This document shows positions 1-64,000 of a stretch of DNA of 64,000 nt, piece by piece. Each line of letters opens with the position of its first letter. Within the stretch, counting starts at the first letter, position 1. The notes under the pieces are model-generated. The model did no database searches, was not told the DNA's origin, and saw nothing but the letters and a program-made list of their open reading frames with translations. The stretch comes from Sphingosinicella sp. CPCC 101087. GTDB taxonomy: Bacteria; Pseudomonadota; Alphaproteobacteria; Sphingomonadales; Sphingomonadaceae. The position numbers and the translations under genes are program-made. The DNA lies in NCBI RefSeq assembly GCF_004151485.1, contig NZ_SBFF01000007.1, forward strand, positions 62,001-126,000, given 5' to 3'.

Positions 1-615
1 CCGTTCTACAGCGCCTTGCGGGCTGCAGCTCAGATGGTGTCTTACGAAGTCTCGATCGGATTCCTGCTCATCCCGGTGGTGCTGTGGGCCGGCTCGTTCA
101 ACCTGTCGGCGATCATCGCCGCGCAGCAGGGCCATGTTTTCGGCTTCCTGAATGGCTTCGGCTTCAACCCCTTGCTGTTCCCGCTGGCGGTGATCTTCCT
201 CATCTCCGCCATGGCCGAAACTGCCCGGGCGCCGTTCGACCTTACCGAAGCCGAAAGCGAACTCGTCGCCGGCTACCAGACCGAATATAGCTCGATGAGC
301 TTCGCGCTCTTCTGGCTCGGCGAATATGGCAACGTCCTGCTGATGTGCGGCATGACGGCGCTGCTCTTCTGGGGCGGATGGCTGCCCCCGGTCGACTGGG
401 CTCCGCTCTATTATGTGCCCGGGATCATCTGGTTCTTCGCCAAGATCTTCTTCTTCTTCTTCGTCTTCAGCTGGGTGAAGGCGACCGTGCCCCGCTTCCG
501 CTACGACCAGCTGATGCGCCTAGGCTGGAAGATCTTCCTGCCCATCTCGCTCATCTGGGTGTTCCTGGTGTCGGGATATCTGATGCTCCAACGCGACGGG
601 ATGCTGCCGTGGTAG
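1..615 (+). CDS. nuoH: NADH-quinone oxidoreductase subunit H (C-terminal part, 5' end outside window)
   Basis: The reading frame is open from base 1 and ends at TAG 613-615, giving 204 residues of what is normally a protein of about 340. The N-terminal part lies outside the window. NuoH is the membrane subunit of respiratory complex I that helps form the quinone-binding chamber next to the peripheral arm. The visible part begins with the conserved [12 protein letters not shown] stretch and contains the [21 protein letters not shown] region, a hallmark of NuoH loops facing the quinone site, followed by hydrophobic helices. It overlaps nuoI by 7 nt, which suggests coupled translation in the nuo operon. 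The family call is secure. Confidence 0.97.
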
Positions 616-1091
616 CTCACTACATCAAGTCCTTCACCCTCTGGGAGTTCGTCAAGGCGCACTGGCTGACGTTGAAATACTTCTTCAAGCCCAAGGCGAC
701 GATCAACTATCCCTACGAGAAGAACCCGATCTCGCCGCGGTTCCGGGGCGAGCATGCGCTGCGCCGCTACCCGAACGGCGAGGAGCGCTGCATCGCGTGC
801 AAGCTTTGCGAGGCGATCTGCCCGGCGCTCGCCATCACGATCGAGGCCGAGCCGCGGGAGGACGGCAGCCGCCGGACGACCCGCTACGACATCGACATGA
901 CCAAATGCATCTATTGCGGTCTGTGCCAGGAGGCCTGCCCGGTCGATGCGATCGTCGAGGGGCCAAACATGGATTTCTCGACCGAAACTCGCGAAGAGCT
1001 GATCTACGACAAGGCGAAGCTGCTTGAGAATGGCGACCGGTGGGAGCGCGCGCTTGCCGCGAACCTTGCCGCCGATGCGCCATACCGTTAA
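609..1091 (+). CDS. nuoI: NADH-quinone oxidoreductase subunit I, 2x[4Fe-4S]
   Basis: A 160-residue peripheral-arm subunit of complex I that carries two [4Fe-4S] clusters (N6a and N6b) passing electrons toward quinone. Two ferredoxin-type motifs are visible: [12 protein letters not shown] at about residues 58-69 and [12 protein letters not shown] at about 98-109. The start is GTG 609, overlapping the nuoH stop by 7 nt; the protein then begins at the family-typical [21 protein letters not shown] longer open frame upstream lies inside nuoH in another frame and lacks family similarity. A gap of about 145 nt containing a REP-like palindrome separates it from nuoJ, unlike the tightly packed genes further on. 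Confidence 0.96.
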
Positions 1092-1139
1092 TCGCGCCGA
1101 CAGAATCGAAGAGCCCCGAAGGTCCATGGCCCAGTTCAC

Positions 1140-1162
1140 CGTCATTCCCGCGCAAGCGGGAA
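1140..1162. repeat. REP-like palindrome, copy 1 (nuoI-nuoJ gap)
   Basis: TTCCCGC (1145-1151), loop GCAA, GCGGGAA (1156-1162), preceded by CGTCA. This is a perfect 7-bp stem with a GNRA tetraloop. It resembles the widespread proteobacterial CGTCATTCCCGCGnnAGCGGGAA palindrome and shares its layout with the copies at 2173, 8931, 20994 and 28521. Confidence 0.75.
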
Positions 1163-1235
1163 GCCAGACAGACTCAAGTCCGAGCGCCGAGTTCGCTTGG
1201 CCCCCTGCCGTCGCGGTGACGCGAGAGGTTTGCGC

Positions 1236-1850
1236 GTGATCCAGGTCTTCGTCTTCTACCTGTTCGCGGCCCTTGTCGTGGCTTCCGGCGTGATGACGAT
1301 CGGATCGCGCAACCCGGTGCACAGCGTGCTCTGGCTGATCCTCGCATTCTTCAACGCCGCGGGTCTGTTCCTGCTGATCGGCGCCGAGTTTCTCGCCTTC
1401 CTGCTGGTCATCGTCTATGTCGGTGCCGTCGCCGTCCTCTTCCTGTTCGTCGTGATGATGCTGGACGTCGACTTCGCCGCGCTGCGCGCCGGAATCGCAC
1501 GTTACTGGCCACTGGGCTTCGGCCTCGCCGGCGTCCTGCTCGTAGAGATCGTGCTGGCGGTGCTCGCCTGGAACGCGGGCGGCATCGAGACACCGGCGCG
1601 GGAAGCGGTGCAGGCGGCCGACGGACCTTCGAACATCGAAGCGCTCGGCCAGCTCCTCTACACCCGCTATCTGTTCATCTTCGAAGCGGCGGGCATCGTC
1701 CTCCTCGTTGCCATGATCGGCGCGATCGTCCTCACCCGCCGCCGCCGCTCGGACGTTCGTCCGCAAAACGTTTCCGAACAGGTCCGCCGTCGCCCCAAGG
1801 ATGCGGTTCGCCTGACCCAGCCGACAGTGGGGCAGGGGGTCGACCTATGA
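1236..1850 (+). CDS. nuoJ: NADH-quinone oxidoreductase subunit J
   Basis: A 204-residue membrane subunit of complex I with five predicted hydrophobic helices; NuoJ helix 3 belongs to the E-channel of the proton path. The conserved family core [20 protein letters not shown] sits at about residues 56-75. The chosen start is GTG 1236 (protein begins [14 protein letters not shown]), preceded by GAGAGG at 1223-1228. The frame stays open further upstream, but that extension ([11 protein letters not shown]) is not hydrophobic and does not look like NuoJ. The C-terminal tail from about residue 180 is basic and poorly conserved. Its TGA overlaps the nuoK ATG as ATGA. Confidence 0.95.
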
Positions 1851-2152
1851 TTGGCCTGGGGCACTATCTCGTCGTCGGGGGAATCCTGTTCGTGCTCGGC
1901 GTGCTCGGTATCTTCCTCAACCGGAAGAACGTCATCGTGATTCTGATGGCGATCGAGCTCATCCTGCTCAGCGTGAACATCAATCTCGTCGCCTTCTCCG
2001 CCTTTCAAGGCGACATGGTCGGCCAGGTGTTCGCGATGTTCGTGCTGACCGTCGCGGCGGCCGAGGCGGCAATCGGGCTTGCCATCCTCGTCATCTACTT
2101 CCGCAACCGCGGCACGATCGCCGTCGACGACATCCATCAGATGCGGGGGTGA
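1847..2152 (+). CDS. nuoK: NADH-quinone oxidoreductase subunit K
   Basis: A 101-residue, three-helix membrane subunit of complex I, the usual family length. It resembles the small MrpC-type antiporter subunit and carries conserved membrane glutamates, visible in the [16 protein letters not shown] segment and in AEAAIGLAI. The ATG overlaps the nuoJ stop by 4 nt (ATGA), so translation is probably coupled. About 120 nt follow before nuoL, containing a REP-like palindrome. Confidence 0.97.
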
Positions 2153-2172
2153 GCAGGATGACAGACCTCCTC

Positions 2173-2200
2173 GTCATGCCGGCCCAGGCCGGCATCCAGG
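2173..2200. repeat. REP-like palindrome, copy 2 (nuoK-nuoL gap)
   Basis: ATGCCGGC (2176-2183), loop CCAG, GCCGGCAT (2188-2195), preceded by CGTC and followed by CCAGG. This is a perfect 8-bp stem. The flanks CGTCAT and ATCCAGG match the general layout of copy 1, but the arms are GCCGGC instead of CCCGC. Confidence 0.7.
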
Positions 2201-2273
2201 CCGATCATGCGAAGACTGGCAGCGGTGAAGGATCCGCCCGGTCCCGCGTCGTTGCCGGAGTGACGGTGAAGCC

Positions 2274-4340
2274 ATGATCCAGGCTATCGTCTTCCTTCCG
2301 CTCGCCGCGGCGCTCGTCGCCGGTCTCGGCAACCGGATGATCGGCAATTTCGCCGCCAAGCTGGTCACCACCGCCGCATTGTTCGTGTCGATGTTCCTGT
2401 CCTGGCCGATCTTCATCGGCTTCATGGCCGGGACCGAGCAGAGCGCGCTCCATCCGGTTCTGAACTGGATAAGCTCGGGCGACCTCCAGGTCGATTGGGC
2501 GCTGAGGGTGGACGCGCTCACGTCGGTGATGCTGGTGGTGGTTACCACCGTCTCGGCGCTCGTTCACCTCTACAGCTGGGGCTATATGGCGGAGGACGAC
2601 AGCCAGCCCCGCTTCTTCGCCTATCTGTCGCTCTTCACCTTCGCGATGCTGATGCTGGTGACCGCCGACAATCTGGTCCAGATGTTCTTCGGGTGGGAAG
2701 GCGTCGGCCTGGCATCCTACCTGCTGATCGGCTTCTGGTACCACAAGCCCTCGGCCAACGCGGCGGCGATGAAGGCGTTCGTCGTCAACCGGGTCGGCGA
2801 TTTCGGCTTCTCGCTCGGCATCTTCGCGACGTTCCTCGTGTTCGGCACCGTCTCCATTCCGGAGATACTCGAGGCCGCGCCCGGCATGACCGGATCGACG
2901 ATCGGCTTCCTGGGCATGCGCCTCGACACCATGACCCTTATCTGCATCCTCTTGTTCATCGGTGCCTGCGGCAAGTCGGCCCAGCTCGGCCTGCACACCT
3001 GGCTGCCCGATGCGATGGAGGGTCCGACTCCGGTCTCCGCCTTGATCCATGCCGCGACGATGGTCACCGCCGGCGTGTTCATGGTCTGCCGGCTGTCGCC
3101 GATGTTCGAGACCAGCGACATCGCCTTGACCGTGGTCACGGTGGTCGGCGCCGCCACCGCCCTGTTCGCAGCCACGGTCGGCACCGTTCAGAACGACATC
3201 AAGCGCGTGATCGCTTATTCGACCTGCTCGCAGCTGGGCTACATGTTCTTCGCCGCCGGGGTCGGCGCCTATGGCGCGGCGATGTTCCACCTCTTCACCC
3301 ACGCCTTCTTCAAGGCACTCCTGTTCCTCGGCGCCGGCAGCGTCATCCACGCCATGCACCACGAGCAGGACATGCGTTTCTACGGGGCGCTTCGGAGGGA
3401 GATCCCGATCACCTTCTGGGCGATGACGATTGGTACGCTGGCGATCACCGGTGTCGGTATCATCCAGGTCGCTGGCCTGCCGAGCATCGGCTTTGCGGGC
3501 TTCTTTTCGAAGGACGCGATCATCGAGAGCGCCTTCGCGAGCGGCACGACCGTCGGCGGCCTGGCCTTCGCCGTTGGAGTCTTCGCCGCCTTGCTCACCA
3601 GTTTCTACAGCTGGCGGCTGGTCTTTCTCACCTTCTTCGGCAAGGCGCGCTGGGCACAGTCCGAGCATATCCAGCATGCGCTGCACGGCGACCATCACGA
3701 TCATCCCGATGACGAGGATGCGGGTCATGACTCGCGCCCGCACGAGGCCTCGCCCCACCAGGTGGCGACCGGGACCGGCGGCTACCACCCGCACGAAAGC
3801 CCCTGGACGATGCTCGTGCCGCTCGCTGTGCTGTCGCTCGGCGCGATCGCGGCGGGCATGGTCTTCCACCACGCCTTCATCGACGTGGAGGAGGGCGCGC
3901 ATTTCTGGGCAGGCAGCATCGCCTTCGACGCGCACCTTATGCACGAGATCCATGAAGTTCCGCTCTGGGTGAAGCTATCGCCCGCGGGGGCCATGCTGAT
4001 CGGCCTGTTCGTCGCCTGGCAGGCCTATATCCGCAACCCGTCGCTGCCGGGACGCTTCGTCGCCCATGCAGGGCTCCTGCACAGCTTCCTCTACAACAAG
4101 TGGTATTTCGACGAGCTCTATCAGATCGTCTTCATCCGGCCCTCGGTCTGGCTCGGCCGCGTGCTCTGGAAGCGAGGCGATGAAGGCATGATCGACCGCT
4201 TCGGTCCCGACGGCGCCGCAGCCGCGGTCATGGCCGGCACGCGGATCACCGCGCGGATCCAGACCGGCTATCTTTACACCTACGCGCTGGTGATGCTGAT
4301 CGGCGTCGCCGCCGCGACCACCTGGGCGATGGCGCAGTGA
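2274..4340 (+). CDS. nuoL: NADH-quinone oxidoreductase subunit L
   Basis: A 688-residue antiporter-like proton-pumping subunit of complex I with about 14-16 membrane segments and the long lateral helix at the C-terminus. Family hallmarks are [18 protein letters not shown] (about 141-158), the [27 protein letters not shown] region (about 238-264) and [18 protein letters not shown] His/Asp-rich soluble loop occupies about residues 463-505, between the antiporter core and the C-terminal helices. The ATG at 2274 closely follows GGTGAAGCC. The stop overlaps or abuts nuoM. Confidence 0.97.
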
Positions 4341-4342
4341 CG

Positions 4343-5878
4343 ATGGCCGACTTCCCGATCCTCTCGGCAATTCTCGCTCTGCCTTTGCTTGGTGCCGTGG
4401 CCTGCCTCGTCGCCGGCGCGGGCACGGCGCGCTGGATCGCGCTTGCCACCACGCTCGCTACGTTCGCGCTCAGCATCGGCCTGTGGGCGACCTTCGAAAT
4501 TGGCGGAGCCCAGTGGCAGTTCGCGGAGAACGCCAATTTGTTCGGCGACTTCTCCTGGGCGCTCGGTATCGACGGCATCGCCCTGATGCTGATCGTGCTG
4601 ACGGCCTTCCTCATGCCGATCTGCATCGGCGCTTCCTGGACCGCGATCACCGAGCGCGTTCAGGAATATATGGCCGCCTTCCTGTTCATGGAGACGCTGA
4701 TGCTCGGCGTCTTCATGGCGCAGGACATCTTCCTCTTCTACATCTTCTTCGAGGCTGGCCTGATCCCGATGTATCTCATCATCGGCATCTGGGGCGGCAA
4801 GGACCGCATCTACGCCGCCTACAAGTTCTTCCTGTACACCTTGCTCGGCTCGGTGCTGATGCTGATCGCCATGCTCTGGATGGTGAACCATGCCGGCACG
4901 ACCTTCATTCCCGAGCTTCTGGTCACCGATTTCCCGCCGGAGGCCCAGACGTGGCTCTGGCTTGCCTTCTTCGCCAGCTTCGCGGTCAAGATGCCGATGT
5001 GGCCGGTTCACACCTGGTTGCCCGACGCGCACGTCCAGGCGCCGACCGCGGGCTCCGTCATCCTCGCCGGCGTCCTGCTGAAGATGGGCGGCTACGGCTT
5101 CGTCCGCTTCTCGCTGCCGATGTTCCCCGAAGCCTCGGCCCAGCTCATCTGGGTCATCTTCGGCCTGTCCATGGTCGCCGTGGTCTACACATCGCTGGTC
5201 GCTTTGGTGCAGCAGGACATGAAGAAGCTGATCGCTTATTCGTCCGTCGCTCACATGGCCTTCGTCACCATCGGCCTGTTCGCCTTCAACCGGCAGGGCA
5301 TCGAAGGCGGGCTGATCGTGATGCTGTCGCACGGCCTGGTCTCCGGCGCGCTCTTCCTGTGCGTCGGCGTGGTCTACGATCGGCTGCACACCCGCGACAT
5401 CGATCGCTACGGCGGCCTGTCCAACAACATGCCGGCTTACTCCCTGCTGTTCCTGGTATTCACCATGGCGGCGGTCGGCCTTCCTGGCACCAGCGGCTTC
5501 GTCGGCGAGTTCCTGAGCCTCGTCGGCGCCTACGAGATCAACAGCTGGGTCGGCGCCGTGGCTACCACCGGCATCATCCTCGGCGCGGCCTACATGCTCT
5601 GGCTCTACTGGCGCATATCGTTCGGCACCGCGCGGACGGCAGAGGCCGCAGCGCTTCCGGACCTGTCGAAGCGCGAGCTGGCCCTGCTTGCCCCTATCGC
5701 CGCGGCGGTCTTCTGGATGGGCATCTATCCGGAGAGCTTCATGGCGCCGATGCGCCAGGACGTGTCGGTCCTGCTCGCCCGGATCGAGCGCGCCGCGCCC
5801 GAGAGCGATGCGCGGGTCACCAGGGGCGAGCCGACCCAGGCGGCCGAGCCGCATGCAGCGGCGGGGGAGGGGCACTGA
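4343..5878 (+). CDS. nuoM: NADH-quinone oxidoreductase subunit M
   Basis: A 511-residue antiporter-like proton-pumping subunit of complex I. The conserved FFEAGLIPMYLIIGIWGG, KMPMWPVHTWLPDAHVQAPT and KKLIAYSSVAHMAFV segments contain the TM5 Glu and the TM7/TM8 Lys/His residues of the proton path. ATG 4343 is preferred; an in-frame GTG at 4337 would overlap the nuoL TGA by 4 nt and is a plausible alternative. The C-terminal tail (about 485-511) is a non-conserved acidic and Ala/His-rich stretch. A 37-nt gap separates it from nuoN. Confidence 0.96.
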   Translation: MADFPILSAILALPLLGAVACLVAGAGTARWIALATTLATFALSIGLWATFEIGGAQWQFAENANLFGDFSWALGIDGIALMLIVLTAFLMPICIGASWTAITERVQEYMAAFLFMETLMLGVFMAQDIFLFYIFFEAGLIPMYLIIGIWGGKDRIYAAYKFFLYTLLGSVLMLIAMLWMVNHAGTTFIPELLVTDFPPEAQTWLWLAFFASFAVKMPMWPVHTWLPDAHVQAPTAGSVILAGVLLKMGGYGFVRFSLPMFPEASAQLIWVIFGLSMVAVVYTSLVALVQQDMKKLIAYSSVAHMAFVTIGLFAFNRQGIEGGLIVMLSHGLVSGALFLCVGVVYDRLHTRDIDRYGGLSNNMPAYSLLFLVFTMAAVGLPGTSGFVGEFLSLVGAYEINSWVGAVATTGIILGAAYMLWLYWRISFGTARTAEAAALPDLSKRELALLAPIAAAVFWMGIYPESFMAPMRQDVSVLLARIERAAPESDARVTRGEPTQAAEPHAAAGEGH

Positions 5879-5915
5879 TGCACCCGATTCCCGAGCGTCC
5901 CGAGGGTAGGCACTG

Positions 5916-7352
5916 ATGGCGAACGATTTCCTTCTCATCCTCCCCGAGGAGATCATCTGCGTCGCCGCCCTGGCGCTGATGCTTGCCGCCGCCTGGGCGG
6001 GCGATCGCGCCGCGCCGGTACTGACCTGGCTCGCCGTGGTCGCGCTCGCCGTGGCGGCTTTCTTCCTGCCGGGAATCCAGGGTACGGGCGGCGAAGCCTT
6101 CGGCGGCCTGTTCGTCGCGGATGGCTTTGCCGCTTTCGCGAAGGTGGTCATGTTTGCGGGGGCCGCAGTCTCCCTGCTGATGGCGATGAGCTGGTTCGGC
6201 CGCGACCGTGACTATCGCGCCGAATATCCGGTCCTGATCCTCTTTTCGGTGCTCGGCATGTCGATCATGGTCTCGGCCACCGACCTGCTCACGCTCTATG
6301 TCGGCCTCGAGCTGCAGAGCCTCGCCGCCTACGTGCTCGCTTCATTCCAGCGGACCGACACCCGTTCCGCCGAAGCGGGCCTCAAATATTTCGTCTTGGG
6401 CTCTTTGGCCTCGGGCATCCTGCTGTACGGCATTTCCCTGCTCTACGGCTTCACCGGTACCACGATGTTCGACGGGGTGGCGGCTGCGCTGGGTACGGAC
6501 GGGGTATCGCAGGGCGAACTTTTCGGGCTGGTCTTCGTCTTCGCCGGGTTGGCGTTCAAGATTTCGGCGGTCCCGTTCCATATGTGGACGCCGGACGTCT
6601 ACGAAGGCGCGCCGACCCCGGTCACGGCCTTCTTCGCCTCGGCGCCGAAAGTGGCCGCGGTGGCCCTGCTCGTGCGGGTCGCGGTCGAAGCGATGGGGCC
6701 GGCAACCGACAGCTGGCGGCAGATCATCATCTTCATGGCGCTCGCTTCGACGGTGCTCGGCGGCGTCGCTGCGATCGGGCAGCGCAACATCAAGCGGCTG
6801 CTCGCCTACAGCTCGATCAACAATGTCGGCTTTGCCCTGGTCGGCCTCGCCGCCGGTACGGCGGAAGGCGTCGCAGCGGTCCTGTTCTACATGACGGTCT
6901 ATGTCGCGATGACGCTCGGCGCCTTCCTTGTCGTCCAGCGGATGCGCGGTGCCGATGATCAGCCGGTCGAGCTGATCGCCTCGCTCGGCGGACTGTCGCG
7001 GACGCGGCCGATGCTGGCGCTGGCGATGGCCATCTTCATGTTCAGCCTCGCCGGGATCCCCCCTCTGTTCGGCTTCTGGCCGAAATTCGTCGTGTTCAAT
7101 GCGGCGGTCGCGGCGGACCTCACCTGGCTGGCGGCGGTGGCGATCGCCACGTCGGTGATCAGCGCCTTCTACTACATCATGATCGTCAAGCTGATCTATT
7201 TCGACGAGCCCGCGCCCGCGTTCGCGGCGACGCGCGAGCCAGTCGGAGCCGGCCTTATCCTCGCTTCGGCGCTCTTCGTGTCGCCGATCGGCTATCTCTT
7301 CATTCCCGCGCTCGATCGGGCGACGCTGCTGGCGGCGTCGACGCTCTTCTGA
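5916..7352 (+). CDS. nuoN: NADH-quinone oxidoreductase subunit N
   Basis: A 478-residue antiporter-like subunit of complex I and the last nuo gene of this operon. The family patterns LYVGLELQSLAAYVLASFQR (about 126-145), FKISAVPFHMWTPDVYEGAPTPVTAF and NIKRLLAYSSINNVGFAL contain the conserved Glu, Lys and His proton-channel residues. The gene starts at ATG 5916. Its TGA (7350-7352) overlaps the first codons of birA, which follows with no intergenic space. Confidence 0.96.
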   Translation: MANDFLLILPEEIICVAALALMLAAAWAGDRAAPVLTWLAVVALAVAAFFLPGIQGTGGEAFGGLFVADGFAAFAKVVMFAGAAVSLLMAMSWFGRDRDYRAEYPVLILFSVLGMSIMVSATDLLTLYVGLELQSLAAYVLASFQRTDTRSAEAGLKYFVLGSLASGILLYGISLLYGFTGTTMFDGVAAALGTDGVSQGELFGLVFVFAGLAFKISAVPFHMWTPDVYEGAPTPVTAFFASAPKVAAVALLVRVAVEAMGPATDSWRQIIIFMALASTVLGGVAAIGQRNIKRLLAYSSINNVGFALVGLAAGTAEGVAAVLFYMTVYVAMTLGAFLVVQRMRGADDQPVELIASLGGLSRTRPMLALAMAIFMFSLAGIPPLFGFWPKFVVFNAAVAADLTWLAAVAIATSVISAFYYIMIVKLIYFDEPAPAFAATREPVGAGLILASALFVSPIGYLFIPALDRATLLAASTLF

Positions 7353-8032
7353 TCCGCACGGTTGCCGAGACCGGCTCGACCAACGACGACCTCGCCGCCC
7401 TGGCGCGCGAAGGCGTGGCGGAAGGGACCTGGCTCCGGGCGGATCGGCAAACCGGGGGCAAGGGCCGGCAGGGCAGGGCCTGGATGTCCCCGCCCGGCAA
7501 CCTCTACGCCAGCACGCTTGTGCGGCTACAGCCCGGGGACCCACCGGCCGCGACGCTTGCCTTGGCCGCCGCGATCGCGCTGCACGAAGTCGCGTCCTTC
7601 CATGCCGGCGGGCTGAGCCTCAAGTGGCCGAACGATCTGCTTGCGAGCGGCGCGAAGGTGGCCGGCATCCTGCTCGAGCGGGAAGGCGAGGCAGTGGTCA
7701 TCGGGTTCGGCGTGAACCTCGCCGCCCATCCCGATCTTCCCGACCGCCCGTCCACCAGCCTCGCGGCGCTTGCCGGCACGGTACCCGATCCGGCCGGCTT
7801 CCTGGAAATGCTGGCTGAGTCCTTCGCCCGCTGGCTGATGCGGTGGCGGCAGGACGGTGTGGCGGCGATCCGCCGGCGCTGGCTCGAAGCGGCGCATCCG
7901 ATCGGAACCGCGCTCGCCACGTCCGAAGGGGCCGGCTTGTTCGAAGGCCTTGACGAAGCGGGCGCCCTCAGGCTGCGTCTCGCCGACGGGAGCATCCGCA
8001 CCATCCACGCGGGCGACGTCTTCCTGATCTGA
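7349..8032 (+). CDS. birA: Biotin--[acetyl-CoA-carboxylase] ligase, non-canonical start
   Basis: The enzyme activates biotin to biotinyl-AMP and attaches it to the BCCP subunit of acetyl-CoA carboxylase. Seen here are the N-terminal ETGSTNDD motif (7367-7390), the biotinyl-AMP loop GGKGRQGR (7454-7477), LKWPNDLL with the catalytic-region Lys, GFGVNL, and a small C-terminal domain ending at TGA 8032. There is no N-terminal DNA-binding domain, so this is a monofunctional ligase of about 227 residues. The first standard start codon in frame is GTG 7415, which would remove the conserved ETGSTN motif. No ATG, GTG or TTG occurs in frame between 6958 and 7415. CTG 7349, overlapping the nuoN stop as CTGA, is the best position for the true start, probably by translational coupling. 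Confidence 0.9.
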   Translation: MIRTVAETGSTNDDLAALAREGVAEGTWLRADRQTGGKGRQGRAWMSPPGNLYASTLVRLQPGDPPAATLALAAAIALHEVASFHAGGLSLKWPNDLLASGAKVAGILLEREGEAVVIGFGVNLAAHPDLPDRPSTSLAALAGTVPDPAGFLEMLAESFARWLMRWRQDGVAAIRRRWLEAAHPIGTALATSEGAGLFEGLDEAGALRLRLADGSIRTIHAGDVFLI

Positions 8033-8109
8033 GCCTTCGCCTTGTCCGCCCGGGGGGTGCAATCGGCAGGTTCGCTTGATAACCAGCAATGTTTGAAGGG
8101 AGAGCGAGG

Positions 8110-8829
8110 ATGCGCCTGCCGATGGTGGCTGTCTTGGCCTCCGGCCTTCTGGCCGGATGCGCCGGCAACCTGGCCGACTATGTCGGGCCGCGCACCGACA
8201 TCGTCTCGCCGCAGCTTGCGCGCTACGGTTTCGCTCCCGAGGAGATGCAGTGCGTCTCGCAACGCCTCGCGGCCGGGCTGACGCCGCTTCAGCTGCGCCA
8301 GCTCGTCCGCTTTGCCGGTGCCGTCAACCAGGGCTATTACGACCCGGCGCGGCTCACGCCTCGCGATCTCGCTCATGTCGCCTCCACGATGGAGGATCCT
8401 CAGATACGCCTCGAACTCGACCGGGCCACCCAGAGCTGCGGGGCCGGCATCGTGACCGTCGAGGCCCCGCCGCCGACCTCGGCGCCTGCCGGGCCGAGCG
8501 CAGCGCCCCGGCCGCCCACCTGGCTCAATCTCGGCGCCGCGCCGACCGGCCAGTCGATCGCCGTCGACGCCGCCACCCTGGTTCAGGAGGGGAATGTGCG
8601 CCGTGCCTGGGTGCGGCTCACCAATCCCGACGAGACCGCGCCGACCGATGTGTCCTACCTCCTGGTGATGGACTGTGCCGGCCGCACGTTGGAGGCGCTG
8701 GCTCACCGCCGTCAGGACGCCGCCGGTGCCGTCACCGAATATCACGAATATGCGCGCGACGCCGAAGGACCGGTCCCGATCGAAGGCGGAACGGTGATGG
8801 AGATCGCCTATCTGGCGTTATGCACCTGA
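8110..8829 (+). CDS. Predicted lipoprotein of unknown function
   Basis: A 239-residue protein with a clear lipoprotein signal: a short basic-hydrophobic start (MRLPMVAVLASG) followed by the lipobox LLAGC, with the lipidated Cys at residue 17. ATG 8110 is preceded by GGGAGAGCGAGG. An upstream in-frame ATG (8089) would place seven charged or polar residues before the signal and is less likely. The body has a helical N-terminal half (about 35-115), a Pro/Ala-rich linker (about 118-140) and a beta-rich C-terminal half (about 142-239). I do not recognise the family. It follows birA on the same strand by 77 nt and may be co-transcribed or independent. Confidence 0.82.
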   Translation: MRLPMVAVLASGLLAGCAGNLADYVGPRTDIVSPQLARYGFAPEEMQCVSQRLAAGLTPLQLRQLVRFAGAVNQGYYDPARLTPRDLAHVASTMEDPQIRLELDRATQSCGAGIVTVEAPPPTSAPAGPSAAPRPPTWLNLGAAPTGQSIAVDAATLVQEGNVRRAWVRLTNPDETAPTDVSYLLVMDCAGRTLEALAHRRQDAAGAVTEYHEYARDAEGPVPIEGGTVMEIAYLALCT

Positions 8830-8930
8830 TCCGAGCGAAGGCTGGAGCCCAAGCCGACTCGTCGCCTGCCGAGACCGAACCGATGCGCCAAGCCTGATCT
8901 ACGCACCTCACGAAATGCCGCCACGTCCGC

Positions 8931-8958
8931 TTGGATGCCGGCCTTCGTCGGCATGACG
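8931..8958. repeat. REP-like palindrome, copy 3 (inverted orientation)
   Basis: ATGCCGGC (8935-8942), loop CTTC, GTCGGCAT (8947-8954), then GACGA. On the minus strand this reads CGTCATGCCGAC...GCCGGCATCCAAG, matching the layout of copy 2. One arm position is a wobble or mismatch. It lies between the convergent lipoprotein gene and the minus-strand coiled-coil gene. Confidence 0.65.
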
Positions 8959-8979
8959 AAGATTGGAAGGCGGCGGGGC

Positions 8980-11265
8980 CTAGCGCCGCAGCCGATCGAT
9001 CGCCTGGGCAAGGGCAACGTAGAGCTTGCCCATGTCGGAGGAGAGGAGCGTGACACCGAGCGTCGCGCCGTCGCGTTCGGCGAGGACGCGCCGAAGCATC
9101 GCCTCGAAATCGTGGACGTAGCGATTCACCTGCTCGCGGAAGTCCGTCTCTTCCTCGTAGTGGCGCTGGATCTCACGCGCTTCGCCCGAATCGAGCAGGC
9201 GAACCGCGCGACGGGTGAAGACGCCGCGATCACCCTTCAGGTAAGCGGCCCAGGCGCTGTCCGCGACTTCGTTGGAGAGGATCTTGCTGACGTCGATCGC
9301 GGTCGAGTTGAGCGCCTCGATCAGCAGCGAAACGCGGCGCGTCAGATTCTCGGCGGCATTCTCCTCACGCAACGCCTGGTCCTCGGCAATTCGATCCTCG
9401 ATCGCGACGGCGGTCTCGCTCATCACCAATAGCTGCCGGGTCAGCCGCTCGCTCGCCTGCCGGGCGACGGCCATCGCTCGCTGCGACGCAGCCGCGAGCT
9501 CGGCGAGCTGATCCTCGACCGGCTCGGTCACGGCGCCGACGACGGCCTTGCGACTCGCCTCGGCGAGCTTCGCGGCGCTTTCGGGAATGGCCGCGGCAAT
9601 GGCCTCGCGAGCGTGGACGGCGGCCTGCTGCGCCGCCTCGCGCACGCGCACCAGCGACTCGATGAGCTGCGGTCCGGTCTCCTGGGCGAGCCGCGCCGCG
9701 GATCCATCCGTCGCCTCGACGGTTGCGCCGAGCGCCCGCAGCCGATCTTCCGCCTGTGCCGTGCCTTCACGTACCTGCTCGAGCAGCGCATCCAGCGACG
9801 CTCGCTGGCGGACCACGCTCTTCTCGCTTTCCGACAGCGACTCGGCCGCCATGGCCGCCGCCGCCTGTATGGCTTCGACCGATGGGACCGCCGCGAGGGC
9901 CGCGGCACCAGTCTGTCCCGCCCGAGCCTCGACATCGGCCAGCGCGCTCGGCAGCTGTTCGCGCAGCTGCGCGGTGATCTCGGTCAGGGTCGCCGCCATC
10001 TGATGGGCGCGATCGATCAGATCGCCCGAAGCGGATTCGCCTTTGGCGACCTCGGCGTGGAGCGCCTGGGCCACCCCTTTCAGCGCCTCCATCGACTGCG
10101 ACAGGCGGGCATTGTGCGTGTCGCCATGCTCGCCCAGCATCGCAATCTGTCCGTCGATCTCGGCCAGGCGCGACGAAAGGCCGGTGACGAGAGCCTGTGT
10201 GGCCGCTTCCTGGGCGGCGAGCTGGCCGGCCAACGTCTCCAGATGGGCGCCGACCTGTTCGAGTCGCTCGGACAGGCGGCGAGTCGCCTCGGCGCCGGCA
10301 TGCTCGAAGGCCGCGCGGCTCTGTTCGACCATGGCCAGCATCGTTCGGCCCTGTTCCTCGATACCGGCCCGGGCATGATCGACCGAATCGGAAGCGCGGG
10401 TCATCGCGCCGTCCACCGCGGCGTTCATCTGTACCGCGGCCTGATCGATCCGCTCGGCGGCGGCGCCGGTGCTGCTTTCGATCCTGGCGATCTGCGCGCC
10501 GAGGCGCTGCGCGGCGCCCCCGAGCGTCTCGTCGGCGTCGCGACCGCGCGCCGAAAGCGCCGCCAGATGGGCCTCCAGGGCAGCGGCCTGCTCGTGCGCG
10601 CTGAGGCCGGCCGTCCGCAGCGCGTCGGCGGCGGCGCGGGCCTGGGCCTCGGCCTGCGGCAAGTCGCTCATCAGCGCGCCGATATCGACGCGCGCCGTGG
10701 CCGCGGCATTGTCCAACGCCTGCGCCTTGCGATCGAGTTCGGCCGTCTCTCGCGCCAGGTAATGGGTCACTCGGCCGAGCCGGTCTGACGCTTCGTCGCC
10801 GAGCGACATCAGGCGCGCCGCTTCCTCGCTCAAGGCGGCGCGATTCTCCTGAAGCCGGCCCGCGACGATGCCGAGGACGCTCTCCAGCGCCTGGCTCTCG
10901 CGCCGCATCTCCTGCACGGCAAGGGTGAAGCGCTCCGTCTCTCGGCGGGAGCTGCGACCGAAGAGGAGCCAGGCCGAAGCGAGCAGGATCAGCGGGACGC
11001 TGATCGTCGTTACCCACCCGGTCCAGGCGGCGAGGCTCGGCACCGGCCAGCTCTGGCCGACGGCGAGGCCGGCGACGACGAGCCAGCCGATCGCGAGCAA
11101 GGCCAGGGATACGGCAAGGGCGCGCCGCCCCCCAGGGACCGACTCGTCCCTCTCGGAAGGTTCGACAACCGGCGACTCGGCTTCAGGAAGGGCGAACGCC
11201 TGCTCGCCTTCATATTCGGTGTCGCCCTGCGGCAGCGCTTCGGCCCGCTCGGCCCCCATGCTCAT
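8980..11265 (-). CDS. Two-TM, long coiled-coil membrane protein (TipN-like topology)
   Basis: A 761-residue protein. An acidic N-terminal tail of about 48 residues is followed by two hydrophobic segments (about 49-70 and 86-105). Then comes a very long Ala/Glu/Gln/Arg-rich coiled coil (about 110-640) full of A-x-x-L and heptad-like patterns. A more globular conserved-looking C-terminal segment (about 645-761) contains ILSNEVADSAWAAYLKGDRG and a repeated-charge helix ending in IDRLRR. No enzymatic motif is seen. The topology resembles polar scaffold proteins such as Caulobacter TipN, but that is a comparison of layout, not a demonstrated homology. It is divergent from the Hpt-like gene, sharing a 69-bp intergenic region with a TTAAC inverted repeat. 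A structural or positioning role at the membrane is inferred. Confidence 0.8.
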   Translation of the reverse strand: MSMGAERAEALPQGDTEYEGEQAFALPEAESPVVEPSERDESVPGGRRALAVSLALLAIGWLVVAGLAVGQSWPVPSLAAWTGWVTTISVPLILLASAWLLFGRSSRRETERFTLAVQEMRRESQALESVLGIVAGRLQENRAALSEEAARLMSLGDEASDRLGRVTHYLARETAELDRKAQALDNAAATARVDIGALMSDLPQAEAQARAAADALRTAGLSAHEQAAALEAHLAALSARGRDADETLGGAAQRLGAQIARIESSTGAAAERIDQAAVQMNAAVDGAMTRASDSVDHARAGIEEQGRTMLAMVEQSRAAFEHAGAEATRRLSERLEQVGAHLETLAGQLAAQEAATQALVTGLSSRLAEIDGQIAMLGEHGDTHNARLSQSMEALKGVAQALHAEVAKGESASGDLIDRAHQMAATLTEITAQLREQLPSALADVEARAGQTGAAALAAVPSVEAIQAAAAMAAESLSESEKSVVRQRASLDALLEQVREGTAQAEDRLRALGATVEATDGSAARLAQETGPQLIESLVRVREAAQQAAVHAREAIAAAIPESAAKLAEASRKAVVGAVTEPVEDQLAELAAASQRAMAVARQASERLTRQLLVMSETAVAIEDRIAEDQALREENAAENLTRRVSLLIEALNSTAIDVSKILSNEVADSAWAAYLKGDRGVFTRRAVRLLDSGEAREIQRHYEEETDFREQVNRYVHDFEAMLRRVLAERDGATLGVTLLSSDMGKLYVALAQAIDRLRR

Positions 11266-11306
11266 GACCGGACTCTATCACTTTGGGCCGGGGATGAAAC
11301 GGTCCC

Positions 11307-11329
11307 TTAACACGGTTCGCCGTAGTTAA
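11307..11329. promoter_or_regulatory. Inverted repeat with TTAAC/GTTAA arms and UUCG-loop core
   Basis: TTAAC (11307-11311), ACGG, loop TTCG, CCGT, A, GTTAA (11325-11329). The centre is a 4-bp stem with a stable UUCG-type tetraloop, and the outer arms contain two TTAA half-sites 15 nt apart. It sits in the 69-bp space between two divergent starts (11265 minus and 11335 plus), so it could act as a shared operator. The spacing differs from the CtrA consensus (N7), so CtrA binding is uncertain. Confidence 0.45.
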
Positions 11330-11334
11330 ATGTC

Positions 11335-11637
11335 ATGGCATATGATCCGGGAGCTTTGAACGCGTCGCTTGCCGCCGCCGTCGGCAGCGACAGCGACCTC
11401 GTGGCCGAGCTTCGCACCGCCTTCATCGAAAGCGCCGGCCGCCAGCTCGACCTGATGGGCCGGGCCCGTTGCGACGCGAACTGGGTGATCGCCGCCTCCC
11501 GCCTCAAGAGCCTCGCCGCCAGCTTTGGCGCGGCCGGTCTCGGCAGCCTGTCCGACGAAGCGCTCGAAGGGGCGCCGGGCGATCCGGTCGTGCTGCGCAA
11601 GATCGCTGCCGCCATCGACGATTTCGCCAAGGCGTAG
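11335..11637 (+). CDS. Degenerate Hpt-like (histidine phosphotransfer) domain protein
   Basis: A 100-residue all-helical protein whose centre (WVIAASRLKSLAASFGA, about 50-66) aligns by eye with the Hpt signature AHxLKGxAxxxGA. At the position of the phosphorylated His there is Ser55, and the glycine after Lys58 is Ser59, so it cannot serve as a normal phosphorelay intermediate. The flanking helices (LVAELRTAFIESAGRQLDLM and DEALEGAPGDPVVLRKIAAAI) fit a four-helix Hpt bundle. ATG 11335 has no obvious Shine-Dalgarno and lies just after the TTAAC inverted repeat. Neighbours are a divergent coiled-coil scaffold and, downstream, a DUF2336 protein and a His-less kinase. A protein-binding role in a pseudo-phosphorelay is inferred. 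Confidence 0.8.
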   Translation: MAYDPGALNASLAAAVGSDSDLVAELRTAFIESAGRQLDLMGRARCDANWVIAASRLKSLAASFGAAGLGSLSDEALEGAPGDPVVLRKIAAAIDDFAKA

Positions 11638-11730
11638 GCGCCGCTCGAAACTTAGTCCCGGCTGCACGTCCACGCTGTCTTTGCATCCGCCCCAGGTCCG
11701 CTTAGTCTCCCGCGCCTGCGGAGGGATGAT

Positions 11731-12915
11731 TTGGCACTGACGGCCCTGATTGCCGCCTATCACGATTCGGCCGAGCCGGGTGCTTTGCGCTCGACCTTGC
11801 CGCTGGCGGGCCGAACCGCGCTCGAGCGCCAGGTGCGGCTTGCCCTCGGCGCGGGCGCGGCAAGCATAGTCGTTCTGGTCGAGCGGATGCCGCCGGCGCT
11901 GACCGCCGCGATCGATCGGCTTCGGCGTGAGCGCGTGTCTGTGCATGTCGCCCGCAGCGCCGAGGAAGCTGCCGAGGCCGTTCCTCCGGATGATCGTTTG
12001 CTGTTGATCGCCGACGGCGCGATCGTCGAGCCTTCGCAACTCGAGCGTCTTGCCCGAGCCGACGGGCCGCTGGTTCTCACCGTTCCCGACGCTCCGTTCG
12101 GCGAGCTTTACGAGCGAATCGACGCGGCCTCCCGCTGGGCCGGGGTCGCAGCCGTCGACGGGGCGGTACTGCGTGAAACCGCGGCGATGCTTCAGGACTG
12201 GGACCTGCAATCCACCTTGCTCAGGCGGACTTTGCAAGCCGGTGCTCGCGCTCTGCCGGCAGAGGGAGCGGTGGCAATCCTCGACAGCGCGGTGGACCTC
12301 GCCTCCCTCGAGCGGCAGATATTGACCAGCGCGGCCGAAACCCGCGGCGGTTGGGCTGCGCGCTTGTTGTCGCCGCTGGAGCGCGCAGCCACCCACGCCC
12401 TGATGACCAGCGCGATCGGTCCGCGCGCGGCGGGCACGGCGGCGGTCGTGCTCACGGCGCTCGCAGCTGCCGCCTTCTTCTACGGCTGGCTGTGGGCCGG
12501 CCTGATCGCTCTGCTGCTTGCGACGCCGCTCGACGGAATCGCGGCGCGGCTGGCACGGCTCAGGATGCAGGACGATATCGGCCGAAGCTGGTGGTGCTAC
12601 CTTCTCCCGGCCATGGCCGGAACGGCGCTCGTGGCGCTCGCTTATGCGCTCATGCCGGCGCACGGCTGGGGCATGCTGCTCCTCGCGCTGACGACTATCG
12701 CCTTCCTTTTCGCTTTCGGCGTCGAGGCGGAGGGGCGGACGATCAGGGGAGCCCTGTTCCTCGCGGAACGCAAGGGCATGGCTTGGCTGATGCTGCCCTT
12801 CGCCTTGTTCGATGCCTGGTCTGCGGGCCTAGGGCTCTTGTTCACCTATGCCGCCGGCTCGTTCTTCTGGGCGCAGCACCAGGCGCATGCCGAAATGCCG
12901 GCGGCGCAGGATTAA
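11731..12915 (+). CDS. Nucleotidyltransferase-like / CDP-alcohol phosphatidyltransferase-like fusion, active-site residues missing
   Basis: A 394-residue protein starting at TTG 11731, with GGAGGGA just upstream (11720-11726). Residues 1-195 look like a sugar-nucleotide-transferase-type Rossmann domain (LTALIAAY, LPLAGRTALERQVRLAL, then LLLIADGAIVE in place of the metal-binding Asp region). Residues 205-390 are a membrane domain of about six helices with a CDP-alcohol phosphatidyltransferase-like segment PLDGIAARLARL at about 266-277. The usual motif D-x2-DG-x2-AR-x8-9-G-x3-D-x3-D retains only the central D268-G269...A272-R273. The first Asp is Thr265, and the last two Asp positions are Trp288 and Leu292. 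It may therefore bind but not catalyse, or be a divergent family. Function unknown. Confidence 0.75.
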   Translation: MALTALIAAYHDSAEPGALRSTLPLAGRTALERQVRLALGAGAASIVVLVERMPPALTAAIDRLRRERVSVHVARSAEEAAEAVPPDDRLLLIADGAIVEPSQLERLARADGPLVLTVPDAPFGELYERIDAASRWAGVAAVDGAVLRETAAMLQDWDLQSTLLRRTLQAGARALPAEGAVAILDSAVDLASLERQILTSAAETRGGWAARLLSPLERAATHALMTSAIGPRAAGTAAVVLTALAAAAFFYGWLWAGLIALLLATPLDGIAARLARLRMQDDIGRSWWCYLLPAMAGTALVALAYALMPAHGWGMLLLALTTIAFLFAFGVEAEGRTIRGALFLAERKGMAWLMLPFALFDAWSAGLGLLFTYAAGSFFWAQHQAHAEMPAAQD

Positions 12916-12927
12916 AGCCGGCTTAAC
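12912..12927 (+). promoter_or_regulatory. CtrA box, perfect TTAA-N7-TTAAC
   Basis: TTAA (12912-12915), seven bases AGCCGGC, TTAAC (12923-12927). This matches the established alphaproteobacterial CtrA consensus exactly. It lies 37 bp upstream of the ATG of the DUF2336 gene, a promoter-like position, and overlaps the end of the preceding gene. Regulation by CtrA is inferred from the match alone. Confidence 0.65.
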
Positions 12928-12963
12928 CCTGCATCGAATAGGGCTCGCCGCTAGAGGGATTTG

Positions 12964-14061
12964 ATGGCCGAAGCGGAATCCAGCCGGCGGAACGGGAAAA
13001 GCGACGCTGCGCGGCTGCTGCTGGCAGCGGCGCGAGAGCGATTCGCCGTGGCTGCGACAGACCTTCTGCTGCCCGATCAGGCGCGGCTGACGGAATGGCA
13101 GCGAGTCACGGCGGGCGCCTTGCTCTCCCGCCTGGTTCATTCGATCGAAGACGACCTGCGTGCCCGCCTGGCAACGCGTTTCGAAGCCCATGAAGCTGTT
13201 CACGCCGCTTTATCGTCGGCGCGGGTGCCGATCGCCGTGCCGATTCTCGAGCGCGCTCAGGCGCTGCGCGATCCCGAGCTGACGACGATGCTGGTCAGAC
13301 GCGCCGAGGAGCATCGCTTCTGGAAGGCGCGGCCGCCGGAACAGGCCGAGGAGCTTCTCTTCCAGCTGGTTCGCGACGGCGACGAGGCGGTCGCCGCCGA
13401 TGCCATGGAGCTGGTGATCGCCCGCAGCCGTCGTTTCGACCGGTTCCAGGAGCCGACCATGGCGCGCGTCGAGCTGCCGGCCGAGTTGCAGCACCGCCTC
13501 GTCTGGATGGTGGCCGCCGCCCTTCGCCAATATATCGTCCAGCAGCATGGGATCGGTGCCGTCGACGGCCCGATAGAGGAGGCTGCGGGACCGATCATCG
13601 CTTCCTACGACGAAAGCGAGACTCTGGAATCCCTCGCCATGCGCCTCGCGCGACGTCTGCACCGCACTGGCCGCCTTGACGGCCCCATGCTGGCGCGGAC
13701 CATGGAAGAGGGCATGCTCCCCTTGTTCATCGCCGGCGTGGCGGTGCTGTGCGCCCTCGACCAGGCGGCCGCGTGGGAAGTTCTTTCCGATCCGGGCGGA
13801 CGCGGCCCCGCCATGCTGCTCCGGGCCGCCGGCGTCGATCGCGACGAAGCCGCCGCCATATTGCTCGCGTTGAACATGCGCGGCCCGCTCCTCTCCGGTA
13901 TTGAGGGCGACGCTGCCGCCGCCCAGCTCGAATTGTTCGACACCGTCGATCAGGCGTCGGCACGGGAGGTCCTTCGGTTGTGGCAGGCACACCCTGCCTA
14001 TCGCGCCAGCGTCGCCCGCCTTTCGACTCGCGCCCGCTCCGCCGCGGCGGAGGCGGCATGA
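12964..14061 (+). CDS. DUF2336 domain-containing protein
   Basis: A 365-residue, soluble, mostly helical protein. It resembles the alphaproteobacterial DUF2336 family (HEAT-like helical repeats), with segments such as LSSARVPIAVPILERAQALRD (about 79-99) and ILLALNMRGPLL (about 298-309). The function of the family is not established. ATG 12964 follows a TTG in frame (12961) and GAGGG at 12954-12958. A perfect CtrA box lies 37 bp upstream, suggesting cell-cycle control. The stop overlaps the start of the following kinase-like gene as ATGA, so the two products are probably made together and may work together. Confidence 0.85.
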   Translation: MAEAESSRRNGKSDAARLLLAAARERFAVAATDLLLPDQARLTEWQRVTAGALLSRLVHSIEDDLRARLATRFEAHEAVHAALSSARVPIAVPILERAQALRDPELTTMLVRRAEEHRFWKARPPEQAEELLFQLVRDGDEAVAADAMELVIARSRRFDRFQEPTMARVELPAELQHRLVWMVAAALRQYIVQQHGIGAVDGPIEEAAGPIIASYDESETLESLAMRLARRLHRTGRLDGPMLARTMEEGMLPLFIAGVAVLCALDQAAAWEVLSDPGGRGPAMLLRAAGVDRDEAAAILLALNMRGPLLSGIEGDAAAAQLELFDTVDQASAREVLRLWQAHPAYRASVARLSTRARSAAAEAA

Positions 14062-15440
14062 GCGCGTTGGCCGAACGCGAGCGGCCGGTCACCGGGCGCG
14101 TCGATGCCGCCGGTCGCCTGGTCGAGGCCGATCCGCCGCTCGCCGAGCTGAACGCCCGCGCCGGCGGAGGGGAGGGGGGGATGCTCTCGGTGCCCCAGAT
14201 CGCCGCGCTTGCCCGACTAGCGCGTCGTCTCGGAATCACCATCTCCCGCGCCGCCATCGCCGCCGACGGCGACCGCGACATCGACTTGTGGGTCCGCGCC
14301 GATCCGGCCGGCGAGGAAGTGGCGCTTTCCATCACCGGCTGGGCGGAGCGGCCGACCCGGAGCGTCGCGCCTTCGGCCCCTGCCGAGCGCGAATCCGATT
14401 TCCTGCGCGCTTCGGCCGACTGGACCTGGGAGTGCGACGATGCGCTTCGTCTCACCGCCCTTTCCGCTGCTGCCGCCGCCAGCCTGGGCCGCTCCCCATC
14501 AGAGCTGATAGGAAAGCCGCTCACCGGCTTTTTTCGCTTCCGGGAAGGGGAGAATGGTGCGCTTCCCATCCTTGCCGCCCTCGCCGAGCATCGCCGGTTC
14601 GGAGACCAGCTCGCGGAGCTGCGGGCGGGGCGCAAGGGCCGCTACATCCTCTCGGGCGTGCCGCTGATCGACGGCATGGGCCGCTTCGCCGGCTTTCGCG
14701 GCGCCGCGGTCAGCGCGCGGACCGGCGAAGCCGCGCCACCGGGTGCCGGCCCACCCGAGGGCCGCTCCGCATTCGGCGAGCGGCTCGATCAGGCATTGCG
14801 CGCGCCGCTTGCTTACATCGTCGACCATGCCGAGCGACTGCGCATGCAAGGTGAGGGGCCGCTGCGCCGGGACTATACGGGCTATGCCGGCGACATCGCC
14901 GCGGCCGGACGGCATCTGCTCTCGCTCGTCGACGATTTGGTGGACCTTCAGGCGATCGAGCGTCCGGATTTCGCGCCCGAGGCGGAAGCGGTCGATCTTG
15001 CCGATCTCGCGCGAAGGGCCGCCGGGCTGCTCGCCGTCCGGGCGTCGGATCGGGGTGTTCGGATCGACGGGCCGACCGACGAGGAATCGCTGCCCGCGAC
15101 CGGTGATTTCACCCGCGCCCTCCAGGTGCTCATGAACCTCATCACCAACGCCATCCGCTACTCGCCACCCGGCGGGCAGGTCTGGATACGGCTAGACCGC
15201 GAAGGCGATCTCGCCGCGGTGATCGTCGCCGACCAGGGCAAGGGCATCGCAGCCGAGGATCAGGGTCGCATCTTCGGCAAGTTCGAGCGGGTCGATCCGA
15301 GCGAACCTGGCGGAAGCGGCCTCGGCCTCTATATTGCGCGGCGCCTGGCCCGTGCGATGGGGGGTGACGTCTCGGTCGACAGCGCACCGGGCCGCGGCGC
15401 CCGCTTCACCTTCACCTTGCCTCTGAGGGAAACACCCTAA
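14058..15440 (+). CDS. PAS/HATPase sensor kinase-like protein lacking the phospho-acceptor His
   Basis: A 460-residue soluble protein. A variable N-terminal region (1-110) is followed by a PAS-like domain (about 111-222: FLRASADWTWECDDALRLTALS, then LGRSPSELIGKPL), a dimerisation/HisKA-like helix pair (about 238-303) and an intact HATPase_c domain (about 312-456). The ATPase has an N-box with N364, a G1 box DQGKG at 392-396 and a G2 box GGSGLGLYIA at 418-427. In the H-box the sequence is LDQALRAPL, so Gln245 stands where the autophosphorylated His of SHELRTPL should be. No receiver domain is present. It overlaps the DUF2336 gene by 4 nt. It is probably an allosteric pseudokinase, in the manner of DivL, which also lacks the His. 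That role is inference. Confidence 0.88.
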   Translation: MSALAERERPVTGRVDAAGRLVEADPPLAELNARAGGGEGGMLSVPQIAALARLARRLGITISRAAIAADGDRDIDLWVRADPAGEEVALSITGWAERPTRSVAPSAPAERESDFLRASADWTWECDDALRLTALSAAAAASLGRSPSELIGKPLTGFFRFREGENGALPILAALAEHRRFGDQLAELRAGRKGRYILSGVPLIDGMGRFAGFRGAAVSARTGEAAPPGAGPPEGRSAFGERLDQALRAPLAYIVDHAERLRMQGEGPLRRDYTGYAGDIAAAGRHLLSLVDDLVDLQAIERPDFAPEAEAVDLADLARRAAGLLAVRASDRGVRIDGPTDEESLPATGDFTRALQVLMNLITNAIRYSPPGGQVWIRLDREGDLAAVIVADQGKGIAAEDQGRIFGKFERVDPSEPGGSGLGLYIARRLARAMGGDVSVDSAPGRGARFTFTLPLRETP

Positions 15441-15528
15441 GCCGTTGTCGATACGGCCGCGCGGCTGCCTCGCTGGACAAGGCAAAGCGCCCGGTCCACT
15501 GTTCCGTCGTGGGAAGGAGCGCTCCGGA

Positions 15529-16431
15529 TTGATCGAGCTCGATGCGCGCGCTTTCGAGCATCTTTGCCGTACCGGTGTGGTGCGGACCCAGCTCGACACG
15601 CTCGATGAGCGGCGCCGGCGAAGCATCCGGCATTTCTGGTTTCATCTCGTCGGCAGCCTGGTTCTCGCCGCCGTCGTTCTGATCTCGCTCGCCGGCTATG
15701 GCTGGCTGATCTCCGGAATCATCCTCGCCGGTCTCGTCGTCATCGTCGGCCTCTTTTTCGCTTTTCGACCGCTCGGCGCGGTCAAGGCCGAGCTCAAGCA
15801 TCCGGTCCTCGAGACGCTCGCCGGCCAGAACGGAATGGAATATCTGCCCGACGGCTTCGATCCGCCGGTCTTTCCGGAGGCAAGCCAATCCCTGTTCGGC
15901 GGCATCACGAGCTACGGCTTCACCGACCTGTTCCACGGTACCGACAAGGACCGGAAGCGCTTCGCTTTTTATGAAGGGAAGCTGGTTCGCGGCTCGGGCA
16001 AGAATGCGAAGACCTTGTTCTCCGGCCAGTTCTACGCCTTCCAGCGCCGGTCGCCCGGAAATGGTGAGACCGCGATCGTTCCCGACAAAGGCCTCTTCAA
16101 CTTCAGCAAGCCGAGCGGCTTCCAGCGGATCGGATTCGACGGCGATCCTGCTTTCGAGAGCTGCTTCGAAGTCTACACGAACGAGCCCGCGGCGAGCCTG
16201 GTTCTGCTGGAGGCCGACGCCCGGCGCACGCTGCTCGACCTGCGCGCGGGAGGCAAGACATTCGTTTATGTCGGCCCGGAAGATGTCCTGGTCGGCATCT
16301 GGGGCAAGAACCGGTTCGAGCCTGGCAGCATGTTCAGTGCGCGTCCGGGCGAGCAGCGGGTCAAAGAGATGTTCGAGGAGGTTCGCGCGGCGCTGTCGGT
16401 GATTCGAACCCTCAAGGCGGCGCTGGACTGA
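15529..16431 (+). CDS. DUF3137 domain-containing membrane protein
   Basis: A 300-residue protein with two adjacent hydrophobic segments (about 40-62 and 66-84) after a short cytoplasmic N-terminus. The beta-rich soluble domain resembles DUF3137, with TDLFHGTDKDRKRFAFYEGKL and LFSGQFYAFQ as typical segments. TTG 15529 is chosen because GGAAGGAG lies at 15512-15519 and the protein then begins IELDARAFEHL. The frame is open back to a TTG at 15445, but that extension has no recognisable content. The function of the family is unknown. It follows the kinase-like gene on the same strand and precedes a sugar kinase. Confidence 0.8.
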   Translation: MIELDARAFEHLCRTGVVRTQLDTLDERRRRSIRHFWFHLVGSLVLAAVVLISLAGYGWLISGIILAGLVVIVGLFFAFRPLGAVKAELKHPVLETLAGQNGMEYLPDGFDPPVFPEASQSLFGGITSYGFTDLFHGTDKDRKRFAFYEGKLVRGSGKNAKTLFSGQFYAFQRRSPGNGETAIVPDKGLFNFSKPSGFQRIGFDGDPAFESCFEVYTNEPAASLVLLEADARRTLLDLRAGGKTFVYVGPEDVLVGIWGKNRFEPGSMFSARPGEQRVKEMFEEVRAALSVIRTLKAALD

Positions 16432-16437
16432 GCCAAC

Positions 16438-17379
16438 ATGGAGCCCTCCCATCCGATTGTCGCTTCGGTCGAGCTCGGCGGCACCAAGTGCGTCTGCCTG
16501 CTTGGACACAGCCCCGGTTCAATCCTCGACCGCCGCCGGATTCCGACAGATGCCCCCGACGAGACGCTGGCGGCGATCGAGGCGGTCCTCGACGAATGGC
16601 GCGGCGGGCCACGGCCGTTCACTGCCCTTGGGATCGCCGCCTTCGGGCCGCTCGATCTCGATCCTGCCTCCCCCAGCTGGGGCCATGTCGCGGCAACGCC
16701 CAAGCCGGGATGGCGCGGCATCGACATCGCCGGGCGCCTCCAACGGCGCTTCGGCGTCCCGATCGGGTTCGATACGGACGTCGACGGAGCCGCGCTGGCC
16801 GAAGGCCGCTGGGGCGCCGCACGGGGCCTGACCGATTATGCTTATGTCACCGTCGGCACCGGGATCGGTGTCGGGCTCGTCGCGCGCAACCGGCCGGTCG
16901 GCGGCTTTTCCCACGCCGAGGCTGGTCATATCCGCATCGCTCGCGCGCCGGGAGACGACTGGCCGGGAATTTGCCCGTTCCACGGTGATTGCGTCGAAGG
17001 ACTCGCTTCCGGCCCGGCAATCGCCTCGCGCCTCGGCCGCCCGGCCGCCGAGGCGCAACCGGACGATCCGGTCTGGCCGCTCGTCGCTCATGCGCTGGCG
17101 CAATTGTTTCACGGTCTGGTCCTGGTCGCTGCGCCTAGGCTCATCCTCGCCGGCGGGGGCGTCATGGAGGCGCAGCCCCAGCTTTTCCCGATGGTGCGCG
17201 CCGCCTTGCGCGCCAGCCTCGCCGGCTATGTCCGGTTGCCGGAGGGGGGCTATGTCGTTGCCCCCGGCCTCGGCTCGCTGGCCGGGCCGTGCGGCGGGCT
17301 CGCCCTTGCCCTCGATGCGCTCGACGCGCTCGAGGGGGAACCAAATGAAGGAGCAGGCCGTGCCCGCATTTCGGCTTGA
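16438..17379 (+). CDS. ROK-family sugar kinase, probable fructokinase
   Basis: A 313-residue ATP-dependent sugar kinase. The N-terminal phosphate loop VELGGTKCVCLLG (about 11-23), the sugar-site region GFDTDVDGAALAEGRWGAARG and the second ATP motif TVGTGIGVGLV are visible. A zinc-type pattern also occurs (GGFSHAEAGHIR... then CPFHGDCVEGLASGPA), typical of ROK fructokinases such as Mak. ATG 16438 follows the previous stop by 6 nt. Its 3' end overlaps the mannose-6-phosphate isomerase gene by 35 nt, so the two form a unit that would move fructose and mannose between phosphorylated forms. Confidence 0.88.
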   Translation: MEPSHPIVASVELGGTKCVCLLGHSPGSILDRRRIPTDAPDETLAAIEAVLDEWRGGPRPFTALGIAAFGPLDLDPASPSWGHVAATPKPGWRGIDIAGRLQRRFGVPIGFDTDVDGAALAEGRWGAARGLTDYAYVTVGTGIGVGLVARNRPVGGFSHAEAGHIRIARAPGDDWPGICPFHGDCVEGLASGPAIASRLGRPAAEAQPDDPVWPLVAHALAQLFHGLVLVAAPRLILAGGGVMEAQPQLFPMVRAALRASLAGYVRLPEGGYVVAPGLGSLAGPCGGLALALDALDALEGEPNEGAGRARISA

Positions 17380-18205
17380 GCGCAGATCGGTCCAGAAGCC
17401 CTGGGGCCGCCGCGACGTGCCGGCGTTCTTTGGTCCCGTGCCCGCCGAGGGCGATCCACTTGGCGAAGTCTGGTTCCCCGACCCGCGGGGCGACGACGCG
17501 GACTTGCTCGTCAAATATCTTTTCACGTCGCAGAAGCTCTCGGTCCAGGTTCACCCCGGCGACGTCGCGGCGCGCGCGGCAGGCTACAAGCGCGGCAAGG
17601 ACGAGGCCTGGATCGTGCTCGCCGCCGATCCCGGCGCCACGATCGGACTCGGCCTCACGCGCGAGGTTTCCCGCGAAGCGCTGTGTGCGGCAGCGCTGGA
17701 CGGCAGCATCGAGGACCTGCTCGACTGGCGTCCGGTCAAGCCGGGCGATGTCCTATACTCCGCGGCCGGAACCGTTCATGCGCTCGGTGCCGGCCTCGTC
17801 GTCGTGGAGATCCAGCAAAATCTCGACCTTACCTATCGCCTCTACGACTACGGACGCCCGCGCGAGCTGCACCTCGACGAAGGGATAGCCGTTGCCGAAC
17901 CGGGCCCCTGGCGTGGCGTCTCGGCGACCGTCCCGAACGTGCGGGGGCGTTCGCGGCTGACGGCCGGGCCCGCTTTCGTGGTCGAGAGGTGGCAAGGCGC
18001 CACGGCGGAAATCGGCACCGACGGTGAAGCGCCGATCTGGCTCGTGCCGTTGGTCGGAGCCTCCCGGGCCGACGGCACGGCCATGGAGCCGGGTTCCGTG
18101 TGGGTCGCGCGCGGTCCCACGCACCTGGAGGTGCCCGGGGACACCACTCTCCTGTCAGCTTATGCCGGGAGCGCGATCAGGGCCGTTGTGACCGCGGCGG
18201 CGTAG
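17345..18205 (+). CDS. Class I mannose-6-phosphate isomerase
   Basis: A 286-residue cupin-fold, zinc-dependent isomerase that interconverts mannose-6-phosphate and fructose-6-phosphate. Visible are the metal-site motifs LSVQVHPGD (about 62-70) and GKDEAWIVL, plus PGDVLYSAAGTVHALGAGLVVVEIQQNLDLTYRLYDYGR around the active site, split here by residue ranges of about 137-177. ATG 17345 lies within the 3' end of the ROK kinase gene with GAGGGGG just upstream (17331-17337). The long frame extending back to 16838 is only an overlap with the kinase gene. The length fits the short bacterial type I enzymes. It is convergent with gltA, separated by 19 nt. Confidence 0.9.
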   Translation: MKEQAVPAFRLERRSVQKPWGRRDVPAFFGPVPAEGDPLGEVWFPDPRGDDADLLVKYLFTSQKLSVQVHPGDVAARAAGYKRGKDEAWIVLAADPGATIGLGLTREVSREALCAAALDGSIEDLLDWRPVKPGDVLYSAAGTVHALGAGLVVVEIQQNLDLTYRLYDYGRPRELHLDEGIAVAEPGPWRGVSATVPNVRGRSRLTAGPAFVVERWQGATAEIGTDGEAPIWLVPLVGASRADGTAMEPGSVWVARGPTHLEVPGDTTLLSAYAGSAIRAVVTAAA

Positions 18206-18224
18206 CTGCGGATCCCGTTCCTGA

Positions 18225-19508
18225 TCAGCGCTGGTCCACCGGCACGTAGTCGCGCTGCGTCGGGCCGGTATAGAGCTGGCGAGGGCGTCCGATCTTCTGG
18301 TCGGGGTCGGAGATCATTTCGTTCCACTGCGCCACCCAGCCGACGGTGCGGGCAAGGGCGAACAAGGCGGTGAACATGTCGGTCGGGAAGCCGATCGCCG
18401 ACAGGATCACGCCTGAATAGAAATCCACGTTCGGATAGAGCTTCTTCTCGATGAAATAGTCGTCCTTCAGGGCGATCTGCTCGAGCTCCCGGGCAGTGTC
18501 GAGCACCGGATCGGAGATTCCGAGACGGTCGAGCACCTCCTCCGCGGTCTTCTGCATCACCTTCGCGCGCGGGTCGTAATTCTTGTAGACGCGGTGGCCG
18601 AAGCCCATCAGACGGAACGGATCCTCCTTGTCCTTCGCACGTGCGATATATTCGGGAATCCGCTCCGGGCGGCCGATCTCGCGAAGCATGTTCAACGCCG
18701 CCTCGTTGGCGCCGCCATGGGCGGGTCCCCACAGGCAGGCTATGCCGGCGGCGATGCAGGCGAACGGGTTCGCGCCCGACGAGCTGGCCAGCCGAACCGT
18801 CGAGGTCGAGGCATTCTGCTCATGATCGGCGTGGAGGATGAAGATGCGCCGCATTGCATTCTCGATGACCGGGTCGACCTCATAAGGCTCGGCGGGAACG
18901 CCGAAGGTCATGCGAAGGAAGTTGCCGGTGTAGGACAAGTCGTTCTGCGGATAGACGAAAGGCTGGCCGATCGAATATTTATACGCCATCGCGGCAATGG
19001 TCGGCATCTTGGCAATCAGCCGGTGTGAAGCGATCATCCTCTGCTTCGGATCGGTGATGTCGGTGCTGTCGTGATAGAAAGCGGAGAGCGCGCCGACGAC
19101 GCCGCACATGATCGCCATCGGGTGGGCGTCGCGCCGGAACCCGCGATAGAAGGTCGAAAGCTGCTCGTGCAGCATCGTGTGTCGGGTGATCGTGTAGGTG
19201 AACTTCTCCAGCTCGTCCTGCTTCGGCAGGTCGCCGTTGAGCAGGAGGTAGGCGACCTCCATGAAGGTCGATTGTTCCGCGAGCTGGTCGATCGGGTAAC
19301 CGCGATGGAGCAGCACGCCCTCGTCGCCGTCGATATAGGTGATCGCCGACTGGCAGGCGGCGGTGGAGGTGAAGCCCGGGTCGTAGGTGAAGACGCCCGC
19401 TTGTCCATAAAGTTTGCGGATGTCGATGACGTCGGGCCCGGCCGAGCCCGACAGAATGTCGCATTCGAAATTCCTGTCCCCGATCGTCAGGCTGGCTTTG
19501 TCCGCCAT
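18225..19508 (-). CDS. gltA: Citrate synthase
   Basis: A 427-residue type II (Gram-negative, NADH-sensitive-type length) citrate synthase that condenses oxaloacetate with acetyl-CoA as the first step of the TCA cycle. The N-terminal [21 protein letters not shown] segment, [16 protein letters not shown] with catalytic His, [15 protein letters not shown] and [16 protein letters not shown] are all present. ATG at 19508 directly abuts the TAG of gltX with no spacing, so gltX-gltA is one operon with likely coupled translation. It ends 19 nt from the convergent mannose-6-phosphate isomerase gene. Confidence 0.98.
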
Positions 19509-20927
19509 CTATCTGTCCTTCCCGTTCATCTGGTCCGCTATCCGGGCGAGGCTCTCGTCCCGACCAAGCAAGATAAGCACATCGAAAATTCCGGGCGACG
19601 TTGCCCGGCCGGTGAGCGCCGCACGAAGCGGCTGCGCCACCTGGCCGAGTTTCGCGCCTTCGGCCTCAGCCACCTCTCGCACCGCCTGCTCCGTCGCCTC
19701 GACGCTCCACCGGTCGAGCCCCGAAAGGGCGCGGTGAACGAGGGCGAGCAGGTCCCGCGCTTCGTCCCCTAGCAAAGCCTTGGCCTTTTCGTCCATGTCC
19801 AGCGGCCGCGCCTTGAACAGGAACAGGGCGCCTTCCGCCAACTCGTTGAGATCCTTCGCCCGCGGCTTCAGGTGCGGCATCGCTGCGGCAAGCCGGTCGA
19901 TATCCTCGGCGTCCAGGCCGCGTTCTAGCGCACCTTCGATCCGATGATCGATCAGGCTTGCGAGGCGGCGGTCGTCGGCCTCGCGCAGATAATGGCCGTT
20001 GAGATTCTCGAGCTTCTTCATGTCGAAGCGCGAAGGCGAGCGGCCGACATGATCTAGGTCGAACCAGCGAACCGCATCGTCGCGCTCGATGATCTCCGCG
20101 TCGCCATGGCCCCAGCCGAGCCTGAGCAGGTAGTTGAACAAGGCTTCAGGGAGGATCCCGAGATCGTCGCGATAGGTTTCGACGCCGAGTGCGCCGTGCC
20201 GCTTGGAGAGCTTGGCGCCATCCTGGCCGTGGATCAGCGGAACATGGCCGTAGACGGGCTCCGGCCAGCCCATCGCCCGGATGATGGCCAGCTGGCGGAA
20301 GGCGTTGTTGAGATGGTCGTCGCCGCGGATGACATGGGTGACGCCCATGTCGTGATCGTCGACGACCACCGCGAGCATATAGGTCGGGGTGCCGTCCGAG
20401 CGCAGAAGGACGAAGTCGTCCAGCTCCTCATGCTGCACGGTGACCGCGCCCTGCACCTTGTCCTCGATCCGGGATTCGCCCTCGCGCGGGGCTTTCAACC
20501 GAATCACGAACGGCTGGTCGGCCGGACCGTCGTCGCGCTCGCGCCAGGGGCTGCGCACCAGGAACCGGCTTCGATTGCGCTGCGCTTCCTCGCGCGCCGC
20601 AGTCAGCTCATCGGCGGTCATCCAGCATCGATAGGCGTGGCCACGTTCCATAAGCTGCCGGGCCACTTCGGCGTGCCGGTCGGCGAGCTTCGACTGAAAC
20701 CAGGTCTCGCCGTCCCAGTCGAGCCCGAGCCAGCGCAATCCGTCGAGGATCGCGTCGATCGCCGCCTGCGTGGAGCGCGCCTTGTCGGTATCCTCGATCC
20801 TCAGCAGGAAGCGGCCTGCGTGGTGGCGAGCGAACAGCCAGTTGAACAAAGCGGTCCGCGCGCCGCCGATATGAAGGAAACCGGTCGGCGACGGCGCGAA
20901 GCGGGTGACGACGGGGCTTGCGCTCAA
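19509..20927 (-). CDS. gltX: Glutamate--tRNA ligase
   Basis: A 472-residue class I aminoacyl-tRNA synthetase that charges tRNA-Glu. The HIGH motif appears as [20 protein letters not shown] near the N-terminus and the KMSKS motif as AKLSKRHG. The C-terminal helical anticodon-binding region follows. The start is taken as TTG at 20927 because the protein then begins [14 protein letters not shown], as expected, with GGAGAAAG upstream on the minus strand. The frame is open to 21134 but the extra 69 residues are basic and unlike GluRS. It is the first gene of gltX-gltA and is divergent from comEC across about 130 bp. Confidence 0.96.
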
Positions 20928-20993
20928 GAGGGCTTTCTCCAAGGATGCGGGGTCATGGGGACCGGGGACGCGAGGGGCCCTAGCATAGGGGAT

Positions 20994-21014
20994 CGGCCCC
21001 GCGAAAGCGGGCAG
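20994..21014. repeat. REP-like palindrome, copy 4 (gltX-comEC intergenic)
   Basis: CCCGC (20998-21002), loop GAAA, GCGGG (21007-21011), followed by CAGCC. This is a short perfect stem with a GNRA tetraloop, similar to copy 1, located between the divergent gltX and comEC starts. Confidence 0.55.
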
Positions 21015-21055
21015 CCTTCGACCCTCCATCGTCGGCCGGGCGAAAGCGACGACCC

Positions 21056-23221
21056 ATGAGCATCGACGCCGGCGGCCTTGCCGAAGAAGCCGGCCGTCTC
21101 GAAGGCCGCGGGCCCGGATTGGGCGCCGCCGCATACCGGCATCTCGCGGGGCTCGAACGCCGATTCGAGGCTGAACGCGACCAGCTTCCGCTTTGGCTCC
21201 CGGTCGGGCTCATCCTCGGGATCGCTCTGTGGTTCTGGCTTCCCGATCGCTGGGCCTGGATCGCTTTCCTCGCATTCTCGCTGGCGACGGCCCTCGCGCT
21301 TGCCGCCTTCGCCGGGGCAACGCGCGTGGGCCGGGCGCTGGCGATCTTCGCCTTCGCCGCGGCTTCCGGGTGCGGCTTGATCTGGTGGAAGGCGGAGCAA
21401 TCCGCTGCACCCCGGCTCGAACGGCCAAGGATGCTCGAGTTCGAGGGGAAGGTCGAGACGGTCCAGGCGCTCGCCGCCGAACGAACGCTCCGGCTGGTGG
21501 TCGCGCCGCAGGGAGAATGGGAAGGGGAGGGCAGGCCGGCGCGATTGCGGATCAATGTGAGCGAGGAGAACGAGACCGCCGCCTCGGGCAGGCTGGAGCC
21601 GGGTGCCGTCGTTCGGGTCCGTGCCTGGATGATGCCGCCGCCGCCAATGGCTGCGCCGGGCGGGTACGATTTCGCGCGGACCGCCTGGTTTCAACGCATC
21701 GGCGGCACGGGTCGGGCGAACTCGATCGTCGTCGTCACGCCCGCCGCGGAGCAGGGCTGGCAGGCGCGCATCGCCGACTGGCGAAGGCGCCTTGCCGCTC
21801 ATATCCGGGAAAGACTTGGCGGCGGCCCAGAGGGCGGCATTGCTGCGGCCCTGGCGACCGGCGACCAGCACGGAATCCCCGAGGCGGATGCCGAGGCAAT
21901 GCGGCGATCAGGCCTCGCGCATCTGCTGTCGGTGAGCGGTCTCCACCTTACGGCCGTGGTCGGTGCGGTGATGCTTATGACCCTGAAGCTGCTGGCGCTG
22001 AGCCCGGCTCTAGCGTTGCGCTGCCGGCTGGTCCTGGTCGCCGCGGCCGCCGGTGCCCTCGCCGGGATCGGCTATACGCTGCTCACCGGCGCGGAAGTGC
22101 CGACGATGCGCGCCTGCATCGCCGCCCTGCTCGTTCTCGCCGGCATAGCGCTGGGCCGGGACGCGCTCACCTTGCGCCTCCTCGCGGTCGGCGCCCTGTT
22201 CGTGCTTCTGCTCTGGCCCGAATCGCTGGTGGGGCCGAGCTTCCAGCTGAGCTTTGCCGCGATCGCCGCGATCGTGGCCTTGCACGAGCATCCCCGCATC
22301 CAGGCACTGCTGTCCCGCCGCGACGAAGGGTCGCTTGCCGCAATGGGGCGTTTCCTGCTCGCGCTGGCCCTGACCGGCCTCGCCGTGGAGCTGGCACTGA
22401 CGCCCATCGCCTTGTTCCATTTCCACCGCTCCGGCCTGTACGGCGCAGCCGCCAACATTGTCGCCATTCCGCTCACGACCTTCGTCATCATGCCGCTCGA
22501 GGCGCTCGCCTTGCTCCTTGACCCGATTGGCCTGAGCGCGCCTTTCTGGTGGCTCGCCGGCCGGACCCTGTCCTTTCTGGTCTGGCTGGCCCATGCTGCT
22601 GCCGGGGCGCCAGGTGCGGTCGCCCTGCTGCCCGCAATGCCGCGCGGCGCCTTCGCGCTGCTCGTCGCCGGCGGGCTCTGGATCTGCCTGTGGCGAACAC
22701 GGTGGCGGCGGCTCGGTCTCGTGCCGGTGGGTGTCGGCGCCGCATGGGCGCTGGCGACGCCTGCGCCCGACCTGATCGTCACCGGCGACGGCCGGCATCT
22801 CGTGCTCCGCACCGATGGCGGTGGGCTGGCCCTCCTGCGGCCGCGGGCGGGCGATTATGTCCGGGACACGCTCGCCGAGCTGGCCGGCGCCGAGCCCGAT
22901 TATCTCGATCTCGAAAGCCTGCCGACCGCCGCCTGCAGCCGGGATCTGTGTGTCGCGGACCTCGACCGCGGTGGACGGCGCTGGCGAATCCTCGCGACCC
23001 GCTCGGCCCATTTCGTGCGCTGGGATCAGATGGTCCGCGCCTGCGCCGAGGCCGACATCGTCGTGGCCGACCGGATGCTCCCGCGCGGTTGCGTCCCACG
23101 CTGGCTGAAGGCCGACCGGATGCTGCTGCGGCGGACCGGCGGAATCGCCGTGAAACTGGACAGCGGCCCCGGCATCGACACCGTCGCCGGACAGGTCGGT
23201 CGCCATCCCTGGGCACCGTGA
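21056..23221 (+). CDS. comEC: ComEC/Rec2-family DNA internalisation channel protein
   Basis: A 721-residue polytopic inner-membrane protein related to ComEC, which moves single-stranded DNA into the cytoplasm during transformation. Order of parts: N-terminal hydrophobic pair and OB-like DUF4131 domain (about 45-220); a competence domain with many helices (about 260-560), including the family signature [20 protein letters not shown] split around residue 285-300; and a C-terminal domain of about 130 residues after the last helix. This last part resembles the beta-lactamase-like domain only in outline, because no HxHxDH metal motif is visible. ATG 21056. Divergent from gltX. Confidence 0.92.
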
Positions 23222-23376
23222 CGCTCGGCGGCGTTTCCGCCATCAGCGCCAGGGATCAATCCGCCAGGCCGCATCCCGCTCAACGAGGCATTGGAGCACC
23301 GTGCATGGCCCGGCTGGGAACCGGTTCCGATCCAGGCAGGACAAGCGGGTCGGTTCCACTCCGGTGGCAGGATGCC

Positions 23377-23670
23377 CTAGTCGAACAATTCCTCGAGGAA
23401 CGACTTGCGCCGCTTGGGATGGCCGTGGCGATAGCCGTGGTCGCGCCCATATTCCTGGCGTCCGGACAATGGCTGTTGCACCTGCGCGGGTGACGCTACG
23501 GGCGGCGGCGCGAGATCGCGCGCACTGCGCTCGATGATCTTGTCGAGCTCGCCCCGATCCAGCCAGACGCCCCGGCATTTCGGACAATAGTCGATCTCGA
23601 CCCCCTGGCGCTCGCTCATCGTCAGCGGCACGTGGCAGACGGGGCAGGACATCGCGTTGATATCGGTCAT
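23377..23670 (-). CDS. Small TFIIB-type zinc-ribbon protein
   Basis: A 97-residue protein with a zinc ribbon made of CPVC (residues 9-12) and CPKC (29-32). The pattern CPxC...YCPKCRGVWLDRGELD is typical of the zf-TFIIB family of small bacterial proteins. The rest is a Pro/Gln-rich linker and a basic His/Arg/Lys segment before a final acidic FLEELFD. The function of the family is not known. The ATG is preceded by AGGAGG on the minus strand (about 23675-23680). A perfect 12-bp palindrome lies 18-29 bp upstream of the start. Confidence 0.88.
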   Translation of the reverse strand: MTDINAMSCPVCHVPLTMSERQGVEIDYCPKCRGVWLDRGELDKIIERSARDLAPPPVASPAQVQQPLSGRQEYGRDHGYRHGHPKRRKSFLEELFD

Positions 23671-23687
23671 AAGGCCTCCTGGTTCGT

Positions 23688-23699
23688 GACGTTAACGTC
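23688..23699. promoter_or_regulatory. 12-bp perfect palindrome upstream of zinc-ribbon gene
   Basis: GACGTTAACGTC is a perfect 12-bp palindrome lying 18-29 bp upstream of the zinc-ribbon gene start on the minus strand, a position suitable for an operator. No known regulator is assigned. Confidence 0.35.
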
Positions 23700-23845
23700 G
23701 GCCCAGGGTCGGCCGGCACAATGGAATGACGCCCCGGGGCATGACGCTGCGGTCCGACATCGCAGCGATTGAACGCTGCCAGAGGGGCCCGGTCCGCACC
23801 GACTAGCTAGGGAGCGGAAGGCCGCCGTGCAAGCCGGCGCCCGGC

Positions 23846-24187
23846 TCAATCGTGATCGGATTTCACGCAGGCAATCTCGTTGCCCGCCGGATCGAGGAAC
23901 TGGAAGCGTCGTCCGCCGGGAAAGCCGAAGATCGGCCGGACGATCTCGGCACCGGCCTTTGTCACCGCTTCGAGCGCGGCCTCGAGATCATCGACCTCGA
24001 TCACCGGCAGCGGCGCCTTGGTCGCTTCCGAAGCATCTGCCTGAAGCCCGACATCCGTATCCCCCGTGAGGGTGGCGGCGTAGGTGGGCGCGAACTCGGT
24101 CAGGGTCCAGCCGAACACATTCTCGTAGAAAAGCTTCGCTGCCCGGATGTCGGAAACCGGCAGCTCCACATAATTGAGACGGGCCAT
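23846..24187 (-). CDS. VOC (glyoxalase/bleomycin-resistance fold) family protein
   Basis: A 113-residue single VOC domain. The N-terminal LNYVELPVSDIRAAKLFYENVFGW and the C-terminal GGRRFQFLDPAGNEIACVKSD follow the usual beta-alpha-beta-beta-beta repeats with a Glu and His-like metal position. Members bind a metal and act on small molecules or act as binding proteins; the substrate cannot be told from sequence. ATG 24187 with GGAG 7 nt upstream is preferred over an in-frame TTG at 24193. It stands alone downstream of lexA on the same strand. Confidence 0.9.
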   Translation of the reverse strand: MARLNYVELPVSDIRAAKLFYENVFGWTLTEFAPTYAATLTGDTDVGLQADASEATKAPLPVIEVDDLEAALEAVTKAGAEIVRPIFGFPGGRRFQFLDPAGNEIACVKSDHD

Positions 24188-24251
24188 CGACAATCTCCAG
24201 CCTGAAGCCTTTCACGCTTAGTGGAGGGGGCCTCTAAAGCCCGGCGTCCCT

Positions 24252-24911
24252 TCAATAGCGCCGTAGCAGCCCGGCAAGGCGTCCCTGGATCTGGACCTGA
24301 TCGGGTCGGTAGCGCTGGGGATCGTACTGGCGATTGGCCGGATCGAGCCGCACCATCTGGCCCTCGCGCCGGAAGGTCTTCAGGGTCGCTTCCTCATTAT
24401 TGACGAGCGCCACGACGATCTCGCCGTCGCGGGCCGTGTCCTGACGGCGGATCAGAGCGAAGTCGCCGTCGAGGATTCCTTCCTCGACCATCGAGTCGCC
24501 CGCCACTTCCAGCGCATAATGCTCGCCGGGTCCGAGCAGGGCAGCCGGGACCGGCAAGGTGTCGGTGCCCTGCAGCGCCTCGATCGGCGTGCCGGCCGCG
24601 ATCCGCCCGTGCAGCGGGATGTCCAGGATGTCGTTGGCGGGGCGCGGCGGGGGCGCCGAGCCGCCCGCTGGGGCAACGGCCGTGGCCAAGCCCCTGGCGT
24701 CCGGCATGCGCAGGACCTCGAGCGCGCGGGCCCGGTTCGGCAGGCGGCGGATGAACCCGCGCTCCTCGAGGGCCGAGATCAGGCGGTGCACGCCGCTCTT
24801 CGACTTGAGATCCAGGGCGTCCTTCATCTCCTCGAAAGAAGGCGACACCCCGGTGTCTGAAAGATGCTCGTTGATGTAGAGAAGCAATTCATGTTGCTTG
24901 CGGGTCAGCAT
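24252..24911 (-). CDS. lexA: SOS-response transcriptional repressor LexA
   Basis: A 219-residue repressor that cleaves itself when RecA is activated by DNA damage. The winged-helix DNA-binding domain covers about residues 1-68 ([21 protein letters not shown] as recognition region), followed by a Pro/Ala-rich hinge. The S24 peptidase domain contains the Ala106-Gly107 cleavage site in RIAAGTP, nucleophile Ser140 in AGDSMVEEG and base Lys178 in EATLKTF. ATG 24911 is chosen because the family begins [10 protein letters not shown] and AGAGGGGG lies upstream. Three phased GTTC half-sites sit 17 bp upstream of the start and a TTGACA -35 overlaps the array, so autoregulation is well supported. Confidence 0.97.
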
Positions 24912-24927
24912 CTCGGGTCCCCCTCTG

Positions 24928-24962
24928 GAACGTACGCGGAACATGTACGGAACAGGCGGAAC
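24928..24962 (-). promoter_or_regulatory. LexA operator with three phased GTTC half-sites plus a fourth
   Basis: On the minus strand GTTC occurs at 24962-24959, 24953-24950, 24942-24939 and 24931-24928. The last three are separated by exactly 7 bp each, giving two overlapping copies of the alphaproteobacterial SOS box GTTC-N7-GTTC. The first is offset by 5 bp. The array fills the space between the -35 element and the lexA start. Confidence 0.88.
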
Positions 24963-24970
24963 GCTGTCAA
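24942..24970 (-). promoter_or_regulatory. lexA sigma-70-type promoter
   Basis: Minus strand: TTGACA at 24970-24965 is a perfect -35. A 17-bp spacer leads to TACATG (24947-24942), a weak -10. The -35 overlaps the end of trpG, and the SOS half-sites cover the spacer and -10, so LexA binding would block polymerase. Confidence 0.6.
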
Positions 24971-25560
24971 GCGGCGGCGGCAGAGGGGCCAGAAACCGCC
25001 TTGATGAAGTTGGCCAGCAGCGCATGCCCGTGGGTGCTGGCGATACTCTCTGGGTGGAACTGGACCCCGTGCATGGGCAGCTCGCGATGGCGAAGGCCCT
25101 GGATCGTCCCGTCCGCCGCGGTGGCATTCACCGCGAGACAGTCGGGAACGCTGTCCGCCGCGACGACGAGCGAATGGTAGCGCGTCGCCGTGAAGGGGGA
25201 GGGGAGGCCCGCGAACAGGCCGCTACGGTCGTGGACGATGTCTCCGGTCTTGCCGTGGACCGGCGCCGGGGCCCGAACGACCCGGCCGCCGAAATGCACG
25301 CCGATCGCCTGGTGGCCAAGGCATACTCCAAGCAGCGGCCGCCGTTCCGCCGCACAGGCGGCGACCAGCTCGAGCGAGACGCCGGCTTGATCGGGCGTGC
25401 CCGGACCGGGCGAGATCAATATAGCCTCGGCCCCACTCGCCAGCGCTTCGCCGCAGGTGATGGCGTCATTGCGCGCCACCCGAACCTCGGCGCCGATTTC
25501 CTTCAGATACTGGACGAGGTTCCAGGTGAAGCTGTCATGATTGTCGACGACCAGAATCAT
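24967..25560 (-). CDS. trpG: Anthranilate/aminodeoxychorismate synthase glutamine amidotransferase subunit
   Basis: A 197-residue class I glutamine amidotransferase that supplies ammonia to TrpE (anthranilate, tryptophan pathway) or PabB (folate pathway). The N-terminal [19 protein letters not shown], oxyanion-region SPGPGTP (about 50-56), nucleophile Cys80 in [10 protein letters not shown], and His168/Glu170 in QFHPES complete the triad. ATG 25560 is chosen over a start five codons upstream because it matches the family N-terminus. No trpE, trpD, trpC or pabB gene is nearby; it lies between a PpiD-like gene (66 nt upstream) and lexA. An amphibolic role for tryptophan and folate is possible. 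Confidence 0.93.
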
Positions 25561-25626
25561 CGCGAGTTCCTGCAACGCTTCCGCGCCCGACGGCCAGGTG
25601 AACCGCCCCGCCGACAGCGGTAGTCG

Positions 25627-27576
25627 TTATGGCGCCACGCTTCCGATCAGCCGCTGACGCACCCGCTGGATCGCCTCGGCGTTGCGCTCCACCTCGACCG
25701 CCCGCTCCAGGGCGCGGGCGAATTGCTCAGCCACCTCGGCCGCCGACGAGCTGGTGAACTCGGTGCGGGTGGAGGCGATCAATTCGGGCTGCTCGGCGGC
25801 ATCGCCAGGCGTCCGTTCGGCATGATGGACGACGAACCAACCTTGGCCGTTCGGGGCCGCCATCAAGTGCGCGCGGCCCTGCGGAAGGCTGAACAAGGCG
25901 ATCAGGGGCGGCGGAGCCTGTTCGCCCCCCTGGCTGATTTCGAGGCGCCGCATGTCGACCGATTGGGGACTCGGCATGCTAGGCTGAGCCTGGGCAAAGG
26001 CTTCGGCCGGCGCCATGCCTCCGTTGATCCTCGTGACGATCTGCTGCGCGATCGCTCGCGCCCGCTCGATCGCCCTTTGCTGGATGAGAATAGCGCGAAC
26101 CTGATCGCGGATCTGGGCCAGCGGCGGCGGCGCGGCGGCGACGACGTTCTCGACGCCGACCAGCGCAAACAGCTGATTGGGCTCGATCTGTTCGATCATC
26201 GGTTCCGGATCCTCGGGATCCATCTCGAACGCGCTGCGGAGCACCGGCTGGAAACCGACCGGCGGCTGCCACTGCTGCCCGGGCGCCTGACCTGTCTCGG
26301 TCACCGGCGGCGTCGTGACGAGTTGAAGCCGCTCCGCCGCTGCTGCCTGCTCGATACTGGCTCCCTGGGCGAGTTGCTCCTCGACCCGAGCGATCAGGCC
26401 GCCAAGCGCGTCGACGAGCTTGCGCTGGCGTACTGCAGCGGCGATCTCGTCGCGTACGGTCTCGATCGGGCGCCCGGCCGTGCGTTCGATTGCTTCTACC
26501 TGGACGAGGTGGAACCCCAGCGGGCTGCGTACCGGGCCGACGAGAGCACCCTGCTCCGCGGAGAAGGCGGCCTGCGCGACGGCGGGCGAGGTGACACCCG
26601 CGAAGGCGTCGCGGGTCTGATCGGAAAGGGCGACATCGGTTGCGCTGAAGCCGGCCTGGGCAGCCGCTTCGGCGAAGCTGGCGCCGCCGCGCACGCGCTG
26701 GGCGAAAGCCTGCGCAGCCGCCTGGTCGGGAAGGACGATGGACTGGAGGTCGCGAGTCTCGCGCGGACCATAAGTGGCGGCATTCTGCCGGTAATGCTCG
26801 GCGATTTCCGCGTCAGTCGGCTCGACCGCCTGGGCGACCTGCTCGGGCCCGATCATCGCATAGCGGATCACGCGGCGCTCCGGAATCGTGAAGCGGGCGA
26901 GGTTCGACTGGTAGAATGCGGCCACCTCCGCATCGGTCGGCGCTATGCCTTCGCGGAGCAACTCGGCCGGTACCACGCCGATCGAGCCGCGCCGCCGCTC
27001 GAGCAGCAAGTTGGCATATTCGCGCGCCACGCTTTCGGGTACGGTCGTGCCGCGCGCAACCGGCCCGAGAAGCTGGCGCTGCATCAGCGAGCGGCGGATA
27101 TCCTCCCTGATCTGCGCCTCGGTGAGGTTCTGGGCGGAGAGCTGCTGGCGGAAGATGTTCTGATCGAAGCGTCCGGCGGCGTCGCGGAAGGCGGGAATGT
27201 TCACGATCTCGCGATCTATCATGGTCTCCGAAACGACCAGCCCCTGATCGACGCCGAACGCCTGCACCGCCAATGCGAGCACGAGCTGGTCGACGATCGG
27301 CATGAACGAGGAGGTGACGAACTGCACCATGCCGAGCTCCGGCTGCTCGAGACGGGCGCGGCTAAATTCACGAGTGACAACGTCCGTGACTTCCGTTTCG
27401 GTGAGCTCGCGCCCGCCGGCCGTTGCGAGCGTTTCGCCGGAAGCGCCGCCGGCGATTCCGCCCAGGCCGCCGAGACCGCCGGTGCCGAATCCGGTGACGA
27501 CCAGCGCCAGCAAGGCAATGAAGAGGATGGCGGCCGCGGCCCAGCTACGGACGGAACGGCGAACGGCAGCGAGCAT
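25627..27576 (-). CDS. PpiD/SurA-type membrane-anchored peptidylprolyl isomerase
   Basis: A 649-residue periplasmic foldase anchored by one N-terminal membrane helix (about 13-31, AAAAILFIALLALVVTGF). A SurA-like N-terminal chaperone region follows (about 40-240), then a parvulin PPIC domain (about 270-360, with LQSIVLPDQAAAQAFAQRVRGG, split, and SPLGFHLVQVEAI), then a long C-terminal region. It would help outer-membrane and secreted proteins fold. ATG 27576 is chosen so that the membrane anchor is N-terminal; the frame is open upstream to 27687. It is divergent from tpiA, as commonly seen for this gene, and is followed on the same strand by trpG. Confidence 0.9.
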   Translation of the reverse strand: MLAAVRRSVRSWAAAAILFIALLALVVTGFGTGGLGGLGGIAGGASGETLATAGGRELTETEVTDVVTREFSRARLEQPELGMVQFVTSSFMPIVDQLVLALAVQAFGVDQGLVVSETMIDREIVNIPAFRDAAGRFDQNIFRQQLSAQNLTEAQIREDIRRSLMQRQLLGPVARGTTVPESVAREYANLLLERRRGSIGVVPAELLREGIAPTDAEVAAFYQSNLARFTIPERRVIRYAMIGPEQVAQAVEPTDAEIAEHYRQNAATYGPRETRDLQSIVLPDQAAAQAFAQRVRGGASFAEAAAQAGFSATDVALSDQTRDAFAGVTSPAVAQAAFSAEQGALVGPVRSPLGFHLVQVEAIERTAGRPIETVRDEIAAAVRQRKLVDALGGLIARVEEQLAQGASIEQAAAAERLQLVTTPPVTETGQAPGQQWQPPVGFQPVLRSAFEMDPEDPEPMIEQIEPNQLFALVGVENVVAAAPPPLAQIRDQVRAILIQQRAIERARAIAQQIVTRINGGMAPAEAFAQAQPSMPSPQSVDMRRLEISQGGEQAPPPLIALFSLPQGRAHLMAAPNGQGWFVVHHAERTPGDAAEQPELIASTRTEFTSSSAAEVAEQFARALERAVEVERNAEAIQRVRQRLIGSVAP

Positions 27577-27748
27577 GTCGGAGATCCTGTCGATCGGGTT
27601 TCGCGGGTCATAGAAGCGCGCCGACGCCGCGGCAAGGCTGAGTCCAATCCCTCCCGGTACGGCCGAACTTGGGAACGGCCTCTGCAAAACTGGCTCCCCA
27701 TTCGGCGGAAACCGATCTATGCGCCACGCCTCGACTCATGGAGGAACA

Positions 27749-28498
27749 ATGCACGTCCGCCGCAAGCTCGTCGCCGGCAATTGGAAAATGAACGGGAGCC
27801 TTGGCCAGCTCTCGGAGCTGCAGCCGATCGCGGAAGCGGCCAAGGCGGCGGGAGGGGTCGACGTCGCCATCTGCCCGCCTTTCACGCTGATAGCCCCCGC
27901 CGTCACCCGGTCCGGCGGACTCATGATCGGCGCCCAGGACTGCCATGCCGAGGAGAGCGGCGCCCATACCGGAGCGACCTCGGCTGCGATGATCAAGGAA
28001 GCGGGCGGCCGGATGGCGATCGTCGGCCACAGCGAGCGGCGTGCCGAGCAGCAGGAAAGCGACGCGGCCGTGCGCGCAAAGGCGCAGAGGGCCCTGCGCC
28101 ATGGCCTGGTCACGATCGTCTGCGTCGGTGAGAGCGCGATCGACCGCGCCGCCGGCGACCATTTGCCCGTCGTCGGTCGCCAGGTCGCCGAATCGCTGCC
28201 GGACGGATGGGAAGATGGCGAGCTCGTCATCGCTTACGAGCCGATCTGGGCCATCGGCACCGGCAAGGTCGCCACGGCTGCGGACATTGCGGAGATGCAC
28301 ACCGCCATCCGCGCCGACCTGGTCCGTCGCTACGGCGATACGGGTATGCGCCTGCGCATCCTCTACGGCGGCTCGGTCAAGGCCGACAATGCGGCCGAGA
28401 TCTTCGCCGTCGCCGACGTGGATGGGGCCCTGGTCGGCGGCGCGAGCCTCACCGCTGCCCAGTTCGTTCCGATCATAGAGGCCGCGTCGAAAAGCTAG
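27749..28498 (+). CDS. tpiA: Triose-phosphate isomerase
   Basis: A 249-residue glycolytic enzyme that interconverts dihydroxyacetone phosphate and glyceraldehyde-3-phosphate. It has the catalytic Lys in GNWKMNG (about 9-15), catalytic His in GHSERR (about 93-98), the catalytic Glu motif AYEPIWAIGTGK and the phosphate-binding YGGSVK and GGASL loops. ATG 27749 is preceded by GGAGG at 27740-27744; a frame-open ATG-like start 30 nt upstream lacks a good ribosome site. It is divergent from the PpiD-like gene. Confidence 0.98.
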   Translation: MHVRRKLVAGNWKMNGSLGQLSELQPIAEAAKAAGGVDVAICPPFTLIAPAVTRSGGLMIGAQDCHAEESGAHTGATSAAMIKEAGGRMAIVGHSERRAEQQESDAAVRAKAQRALRHGLVTIVCVGESAIDRAAGDHLPVVGRQVAESLPDGWEDGELVIAYEPIWAIGTGKVATAADIAEMHTAIRADLVRRYGDTGMRLRILYGGSVKADNAAEIFAVADVDGALVGGASLTAAQFVPIIEAASKS

Positions 28499-28520
28499 GC
28501 CAGTGCGCAGCGGCCCGCCG

Positions 28521-28545
28521 CGTACCGGCGAAGGCCGGGATCCGG
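28521..28545. repeat. REP-like palindrome, copy 5 (tpiA-secG gap)
   Basis: CCGGC (28525-28529), loop GAAG, GCCGG (28534-28538), followed by GATCCGGC. It shares the short stem, 4-nt loop and following ATCC layout with the other REP-like copies, but the arms are shorter. Confidence 0.5.
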
Positions 28546-28633
28546 CAATTAGAAACCGCTCGGCGGCCGGTGCCCTTGAGAACCGTTTCCCGATCCCCTA
28601 AGTCGCCCCCGACCTTTTCCCGAAAGCGCCGTT

Positions 28634-29041
28634 ATGTTCACCTTCATTCTGATCCTCCAGACGCTCGTCGCCATCGTGATGATCACCGTCATCCTGATGC
28701 AGCGCTCGGAAGGCGGCGGCTTTGCCGGAGGCGGCAGCCCGTCCGGACTGATGACGGCGCGCGGCGCCTCCGATTTCCTCACCCGGACGACGGCGGTGTC
28801 GGCGACCATATTCGTCATCCTCTCCATCGTCCTTGCCGCGCTCGCCGCTAGCCAGGGCGGCCCCCGCGAGATCGACCCGAACCTGGTCAAGCAGACGCCG
28901 CCTCCGGCGGGATCGCCGCTGGAGACCCAGACCAGCCCGTTCACGCCGAACCCGCAGCAGGTTCCCGGTGCCGCCCAGCCGCAGGCGCCGGCGCAGCCGG
29001 CGCCCGATGGCAACCAGAGCGGCGTTCCGCTCGCGCAATAG
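28634..29041 (+). CDS. secG: Preprotein translocase subunit SecG
   Basis: A 135-residue small inner-membrane protein that assists SecYEG export. It has two hydrophobic segments (about 1-21 and 52-74) joined by the conserved loop MQRSEGGGFAGGGSPSGLMTARGASDFLTR, cited here by residues 22-51. The C-terminal 60 residues form a Pro/Gln-rich tail (TPPPAGSPLETQT, then PQAPAQPAPDGNQ), typical of alphaproteobacterial SecG. ATG 28634. It lies upstream of pyrG on the same strand with a gap of about 160 nt. Confidence 0.95.
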   Translation: MFTFILILQTLVAIVMITVILMQRSEGGGFAGGGSPSGLMTARGASDFLTRTTAVSATIFVILSIVLAALAASQGGPREIDPNLVKQTPPPAGSPLETQTSPFTPNPQQVPGAAQPQAPAQPAPDGNQSGVPLAQ

Positions 29042-29199
29042 GGGTTGCGCCGCTCGTGCGGCAGGCGGATCCGGCGATCGTGGAAGATTTCGCGCTATGC
29101 CGACCGTGCCCCAAGGACCGCCGAACGTGCCGGAGACAAAATAAATTCCGATTCGGCGGCTTGCCCGAATCCGCCACCTCCGCTTAAGCCTGTCCTCCC

Positions 29200-30852
<1,653 letters not shown>

Positions 30853-30897
30853 GGGCATCGTCCGGCGAGGGCAGGGGGCTTCGGGTTCGCCTTCGCT

Positions 30898-31197
30898 CTA
30901 TCGTCCGCCGGCCACCGCCGTCGCGAGCGTGGGTCCTCCGGCAGCCTGGTTCACGTCGACCTGGCGCGCAGCGGTCGGCATCGCGCCTTCGGACTCGCCG
31001 CTCTTGCGAACGTGGATATAGGGGACCCAGATGTCCCCGATCGGCGAACGCTGATACCAGACGTCGATGACGTCATAGGAAGCCCATAAGCCATCAAAGT
31101 CGAGCAGGCGCACGCCCTCGCCGATGCGCGGCACGCAGACGAAGCGCACCGTCTGCTGGGTCTGACTGCTTTCGTTCTGGACCTCGATCTCGAACAC
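30898..31197 (-). CDS. Conserved hypothetical protein
   Basis: A 99-residue protein with a compact beta-rich core (VRFVCVPRIGEGVRLLDFDG, about 14-33, then SYDVIDVWYQRSPIGDIWVPYIHV, cited as about 37-60). A low-complexity Ala/Thr/Gly-rich tail of about 35 residues follows. GTG 31197 is taken as the start because the protein then begins FEIEVQNESSQ and AAAGGGG lies upstream; the frame is open 45 nt further. I recognise the core as a type of small conserved protein of sphingomonads without known function. It is convergent with pyrG. Confidence 0.65.
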   Translation of the reverse strand: MFEIEVQNESSQTQQTVRFVCVPRIGEGVRLLDFDGLWASYDVIDVWYQRSPIGDIWVPYIHVRKSGESEGAMPTAARQVDVNQAAGGPTLATAVAGGR

Positions 31198-31415
31198 CTC
31201 AGCCCCTTTCGCCAGTGACCTCCGGCGGGCGCCCCTGCCCAAGCGCCGCGCGGCGGACGACGGCGCCTATCATCGGGCCTTTTCGGTAAATGAACGGATA
31301 ATGCCGCCAAGCAGGTCTTTTCGGCTGAGCTGATCCAGCGCTGGCCGCGCCGGAGAGAGAGGTCTAAGCTCCTGATAGGAAGGCCCGGCAATCGTCGGCG
31401 CCGCTATCCGGAGAC

Positions 31416-31889
31416 TTGCCCTTGCCCCTCTCCTGGCTGCTGACAGGGCTGCTCTTCGTTCAGGCGACCGGCTTGTCGCCCGAGCGCTTCTTCGTCGGCC
31501 GCACCGAAGGAGTCGGGACGGTGCGGATGATCCTAGCCGGCCGCCATGGCGTGCGCGTCCAAAGCCGCGGCCGGATGAGCGCCGACGGCGCCTTGCTGAT
31601 CGACCAGGTCGTCGAGGAGGAAGGCAAGCCTCCGCGCCGGCGCAACTGGCGCTTGGTTCGTACCGGTCCGGACCGGTTCACCGGCACGATCACCGACGCC
31701 CGCGGACCGGTGAGCGGAGAGGTTCGTGGGAACGTCCTGCATCTTAACTATCGCGGAGCGCAAGGAGTCTCGGTCGAGCAGCGTATCACCATCCACCCGA
31801 GCGGGCGCAGCGCCGAGAACCGCATGACCTTTCGGCGGTTCGGCCTCACCGTCGCTACGTTCGAGGAAACGATTCGGCGGGTCGATTAG
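31416..31889 (+). CDS. DUF3833 family protein
   Basis: A 157-residue protein with a weak N-terminal hydrophobic segment (LPLSWLLTGLLFVQATGL), likely a signal sequence or anchor, and a beta-rich body typical of DUF3833. The segments FFVGRTEGVGTVR, RRRNWRLVRTGPDRFTGTITDARG (about 75-98) and FRRFGLTVATFEETIRR match that family's layout. The function is unknown. TTG 31416 is taken as the start, with GGAGA just upstream (31410-31414); a second in-frame TTG lies 6 nt on. Confidence 0.75.
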   Translation: MPLPLSWLLTGLLFVQATGLSPERFFVGRTEGVGTVRMILAGRHGVRVQSRGRMSADGALLIDQVVEEEGKPPRRRNWRLVRTGPDRFTGTITDARGPVSGEVRGNVLHLNYRGAQGVSVEQRITIHPSGRSAENRMTFRRFGLTVATFEETIRRVD

Positions 31890-31959
31890 AGGGTACGACC
31901 GGAAAGCCGACGGGGAGCCGCACGCACGAGGCTGCAAGGAACCGGTCGGACCTTTTCAA

Positions 31960-31984
31960 GGAACATGCCGGCGGTCGGCTTGTT
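31960..31984 (+). promoter_or_regulatory. Candidate EcfG (general stress response) promoter
   Basis: GGAAC at 31960-31964, a 16-bp spacer, then TGTT at 31981-31984. This fits the established alphaproteobacterial EcfG pattern GGAAC-N16/17-(C)GTT except for the C. It lies 65 bp upstream of the small gene at 32049. Confidence 0.5.
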
Positions 31985-32048
31985 GGCCGGTAAGGGATGG
32001 CTTCGAGGGTGGCCGTCGTCACGATCTTCCCCTGGAAAGGAGACCGAA

Positions 32049-32357
32049 ATGAAGCTGACCGAAACCCAGGTGACCGCGATCGAAAAGCAGACCGGTCTGA
32101 AGCCGTTGCCCGATTCCGCGGCAAGCGACGCCGGTCTTGCCGACGCCTTCGGGGACCAGACTTTCTATGTCGATCCGCAGGGTGTGTACGTCTTCGAATC
32201 CATCGAGAATCCGTCGGGCCGCGGAGATCCGGCTATGGCGATCCAGATCGCTTCGGTGGAGGCGACGGAAGAAGAAGGCGATGAGGTGACCGTTCGCGCC
32301 GTTCAGCCGCGGCCCGTCGATCTCACCGTGGACCTTTCAGGAGACCTTTCGAGCTGA
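32049..32357 (+). CDS. Small acidic protein of unknown function, possible stress-response gene
   Basis: A 102-residue, acidic, soluble protein beginning MKLTETQVTAIEKQTGLKPL. ATG 32049 is preceded by AAAGGAG at 32036-32042, a strong ribosome site. The frame is open upstream to 31965, but the strong ribosome site and a candidate EcfG promoter at 31960-31984 place the start here. The C-terminal half is rich in Glu, Asp and Val (about 70-102). I do not recognise a family. The promoter suggests induction under general stress; that is inference. Confidence 0.75.
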   Translation: MKLTETQVTAIEKQTGLKPLPDSAASDAGLADAFGDQTFYVDPQGVYVFESIENPSGRGDPAMAIQIASVEATEEEGDEVTVRAVQPRPVDLTVDLSGDLSS

Positions 32358-32414
32358 GCGCGGGCGAAGGGTCGAACGGAGCCCCGTCATTGCCGATGGA
32401 GAGTTGCCGCCCGA

Positions 32415-33017
32415 TCAGACCCTGAACGGCTGTGCCTTCGCGAACAGCTGCTCTCGCGAATTCACCTCGAGCTTGGCGTAGAAGCTTCGGATGTGGCTCC
32501 TGATCGTTTCGATCGAAACGCCCATCTCCTGGGTCAGTCGATCGGCTTCCTTCCCGTCGAGGAGGCTCAGCAGGACGCGGTGTTCGGCAGGAGTCAGGCC
32601 GAACGCGGTTTCAAGGTCGCGATAGCCGACATCGGCCCGCCGGTCGGTCCGAACGAGCACCAGTCCGCACAAGTGCGACTCATGGCCGCCGAGCGGCCTG
32701 CATCGGATGAGCAGGTGACCGGCGCTTCCGGACAAGGGAATGCAACAGGTCCGAAGCGGATCGGTCCCGGAGCGTACGACACGGACCAGTCTTTCGTGGT
32801 GCAGGGGATCCAGCGCGTTCAGGTAGCCGGCCCTTTCCTCCACTTCGCATTTTTCGGCGAGCAGCTGCCGGGCGGCGCCGTTGGCCCAGAGGATCGCCAA
32901 CTCCTCGTCCACGATCAGGCGCGGCTGCATTTCCGCTTCCAGCCAGGCAATGGCGCTCCCGGCGATCATCGATGCACGCGAAATCGATGGGACTGGAGTT
33001 CGGCCTTCTGCCACCAA
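32415..33017 (-). CDS. LuxR-type transcriptional regulator
   Basis: A 200-residue regulator. The N-terminal half (about 25-125) looks PAS-like: RLIVDEELAILWANGAARQLL, cited as about 33-53, then a beta-rich stretch. The C-terminal 65 residues form a LuxR/NarL helix-turn-helix (FGLTPAEHRVLLSLLDGKEA, then MGVSIETIRSHIRSFYAKLEV), ending at residue 200. No receiver domain is present. TTG 33017 or GTG 33014 is the likely start, following AGGGGGGG on the minus strand. It is divergent from the pilus operon, separated by about 770 bp, and is a natural candidate for its regulator, although nothing in the sequence proves this. Confidence 0.85.
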   Translation of the reverse strand: MVAEGRTPVPSISRASMIAGSAIAWLEAEMQPRLIVDEELAILWANGAARQLLAEKCEVEERAGYLNALDPLHHERLVRVVRSGTDPLRTCCIPLSGSAGHLLIRCRPLGGHESHLCGLVLVRTDRRADVGYRDLETAFGLTPAEHRVLLSLLDGKEADRLTQEMGVSIETIRSHIRSFYAKLEVNSREQLFAKAQPFRV

Positions 33018-33783
33018 TCAACCCCCCCTGGCATGATTACGAATATGGTCGACCCAACCTAAGTCCGTGGGAAGTAGCTGCCTGGCCGCCACGGTGCCAG
33101 TAGAAATACGGTATTCATGCTCGCGCCCCGACGATTGACGCGACGGCGATGCGCCTGGCATTTCATCGGGCAATTGGCCCGGCCCATCGCTTCATTCCTC
33201 TCCCGACTTGTTGGGCTCCGGACCTTGCGGCATGCTGGCGAAGCGAAAGGGCTTCTTCCCCATTCGCGGCCGGGCGGGACGAACAGGTCGGGGCGAGCCG
33301 TCTCCAACCAGCTTGCCGCAACCTTCCCGTCCGGCCCCAAAAAACCTGCTGAACTCCATACTGGCGGAGGCTATCGCCTGCGCGGCCGGCGTCTCCGCGT
33401 CAATCCGGTCCTGCCGCTCTCCGCTTTGCCTGCAGTCTCTGCCGCCGAAGGCGGTTGCGTCCGCGCCTCCGGGTCACGAGGCGCGAGTCCCCCAATTGTT
33501 CCAGTGATTTAGCTGGATCTCCACATCGGCAACGGCATCACTCCGTCCGGCTCCCGGCGGTCACGAATGGCGAAATTCCCGTCTCCTTTCGGGACTGACT
33601 GCATCATGATGGGACCTTTGGGGCACTTCTCCCCAAGTCTGGGGATGCGGGACCTGCGGGAACTACCGTAATCACTTGTTTACTTTTGGTGGGGGGAGCG
33701 AGTCGGTTGCTCGCCTTCCCGACAGGCCGGCAAGGTTCATGGAGACGGACCGCGCCGGCATGTGAGCGAGTGGGGAAGAAGCT
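33018..33783. other. Long non-coding region upstream of the pilus operon
   Basis: 766 bp without a convincing gene. Short open frames on both strands (for example 33117-33512 and 33059-33340) have no ribosome site, family content or hydrophobic pattern. Near the pilus end, TTGGGG (33618-33623) can pair with CCCCAA (33631-33636), while CCCC (33631-33634) can instead pair with GGGG (33641-33644), giving mutually exclusive stems. No clear -10/-35 pair was found. The region probably contains the promoter and leader of the pilus operon and the promoter of the LuxR gene. Confidence 0.6.
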
Positions 33784-34311
33784 ATGCGCCTCGTGGTGGC
33801 GACGTTTGTCGCGGCGATTTTTGCCGCGCCTGCCGGTGCAGCAGACATAGAGAATGTCAGGTCGCTCGATCTGGCGGTTCGCGGGAGCATTCCCGAGCGT
33901 TGCGCGATGGGTTCCATCGGCAACATGGATTTCGGCGATCTCAACCGCACCGGCCTCGGCGCCCAGGCACGCGTCCGCCTGGATTGCAACATCCCCTTCA
34001 ACATGAGCATCCGGGCCCGGAACGGCAGCCTCGCGCACAGCGATCTGCCGGCGGGCCAGGGACCTTATTCCGGCACGCTCCCCTACACGATCGGGGTGAT
34101 GATGCCGGTTCGGCGCCCCCAGAGCGCGGTGATCGAACGATCGTTCGAGAGCCGCGAGCTCAGGGGGAATGGCCGCACCATCTCCAGCGAAGGCGGGATT
34201 GCCGTCGACGGACTCGCGCTCAGCGTTTCGTTGGGCAGGCCTTCGGGAGAAGCCGGACTTCTGGCCGGCGAATACGGGGAGACGATCGAGATAACGATCA
34301 CGCCCAGCTGA
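33784..34311 (+). CDS. Spore coat U-type (SCPU) pilin, archaic chaperone-usher system
   Basis: A 175-residue secreted protein. The signal peptide covers about residues 1-20 (MRLVVATFVAAIFAAPAGAA). The mature part resembles SCPU-domain pilins of archaic (Csu-type) chaperone-usher pili: two Cys (in PERCAMGS and LDCNIPFNM) able to form a disulfide, alternating beta strands, and a C-terminal YGETIEITITPS strand suited to donor-strand exchange. ATG 33784 is the first start of the operon, with GGGGAAGAAGC upstream. It is probably a minor or initiating subunit. Confidence 0.85.
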   Translation: MRLVVATFVAAIFAAPAGAADIENVRSLDLAVRGSIPERCAMGSIGNMDFGDLNRTGLGAQARVRLDCNIPFNMSIRARNGSLAHSDLPAGQGPYSGTLPYTIGVMMPVRRPQSAVIERSFESRELRGNGRTISSEGGIAVDGLALSVSLGRPSGEAGLLAGEYGETIEITITPS

Positions 34312-34407
34312 TCGGCGGGCGGAGCTCTCCGTACGCCTTCGAATGACGTTGAACTGGCCATCAACCGGCAATTCCGCCGGGGGGCCGTAATAAAGAGGGA
34401 AGAAGCC

Positions 34408-35178
34408 ATGAAGAATATCCTGCGCGGCACCGTTGCCGCTATCGCGCTCGTCTCGATGGCCAGCGCTGCTCACGCCCAGACCGATGAGCGTCACTATGCG
34501 GCTACCGTGCCGATCTTCGGTAACGTTACGCTGACCAACCCCAGCGGGTTTGGTGGAGCTCTCGCCGCTGGCGCATTCGAAGCCGCCATCGCCTTCGGCG
34601 TCGGCACCCGCTACACCGCCGAAGCCGACGCCCCGAGCGACAGCGTGCCTGCCACGCCGGTCGTGAACGTCGCCTTCAACCTGAGCGGCAGCGTCAACAA
34701 GGATTGCTCCTTCTACTCGGGCAACAATGCCGCCGCCCGCAACATCGACTTCGGCGTGATCGGTGTCCGCACCGGCAACAACGAGAATGTCAGCGACGCG
34801 TTCGAGATGGTCGGCCCGGCCGAAGCCGAGATCGAGAGCCTCACGGCCGGCTGCAACTTCAACAACACCGTCACGCTCGCGAAGGCCAACGGCAATGCCG
34901 GCATGGTGAACGCTGCGCCCGGCGGCTATGACAGCGACGAGTTCCAGGCGAACATCCCCTACCGGGTGGAAGCCAGCTGGACCGGCATTGCGGCCAACAC
35001 CGTCGGCAGCGGCACGTCGCAGAGCCTCAACGTTGCCACCAACGCAGCGAATGCGGCGATCACGCAGGGCGCATGGCGTTCCGATTTCGAGCTCGAGATC
35101 GAAGCCCCGGTTGCTCAGCGGGCGCTGGTCGCCGGCGACTATTCGGACACTCTGACCCTGACGCTCGCCGCGTCCTGA
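34408..35178 (+). CDS. Probable major pilin subunit (SCPU-like)
   Basis: A 256-residue secreted protein with a signal peptide of about 23 residues ending at AHAQ. The mature part is rich in Asn, Ala, Gly and Thr with alternating strands and two Cys (KDCSFYSG and TAGCNFNNTV). It ends in a typical donor strand YSDTLTLTLAAS, very similar to the end of the preceding subunit. It is larger than usual Csu pilins (about 180 residues). ATG 34408 follows a good ribosome site (GAGGGAAG, 34394-34401). The strong hairpin directly downstream suggests this transcript segment is stabilised or more abundant than the chaperone-usher part, as expected for a major subunit. Confidence 0.8.
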   Translation: MKNILRGTVAAIALVSMASAAHAQTDERHYAATVPIFGNVTLTNPSGFGGALAAGAFEAAIAFGVGTRYTAEADAPSDSVPATPVVNVAFNLSGSVNKDCSFYSGNNAAARNIDFGVIGVRTGNNENVSDAFEMVGPAEAEIESLTAGCNFNNTVTLAKANGNAGMVNAAPGGYDSDEFQANIPYRVEASWTGIAANTVGSGTSQSLNVATNAANAAITQGAWRSDFELEIEAPVAQRALVAGDYSDTLTLTLAAS

Positions 35179-35194
35179 TCAGACCCGATTAGAT

Positions 35195-35238
35195 GAATGA
35201 GGGGAGGGGAAAGCTCTGTCTTTCCCCTTTCTTCATTC
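35195..35238 (+). terminator. Long intercistronic hairpin between major pilin and chaperone
   Basis: The 5' arm 35195-35213 (GAATGAGGGGAGGGGAAAG) pairs with the 3' arm 35220-35238 (CTTTCCCCTTTCTTCATTC) around the 6-nt loop CTCTGT. The inner 8 bp are perfect and the outer 6 bp are perfect; the middle 5 positions pair as A-U, G-C and G-U. No long U-run follows, so partial attenuation or mRNA stabilisation is more likely than full termination. Confidence 0.65.
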
Positions 35239-35285
35239 AAGGCGTGCAAGGGGCAATTCCTCAAAGTTTCGGGGATGGGGGTAAA

Positions 35286-36092
35286 ATGACAGCGTGGGTT
35301 AGGTTGGCGCGCGGTTGGCGCGCGCTCGCGGCCATCGTCTTGCTGGCCATTGTCGGTTCCGCAGCCGCCTATGCGATGCGCGTCTCGCCCATGGTGCTCG
35401 AGATGGAGACCCGCGGGACGAACGCCGTCGCCCGGCTCGAGGTGCAGAACCTCAACCAGGGCAACCTCGCTTTCGAGACCCGTATCACGCGCATGGAATT
35501 CGACGAGAACGGCAACGTCGTCGAGACGCCTGCCGACGAGGATTTCCTCGTCTTTCCGCCGCAGGGCGTGCTGCCGCCCGGCGGTCGCCAGGTGGTTCGT
35601 CTCCAGTGGGTCGGAGATCCCGAGCTTCCCGCTGCCCAGGCTTATTACGTCTCGGTGAACCAGCTTCCCGTCGCCCTGGAACCAGGGACCGTCGACAATG
35701 TCGGCGCGCAGGTCCAGATCGTCTACCACATGAAGGCCCTCGTGGTCGTCGCGCCGCCGGGCGCCTCGCCCAACGTCGAGCCTGTTTCGGTTCGTCCCAT
35801 CCAGTTTCAGCCGCAGCCGCCGAGCGAGGGCGCGCCCCTGCCGCCCACCGTACCGGGTGTCGAGGTCGTGCTGCGCAACACCGGCCGGAGGCATGCGATG
35901 ATGGCGGGGCTGGGCTGGCGCTTCGAGGGCGTCGGTGCCGACGGTCAGCGTATCCGCATCGAAGTCACGCCCGAGGAGCTCAATCGAGTGATCGGAACCG
36001 GCTACGTTCCCGCGCTCGGCGAGCGCACGTTCCGGCTCCCACTGGTCGATGCCTTCGGTCCCCAACCGATCAGGCTCAGCTTCGTCCAGTGA
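35286..36092 (+). CDS. Periplasmic pilus chaperone (archaic chaperone-usher type, CsuC-like)
   Basis: A 268-residue periplasmic chaperone that caps pilin subunits and hands them to the usher. The signal segment is about residues 1-31 (ALAAIVLLAIVGSAAAYA). Two Ig-like domains follow: strands MRVSPMVLEMETRG and ARLEVQNLNQGNLAFETRITRMEF, cited as about 50-73, with FLVFPPQGVLPPGGRQVVRLQWVG near 95-118, the typical G1-strand region. ATG 35286 is chosen over the frame-open start at 35193, which lies inside the hairpin. The stop overlaps the usher GTG start as GTGA. Confidence 0.9.
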   Translation: MTAWVRLARGWRALAAIVLLAIVGSAAAYAMRVSPMVLEMETRGTNAVARLEVQNLNQGNLAFETRITRMEFDENGNVVETPADEDFLVFPPQGVLPPGGRQVVRLQWVGDPELPAAQAYYVSVNQLPVALEPGTVDNVGAQVQIVYHMKALVVVAPPGASPNVEPVSVRPIQFQPQPPSEGAPLPPTVPGVEVVLRNTGRRHAMMAGLGWRFEGVGADGQRIRIEVTPEELNRVIGTGYVPALGERTFRLPLVDAFGPQPIRLSFVQ

Positions 36093-38737
36093 GACGATGC
36101 CGGCTCCTTTGCGCGGTCGCCATGTCCGCCCTCTGGGCGGGCAGCGTTGCCGCGCAGGTTTCGGTGCCTCTCCCGGCGCAGCCGTCCGGCGGCGGTCGGG
36201 AGACCGCGCCCGAGGCGCAGGAGCCGTCGGGCGAGCCGCAATCCGTGCCTCCGTTGGAGCCGGTGACGAAGGACGAGGAGGGGTCGTCGGTTCCCCTTCC
36301 ACCCTTGGGCCAGACCCGCGTGCCGCTCAGTCGCCATGGCCGGCCCGACATCAATCCCTACGAGCGCGACATCGACATGACGGTGCCGCTCACCTACCGG
36401 AATCGCAACCTGGGCGATATTCCGGTTCGGCTGACGTTCGACGACCAGCTCCTCGTCGATACCGAGACTTTCATTCGGTTGATCACGCCGCTGCTGAAGG
36501 ACGAGGCCCGGGACGGGATCAGCGCCCGGCTGCAGCCGCGCCAGATGTTCACGAGCGAGGACCTCGCCGCGAGCGGGGTCTCGCTGGAATATGATCCGGC
36601 CAGCCTTTCCGTCGTCGTGCTGCAGATCGAACCCGACCAACGCGCGATCGAGCTCCTGTTTGCGCCGCCGCGGGACGACAGGGAAGACATCACGCTCGAG
36701 CCGGCCGGATTTGCCGGCTACCTCAACCTGAACGTCATTCAGAGCTATTTCTGGGAGACGAGCGATCTGGACCGGCCGACGGTCAGCCTGAACGGCGCCG
36801 TTCGGCTCGGCCGAGTCGTGTTCGAGGGCGACGGCCAATTCAGTGAGGAGCTGGGCTTCACCAGCGAGAGCTATCGCTTCGAGCGCAATTATGCGCGACT
36901 GGTCTATGACCAGCCCGAGCAATTCCGGCGCTGGTTTCTGGGCGATCTCTCGCCGGAGATCCGCGGCCAGCAGACGTTCGTCCAGATCGGCGGCATCGGC
37001 GTCCTTCGGCAGCGGCGCAGGTTCAACGATTATCGCTCGGCGGTGTTGCAAGGAAACCGGCAGCTCGTCCTGCAGCGCGAATCCACCGTGCGGGTGCTGC
37101 GCAACGGTGTCCTGTACCGGGAGTTGCGCCTCGACGCCGGATCCTACGATTTCAGCTCCCTGCCGCTGCTGACGGGGAGCAACGACGTCCAGATCGAGAT
37201 CCGCGACAATACCGGCCAGGTGCAGTCGCTGAACTTCCAGTCCTATCTCGACCCGATCGACCTCGATCCGGGCGATTTCGAATATGGCGCCTATCTCGGG
37301 CCGACCAGCCGGGCCTTCGGACGATCGCCCGATTATGACGGCCCGGTCGCCTTTTCCGGCTTCTTCCGGAAGGCCTTCTTCAATCGCCCCGCGATCGGCG
37401 TCGGGCTGCAGGCGAGCCGGCGCGTCCAGACCGTGACGGGCCAGACTCAATTCGTCCTTCGCAATGGCGGACGAATCCTGCTCGATGGCGGAGCGAGCAA
37501 TGCGAGCGAGATCGGCCAGGGCTTTTCGGGCGGTGTCGCTTATGATCACGTCATCGACCGGGCAGGCCTGATCGACACCTTCACCATTCGCGCCGATTAT
37601 CTGTCCGAGAAGTTCGCGACGCTCGGCAATCCGGAAGCGCTGCATTCGACCTCCTGGAGCCTCAGCGGTCAGTATACGCGCGCGATTACCTATGATCTCA
37701 CCCTGTTGCTGAATGCCTCTTACCTGCGCGGCCGCAGGGATGTGGGCGACAGCTATCGCCTCGGCGCTTTGGCATCCTACCGGTTCGATCCGGAGTGGAG
37801 CATAAGAGCGGGCGTCGACTATACGCGCTACCCCAGCGATTTCGCCCGGGGGAACGGCTTCGGCTTCAACATCGCCATCGTGTTCCAGCCGAGCTACCGT
37901 CGCCGGGCGGAGGCCCGCTATCAGAGCAACACGGATACGGCGCAGCTATCCTACGTTCAGAGCGGCCTCAACCGCCTCGGCAGCGTCGGCTTCGGCGGCA
38001 CGGTGACCCGCGAGGACGAGTTCCTGACTGCGCAGGCATTCGCCGATTACACCGCCAATCGGTTCGACGCCTCCGTCAGCCATGCGGCTTTCGGCCAGGG
38101 CTTCTCCTCGTTCGGTCAGCAGAATGTGACGACCGCGCGCGTCGGCACGTCGATCGCTTTCGCCGACGGCGTGTTCGGTGTCGGCCGGCGGATCAACGAC
38201 AGCTTCATGCTGCTTCGCCCGCACCCGAACCTGGGCGATCGCAGCGTCGTGGCGGGCCAGTCTCTGGCGCGGAACGATTATATCGCCAAAAGCGGGCCGC
38301 TCGGCGCTGCGGTCAACAACTTCCTGGGATCCTATGTCAGCCAATCGGTCCAGTATGACGTCGAGGATCCGCCGACCGGCTATGACGTCGGTACCGGCGT
38401 GGTTCGGGTGCGGCCGCCTTACCGGAGCGGTTACGTCTATCAGGTAGGAACCGACGCCTTCGTCAGCGCGATCGGTACCTTGCGACTGCCGAACGGCACG
38501 CCGGTGTCGCTGGCCGGAGGGCGAGTGATGGCGACCGGGGAACCGGTTACCGATCCCGTGCCTTTCTTCACCAACTCCATCGGACGGTTCGCCATCGCGA
38601 ACCTGCTTCCGGGACGGCGCTATCGGGTCGAGATATATGGTAACCCGCAAGGGTTCGAATTCGAGGTTCCGCAGGACACGGATGGCCTGGTCAACCTGGA
38701 AATAGTGACGCTTGGTGCGCCAACCCGAGGGGAATGA
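36089..38737 (+). CDS. Outer-membrane usher protein (archaic chaperone-usher type, CsuD-like)
   Basis: An 882-residue outer-membrane pore that assembles and secretes the pilus. The signal peptide (about 1-23) is followed by a Pro-rich stretch (about 25-75), an N-terminal subunit-binding domain (about 90-190), a 24-strand beta barrel with plug domain (VRVLRNGVLYRELRLDAGSY near 332-351) and a C-terminal domain with NSIGRFAIANLLPGRRYRVEIYG near 830-852. GTG 36089 overlaps the chaperone stop by 4 nt and gives a proper signal peptide; the frame-open region upstream belongs to the chaperone gene. ATG overlap with the next gene completes a tightly coupled block. Confidence 0.93.
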   Translation: MRRCRLLCAVAMSALWAGSVAAQVSVPLPAQPSGGGRETAPEAQEPSGEPQSVPPLEPVTKDEEGSSVPLPPLGQTRVPLSRHGRPDINPYERDIDMTVPLTYRNRNLGDIPVRLTFDDQLLVDTETFIRLITPLLKDEARDGISARLQPRQMFTSEDLAASGVSLEYDPASLSVVVLQIEPDQRAIELLFAPPRDDREDITLEPAGFAGYLNLNVIQSYFWETSDLDRPTVSLNGAVRLGRVVFEGDGQFSEELGFTSESYRFERNYARLVYDQPEQFRRWFLGDLSPEIRGQQTFVQIGGIGVLRQRRRFNDYRSAVLQGNRQLVLQRESTVRVLRNGVLYRELRLDAGSYDFSSLPLLTGSNDVQIEIRDNTGQVQSLNFQSYLDPIDLDPGDFEYGAYLGPTSRAFGRSPDYDGPVAFSGFFRKAFFNRPAIGVGLQASRRVQTVTGQTQFVLRNGGRILLDGGASNASEIGQGFSGGVAYDHVIDRAGLIDTFTIRADYLSEKFATLGNPEALHSTSWSLSGQYTRAITYDLTLLLNASYLRGRRDVGDSYRLGALASYRFDPEWSIRAGVDYTRYPSDFARGNGFGFNIAIVFQPSYRRRAEARYQSNTDTAQLSYVQSGLNRLGSVGFGGTVTREDEFLTAQAFADYTANRFDASVSHAAFGQGFSSFGQQNVTTARVGTSIAFADGVFGVGRRINDSFMLLRPHPNLGDRSVVAGQSLARNDYIAKSGPLGAAVNNFLGSYVSQSVQYDVEDPPTGYDVGTGVVRVRPPYRSGYVYQVGTDAFVSAIGTLRLPNGTPVSLAGGRVMATGEPVTDPVPFFTNSIGRFAIANLLPGRRYRVEIYGNPQGFEFEVPQDTDGLVNLEIVTLGAPTRGE

Positions 38738-39648
38738 TGATGCGCAGCCGACTTTATCTCGCCGCAGCCCTGCTCGCCGCCGCCGCGGCCTCGGCGACTC
38801 CCGCCGTCGCCCAGCGCGCCGAGTGCAGGCTGCGGATCAACACGAATCCATCCAGCTGGATCATCCGCGGCTATGACCCGTTCGGCAACAGCGCGCCCTC
38901 CGGGACCTTCGATCTGGTCTTCACGAATTCGGGCGACGCCGAATGCACCTTCTATCCCGTTTTCGCGCTGGACGGCGAGCCGTTCGGACTGAGCGCAGGG
39001 AACGGGCGGCGCACGCCTTACGGGATCGTCGACCTGTTCGGGGGCTATGACGCCACGCCTCTGGCTGGCCGGACCCAGCGGCGGACGGGGCGGCGGGCCG
39101 TCGTGGTCGCGCCCCGGGGCCAGCAGGTCGTGCAATACCGCCTAGTCGTCGATGACCGATCGATCTCGGGCGGCGGCCTCCACGATCAGCGGGTCGAGAT
39201 CGAGGCCGAAGCGACGGACGGCACGCCGATCGTCGCGGAGCAGCTCGTCCTCGGCCTCGACGTGCTGCCGTCGGCGACCCTCGGACTTTCGGGTGCCTAT
39301 CGGGTGAATAACGGCCGCGCCCTGGTCGACCTCGGCGAGCTGCAGGAAGGCATCGCCGAAGTGCCCCTGCAGCTTCGCGTCCAAAGCACCGGGCGCTACA
39401 AGCTGACGCTCGCCTCCCGCAACAATGGGCGGCTGCAGCTCCCCGGCACCGACTGGTTCGTGCCCTACGGGTTGGCGATCGACGGCCAGTCGGTCGAGCT
39501 GGCCGGCGGCAGCGGCGAATATTCGTCTCCAACGGGGCAGGGGCTCCGTCGCGACTCCCTTCCGATCCGTTTCAGGATCGGCGACGTTTCCGATCGCCGT
39601 GCCGGCACCTATTCGGACGTCATCTCCATTTCGGTGGCGCCCCTCTAA
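38734..39648 (+). CDS. Two-domain pilus tip protein (CsuE-like)
   Basis: A 304-residue secreted protein with a signal peptide of about 27 residues (ending AVAQ). Two beta-rich halves follow: about 28-170 and 175-304. The second half has the typical pilin end GTYSDVISISVAPL, a donor strand. Two-domain subunits encoded right after the usher act as tip adhesins in Csu-type pili, so this is probably the adhesin. ATG 38734 overlaps the usher stop as ATGA. The N-terminal domain has one Cys pair (ECRLRINT and AECTFYPVF). Confidence 0.82.
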   Translation: MMMRSRLYLAAALLAAAAASATPAVAQRAECRLRINTNPSSWIIRGYDPFGNSAPSGTFDLVFTNSGDAECTFYPVFALDGEPFGLSAGNGRRTPYGIVDLFGGYDATPLAGRTQRRTGRRAVVVAPRGQQVVQYRLVVDDRSISGGGLHDQRVEIEAEATDGTPIVAEQLVLGLDVLPSATLGLSGAYRVNNGRALVDLGELQEGIAEVPLQLRVQSTGRYKLTLASRNNGRLQLPGTDWFVPYGLAIDGQSVELAGGSGEYSSPTGQGLRRDSLPIRFRIGDVSDRRAGTYSDVISISVAPL

Positions 39649-39823
39649 AGGTTAACGACGAGGGCCGCCATTCCGAGGACTTGCGGGCTCGCGGATGCGC
39701 GCGCCTCTGGCGGGGAATTCGCGACACCCGTCGAGTTTACGAGGGTCCTTCTTAACCATTTAACAAGGTGCGCCCGTTACCTGATCCCGTTGACCGAACA
39801 GTCTCGGCCACGGGAAGGTGACC

Positions 39824-40249
39824 ATGCTTCGCAAGATCGGACTCGCGACCGCCGCCGCGGCCTTCACGCTCTCATCCGCGCCCCTTGGTGCGGAATCACG
39901 CAGCTTCCTGATCCGGGCACGGGTGCCGGTCGTCTGCCAGGTGCAGTTCCGCCCCATCGGCGCGACGCCGATCGACGGAACGACCATACCGCTCGGCGAG
40001 ATCAGCGAATTCTGCAACGCACCCGGCGGTTATGAGCTGGTGGTCAATTATGCGCCAGGCACCATGCAGGGTGCGGTCATCGTCGCTGGCGAGGACCAGG
40101 TTGTCCTGAACGGCTCCGGGCAGGCCATCCTCACCCGGTCGCCCCGTCCCCGAAATCGCGCGCGCCTTCTCAGCGCCATGCCGGGTCAGCAGGGCTTCGA
40201 CACCGATCGCCTCGATCTGCGGGTGCAGCCGATGGGCTCCCTGAGCTGA
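39824..40249 (+). CDS. Secreted SCPU-like small protein, possible accessory pilin
   Basis: A 141-residue protein with a signal peptide of about 24 residues (ending LGAES). The mature part has two Cys (VVCQVQFRP and EFCNAPGGY), short beta strands and a Val/Asp-rich end. The pattern resembles pilin-like SCPU proteins, but it lacks the obvious C-terminal donor strand YSDxxxxxx of its neighbours. ATG 39824 follows GGGAAGG at 39812-39817; GTG 39818 is an alternative. A gap of 175 nt separates it from the tip protein gene, so it may have its own promoter. The function is uncertain. Confidence 0.7.
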   Translation: MLRKIGLATAAAAFTLSSAPLGAESRSFLIRARVPVVCQVQFRPIGATPIDGTTIPLGEISEFCNAPGGYELVVNYAPGTMQGAVIVAGEDQVVLNGSGQAILTRSPRPRNRARLLSAMPGQQGFDTDRLDLRVQPMGSLS

Positions 40250-40444
40250 AATCGCCTTCGCCGGCCCGCCGGCAGAAGACAGAGATGGCCACCCGCACGC
40301 CTGCGGCGCTCGAGCTGCGCCCCGCCCGCAGGGCCCCTGGCCGTTCACGACCTGGACGTCTCCCAATCATACTGTCCGAATAGGTCGCAAGCAGAACCTG
40401 CGGTACCTGGTCGCGACCCGATCCGCTCCGGCTCCAACGCACAA

Positions 40445-40615
40445 GTGCCCGGCTCTTTCGAGCCGGGCACCCGTAAGACGGCTCGCGCCGTCTACCCCCT
40501 TGTGATGCTTCGGCCCGCGCGCTCTGCCTACCTCGCAAAGGAAGAGCGGGACCGAAGCTTCCCCGAACCAGGCCGTAAGTCCTTGGTTGCGTGGAAATCA
40601 CGGTATGCGGCCTGG
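40445..40615 (+). ncRNA. Candidate structured RNA or leader: four consecutive hairpins upstream of proS
   Basis: In the 580-bp gap before proS four stems follow one another. First, 40445-40455 pairs with 40460-40470 (GTGCCCGGCTC, loop TTTC, 11 bp perfect). Second, AGACGGC 40476-40482 pairs with GCCGTCT 40487-40493. Third, GCTTCGG 40507-40513 pairs with CCGAAGC 40552-40558, with inner GCTCT 40521-40525 and AGAGC 40543-40547. Fourth, CCAGGCCG 40568-40575 pairs with CGGCCTGG 40608-40615. No protein family is recognisable here. The strand is not determined by the sequence. It could be an RNA gene, a leader of proS or a set of terminators. The rest of the gap (40250-40444 and 40616-40831) shows nothing definite. 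Confidence 0.4.
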
Positions 40616-40831
40616 CCTCCTTTGTCACCGCGCTTGTTCATCTCGCAGCCAGATTCCGGGAAGCTGTGGCGGCAGGGCAACAGGGGGACCCAGCAGCATC
40701 CGGCTTTCCGCTTCACGCGGTGTGACCGATTTCGCGCTCGCCCGCTCGGTCGCCTCCTCCCGCGGTTGCCTTGCCCCGGCGCTCCCCCTAGAGCATCGCC
40801 GACATTCCACATTCGGGAAATTCCTCCGTCC

Positions 40832-42136
40832 ATGCGCCTTTCTCGCTACTTCCTGCCTGTGATGAAGGAGACGCCGGCCGACGCCCAGATCGTCAGCCAC
40901 AAGCTGATGCTGCGCGCCGGGCTGATCCGCCAGACCGCCGCCGGCATCTACGCCTGGCTGCCGCTGGGCCTGCGGGTCCTCAAGAAGATCGAGCGGATCG
41001 TGCGCGAGGAGCAGGATCGCGCCGGCGCCGTCGAGCTGCTGATGCCGACGGTCCAATCGGCCGATCTGTGGCGCCAGTCCGGGCGCTTCGACGCCTACGG
41101 GCCCGAGATGCTGCGCTTCCCCGACCGGCATGGCCGCGAGATGCTCTACGGGCCGACCAACGAGGAGATGATCACCACCATCTTCCTCGAGGCGGTGCGC
41201 TCCTATCGGGACCTGCCGCGGACGCTCTACCACATCCAGTGGAAGTTCCGCGACGAGGTCCGCCCGCGCTTCGGCGTTATGCGTGGCCGCGAGTTCCTGA
41301 TGAAGGATGCCTACAGCTTCGATCTCGACGACGAGGGAATGAGAGCGAGCTACGAGGCGATGTTCGTCGCTTATCTGCGTACCTTCGCGCGGATGGGGCT
41401 CCAGGCGGTGCCGGTACGCGCCCCGACCGGCCCGATTGGCGGCGACCTCTCGCACGAATTCCACATACTCGCCGATACCGGTGAGAGCGCCTTGTTCTAT
41501 GATGCGGCGATCGAGGAGGTCTCGCGAGACGAGCTGCTTTCCGCCGACACCTCGACCATCGCCCGCCTGACCGGCCTCTATGCGATGGAGGAGGAGGAGC
41601 ATGCCAAGGTCTCCGACTGCCCGGTGCCGCCCGAGCGGCTGCGCAGCCGGCGCGGCATCGAGGTCGGACACATCTTCGCCTTCGGCAGCAAGTACAGCAA
41701 GTCGATGGGCTTGTCGGTCCAGAATGCCGAGGGCGCCCAGGTTCACCCGCAGATGGGCAGCTACGGCGTCGGCGTATCGCGCCTGATGGGGGCGATCATC
41801 GAGGCGAGTCATGACGAAGCAGGGATTGTCTGGCCGGACAGCGTCGCGCCGTTCCGGGTCGGCCTCATCAACATGCGCGCCGACGACGGAAATTGCGCCA
41901 GCGCTGCCGACGAGCTTTACGGCCGCCTTCGAGATGCGGGAATCGACACGCTTTACGACGACCGCGACGAGCGCGGCGGTGCCAAGTTCGCGACGATGGA
42001 CCTGATCGGCTTGCCGCTGCAGCTGGTCATCGGGCCGAAGGGCGTCGAGAAGGGGATCGTCGAGCTGAAGCGCCGCGCCACCGGCGAGCGCGAGGAGCTG
42101 AGCCTCGAAAGCGCAATGGCGAGGCTGAGCGAGTGA
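40832..42136 (+). CDS. proS: Proline--tRNA ligase (short, editing-domain-less type)
   Basis: A 434-residue class II aminoacyl-tRNA synthetase that charges tRNA-Pro. It begins [20 protein letters not shown], then has motif 2-type [24 protein letters not shown], cited as about 140-163, and motif 3 [16 protein letters not shown] (about 309-324). The catalytic domain is directly joined to a shortened region where E. coli ProS carries its editing insertion, followed by the C-terminal anticodon domain. This is the short alphaproteobacterial ProRS type. ATG 40832 is chosen by the family N-terminus; the frame is open 387 nt further upstream through the structured region, without family similarity. 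Confidence 0.96.
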
Positions 42137-42173
42137 ACGACGATCTCGTTCCCTGCTCCGCGGGGGAGCCGTC

Positions 42174-43424
42174 ATGATCCTCTCGAGCTACGAGCGAATG
42201 ATCGCCCGTCGTTACCTGCTGCCGGGCAAGGGCGAAGGATTCATCTTCCTCGTCGCCGGAATCAGCCTGGTAGCGGTGATGCTCGGCGTCGCCGCCCTCA
42301 TCATCGTGATGAGCGTGATGAACGGTTTCCGCGCGGAGCTGTTCGACAAGGTGGTCGGCCTCAACGGCCATGCCGTCATCCAGGGGTATGGCGGCCGCCT
42401 CGACGACTGGCGGCCGATTCTCGACCAGGCCCGTCGGACCCCCGGCGTCGTCGACGCTTCGGCGCTGATCGAGCAACCGCTGATGGCGACCAACGAAGGC
42501 CGGGTCGAGGCGATCCTGCTTCGCGGAATGCCGCGCGAGGATATCCTTTCCAGCCCGACGCTCAACAGCAACGTTCTGGCCGGCTCCCTCTCGGCGCTCC
42601 AGCCCGGCAGCGACAATGTGGCGATCGGCTCGCGCCTCGCGGAGTTGCTGGGGCTCCACGTCGGCAGCACGATCACCATCATATCGCCGCAGGGGCGGAC
42701 GACTCCGTTCGGAACCGTGCCGCGAATCGTCGACTATCGGGTGGCAGCCATCTTCGAGATCGGTCTGTACGATTTCGACCAGGCTTTCGTGCTGATGCCG
42801 ATCGAGGAGGCGCAGAGCTTCCTTATGCTCGGCGACGCCGTCGGAATGATCGAGGTCACCACCACCAATGCGGACCGTGTCGACGAGATACTCGCTCCGC
42901 TTACCGCCTCGGTCGGCAGCCGCGCGATGGTCAACGACTGGCGATCGATGAATTCGGCCTTGTTCGAGGCGCTCCAGGTCGAGCGCGTAGCGATGTTCGT
43001 CGTCCTGTCGATCATCGTGCTGGTGGCGGTGTTCAATATCCTTTCTTCGCTGATCATGCTGGTTCGAGCCAAGACCCGAGACATCGCGATCCTGCGGACC
43101 ATGGGCGCCACCCGCTCGGGGCTGATGAAGGTGTTCATGACCGTCGGGATCACGATCGGCGTGCTCGGCATTCTCGCCGGAGTGGGGCTAGGCGCGATCT
43201 TCCTGTTCTACCGGCAGGCGGTGGTGCGCTTCGTCCAGTGGGTGACCGGCCAGAACCTGTGGGATCCCTCGGTCCGGTTCCTCACCGAGCTGCCGTCCAA
43301 GACCGACCCCGTGGAGGTCGCCGCCATCGTCATCATGGCCCTGGTGCTGAGCTTCCTCGCGACCCTCTATCCGGCCTGGAAGGCGGCCAGCACCGATCCG
43401 GTCCAGGTCCTGAGATATGAGTGA
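42174..43424 (+). CDS. Lipoprotein-releasing ABC transporter permease (LolC/LolE)
   Basis: A 416-residue inner-membrane permease of the Lol system, which releases outer-membrane lipoproteins to the carrier LolA. It has one N-terminal helix (about 22-48, [21 protein letters not shown] region), a large periplasmic domain (about 50-270) and three C-terminal helices of the FtsX/MacB type (about 280-400). [18 protein letters not shown] near 306-323 is the conserved coupling region. Only one permease gene is present, so it probably works as a homodimer. The 3' end overlaps lolD by 8 nt. Confidence 0.94.
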
Positions 43425-44163
43425 AGCGGGGGAGACGATGACCGACATTGCTCAGCGCGAGGGGGCGGGTCCGCACCACGCCGCCGCCCACGCTCCCGCG
43501 GTCCTCTCCGTACGCGACCTGCGCCGCAGCTTCGAGCAGGCCGGGGTCAGGATCGACGTCTTGCGCGGAGTCGACCTCGAAGTGCGGCGGGGCGAGATCG
43601 TCGCCCTGCTCGGCCCATCGGGATCGGGCAAGTCGACTCTCCTTCAAGCGGTCGGCCTGCTCGAAGGCGGCTTTCAGGGATCGATCCGGATCGCCGGCGA
43701 GGAGGTGGCGGACCTGAGCGATTCCGACCGCACCCGGGTCCGCCGCGACACGCTGGGCTTCGTCTACCAATTCCACCATCTGCTTCCCGACTTCACGGCG
43801 CTCGAGAATGTCGTCATCCCGCAGCTCGTCCGCGGCGCGACCCGCGGCGAGGCGGATGAGCGGGCGACGAGCTTGCTCGCTACCCTCGGCCTCGCCGAGC
43901 GCCTCACGCATCGGCCAAGCAAGCTGTCGGGAGGCGAGCAGCAGCGCGTTGCCGTCGCCCGCGCTCTGGCCAATCGGCCGGCGCTCGTCCTTGCCGACGA
44001 GCCGACCGGCAATCTCGACGAGGGTACCGCCGATATCGTCTTCGCCGAATTCCTTCGCCTGGTCCGCGACGAAGGCAGCGCCGCTCTGGTCGCCACCCAC
44101 AATGTGCGCATCGCTGACAAGATGGATCGGGTGCTGAGGCTTCACGAGGGGCATATCAGCTAG
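43417..44163 (+). CDS. lolD: Lipoprotein-releasing ABC transporter ATP-binding protein LolD
   Basis: A 248-residue ABC ATPase that powers lipoprotein release. Walker [10 protein letters not shown] (about 67-75), signature [15 protein letters not shown] (about 170-184), Walker [14 protein letters not shown] and the H-loop ATHN are all present. ATG 43417 overlaps the permease gene; an in-frame ATG at 43438, with GGGGGAGAC upstream, is equally likely. The short N-terminal extension before [12 protein letters not shown] (about residues 1-30) is not conserved. Confidence 0.94.
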
Positions 44164-44306
44164 AAAGGCGTTGGCCGGGCCGCATGCCGGCGACGATCGG
44201 TCGCCGGCTCCAGCGCGAATCCTCGACACCGTCCGGGACTCGAATAGGTGTGGAAAAGTCGCCACTGCGTCTTTCCCCGTCGGTCCGCATCTCCCATAGT
44301 TCGACC

Positions 44307-47300
44307 ATGTCCTCCGAGCCCTACGTCCCGCTTCGAATCTTCTCCTGCTACACGATGCTCGAAGGCGCGATCGATCCGAAGGCGATCGCGAAGCAGGCCA
44401 AGCGGCTCGACTTCCCGGCCGCGGCCGTCGCCGATCGCAACGGTCTCTACGGCGTCATGCCATTCACCGACGCCTGCATGGCCGAGGGGGTGCAGCCGAT
44501 CGTCGCCACGCTGCTCGGCGTCGCCCGGCCGGGGACGCCCGAGGGCCGAGCCGCGCCTATCGACTGGCTGGCCCTCTATGCCCAGGACGAGGAAGGTTAT
44601 CGCAACCTGTGTGCGCTCGTCTCCTCCGCCCACCTCGATCGGCCGCTCGAGGACCAGGCCCACGTCCCCTTCGAGGCGCTCGCGGGGCGGAATGGTGGCC
44701 TGATCGCGCTCACCGGGGGCGGGGAGGGGGCACTAGCGCGCTTGTTCGCGGAGGGCCAGGGCGAAGCGGCACGATCGTTCGCCGACCGGCTCCGATCGCT
44801 ATTCCCGGGCCGGCTCTACGTCGAGCTCAGCCGGCGCGGTGATCCGGTCGAGCAGGCCGCCGAGGCGGACCTGGTCGAACTGGCCTACCAACTCGACCTG
44901 CCGCTGGTCGCGACCAACCCGGCCGCTTATGCCGAAGCGGCCTTTCATCGGGCCCATGACGCGATGCTGTGCATCGCGCAGTCGAGCCAGATCGACCGCG
45001 ACGACCGCATACGCTCCTCGCCCGAAGCCTGGCTGAAGCCGGCGGCCGACATGCGCGAGCTGTTCCGCGACCTGCCCGAGGCGATCGTCAACAGCGCCGT
45101 CATCGCGCGCCGATGCGCGTTCGGCGCGCCCAAGCGCAAACCGATTCTCCCGCGCAGCGCCGGCAATATCGACGAAGAAGCGGAGCAACTCCGCAAGGAC
45201 GCGAAAGCGGGGCTCGAGCGTCGATTGGCTTTGCGTGACGATCTGGGGGAAGCCGATCGCCGGGCCTATTTCGAGCGGCTGGATTTCGAGCTCGATGTCA
45301 TCGTCGGCATGGGCTTTCCCGGCTATTTCCTCATCGTCGCCGATTTCATCAAATGGGCGAAGGAGCAGGGCATTCCGGTGGGGCCGGGCCGCGGCTCCGG
45401 TGCCGGCTCCGTGGTGGCCTGGTCGCTCACCATCACCGACCTCGATCCGATGCGCCTCGGCCTCCTCTTCGAGCGCTTCCTCAACCCGGAACGCGTGTCG
45501 ATGCCGGATTTCGACATCGACTTTTGCGAAACCCGGCGCGGAGAGGTGATCCGCTACGTCCAGGAGCGCTGGGGGACCGACAAGGTCGCGCAGATCATCA
45601 CCTTCGGAAAGCTGAAGGCGCGCGCCGTGCTCAAGGATACCGGGCGCGTCCTGCAGATGCCCTACGGCCAGGTCGACCGCCTGGCCAAGCTGGTGCCCAA
45701 CCACCCGACCGACCCCTGGACGCTCGAACGCGCGCTCAACGGGGTCTCCGAGCTGGCGGAGGAATATCGCAACGACGCCGGCGTGCGCCGCCTGTTCGAC
45801 CTGGCGATGAAGCTCGAAGGCCTGCCGCGCCACAGCTCGACGCATGCGGCCGGCGTGGTCATCGGAGACCGGCCGCTCGACCAGCTCGTGCCGCTCTATC
45901 GGGATCCCCGTTCGGACATGCCGGTTACGCAGTTCGACATGAAATATGTCGAGGCGGCGGGCCTGGTGAAGTTCGACTTTCTCGGACTCAAGACGCTGTC
46001 GGTGCTGCGCAAGGCCGTCGAGATGCTCCGCCACCGCGGCATCGAGGTCGACCTCGACCGGCTTGCGTGGGACGACCCCGCCGTCTTCGAGCTTCTCCAG
46101 CGTGGCGACACGGTCGGCGTCTTCCAGGTGGAATCCGAAGGGATGCGCCGCACCCTCTCCGCGGTGAAGCCGACCATGTTCGAGGACATCATCGCGCTCA
46201 ACGCGCTTTACCGTCCGGGGCCGATGGACAACATTCCGATGTTCGGCCGGCGGAAGAACGGACAGGAGCCGATCGAATATCCCCATCCCCTGCTCGAGAA
46301 GATTCTCGCCGAAACCTACGGGATCTTCGTCTATCAGGAACAGGTCATGCAGGCCGCGCAGATCCTGGCCGGCTATTCGCTCGGAGGCGCCGACCTGCTG
46401 CGGCGGGCCATGGGCAAGAAGATCAAGGCCGAGATGGATGCCCAGCGGGCGATCTTCGTCGAAGGCTGCCAGCGGGTGAACGGCATTTCCGAAGCCAAGG
46501 CCAACGAGCTGTTCGACTTGATCGACAAGTTTGCCGGCTACGGCTTCAACAAGAGCCACGCCGCGGCTTATGCGCTGCTGACCTATCAGACGGCCTGGCT
46601 CAAGGCCCACCACCCGGTCGAATTCTTCGCGGCCTCCATGAGCTTCGATATTCATCTGACGGACAAGCTGGTCGTCCTCGTGGACGACATGCGCCGCATG
46701 GACGTCCAGTGCCTTCCGCCGTCGATCAATGCCAGCGAGGCGGACTTCAGCGTAGAAGCCGTGGAGGAGGGCTATGCCGTGCGCTATGCGCTGGGCGCCC
46801 TCAAGGGCGTGGGCGAAAAGGCGATGGAGCAACTGGTAGAGGAGCGCCGCGCCAACGGGCCGTTCCGCGACCTCGACGACCTGGCCGGCCGAATCGACCC
46901 GCGGCTGCTCAACCGCCGGCAGATCGAAAGCCTCGCGGGCGGTGGAGCCTTCGACGCGATCGCCGACCGGGCGGCGGTCTTCGCCGCCGCCGAGACGATT
47001 CTTTCCGCTGCCTCGAGCGCCGCGGAGATGCGCGAGAGCGGCCAGGGCGGCCTGTTCGGCGAAGGCACCACCAACGTGGTCCCGATCCGGATGCCGAGCG
47101 GCGAAAGCTGGAGTCTCGCCCAGCGCATGGCGCAGGAGAAGGAGAGCTTCGGCTTCTACTTCTCCGCCCACCCGGTCGACAATTATCGCCATCTGGTCGA
47201 GGCGCATGGCGCGAGAAGCTTCGGCCAGATCGCGGCGCTTCCGGCGCCGGCCGACGGCGGCCGGACCGGCTCGGTGATGGCGGCGCTCGTCGAGGATACG

Positions 47301-47798
47301 CGCTGGCGTACCTCCGCCCGCGGCCGGCGCTACATGATGGCGACGCTCTCCGACCCATCCGGGCAGTTCGAGGCGACGGTGTTCGACGATATGGTGGCCG
47401 AGCAGGTCGCCGCCGCGGCCAAGGCCGGCGACTGCGCCCTACTCAATGTCGAGCTGGATCGCCGGCCCGGCGATGAAACGCCGCGGGTGACGATCCGTTC
47501 GGTCCAGACGCTGGAGAGCCTCTCCCGGCGCAGCCGATTGCAGCTCGAGGTCGAACTCCGGGACGAGGCGGCGGTCTACCGTCTCAAGGAAGCCGTGGGC
47601 GAGTTTCGCGGCGGCAACGGTCAGCTGCGGCTGAAGGCGCGGGCCGAATGCGGCGAGGCCGAGATCGTGCTCGGCCGCGACTTCATCGTCGACGCCGAGC
47701 TCGCCGCGCGCCTCGAAAGGATCGACGGCATCGCCGCCGTCCGGCTTTCGGTCGTGGAAGCGCCTCGTCTCGCGCTTGTCGCCGGCGGCTCGGCCTAA
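44307..47798 (+). CDS. dnaE: DNA polymerase III subunit alpha
   Basis: A 1163-residue replicative DNA polymerase catalytic subunit. A PHP-like N-terminal domain (about 1-270) is followed by the polymerase palm with SMPDFDIDFCETRRGEV (about 400-416), GPGRGSGAGSVVAWSL and the fingers/beta-binding regions. A helix-hairpin-helix (LGALKGVGEKAMEQL near 827-841) and a C-terminal OB fold (about 985-1070) follow. The PHP metal ligands H-x-H of active members (RVHS in E. coli) are replaced: the sequence reads VPLRIFSCYTMLEG. ATG 44307 is chosen by the family start YVPLRIF; the frame is open 123 nt further upstream. It follows lolD by about 140 nt. Confidence 0.97.
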   Translation: MSSEPYVPLRIFSCYTMLEGAIDPKAIAKQAKRLDFPAAAVADRNGLYGVMPFTDACMAEGVQPIVATLLGVARPGTPEGRAAPIDWLALYAQDEEGYRNLCALVSSAHLDRPLEDQAHVPFEALAGRNGGLIALTGGGEGALARLFAEGQGEAARSFADRLRSLFPGRLYVELSRRGDPVEQAAEADLVELAYQLDLPLVATNPAAYAEAAFHRAHDAMLCIAQSSQIDRDDRIRSSPEAWLKPAADMRELFRDLPEAIVNSAVIARRCAFGAPKRKPILPRSAGNIDEEAEQLRKDAKAGLERRLALRDDLGEADRRAYFERLDFELDVIVGMGFPGYFLIVADFIKWAKEQGIPVGPGRGSGAGSVVAWSLTITDLDPMRLGLLFERFLNPERVSMPDFDIDFCETRRGEVIRYVQERWGTDKVAQIITFGKLKARAVLKDTGRVLQMPYGQVDRLAKLVPNHPTDPWTLERALNGVSELAEEYRNDAGVRRLFDLAMKLEGLPRHSSTHAAGVVIGDRPLDQLVPLYRDPRSDMPVTQFDMKYVEAAGLVKFDFLGLKTLSVLRKAVEMLRHRGIEVDLDRLAWDDPAVFELLQRGDTVGVFQVESEGMRRTLSAVKPTMFEDIIALNALYRPGPMDNIPMFGRRKNGQEPIEYPHPLLEKILAETYGIFVYQEQVMQAAQILAGYSLGGADLLRRAMGKKIKAEMDAQRAIFVEGCQRVNGISEAKANELFDLIDKFAGYGFNKSHAAAYALLTYQTAWLKAHHPVEFFAASMSFDIHLTDKLVVLVDDMRRMDVQCLPPSINASEADFSVEAVEEGYAVRYALGALKGVGEKAMEQLVEERRANGPFRDLDDLAGRIDPRLLNRRQIESLAGGGAFDAIADRAAVFAAAETILSAASSAAEMRESGQGGLFGEGTTNVVPIRMPSGESWSLAQRMAQEKESFGFYFSAHPVDNYRHLVEAHGARSFGQIAALPAPADGGRTGSVMAALVEDTRWRTSARGRRYMMATLSDPSGQFEATVFDDMVAEQVAAAAKAGDCALLNVELDRRPGDETPRVTIRSVQTLESLSRRSRLQLEVELRDEAAVYRLKEAVGEFRGGNGQLRLKARAECGEAEIVLGRDFIVDAELAARLERIDGIAAVRLSVVEAPRLALVAGGSA

Positions 47799-47883
47799 AT
47801 CCTGCAGTCGGGCTGAAAAACCGCGCTTCCCGCGGGCGCGAATGAAGATATGCTCCCTGCCAGAACAGAGAGGCGGAGGGGAC

Positions 47884-49524
47884 ATGTTCGGAGGAATGCA
47901 GGACTGGCCGCTCAGGATCATGCGGCTGCTCGACTATGCGGAACGCGAGCATGGCGGCCGCGAGATCGTGTCCCGCTGGGCCGACGGAAGCACCACGCGC
48001 ACCGACTGGCGCGGGGTCGCCCGTGACAGCCGGCGCCTGGCTGCGGCCCTCGAGCGCCTCGGCATCCGCCGGGGAGACCGGGTCGCCACCCTGGCGATGA
48101 ATCACAGCCGCCATCTCGTCGCCTGGTACGGGACCATCGGCATGGGCGGCATCGTCCACACCGTCAATCCTCGTCTCTTCGAAGAGCAACTCGTCTACAT
48201 CTTCAATCACGCCGAGGACCGGATCCTGTTCTACGACCACGTCTTCGCGCCTCTGGTCGCGAAGATCCGGCCGCAGCTGAAGAGCGTCGAACACTTCATC
48301 TGTTTCGATCCTGGCCCGAGCGGTACCGACGCTCCCGCGGAAGGGGAGAGCCGTCCGGGGAACCTCGGGATCGGCTTCGAGGCGCTGCTGGCCGCGGAGA
48401 ATGGCGACTATCGCTGGATCGAGGGCGACGAGCGGGAGCCGGCGATGCTCTGCTATACCAGCGGCACGACCGGCAATCCCAAGGGCGTGCTCTACGAGCA
48501 TCGATCGACGGTGCTACACGCCATGGCCGAGGTGCAGCCGGACATATTCGACCTTTCCCGCCGGGCCTGCGTGCTGCCGATCGTGCCGATGTTCCACGCC
48601 GCTTCGTGGGGACTGCCCTTCGCGGCGCCGATTGCCGGCTGCAAGATCGTCTTCACCGCCGATTACACGCCGAGCGTCGTGTGCGACCTGCTGCACGACG
48701 AGGAGGTCACCCACACGGCCGCCGTGCCGACGGTGTGGCTGGCGATGATGCAATATGCCGACGCGTCGGGCCGCGATTTCGGCCAGCTCCGGCTGATCAC
48801 GATCGGCGGATCGGCGGCGCCGCCGGCGATGATCGAATATTTCATGAAGCGCGGCATAAGGGTCGGCCACGCCTGGGGAATGACCGAGATGTCGCCGATC
48901 GGGACGGTCGGAGCCCCACCCTTCGACTGGGAGGATTTGAGCTTCGACGAGCAGGTCTCGCTGACCTGCAGGCAGGGCAGGGTGCCGTTCGGGGTCGAGA
49001 TGCGGATTGTCGACGATGAAGGCCATGCCTTGCCGCGCGACGGTCGGAGCTCGGGCCGGCTGCAGGTGCGCGGTCCCTGGGTGGTGGAGCAGTATTACAA
49101 GGAGGAGCACAAGGCGATCGACGCCGAGGGCTGGTTCGACACCGGCGACGTCGCCATCCTCCATCCGGACGGCACGATGCAGATCACCGACCGCTCGAAA
49201 GACGTGATCAAATCGGGCGGCGAGTGGATCAGTTCGATCGAGCTGGAAAATGCCGCAATGGGCTGTCCCGGCGTCGCCGAAGCGGCGGCGGTCGCCGTGC
49301 CTCATCCGAAATGGGACGAGCGTCCGCTCCTGCTGGTCGTGCGCAAGGAGGGCAGCACCGTCTCCGCTCGCGAAATACGCGATCATCTCACCGGCCATGT
49401 CGCGAAATGGTGGCTCCCGGACGAGATAATCTTCGTCGAGACTCTGCCGCATACCGCCACAGGAAAGCTGCTGAAGACGGCGCTTCGGGAGCAATATCGG
49501 GATTATCGGCTGCAGACGGCCTGA
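47884..49524 (+). CDS. Medium/long-chain acyl-CoA synthetase (AMP-forming)
   Basis: A 546-residue ANL-superfamily enzyme that activates fatty acids as acyl-CoA through an acyl-AMP. The P-loop motif [18 protein letters not shown] (about 181-198), the aromatic/Glu motif [27 protein letters not shown] and [15 protein letters not shown] are visible. The C-terminal adenylation Lys is in [15 protein letters not shown] 47884 is preceded by GGCGGAGGGG; the frame is open upstream inside the end of dnaE without similarity. It resembles AlkK/FadD-type enzymes of about 540 residues. The substrate chain length cannot be fixed from sequence. Confidence 0.92.
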
Positions 49525-49570
49525 CCGGCTGCCGCGGGCTTTCCTGCGGCTGAGACGGGGAGGGCGATAT

Positions 49571-49587
49571 GGGCGCGAACTGCGCCC
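49571..49587 (+). terminator. Possible terminator hairpin after acyl-CoA synthetase
   Basis: GGGCGC (49571-49576), loop GAACT, GCGCCC (49582-49587). This is a 6-bp GC stem 47 nt after the synthetase stop, followed by a mixed sequence without a U-run. Weak support for termination. Confidence 0.35.
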
Positions 49588-49630
49588 GTCGACCACCATT
49601 CCTTTACCTCTCGACTCTATCCGCGATCCC

Positions 49631-50854
49631 ATGTGTCCGGCAGCCCAGATAGCCCAGCCGCTCGACCGTGCGGGCGAGCCGCCCGTGCGTTCCGAACGGG
49701 TCCCCGACTCGCCACCCCGGCGCGTGCCGTCGCCGCAGGAGGTCCGGGTCCTCGTCCGCCCGGCCGCAGCGCTGGACGGACTTGCCGCCGACTGGGCCGA
49801 ACTGGCCGCCGCTGCGGCCGAGCCCAATTGTTATGCCGAGTCCTGGTTCATCGCCGCCTCGCTGGCGACGCTGGAGAAGGGGCGACAGGTGCGGCTCGTG
49901 GAGGTGCGGCGTGGCGACCAGCTGATCGGCATCGTCCCGCTCGCTCTCGAAGACCATTACGGGCGCTCCCCCATGCGCATCGTCCAGAATTGGTGGCACC
50001 ATCACATGTTCCTGGGCACGCCGCTGGTCCGCGCGGGCGAGGAAGAGGTGTTCTGGGCCAACTTGCTCGGGATGCTCGACGAGGCGGCGTGGGCGCCGAA
50101 CTTCCTCCACGTGCGAGGGTTGGTCGAGGACGGGCCGGTCCATCGCGGCCTGCGCGATGCCGCGGCAGCGCGCGGCCATGCCAGTCCGATCGTTCATCGC
50201 GAGATCCGCGCGCTTCTGGCCAGCGACCTCGATTCCCGAACCTATTACGAGCAGACGGTCCGAGCGAAGAAGCGCAAGGAGATCAGGCGCCTTCGCAGCC
50301 GCCTCGACGAACTCGGCGCCGTGCGGTTCAGCCGGCTGACCAGCGCCGACGCGCTCGGCGGCTGGTGCGATTCCTTTCTCGCCCTCGAACGGTCCGGATG
50401 GAAGGGAAGGGCAGGCACCGCCCTGGCCTGCGACGCGGCCACCGACGCCTTCTTCCGCCGCGCCGTCGCCGGCGCCTGGAGCGCCGGGCGGCTCGACTTT
50501 CTTCGGATGGATCTCGACGATCGTCCGATCGCGATGCTGGTCAACTTCCTCGCCCCGCCGGGCAGCTTCTCGTTCAAGACGTGCTTCGACGAGGAATATG
50601 CCCGATTCTCTCCGGGCGTGCTGATCCAGCTCGAAAATCTCGCCGTCCTGGATCGGCACGACACCGTCTGGATGGATAGCTGCGCCGTGGAGAATCACCC
50701 GATGATAGACAGCCTCTGGTCCGGCCGCCGCCGGGTCGTCCGAACCACCGTTCGGCTGAAAGGGTTCAGGCGAACCCTGGCCTATTCCGTCGCCCGTGCG
50801 CTCGAAGCGGGCTCGCAGGCAGTGCGCCGCTTCGGCGGAAGGGGGATGGCATGA
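49631..50854 (+). CDS. GNAT/FemAB-like acyltransferase (CelD-like)
   Basis: A 407-residue protein with the double-GNAT layout of the FemAB/CelD (Acetyltransf_6) type. An N-terminal half (about 45-190) contains NCYAESWFIAASLATLEKGR, cited as about 71-90, and QLIGIVPLALEDHYGRSPMR near 97-116. A C-terminal half (about 200-350) contains SFSFKTCFDEEYARFSPGVLIQLENL, cited as about 312-337, the usual acceptor-binding end. Such proteins transfer acyl or amino acid groups to cell-surface polymers or lipids. TTG/ATG choice: ATG 49631 is used; the first 35 residues are Pro-rich and not conserved, so a later start is possible. The stop overlaps the next gene as ATGA. Confidence 0.82.
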   Translation: MCPAAQIAQPLDRAGEPPVRSERVPDSPPRRVPSPQEVRVLVRPAAALDGLAADWAELAAAAAEPNCYAESWFIAASLATLEKGRQVRLVEVRRGDQLIGIVPLALEDHYGRSPMRIVQNWWHHHMFLGTPLVRAGEEEVFWANLLGMLDEAAWAPNFLHVRGLVEDGPVHRGLRDAAAARGHASPIVHREIRALLASDLDSRTYYEQTVRAKKRKEIRRLRSRLDELGAVRFSRLTSADALGGWCDSFLALERSGWKGRAGTALACDAATDAFFRRAVAGAWSAGRLDFLRMDLDDRPIAMLVNFLAPPGSFSFKTCFDEEYARFSPGVLIQLENLAVLDRHDTVWMDSCAVENHPMIDSLWSGRRRVVRTTVRLKGFRRTLAYSVARALEAGSQAVRRFGGRGMA

Positions 50855-51714
50855 GCGCGCGCGCCTTCGCCGGTCCCGCCCAAGCGGTCTTCGCCGACGC
50901 CTATCCCGAGCAGCCGACCCTGCTCGACCACGGCCTCGTCGATCATCCGCTGTTGAAGCTCGACGCACTGGCCGAGCTGGCGACCAGAATCCGCCCGATC
51001 GATGCCGAATATAATCGCGGCGACCTTCCGGTCGGAATCGATCCCGCCGACACCCCCTCCAACGGCCTGTCCGTGGAAGAGACGATCCGCTCGATCGAGC
51101 AATGCGGTTCATGGATGGTGCTGAAGTTCGTCGAGCAGGATCCCGCCTATCGCGACCTGCTCCACGACACGCTCGCGGAGCTCGAGGACACGGTCCGCCC
51201 GTCGACCGGCGCGATGCTCAAGCGCGAGGCGTTCATCTTCATCTCCTCGCCCGGCGCGGTGACGCCCTTCCATTTCGACCCCGAGCACAACATCCTGCTT
51301 CAGGTTCGCGGCACCAAGACGATGACCATTTTCCCGGCGACCGACGAGGCGCTGGTGAGCGGGGAGGCGCACGAAGCCTTCCACGCCGGCGGTCATCGCA
51401 ACCTGCCTTGGCGGGACGATTTCGCCGGCCGCGGCGAACCCTTCGCGCTGGAGCCCGGCAAGGCGGTCTACGTCCCCGTCAAGGCGCCGCACTGGGTCCG
51501 GAACGGGCCGGACGTTTCGATCTCCTTCTCGATCACTTGGCGATCGGAATGGAGCTATCGGGAGGAATATGCGCGCCGGATGAACGCGCTCCTACGCCGG
51601 AGCGGACTTCGGCCCGCCTCGCCGAAGCGCTATCCCCACCAGAACCATCTGAAGTCATTCGGCTACCGGGTCATCGACAAGGTGAAGCGGACAACCGGGC
51701 TGGCAGGATCGTGA
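50851..51714 (+). CDS. JmjC-like cupin, probable Fe(II)/2-oxoglutarate oxygenase
   Basis: A 287-residue protein with a double-stranded beta-helix of the cupin/JmjC type. The facial triad is visible as His141 and Asp143 in PFHFDPEHN and His214 in KAPHWVRNG. The strand after the first two ligands (LLQVRGTKTMTIFPA) is typical of JmjC-like hydroxylases. The N-terminal 110 residues are helical; the C-terminal 50 residues form a basic helix-turn stretch. Family members hydroxylate proteins or small molecules using 2-oxoglutarate and O2; the substrate is unknown. It is coupled to the upstream GNAT-like gene (ATGA) and to the downstream deacetylase (GTGA), so the three are expected to act on a common product. 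Confidence 0.85.
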   Translation: MSARAFAGPAQAVFADAYPEQPTLLDHGLVDHPLLKLDALAELATRIRPIDAEYNRGDLPVGIDPADTPSNGLSVEETIRSIEQCGSWMVLKFVEQDPAYRDLLHDTLAELEDTVRPSTGAMLKREAFIFISSPGAVTPFHFDPEHNILLQVRGTKTMTIFPATDEALVSGEAHEAFHAGGHRNLPWRDDFAGRGEPFALEPGKAVYVPVKAPHWVRNGPDVSISFSITWRSEWSYREEYARRMNALLRRSGLRPASPKRYPHQNHLKSFGYRVIDKVKRTTGLAGS

Positions 51715-52700
51715 TTCCCGAGCTGCTCGTCGTCGTCGACACGGAGGAAGATTTCGACTGGAGCGCGCCATTCTCGCGATCCGCGGTCGCAACCCGCTCG
51801 ATACCTGCCCAGGCGAGGGCGCACGAAATTTATGACCGCCTCGGCGTCGTTCCGACCTACGTCGTCGACTATCCGGTCGCCAGCGACCCGGTCGCGTCCG
51901 GCTATCTCCGGACGCTGCTCGACGCCGGCAAGGCGGAGATCGGCGCCCACCTCCATCCCTGGGTCACGCCGCCGCACGCGGAGGAGGTGAACCCGCGCAA
52001 TTCTTATCACGGCAACCTTCCCCCGGAGCTCGAGCGGGCCAAGATCGAGACGATTACCGACGCCATTCGCGGCGCGTTCGGAGAAGCGCCGACCATCTTC
52101 AAGGCGGGGCGCCACGGATTCGGGCCCCACACCGCCGCATTCCTGGCGGAACTCGGCTACAAGGTCGACTGCAGCCGGCTTCCCTACGTCGACCTGAGGC
52201 ATGACGGCGGTCCGGATCATCGTCGCGCGCCGGCTTATCCCTATTGGCTGGACCGGCCCGGCGGCCTGCTCGAAGTTCCTCCGACGGTGGGTTTCTTCGG
52301 CGCCGCGGCGGGCCTGGCGCCGCGCTTCGGCGGCCTGTTCGACTCGCGAGCGGCCGAACGGCTCCACTTGCCGGGACTGTTGGCGCGGGCCGGCCTCGCC
52401 GCGCGTTCGCGCCTGACTCCCGAAGGTGTCTCGGCCGACGAGCAGTGCCGGCTGATCGCGGCAATGGCGCGGCGTGGCCATCGGACCTTCAGCCTGGTCT
52501 ATCACAGCCCGAGCCTGCAGCCCGGCCACACGCCCTATGTCCGGACCGAGGCGGACCTTGCCGCTTTCCTCACCACGCTTGAAAAGGTGCTGCTCTTCTT
52601 CCGCGACCGCATGGGTGGCCGCTTCACCACCATCAGCCAGGTCTATCGGGACTATTCGGCGGCGCGTCAGCGTGGCGCGGCGGACCGGCTCGCGGCCTGA
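51711..52700 (+). CDS. Polysaccharide deacetylase-like protein (WalW-like)
   Basis: A 329-residue protein resembling the NodB-type deacetylases. Visible are the metal/catalytic Asp region VVVDTEEDFDW (residues 7-17, Asp10 first), the His pair GAHLHPW (78-84, His80 and His82), KAGRHGFGPHT near 122-132 and a C-terminal SLVYHSPSLQPGHTPY. It has no signal peptide, so it probably acts in the cytoplasm on a precursor. GTG 51711 overlaps the cupin stop by 4 nt (GTGA); the longer frame upstream lies within the cupin gene. Its 3' end overlaps the convergent M28 peptidase gene by 34 nt. Confidence 0.85.
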   Translation: MIPELLVVVDTEEDFDWSAPFSRSAVATRSIPAQARAHEIYDRLGVVPTYVVDYPVASDPVASGYLRTLLDAGKAEIGAHLHPWVTPPHAEEVNPRNSYHGNLPPELERAKIETITDAIRGAFGEAPTIFKAGRHGFGPHTAAFLAELGYKVDCSRLPYVDLRHDGGPDHRRAPAYPYWLDRPGGLLEVPPTVGFFGAAAGLAPRFGGLFDSRAAERLHLPGLLARAGLAARSRLTPEGVSADEQCRLIAAMARRGHRTFSLVYHSPSLQPGHTPYVRTEADLAAFLTTLEKVLLFFRDRMGGRFTTISQVYRDYSAARQRGAADRLAA

Positions 52701-54322
52701 CCGGGCGCGGCAGGGCGCTGCGCCCTTCGTTGCCCCTCCGCGATGGCGTCGCCGAAGAAGCTGTCGGAATACCAGAGCGGCGCTTCGGGCTCGTCGGCAA
52801 TCTCGCGGGCGATCAGATAGTTGAGCTGCGCAAAGCGCGCTCCGGCGTCCCAGTCGAACGGCAAGGCAAGGTCGTCGCGCGGACTGTGATAATATTCTCG
52901 CAGGAACTGGGTGAAGCGGTCGCGGCCCTCGCCGGCGAAGCCGGTCATCAAAAAGACCGAAGGCACTCCGACCCGAACGAATCCATAATGGTCCGAACGG
53001 GTGAACAGGCCTTCGTGCGGCAATGGATCGGGCGCCAGCTGGACGTTCATCCGGGCCGCTGCGCGTTCGACGATCGGCCCCAAGGTGCTGTGCTCGGCCC
53101 CGAACGCGATGACGTCGCTGAAATCGTAGGTGAGCACCGGCATGTCGAGATTGACCACCGCGACCACCCGACCGTCCGTCACCGGGTTGCGGGCGAGATA
53201 TTCGGATCCGAGCAGCCCGACTTCCTCCGCGGTCACCGCCGCGAACAGGATGGGCCGGCGCGGCGGATTGCGGCGCATCTGCTTCGCCACTTCGATGAGG
53301 GTCGCGATTCCCGTCGCATTGTCCATCGCGCCGTTGCGGATCCGATCCTCCAGCCCGGCCTCGTCGCTGACGCCGAGTCCGTCGAGATGCGCCATCAGCA
53401 GCACATACTGGTCGGCCAGCGCCGGGTCGGAACCAGGCAAGACTCCGACGATGTTGGGGCTGGTGAAGCGGGTGGTCTCGGCCGGGTCGCGATCCACCCG
53501 AGCCGTCGCCGCGAGCGCAAAGCCGGCCGGCCTTTCCCGCTCGCGAGCCGCCTCGCGCAGCACTCGGGAAAGGCCTTGCGGGGCTCCTTCGAACAGTGCC
53601 TCCGCAACCGGCCGGTCCACCGTGGCGACGAAGCGCAGACCATGTGAGGAGAAAGGTTGCCCCTGCGCGTCGACCCAGGTCGTGCCGGGGCTGTCCGAGT
53701 AGTTGACCAGCCGTTCCCACGGGGTCCGCTCCGCGTCCGCGTCTCTGCGGACGATGATCAGGCCTACGGCGCCGCGCTCGGCCGCCATCCGCGCCTTCTC
53801 CGCATTCAGGTGCGCGCCGACGTCGCTCGGCGTGCCGGACGGATAACCGTTCAGCACCACGACGATGCGGCCGCGCGCGTCCAGACCGCGATAGTCGTCG
53901 AAACCCCGCGAGGGCAGGTCCAGGCCGTAGCCGGCGAAGAGGAGCGGCGCTTCAAGCGAAAGCGGCTCCTGATCGGGACTCGGCCGCATGAGGATGTCTG
54001 TTTTGTGGGTGAAGGTGCGCCCGCCGATCGTCAGGCGGGGCGTTCCGCTCGTGGCGTAGCGAACCAGCTCCACCGGCTGAAACCAGCTGTCGCCGGCGCC
54101 GGGCCGCAGGCCGAGCGACTCGAGCTGGCTCGCGACGTACCGGGCGGCGATGTCGTAGCCCGGCGTCCCCGATTCGCGGCCTTCGAGCCAATCGTCGGCC
54201 AGGAAGGCGACATGGGACCGGAAGGCCTCGGGAGAGAAGGTCGCTTCGCTGGGCGCCTGCGCCGTTGCAGCGACGGCAGAGAGCCATGCCGCGGCAATGG
54301 CCAGAAGGGTCCTGAACGACAT
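52667..54322 (-). CDS. Secreted M28-family metallopeptidase with PA-type insert
   Basis: A 551-residue exported zinc peptidase. The signal peptide is about residues 1-22 (ending ATAQ). A PA-like insert (about 120-250) is followed by the M28 catalytic core: MAHLDGLG (metal His and Asp), RNGAMDNATGIATL (bridging Asp), VTAEEVGLLGSEYL (catalytic and metal Glu), VVNLDMPV (metal Asp) and EYYHSPRDDLAL (metal His). All expected ligands are present. It probably acts as a periplasmic or outer-membrane aminopeptidase. ATG 54322 is on the minus strand. It overlaps the convergent deacetylase gene at the 3' ends. Confidence 0.92.
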   Translation of the reverse strand: MSFRTLLAIAAAWLSAVAATAQAPSEATFSPEAFRSHVAFLADDWLEGRESGTPGYDIAARYVASQLESLGLRPGAGDSWFQPVELVRYATSGTPRLTIGGRTFTHKTDILMRPSPDQEPLSLEAPLLFAGYGLDLPSRGFDDYRGLDARGRIVVVLNGYPSGTPSDVGAHLNAEKARMAAERGAVGLIIVRRDADAERTPWERLVNYSDSPGTTWVDAQGQPFSSHGLRFVATVDRPVAEALFEGAPQGLSRVLREAARERERPAGFALAATARVDRDPAETTRFTSPNIVGVLPGSDPALADQYVLLMAHLDGLGVSDEAGLEDRIRNGAMDNATGIATLIEVAKQMRRNPPRRPILFAAVTAEEVGLLGSEYLARNPVTDGRVVAVVNLDMPVLTYDFSDVIAFGAEHSTLGPIVERAAARMNVQLAPDPLPHEGLFTRSDHYGFVRVGVPSVFLMTGFAGEGRDRFTQFLREYYHSPRDDLALPFDWDAGARFAQLNYLIAREIADEPEAPLWYSDSFFGDAIAEGQRRAQRPAAPGQAASRSAAPR

Positions 54323-54485
54323 CGAAGAATCTCCCGCGAAGACGGCCTCTGCAAGCCGCTGATCAGGCTATTGATTGGCGCCCCGAAGTCACAATTGAAA
54401 CACTTTTCCTACGCGCCCGGCATCCCGCAGACACCCGCTTGGCAGAGAAAGGCGGCCATGTTCGCGAGGGGAAGCTGAATGCCAC

Positions 54486-54510
54486 GGAACCGGAATAGTC
54501 AGCTTTCGTT
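54486..54510 (+). promoter_or_regulatory. EcfG (general stress response) promoter
   Basis: GGAAC at 54486-54490, exactly 16 bp, then CGTT at 54507-54510: a full match to the alphaproteobacterial EcfG consensus GGAAC-N16/17-CGTT. It lies 65 bp upstream of the zinc-ribbon gene ATG at 54575 and excludes the frame-open start at 54479. Confidence 0.65.
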
Positions 54511-54574
54511 CAACTCGTCTATGGAATCTAACCACTCGTCGCACTCACTGGAAGGCGACAAGGGAGTAAAAAAG

Positions 54575-54835
54575 ATGTTGGTCTCGATATTCGGCAAGCA
54601 GGGCACCGCCTACCCGCACGACCCCTCGCGGCGCGGCTATCATGTCGTCTACCGCGAGAACGAAGTGAACCATTGCCCCGGCTGCGGTCGTTCGCACTGG
54701 TATGTGGGCCGCCTGTCCGCGGAATGCGGCTTTTGCGGCACCGCTCTGCCGCTCGCCGATGCCGGCACCTGGGGCGTCGGACTGGTGCGCCAGCGCGGGC
54801 CCGTGCCGCGCGAGGATCTCGCGGACGCTGCCTGA
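54575..54835 (+). CDS. Small zinc-ribbon protein behind an EcfG promoter
   Basis: An 86-residue protein beginning MLVSIFGKQGTAYPHDPSRR. Four Cys form a zinc-ribbon pattern: CPGC at residues 34-37 and CGFC at 51-54, separated by RSHWYVGRL. The C-terminal part is basic/acidic mixed and unordered. ATG 54575 is chosen because AAGGGAG lies 8 nt upstream and the EcfG promoter precedes it; ATG 54521 is a possible longer start. I do not recognise a named family. The promoter suggests a general stress-response gene. Confidence 0.82.
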   Translation: MLVSIFGKQGTAYPHDPSRRGYHVVYRENEVNHCPGCGRSHWYVGRLSAECGFCGTALPLADAGTWGVGLVRQRGPVPREDLADAA

Positions 54836-54938
54836 GCTGCCGCCTTCGATTGTTGCCGCCGCGGCCCGGCTCGCTCCGCGGCGGCGCCTCGCTTGATCGG
54901 GGCCCGATGCTGACACCCGAATCCACGACCGAGCGTGC

Positions 54939-54966
54939 TTGCCCTCCCGGCCAGCGCTGCTATAGA
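54939..54966 (+). promoter_or_regulatory. Candidate tRNA-Leu promoter
   Basis: TTGCCC (54939-54944), 16-bp spacer, TATAGA (54961-54966), placing a start about 12-14 nt before the tRNA 5' end. This is a reasonable sigma-70-type promoter by eye. Confidence 0.5.
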
Positions 54967-54986
54967 CGCCGCCTTGCCGTGGCCCG

Positions 54987-55069
54987 GCGGGCGTGGCGGA
55001 ACTGGTAGACGCGCTGGATTTAGGTTCCAGTGGGCAACCGTGGGGGTTCGAGTCCCTCCGCCCGCACCA
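54987..55069 (+). tRNA. tRNA-Leu (anticodon UAG)
   Basis: The acceptor stem GCGGGCG (54987-54993) pairs with CGCCCGC (55059-55065). The anticodon arm CTGGA-TTTAGGT-TCCAG carries anticodon TAG. The long variable arm TGGGCAACCG and T-arm GGGGGTTCGAGTCCCTC are typical of tRNA-Leu. The discriminator A 55066 is followed by an encoded CCA (55067-55069). It lies upstream of tig, an arrangement often seen in sphingomonads. Confidence 0.97.
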
Positions 55070-55129
55070 GCTTCGCCGCTCACGAGCGCGAAAGCCGCAT
55101 AATCCTGAAATGAAGGTTCGAGCCGACTC

Positions 55130-56692
55130 ATGCAGACTGTCGAGACGTTGAACGAGGGGCTGAAACGCGCCTTTCGGATCACCATTCCCGCCAAGGATAT
55201 TGACGCGCGGGTAGACCAGGAACTGAAGTCGATCGCGCCCCAGGTGCGTATGCCGGGATTCCGTCCCGGCAAGGTTCCGGCGAACCTCGTCCGCAAGATG
55301 CACGGCGCGGCGCTCGAGCAGCAGGCGCTGCAGAATGCGGTGCAGGAGGGCGTTCAGCAGCTCATGGCCGACCAGAAGCTGCGTCCGGCGATGCAGCCGA
55401 GCGTCGAGCTGGAGGAGGGCGGCCCCGGGAAGGATGCCGTCGTCAAGGTCGAGGTCGAGACCCTGCCGGACGTTCCGGAGGCGAAGATCGACGGGCTGAA
55501 GATCGAGCGTTTCGTGGTCGAGGCCAGCGACGAGATGATCGACGAGGCCGTTCAGCGCCTCGCCGCCGGCCAGCGCAGCTTCGATTCGGCGCCGGCCTCG
55601 CACAAGGCCGCGACGGGCGACCGTGTCATCATCGACTTCGAGGGCAAGGTTGACGGCGAGACGTTCGAAGGCGGTGTCGGCGAAGGCATGTCGGTCGAAC
55701 TGGGTTCTGGTCGCCTCATCCCCGGCTTCGAGGACCAGCTTGTCGGCGTGAAGGCCAACGATCAGAAGACGGTCAACGTCACCTTCCCCGAAGATTATCC
55801 GGTCGACTATCTCAAGGGCCGCGAGGCCGCTTTCGAGGTGACCGTGAACGAGGTCCAGGTCGCCCGCGAGGTCAAGGCCGATGACGAGTTCGCCCAGTCG
55901 ATGGGCCTCGAGGGCATTGCCCAGCTCCGCGATCTGCTGAAGGCGCAGGTCGAGCAGGAGCTCAATGGCCTCACCCGAACCCACATGAAGCGCCAGCTGC
56001 TCGATCAGCTCGCCGCCAGCCACGATTTTCCCGTTCCGGAATCCATGGTCGAGGCCGAGTTCGACCAGATCTGGCGTCAGCTCGAGCATGAGGCGGGTCA
56101 CGAGGAGGATCCAGCCGCGGCGCGCGCCGAGATGGAAAAGGAGCGCGGCGACTATCGCGCGATCGCCGAGCGTCGCGTCCGGCTCGGCCTGCTGCTTTCG
56201 GACATCGGCCAGAAGAACGGCGTCGAGGTCAGCCAGCAGGAGATGAACCAGCTCGTCATGCAGGCGGCCCAGCAGTACAAGCCGGAGGATCGTCAGCGCT
56301 TCGTTGAATATATCCGCAACGAGCCGATGGCGGCGGCGCAGCTCCGTGCCCCCATGTTCGAGGACAAGGTCGTCGACTTCCTGTTCGACAAGGCCGAGAT
56401 CAGCGAACGACCGGCGAGCCGCGAGGAGCTCGAGTCGGCGATCGAAGCCGAGGAAGGCCATGTCCACGGCCCGGGCTGCGGCCACGATCACGATCACGAT
56501 CATGCCGCCAAGCCCAAGGCCAAGAAGTCCGCGAAGGCGGCCGCGAAGTCCGACGAGGCGCCGGCCGAGAAGCCTGCCGCGAAGAGCAAGGCCAAGGCTG
56601 CCGCCAAGGAGGAAGCCGCCGAGGCCGCTCCGGAGAAGAAGCCCGCCGCCGAGAAGGCAGCCGCCAAGAAGCCCGCCGCCAAGAAGGCCTGA
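55130..56692 (+). CDS. tig: Trigger factor with His-rich and Lys/Ala-rich C-terminal tail
   Basis: A 520-residue ribosome-associated chaperone and peptidylprolyl isomerase. The N-terminal ribosome-binding domain has the signature MPGFRPGKVPANLVRKMHG, cited as about residues 40-58. An FKBP-type PPIase domain follows (about 150-245, GDRVIIDFEGKVDGETFEGG near 163-182), then the helical C-terminal chaperone domain (about 250-430). Beyond this the protein carries an unusual extension: a His/Asp cluster (GHVHGPGCGHDHDHDH, about 443-458) and a Lys/Ala/Pro tail (about 459-520) like histone H1. ATG 55130. The usual tig-clpP-clpX order is broken here by two inserted genes. Confidence 0.96.
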   Translation: MQTVETLNEGLKRAFRITIPAKDIDARVDQELKSIAPQVRMPGFRPGKVPANLVRKMHGAALEQQALQNAVQEGVQQLMADQKLRPAMQPSVELEEGGPGKDAVVKVEVETLPDVPEAKIDGLKIERFVVEASDEMIDEAVQRLAAGQRSFDSAPASHKAATGDRVIIDFEGKVDGETFEGGVGEGMSVELGSGRLIPGFEDQLVGVKANDQKTVNVTFPEDYPVDYLKGREAAFEVTVNEVQVAREVKADDEFAQSMGLEGIAQLRDLLKAQVEQELNGLTRTHMKRQLLDQLAASHDFPVPESMVEAEFDQIWRQLEHEAGHEEDPAAARAEMEKERGDYRAIAERRVRLGLLLSDIGQKNGVEVSQQEMNQLVMQAAQQYKPEDRQRFVEYIRNEPMAAAQLRAPMFEDKVVDFLFDKAEISERPASREELESAIEAEEGHVHGPGCGHDHDHDHAAKPKAKKSAKAAAKSDEAPAEKPAAKSKAKAAAKEEAAEAAPEKKPAAEKAAAKKPAAKKA

Positions 56693-56704
56693 GGCTAGCC
56701 TTCA

Positions 56705-56723
56705 TTCCGGCCTTACGCCGGAA
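56705..56723 (+). terminator. Candidate terminator hairpin after tig
   Basis: TTCCGGC (56705-56711), loop CTTAC, GCCGGAA (56717-56723), 13 nt after the tig stop. A perfect 7-bp stem without a following U-run. Confidence 0.5.
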
Positions 56724-56926
56724 ACGATTGTCCTGGATCGGCTGACGAGCTGACCCGCAAGCCCGTACCTGCTCACAGGTGGCGGTTTGCGCAGCTCGTT
56801 CCGGAGGACGAGCAGGTCTCCTGCTTCGCGAACGAGGATGGGCCTTGCGGCGGCGGCTTGATGACGAATTCACCTTTGCCCGCTAGACAGCTCGGCATGG
56901 CCCTGTCGAAGCCCGAGGAACCTATC

Positions 56927-57880
56927 ATGCCCGCGGCCCATGGCGCCGCGGTGCTGCGGATCGCCGTGCTGCTTCCCTGCTACAATGAGGAAGCGGCGAT
57001 CGCGCAGACGGTGGCCGGGTTCCGGGCCTCGCTCCCCCAGGCCGACATCTACGTCTACGACAATAACAGCTCGGACCGAACCCGCGAGGTCGCGGCCGCC
57101 GCCGGCGCGATCGTGCGAGCGGAGCGGATGCAAGGAAAAGGGCATGTCGTCCGGCGGATGTTCGCCGACGTGGATGCGGACATCTACGTGATGGCCGACG
57201 GCGACGCGACCTACGACGCCTCGGCGGCTCCGATGCTGATAGGCAAGCTTCTCGACGAGCAGCTCGACATGGTCGTCGCCGCACGCCAGTCCGAGATCGA
57301 GGAGGCGTATAGACGCGGACATCGCCTGGGCAATCGACTCTTCAACACGCTTCTCGCCAGCCTGTTCGGAAGAACGTTCAGCGACATCTTCTCCGGCTAT
57401 CGGGTCTTTTCGCGCCGGTTCGCCAAATCCTTTCCGGCGCTGTCGAGCGGCTTCGAGACCGAGACCGAGATCAGCGTTCATGCGCTCGAGCTGGCCATGC
57501 CGGTAGGGGAAGCGGTTACCCCTTATGGCGCGCGCCCGGAAGGATCGCATTCGAAGCTCTCGACCTGGCGCGACGGCTGGCGGATCATGAAGACGATCCT
57601 CCACCTCTTCCGGACTGAGCGGCCCGTCATCTTCTACGGCAGCTTCAGCCTGTTCCTGGCTACGCTGGCGGTCGTCCTCTCCATTCCGATCGTCGTCACC
57701 TATCTCGAGACAGGCCTCGTGCCGCGCTTCCCGACCGCGATCCTCGCCACCGGCCTGATGATCCTTGCGGCGTTGAGCTTCTTCGCCGGGTTGATCCTCG
57801 ACACCGTCGTGCGCGGCCGGCGGGAGGTGCGCCGGCTCCATTATCTGAGCCTTCCCGCCCCGGGCGTCTCCCGATTGTAG
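56927..57880 (+). CDS. Family 2 glycosyltransferase, polyprenyl-phosphate glycosyltransferase type
   Basis: A 317-residue GT-A glycosyltransferase with C-terminal membrane helices. The N-terminal core has IAVLLPCYNEEAAIAQTV (about 12-29), DIYVYDNNSSDRTREVA and the metal-binding MADGDATYDA (about 86-95), a DxD-like motif. FSGYRVFSRRFAKSFP near 155-170 is typical of the dolichol/undecaprenyl-phosphate sugar transferase type. Two hydrophobic helices follow (about 228-255 and 265-290). ATG 56927 is chosen because GAGGAA lies 6-7 nt upstream; starts at 56861 and 56897 are also in frame. It sits between tig and the TonB-dependent receptor, where clpP usually follows tig. Confidence 0.88.
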   Translation: MPAAHGAAVLRIAVLLPCYNEEAAIAQTVAGFRASLPQADIYVYDNNSSDRTREVAAAAGAIVRAERMQGKGHVVRRMFADVDADIYVMADGDATYDASAAPMLIGKLLDEQLDMVVAARQSEIEEAYRRGHRLGNRLFNTLLASLFGRTFSDIFSGYRVFSRRFAKSFPALSSGFETETEISVHALELAMPVGEAVTPYGARPEGSHSKLSTWRDGWRIMKTILHLFRTERPVIFYGSFSLFLATLAVVLSIPIVVTYLETGLVPRFPTAILATGLMILAALSFFAGLILDTVVRGRREVRRLHYLSLPAPGVSRL

Positions 57881-58017
57881 CGTTTCTGCAACGATCCTGA
57901 AAAATCCGTCGCTGCGAGCTTTCGGCAGCGTCGTTCCGCCCCCGTCATCCGTTTTCCCCGCACCGCGTGCTGAACGTCGGTAGGCGACGTGCGGCGCCGG
58001 CAAACGGGAGGGTTAGC

Positions 58018-60867
58018 ATGACCAGCCTTATGCGCAGAATCCACCAGGGAACCGCCACTTTCGCCATCGCCGCGGCACTCGCCGGCTGGAGCAATCCAGC
58101 GCTCGCCCAGCCGAGCACCGACCAACCGGATCCGCTTCCTGAGGATGCCGCGCCCGGCGCCGGAGGCGAGCAGGCGATCCTTATCACCGGTTCGCGTATC
58201 CGGCGCGATCCGCTCGACCAGGACCAGCCGATCACCTTCGTCGACCGCGCCGACATCGATCGCACGGGCCTCGTCTCGACGGCCGAGGTGCTCCAGCGCA
58301 TCCCGAGCTCGGGCGGAGCGCTGAACAGCCGGTTCAACAATAGCGGCAATTTCGGCAATCCGCCCGACGGCGGCGGCGTCGGAGCCGGCGCGGCCGAGGT
58401 CGACCTGCGCTATCTCGGCTCGCGCCGCACCCTCGTCCTTGTCGACGGCCTGCGGTTCGTGAACGCGGCATCCGCCAGCGGCGTGCCGGGCTCGACCGAC
58501 CTCAACGCCATTCCAGAGAACATGATCGAGCGGATCGAAGTGCTGCAGGCCGGCGCTTCGGCCATCTACGGTTCGGACGCGATCGCCGGTGTGGTCAACA
58601 TCATCACGCGTACCCAGCAGGAGGGTTTCCTCGCTTCCGCGCAACTGGGGCTGTTCGGCCAAGGCGACGGCTTTACCGAGAATTACCAGCTCAGCTGGGG
58701 CACCGGCAGCAGCGACGACAGCACGCGGATCGTCGTCGGCGGCCACTATGTCCACCAGAGATCGGTCAGCGCCGGCAACCGGGACCTGTCGCTGTTCCCG
58801 ACGCCGGGCGCGACCGAATGCGACGACCAGTGCAGCTCGGGAACGCCCGCCGGGCGGTTCATCGTACTCGGCAATGATCTGACCCTGCGAGCGCCTGTGC
58901 TCGCCGGCCGTCCGGTCTTCAACCCCGCGAACCCGACCGACCCGGCCAGCGATTTCCGGCAGTTCCAGACCGCCGACCGCTTCAACTTCGCCCCCTACAA
59001 TTTCCAGCAGATTCCGCTGGAACGCTATGGCGGGTTCGTCAACGTGACGCAGGAGCTCGGCGACGTCGCCAATCTTACGGTCCGGGCGATCTACAACAAG
59101 CGCAAGTCCCGCAACCAGGCGGCGCCGCTGCCCCTGTTCGTCGGGCCCGATGCCGGCAACGGCAACCTCCTCGACACGATCGACATCGACATCACCAATC
59201 CGTTTAATCCGTTCGGCGTGACGCTCGATCCGTCCACTTATGCCTTCATCGGCCGGCGCGTCGTCGAGGGCGGACCCCGCCGCTACGACCAGGAAGTCGA
59301 CAGCTATTACGTGTCGGGCACGCTCGACGGTTCGTTCCAGCTGCTCGGCCACGACTGGTATTGGGACGTGAACGGGGTCTGGGGGCGCAACAAGGCGAAG
59401 CAGACGGTGCAGGGCAACATCAATGCCGCCAATCTGGCACGGGCGCTGGGGCCGGTGGCGGACTGCACCGCGCCATGCGTGCCGTTCAACATCTTCGGCG
59501 GGCCGGGCTCCATCACCCAGGAGATGCTCGACTATGTCGGCTTCACCCAGCGGGACAGCAGCCGTCAGCGGCTCTGGGATGTCTCTGCCAACCTGAGCGG
59601 CGGCCTGTTCGATCTTCCGGGCGGGACTGCGGCTATCGCCCTCGGCGTCGAGCATCGCGACCAGACCGGACGCTTCGATCCCGATCCGATCGTCGCGGCG
59701 GGCCTGGGATCGGACATTCCGGCGCTGCCGACCAGCGGCGGCTTCAACGTCGACGAAGCTTATGCGGAGCTGCGGTTGCCGCTGCTCGCCGAAACGGATT
59801 TCTTTCATCGCCTGGAGCTGACCGGCGCCGCCCGCTATTCGGATTACTCGACCTCCGGCTCCACAACGACGTTCAGCGCCGGCGCCAATTGGGAGCCGAT
59901 CCCGAATCTTCTGTTCCGGGGGAGCTGGGCCGAGGGCTTTCGGGCGCCGAGCATTGGGGAGCTGTTCGGCACCCCCAGCCGCTTCGATCAGGAGGTCGAC
60001 GATCCTTGCTCGGACTTCAACAATAGCGGCATCTCGGACGCGGTGCGTCAGAACTGCATCGCGGCCGGCGTCCCGGCGGACGGAAGCTACGTCCAGCTCA
60101 ACCCGCAGCTTTCGGTCGTTACCGGCGGCAATGAGGCGCTGGAGCCGGAGACCTCGGAAAGCTGGGTTTTCGGCGGCGTCTGGCGACCTTCCTTCGCGCC
60201 GCGACTGTCGATCGAGGCAAACTATTTCGACATCCGCGTCGACGGAGCGATCCAGGCGATCGATGCCGAAGTGCTGCTCGGCCGCTGTGCCACCACGGCC
60301 GACGAACTCAGCTGCGCCGCCATCACCCGTACGGCATCCGGGCAGGTCGCACAGATACGCGGCTTCCTGCAGAATATCGCCAGCATCGAGACCGACGGGC
60401 TCGACGTGACCCTGAACTATCGCAGCCCGGAAACCGGCGCCGGCACGTTCGGCTTGTTCTGGACCAATACCTTCCTGCGCAACTACACGGTCACTGTGCC
60501 CGCCACCGAGGGCGTGACCGTGATCGAGCGTGAGGGGACGGAGCAGGGGAGCCCGGACCAGGCATTTCCCAAATTCAAGTCCACGGCGATCCTCGACTGG
60601 ACGTTGGGCGAGTTCGGCGCCTCGGTCACTGGCCGCTACATCGACGGCGTCGACGAGGCGAACGGCAACCATATGGACGCGGTTTTCTATACCGACGTTC
60701 AGATCCGCTGGAATCTCGACGACGGCTTCGGCTTCGCGCTCGGCGTGAACAACCTTCTGGGCGAGGATCCGCCGCCCTGCTTCACCTGCGGGCTCAACAA
60801 TATCGACCCGACGACTTACGACGTCCCCGGCACCGTCTTCTACGCGCGGGCGACGGTTCGCATGTAG
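58018..60867 (+). CDS. TonB-dependent outer-membrane receptor
   Basis: A 949-residue active-transport receptor. The signal peptide is about residues 1-30 (ending ALAQ). A TonB-box/plug start [13 protein letters not shown] (about 53-65) leads into the plug domain ([11 protein letters not shown], then [23 protein letters not shown] near 184-206). The 22-strand barrel fills the rest, with repeated Tyr/Asn-rich strands and a C-terminal strand ending [11 protein letters not shown]. The last residue is Met instead of the usual Phe. ATG 58018 has GGGAGGG upstream (58006-58012). The substrate is not predictable. A strong terminator hairpin follows. Confidence 0.94.
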
Positions 60868-60887
60868 CGCGTCCGGGGATGGATCAA

Positions 60888-60919
60888 GCAGGGGCCGGGC
60901 GCTTCCGGCCGGCCCCTGC
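60888..60919 (+). terminator. Terminator hairpin after TonB-dependent receptor
   Basis: GCAGGGGCCGG (60888-60898) pairs perfectly with CCGGCCCCTGC (60909-60919) around a 10-nt loop, 20 nt after the receptor stop. No U-run follows. The 11-bp GC-rich stem separates the receptor from clpP. Confidence 0.6.
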
Positions 60920-60973
60920 CGCCCCTGGCGGAGCAAGGCTGTCTCTCGGTCGTTCATGATCGGTGGCGAGGGG

Positions 60974-61002
60974 CTTGAACCTTCGTCGCTTTGATCCGAT
61001 GT
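60974..61002 (+). promoter_or_regulatory. RpoH (heat-shock) type promoter of clpP
   Basis: CTTGAA at 60974-60979, 16-bp spacer, CCGATGT at 60996-61002. This matches the heat-shock sigma pattern CTTGAA-N-CCCATNT with one -10 mismatch. It lies about 40 bp before the clpP ATG. Heat-shock control of clpP is established in other proteobacteria. Confidence 0.55.
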
Positions 61003-61039
61003 TCCTCGCACGCCAACAGATCAGGATTCTCCCCCTTCC

Positions 61040-61678
61040 ATGGACCACGAAGACATCATCGGCGGGCTCGTCCCCATCGTCATCGAGCAGTCGAATCGCG
61101 GCGAGCGCAGCTTCGACATCTATTCGCGGCTGTTGCGCGAGCGGATCGTCTTCGTCACCGGCGGGGTCGAGGATCACATGGCCACTCTGGTCACCGCCCA
61201 GCTGCTCTATCTGGAATCGGAGAATCCGAAGAAGGACATCTACATGTACATCAACTCGCCGGGCGGTGTGGTCACGGCGGGCATGGCGATCCACGACACC
61301 ATGCAGTACATCCGGCCCAAGGTCGGGACGGTCTGCATCGGTCAGGCCGCTTCGATGGGCGCCTTCCTGCTGTCGGCGGGCGAGCCGGGCATGCGGGTCG
61401 CCCTGACCAATTCCCGGATCATGATCCACCAGCCGTCCGGCGGCGCGCAGGGAATGGCGACGGACATCGAGATCCAGGCCAAGGAAATTCTCCGCATTCG
61501 CCACCGGATGAACGAGCTGATGGCGAAATATACCGGCCAACCGCTCGAGGAGATCGAGCGCAACGTCGAGCGCGACAAGTTCTTCTCCGCCGACGAGGCG
61601 AGGACGTTCGGCCTGGTCGACGAGGTGTTCGAAAAGCGGCCTGTGCCGGCCGACGAGGGAGCCGCACGCGCGGCTTAA
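61040..61678 (+). CDS. clpP: ATP-dependent Clp protease proteolytic subunit
   Basis: A 212-residue serine protease that forms the tetradecameric barrel working with ClpX or ClpA. The triad is visible: Ser105 in [11 protein letters not shown], His130 in MIHQPSGG, Asp179 in [28 protein letters not shown] forms the substrate-strand region (cited as about 68-86). ATG 61040. It is followed 87 nt later by clpX and preceded by an RpoH-type promoter, so it keeps its own control despite the inserted genes upstream. Confidence 0.98.
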
Positions 61679-61765
61679 CCTTTAGGCCATTGTGATTGTG
61701 ATAAATTGCCGTCAGGATGGCCCCCCAGAGGCGAGGCCGGCACTGAATCGGCCTGAAGGAAGATT

Positions 61766-63022
61766 ATGACGAAGCTCAGCGGCGGCGACAGCAAGAGCAC
61801 GCTCTATTGCTCATTCTGCGGAAAGTCGCAGCACGAAGTGCGCAAGCTCATAGCCGGCCCGACCGTGTTCATTTGCGATGAATGCGTCGAGCTGTGCAAT
61901 GACATCATCCGCGAGGAGACCAAGTCGGCGCTGGTCAAGACCCGCGACGGCGTCCCCACGCCGGCCGAGATCTGCAAGGTGCTGGACGATTATGTGATCG
62001 GCCAGGACCACGCGAAGCGCGTCCTCTCGGTCGCCGTCCACAACCATTACAAGCGGCTCGCCCACGGCGCCAAGGGCGGCGAGGTCGAACTCGCCAAGTC
62101 GAACATCCTGCTCGTGGGGCCGACCGGCTGCGGCAAGACCCTGCTCGCCCAGACGCTGGCACGCATCCTCGACGTGCCGTTCACCATGGCCGACGCGACC
62201 ACGCTGACCGAGGCGGGCTATGTCGGCGAGGATGTCGAGAACATCATCCTGAAGCTGCTCCAGTCCTCCGACTACAATGTCGAGCGGGCGCAGCGCGGCA
62301 TCGTCTATATCGACGAGATCGACAAGATCAGCCGCAAGTCGGACAATCCCTCGATCACCCGCGACGTCTCGGGCGAGGGCGTCCAGCAGGCGCTGCTTAA
62401 GCTGATGGAAGGCACCACCGCCTCGGTCCCGCCGCAGGGCGGCCGCAAGCATCCGCAGCAGGAATTCCTGCAGGTCGACACGACGAACATCCTGTTCATC
62501 TGCGGCGGCGCCTTCGCCGGCCTGGAGAAGATCATCGGCGACCGGCTCGAGGGCAAGTCGATCGGCTTCGGCGCCCATGTCGCCGCGCCGGACGAGCGCC
62601 GCACCGGGGAGGTGCTTCGCCACACCGAACCCGAGGATCTGCTGAAGTTCGGCCTCATCCCCGAGTTCGTCGGCCGTCTGCCGGTGATCGCGACGCTCGA
62701 GGACCTCGACACCGAGGCTCTGGTCAAGATCCTGCGCGAGCCCAAGAACGCCCTCGTCAAACAGTATCAGAAGCTGTTCGACATGGAGGACGTCAAGCTC
62801 ACCTACACCGACGACGCTCTGGTCGCGACCGCCAAGAAGGCGATCGAGCGCAAGACCGGCGCCCGCGGCCTGAGGTCGATCATGGAGAATATCCTGCTCG
62901 ACACGATGTTCGACCTGCCGTCGATGGACGGCGTCGACGAGGTGCTGATCGACAAGGACGTCGTCGAGGGCCGCAAGGAGCCGGTGCGCATCTACGCCAA
63001 GAAGGCTGAAGACGCCGCCTGA
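61766..63022 (+). CDS. clpX: ATP-dependent Clp protease ATP-binding subunit ClpX
   Basis: A 418-residue AAA+ unfoldase that feeds proteins to ClpP. The N-terminal zinc-binding domain has Cys15, Cys18, Cys37 and Cys40 (YCSFCGK and [10 protein letters not shown]). Walker A is GPTGCGKT at residues 118-125 and Walker B is [10 protein letters not shown]. The [24 protein letters not shown] region and sensor 2 [15 protein letters not shown] complete the AAA+ module. ATG 61766 follows GAAGGAAG. Its TGA directly abuts the TGA of the convergent TPR gene within the palindrome TGATCA. Confidence 0.98.
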
Positions 63023-64000
63023 TCAGGATCCGGCGCCGGCGGGGCTTACCGGCGCCAGCCCGTAGCGCTCGAACTCCCACTCGATCGCCGAATTGAGCCG
63101 GCGCGCGCGTGCAAGATCCCGGCCGCCCGCCGCAGCCTCGCTGCCACGGATTCGCGCCACGGCGCGCCCGTAGAGAGCGAACGAATTGACGGGAACTATG
63201 CCGAGAGCCCGGTCGAACTCGCGAGCGGCATCGCTCCATCGCTGCAGTCGCAGATAGACAAGTCCTCTCGCGATCATCGCCTCGTCATGCTCGGGATCAG
63301 CTTCCCGCGCGGCATTGCAGTCGCTAAGCGCCCGCTCGAGGTTGGTATCGGCTTCCGCGAGCAGCCAGCAGCGCGCAAGCTGGGCTCGGTAGTTGCCGGG
63401 ATAGCGTCTCAGCCGCGCTTCGATCTGCGCCAGCGCCTCGTCATAGCGGCCGGACTTTACCAGCAGGCGCATCCGCAGCTGGTCGGTCGGCGTGTCCTCA
63501 GGCGCCAGCGTCCGTTCGACTCCCCTTGCCACCGCTGCCTCGTAGAGCTGAAGGGCGTTCCGATAGGCGTCCAGCGCTTCGGCGGGCCGCTGCAGCCGGG
63601 CAAGAAGGTCGCCTCGTTGCGCGGCGATGAAGAAGTTTGTCGGGTCTGCGGCTTGGGCGGCATCCATGGCGGCAGCTGCTTCGTCGAAACTTTCCAGGCT
63701 GACCAGCAAGGCGGCGCGTTGGATGTGCCCGAAGGCATTTCCCGGTTCGACGGCGACGACCCGGTCCGCATCCGCCAGGGCTTCATCCTCGCGATCGACC
63801 ATCTGGTAGGCCCAGGAACGAAGCCCGAGCGTCGTGCTGTTGTCCGGGTCGAGCTCGAGTGATCGCGTCAGCGCGCTGATCGCATCTTCGGGCCGTTCCT
63901 GATTGAGATGCAGGAGGCCGTAGCCCTGATGAACGACGAAATCCTCGGGATCTCGGCGCATCGCCTGTGCGAGTGCGGCCCGCGCCTCATCGAGGCGTTG
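63023..64000 (-). CDS. Tetratricopeptide-repeat protein (5' end outside window)
   Basis: The minus-strand frame is open from the right edge to TGA at 63023-63025; 325 residues are visible and the N-terminus lies beyond 64000. Repeated TPR-like units are seen: LALDPDNSTT-type turns such as ALTRSLELDPDNSTTLGLRS, LADADRVVAVEPGNAFGHIQ and FDRALGIVPVNSFALYGRA. Each has a conserved P and hydrophobic spacing of about 34 residues. Such proteins act as assembly or interaction scaffolds. The family and function are not identifiable. It is convergent with clpX. Confidence 0.88.
   Translation of the reverse strand, partial: QRLDEARAALAQAMRRDPEDFVVHQGYGLLHLNQERPEDAISALTRSLELDPDNSTTLGLRSWAYQMVDREDEALADADRVVAVEPGNAFGHIQRAALLVSLESFDEAAAAMDAAQAADPTNFFIAAQRGDLLARLQRPAEALDAYRNALQLYEAAVARGVERTLAPEDTPTDQLRMRLLVKSGRYDEALAQIEARLRRYPGNYRAQLARCWLLAEADTNLERALSDCNAAREADPEHDEAMIARGLVYLRLQRWSDAAREFDRALGIVPVNSFALYGRAVARIRGSEAAAGGRDLARARRLNSAIEWEFERYGLAPVSPAGAGS

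Follow-up and report, generated by a model that had tools for sequence, protein, structure and literature searches.

The window, a stretch of 64,000 nucleotides from Sphingosinicella sp. CPCC 101087, contains five neighbouring open reading frames, referred to here as COIL, HPT, CDP-like, DUF2336 and HK, which were found in the order, on the strands and at the positions given in a preliminary description of this DNA (Table 1). The end of DUF2336 and the start of HK are joined by an ATGA overlap. The DUF3137 gene on the 3' side of HK was considered as a sixth member and dropped, because it is present at only 5 of 20 same-genus loci, in one case only weakly. On the other side of COIL, at least 16 of 20 same-genus loci have RNase J, which in the Sphingosinicella genome of the window is located elsewhere.

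Table 1. Features of the locus, in window coordinates
Feature	Position	Strand	Basis and remarks
COIL	8980-11265	-	ORF; 761 aa
HPT	11335-11637	+	ORF; 100 aa; divergent from COIL
CDP-like	11731-12915	+	ORF; 394 aa
CtrA box TTAA-N7-TTAAC, TTAAAGCCGGCTTAAC	12912-12927	+	Pattern match
DUF2336	12961/12964-14061	+	ORF; ATG at 12964
HK-like pseudokinase	14058-15440	+	ORF
DUF3137 gene	15445-16431		3' neighbour of HK

COIL has two N-terminal hydrophobic segments (residues 51-69 and 85-103), a body with strong heptad periodicity (power 1273 vs 315 in shuffles, none of 500 shuffles being as high), and a conserved C-terminal domain of about 125 residues that is common to RgsE/GPR-type proteins. A Pfam search at E<=1 did not find PF01442 in COIL. 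The COIL homologue of Sinorhizobium meliloti, which matches PF01442 with 257.8 bits, is a protein of 2,089 residues whose length and domain content are those of the pole-growth protein RgsE/GPR; the length given for RgsE agrees with this figure (PMC7327166).

The Hpt helical-bundle fold is predicted for HPT by its AlphaFold model (pLDDT 90). When the model was searched against the PDB, 18 of the first 19 ranks were named Hpt proteins, the remaining title being uninformative, at E values of 0.09-0.37 with none <=0.001; the match of the sequence to the Pfam Hpt family (PF01627) is weak (E 0.05) and lies under the cut-off. HPT can be aligned with His-containing Hpts, and in the window it has Ser at the position of the acceptor His. 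The phospho-acceptor His of the HxxKG motif is absent from every one of 138 HPT rows (126 distinct), six rows having His at +3 and one at +1. The other residues of the Hpt face are kept in most distinct rows, with Lys at +3 in 106, Gly at +4 in 91 and Ala at +6 in 113 of the 126.

The best PDB match of the CDP-like protein is the IPCT-DIPPS structure 4MND (VIA Z 29.7, 363 residues, rmsd 5.3), so that the protein has a two-domain fold in which a nucleotidyltransferase domain is combined with a membrane CDP-alcohol phosphotransferase domain. Neither the CDP-AP signature D..DG..AR.{8}G...D...D nor the N-terminal nucleotidyltransferase motif GxGxR occurs in any of 111 family CDP-like proteins, and both catalytic motifs are carried by the class relatives L279-L281. 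The 'DG..AR' remnant of the signature in the window protein is found in 7 of the 111, and the GxGxR[LM] matches in 6 of 20 same-genus rows belong to the C-terminal domain and not to the nucleotidyltransferase loop. An active lipid enzyme was dropped as a candidate on account of the missing motifs, despite the fold.

DUF2336 matches PF10098 (4e-31, 108.7 bits, above the cut-off of 34.6), and it matches the SpbR model NF052659 with 66.5 bits (2e-18), far under the curated cut-off of 400. PF10691, which we take to be the PopZ family, was found in 41 of 41 genomes. HK is made up of a conserved N-terminal region, a PAS domain, an H-box that lacks the His, and intact ATP-binding boxes; it matches HATPase_c (PF02518) at 7e-31 and HisKA at 0.012, under the cut-off. 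The H-box of the window protein reads 'RLDQALRAPL', with Gln at the His position, and none of the 128 rows of the locus kinase (121 distinct) has the H-box His. The rows of three Sphingopyxis loci (L147, L152 and L170) were left out of this count, since the His-containing kinase there is another kinase, scoring 34-38 against at least 294 for the rest.

The preliminary description had spoken of an Hpt-like protein without its His, divergent from a two-TM coiled-coil protein, and of a kinase-like protein with an intact ATPase but no H-box His, and both characterizations are borne out by the window's reading frames and the alignments; its 'CDP-alcohol transferase-like fusion' is correct at the level of the fold, with the catalytic motifs missing. 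The inactivity of these proteins is a property of the family rather than of this locus. Local gene decay was dropped as an explanation because the identical residues are absent family-wide and because, among the five proteins, conservation within the genus is highest for the dead HPT (median identity 78.6%, 17 loci).

The CtrA box, which lies a short way upstream of DUF2336 and overlaps the CDP-like gene at its stop codon, is the sole match to the pattern in the window, where 0.01 would be expected. The 4.7-Mb genome holds 10 oriented matches at 7 places, and 3 matches to the reversed pattern. Among 40 loci taken one per genus, all 7 strict boxes fall in the two promoter gaps of the locus, which make up 2.1% of the bases. 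The perfect box reported earlier before DUF2336 is thus present as described, and a putative CtrA-type box is conserved upstream in the loci of relatives.

The linkage of the five genes was evaluated at 120 Sphingomonadaceae loci picked by the presence of HPT; the complete set occurs at 97 of them, and the divergent COIL/HPT pair at 119. The neighbourhood comparison proposed with the preliminary description accordingly finds the genes linked across the family. A single-sequence search left HPT unmatched in 104 of 298 Sphingomonadaceae genomes, and COIL was found in 19 of the 20 HPT-negative genomes examined, so the dead relay is dispensable. A main role as a flagellar accessory was dropped, because HPT and FHIPEP matches are independent across the 298 family genomes (134/60/72/32, odds ratio 0.99, p = 1).

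It is rather unlikely, in our estimation, that COIL/HPT on the one hand and DUF2336/HK on the other are independently transcribed units that simply adjoin, each dead protein having an unrelated task. A CtrA box of its own precedes the DUF2336-HK operon, HPT and DUF2336-HK lie on separate contigs in one genome (G009), which shows that the linkage is broken in some genomes, and beyond Sphingomonadaceae the two pairs are mostly separate; the displacement of RNase J, the usual neighbour of COIL, in the window's genome also fits such independence. Against it, the order of the five genes is maintained family-wide while the flanking genes vary, each of the two units has CtrA boxes, two complete same-genus genomes (G008 and G019) lack all three of HPT, DUF2336 and the locus HK, and DUF2336 is also no more than 5 kb away from the COIL homologue at 4 of 40 loci surveyed across the class.

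These 40 class loci, centred on COIL homologues, also bear on the age of the inactivation. An Hpt gene is nearby in only 9 of them; a His-containing Hpt gene is divergent from the COIL homologue at 9 loci of four other families (f12, f17, f128 and f130), as it is in three rhizobial records, Sinorhizobium and Shinella among them. No Hpt gene is present in the stretch read at the f12 genome L239, or at the GPR-sized L226 and L227. The best kinase match is His-bearing in all 16 same-order genomes of other families, and in 14 of the 16 it adjoins DUF2336. The preliminary description had held that relatives keeping the His would count against its interpretation: such relatives do exist outside the family, both for the Hpt beside COIL homologues and for the kinase beside DUF2336, but in the Sphingomonadaceae rows aligned the His is absent. 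Since the His is kept outside the family, its loss is dated by these relatives, not removed.

A phosphorelay that still operates, in which HK would use its intact ATP site to phosphorylate either the His of its own second helix or, within a mixed dimer, a His on a partner kinase, with HPT as a receiver-blocking decoy, is improbable. The N, G1, F and G2 boxes of HK are highly conserved over the 128 rows, the Hpt face retains its Lys, Gly and Ala, and 127 of the 128 rows keep the His of AGRHLL in helix 2 of the DHp domain, as such a relay would lead one to expect. This helix-2 column is also His in 15 of 17 His-bearing same-order kinases, however; since it is equally present where the H-box is intact it is not a new acceptor, and it is probably an ordinary residue, though a possible acceptor. 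The acceptor position itself is Pro in 65 of the 121 distinct rows, which would be expected to disturb the helix, and otherwise Arg, Lys, Gln or others, and the residues that follow it, a motif which in HisKA kinases serves phosphatase activity, are altered too. Equally improbable is a role in envelope growth rather than signalling, with COIL organizing a GPR-like growth zone and the dead IPCT-DIPPS-fold protein and its neighbours acting structurally or in lipid sensing, for although the CDP-like protein has the fold of a lipid enzyme, two of the five proteins descend from phosphorelay parts, and growth of the Rhizobiales type is not known in Sphingomonadaceae.

The likeliest explanation, which we put forward tentatively and at somewhat less than even confidence, is that an ancient pair of an Hpt and a pole scaffold was joined by a DUF2336-kinase pair to form a non-catalytic polar signalling platform. 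The locus would be a Sphingomonadaceae polarity or cell-cycle module derived from an old alphaproteobacterial pair, an RgsE/GPR-type two-TM coiled-coil pole scaffold (COIL) and a divergent Hpt which has lost its phospho-acceptor His in Sphingomonadaceae; the kinase of the operon that joined the pair has lost its His too, and the IPCT-DIPPS-fold membrane protein both of its active sites. COIL would mark, in the inner membrane, a pole or a site of growth. The dead Hpt would dock, through the K/G/A face that it retains, either with the HK-like protein or with a receiver domain belonging to the CckA/DivK/CtrA network, and the HK-like protein could signal through an ATP-dependent change of shape, comparable to the pseudokinase DivL, which acts via binding. 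DUF2336 may anchor the complex in the pole matrix formed by PopZ, and CtrA may set the timing of expression; signals would travel by binding, without phosphotransfer. Several results count against this reading: the family genomes in which HPT is unmatched, the broken linkage in G009, the independence of HPT and FHIPEP, the small share of class loci with a nearby Hpt gene, the retained helix-2 His, the HPT rows with His at +3 or +1, and the low SpbR score of DUF2336. The earlier interpretation, a non-catalytic signalling complex at the membrane, gains from the linkage, the family-wide inactivity, the conserved CtrA-type box and the architecture that COIL shares with RgsE/GPR; it is qualified by the relatives outside the family that keep their His.

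A further step, more doubtful than this platform, is that an Hpt and kinase relay on a pole scaffold widespread in Alphaproteobacteria became, in this one family, a binding-only polarity circuit, and that the ancestral active Hpt, paired with RgsE/GPR-type scaffolds, is an unrecognized phosphorelay input to polar growth in Rhizobiales and other groups. The terms 'Hpt' and 'phosphotransf' are absent from the main text of the two rgsE/gpr papers queried. In the open-licence literature, whose silence is weak evidence, no paper was found on DUF2336 or on SpbR with Caulobacter and PopZ; TipN with Hpt and Caulobacter returned only a Vibrio paper, TipN with Sphingomonad only unrelated work, and Sphingomonas pseudokinase histidine kinase only Hyphomonas work, and the best match for growth pole ring with Hpt was RdsA. 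The pseudokinases known, such as DivL, are single cases. With a conserved locus that places a dead kinase, a dead Hpt and a dead lipid-enzyme relative beside an RgsE/GPR-type scaffold, one can test whether a phosphorelay may become binding-only, and the His-containing Hpt beside rgsE/gpr-type genes in Sinorhizobium and Shinella, as an overlooked partner gene, would tie polar growth to phosphorelay.

Among known systems, DivL resembles HK in its ATP-binding domain, its missing acceptor His and its CtrA context; it is a different gene, with Tyr at the acceptor position, and HK differs from it in adjoining DUF2336 and in the varied residues found there. The DUF2336 protein and Caulobacter SpbR, which binds PopZ, are distant relatives within one Pfam family. 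The CDP-like protein shares the whole two-domain fold of IPCT-DIPPS without its catalytic motifs in 111 of 111 family members. The Caulobacter polarity landmark TipN has two TM segments and a long coiled coil, an architecture like that of COIL. RgsE of S. meliloti and GPR of Agrobacterium tumefaciens are growth-pole proteins; COIL shares with them two N-terminal TM segments and a long helical heptad body, and its C-terminal domain is 35.6% identical over the domain to that of the S. meliloti homologue, but it has 761 residues where they have about 2,100. An Hpt gene lies divergent next door in both COIL loci and rhizobial RgsE/GPR-type loci, dead in Sphingomonadaceae and His-containing beside the rhizobial genes.

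The five-gene cluster of the preliminary description is present in the window in full, with COIL, described there as a two-TM coiled-coil protein, having two hydrophobic segments (residues 51-69 and 85-103) and a body of strong heptad periodicity that was equalled in 0 of 500 shuffles. The window lacks RNase J and DUF1467, although in the genus they lie between biotin ligase and COIL in no fewer than 16 of the 20 loci, and coaX in no fewer than 15; in the interval 7415-8980 a 246-aa ORF (8089-8829) occupies their place, and the RNase J of this genome is on contig C1.

Features of the locus in the window
Feature	Position	Strand	Description
COIL	8980-11265	-	ORF; two hydrophobic segments and heptad-periodic body
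HPT (Hpt-like)	11335-11637	+	ORF; divergent from COIL, gap about 70 bp
CDP-like (CDP-alcohol-transferase-like fusion)	11731-12915	+	ORF downstream of HPT
DUF2336	ATG at 12964	+	ORF after CDP-like
HK (histidine-kinase-like)	14058-15440	+	ORF; ATGA overlap with DUF2336
Perfect CtrA box	12912-12927		Spans stop codon of CDP-like gene

The locus is conserved. The HK protein was searched in the window's genome, 24 of the same genus and 16 of the same order, 41 in all. Twenty same-genus genomes matched strongly, and 17 of their regions show the order COIL, HPT, CDP-like, DUF2336, HK; it was not seen in L041, which has DUF2336 and HK alone, in L053, where the contig starts, or in L057, where no HPT was detected. 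A single-sequence search matched HPT in 194 of 298 Sphingomonadaceae genomes, representing 66 of 96 genera. From a scan with the HPT alignment, the best 80 of 186 loci, which span Sphingomonas, Sphingosinicella, Sphingobium, Blastomonas, Sphingorhabdus, Erythrobacter, Novosphingobium, Sphingopyxis and others, were combined with a single region from each of 40 genera into a set of 120 loci all picked by HPT. The neighbourhood comparison that the preliminary description called for finds the genes linked, since all five occur at 97 of these 120 HPT-selected loci (93 of 114 per distinct HPT protein, six locus pairs sharing one); COIL is divergent from HPT at 119, DUF2336 is the sole missing gene at six, and some gaps are contig ends. 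Annotation of Sphingomonas parapaucimobilis (NZ_CP155749.1) reads HAMP sensor histidine kinase, hypothetical, hypothetical, Hpt domain-containing, hypothetical, with His absent from both Hpt (AALRLKGLAAS) and kinase (LDRALRTPL). In the complete same-genus genomes G008 and G019, HPT, DUF2336 and the locus kinase are absent, but COIL and PF10691 are present. Of 20 HPT-negative family genomes tested, 19 have COIL; it is absent from two incomplete genomes outside those 20 (G022, G023).

Catalytic residues are missing from three of the proteins, as the preliminary description had proposed. The HPT acceptor column holds His in 0 of 138 rows; the 126 distinct rows have W (41), L (25), M (16), S (14), Q (14) and others, and mostly retain the surrounding face (Lys +3 in 106, Gly +4 in 91, Ala +6 in 113), with a nearby His at +3 in six rows and at +1 in one. 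The acceptor column of the locus kinase likewise holds His in 0 of 128 rows (P 65, R 20, K 11, Q 10 and others among 121 distinct), and the N, G1, F and G2 boxes that mark the claimed intact ATPase are conserved; three Sphingopyxis rows were left out as a different, His-bearing kinase. At one such locus (L147, 10483-12141) COIL and HPT are kept, and the downstream kinase is another one with intact His (IHELRSPLNAI). A His in DHp helix 2, present in 127 of 128 locus-kinase rows, we take to be an ordinary residue, because 15 of 17 His-bearing same-order kinases also have it. The AlphaFold model of CDP-like (pLDDT 88) matches the IPCT-DIPPS structure 4MND along its length (Foldseek 1.5e-12; VIA Z 29.7, 363 residues, rmsd 5.3), and neither the CDP-AP signature nor the N-terminal GxGxR motif occurs in any of 111 family members. 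Class relatives L279, L280 and L281 carry both motifs, and L282 the CDP-AP signature; L279-L281 are IPCT-DIPPS-like two-domain proteins and possibly make inositol-type phosphodiesters. Judged by their residues, HPT, the locus kinase and CDP-like appear to be three dead enzymes whose folds have been kept.

Active homologues exist outside the family. The preliminary description had weighed its proposal against relatives keeping the catalytic His; the HPT and locus-kinase rows from Sphingomonadaceae have none, whereas relatives elsewhere do keep it, both in the best kinase match of all 16 same-order genomes of other families and in Hpt genes of the class. DUF2336 adjoins 14 of those 16 kinases, and the contigs that carry the remaining two are 3.8 and 4.9 kb long; DUF2336 is multicopy in these genomes (G025-G040, 4-9 matches each), whereas genomes of the window's genus have none to two. 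Of 289 class genomes, 101 encode the COIL C-terminal domain (99 in single copy; four belong to Sphingomonadaceae itself). It sits at the end of long ORFs, and 20 homologues examined have two (17) or one (3) N-terminal hydrophobic segments. Among 40 class loci read around this domain, nine from four families carry, divergent from the COIL homologue, an Hpt gene that retains its His (two of three f12 genomes, three in f17, and two each in f128 and f130). The distance between the two open frames is about 70-90 bp in f12 and 0.8-1.2 kb in the other three families. Four of the 40 (L231, L234, L255, L256) have DUF2336 within 5 kb of the COIL homologue, and no Hpt gene was found within the stretch read beside the GPR-sized homologues L226 and L227. 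In L237 (2-7311) the gene immediately upstream of a 1,635-aa COIL homologue encodes a His kinase of 781 aa that includes an Hpt-like stretch, AHAIKGAA. Because His-containing Hpt genes adjoin COIL homologues in other families and in rhizobia, the COIL/Hpt pair is probably old; among the members seen here, only those from Sphingomonadaceae lack the His.

CtrA boxes recur at the locus. CtrA is described as dispensable for growth in Sphingomonas melonis (PMC8116508). The perfect box reported before DUF2336 is indeed there, with no second one in the window; genome-wide there are 10 oriented matches, spread over 7 places, and 3 of the reversed pattern. The 120 HPT-selected loci (1.71 Mb, related loci included) contain 21 TTAAN7TTAA sites, with such a site in the CDP/DUF2336 gap at 12 loci and in the COIL/HPT gap at 7, and the one-per-genus set of 40 loci has 7 sites, every one inside these two gaps, which make up 10.5 of 491.5 kb. 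TTAAC lies close to the CDP-like stop at 72 of 98 loci, compared with 1.5% of random windows. A looser form with at most one mismatch, counted without a shuffle control, is present in 19 of 19 same-genus loci (TTAG-N7-TTAA in 15, perfect in two).

We infer a mechanism in which COIL would be a scaffold at the pole or growth site and HPT would dock through its retained face onto a receiver or onto the kinase-like protein, in which ATP would drive a shape change. DUF2336 may be tied to PopZ, by analogy with the PopZ-binding protein SpbR. PF10691, the PopZ family, is present in 41 of 41 genomes and lies on the same contig as the locus in the window's genome; HPT showed no association with FHIPEP among family genomes. 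Gly at H+4 of Hpt is discussed as an interaction residue (PMC6341664), DivL is described as a pseudokinase that switches CckA through binding (PMC7200025), and the SpbR paper is cited in PMC12700997.

COIL is related to the pole-growth proteins RgsE and GPR. In Sinorhizobium meliloti Ak57 (CP090106.1, plasmid collection) the COIL domain matches a 2,089-aa 'kinesin' (PF01442, 257.8 bits), from which an 'Hpt domain-containing protein' (EAHRLKGAA) is divergent at 617 bp; Shinella sp. PSBB067 and Sinorhizobium sp. K101 have the same arrangement, two more Sinorhizobium matches being outside this count. In these Rhizobiaceae records (L283, from S. meliloti, at 2105-9360, with L285 and L286) the Hpt gene contains His and is divergent from an rgsE/gpr-type gene. 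RdsA of Rhizobium etli is described as an orphan hybrid kinase that controls cell shape, with no Hpt close by (PMC9022086), and it and the rhizobial Hpt might be partners. RgsE, at the growing pole, is reported to be homologous to GPR, to contain apolipoprotein domains as well as two TM helices, and to have 2,089 aa, exactly the length of the Ak57 match (PMC7327166), and GPR is described as ring-forming and essential for polar growth, with two N-terminal TM domains (PMC8262873), like the two hydrophobic segments of COIL.
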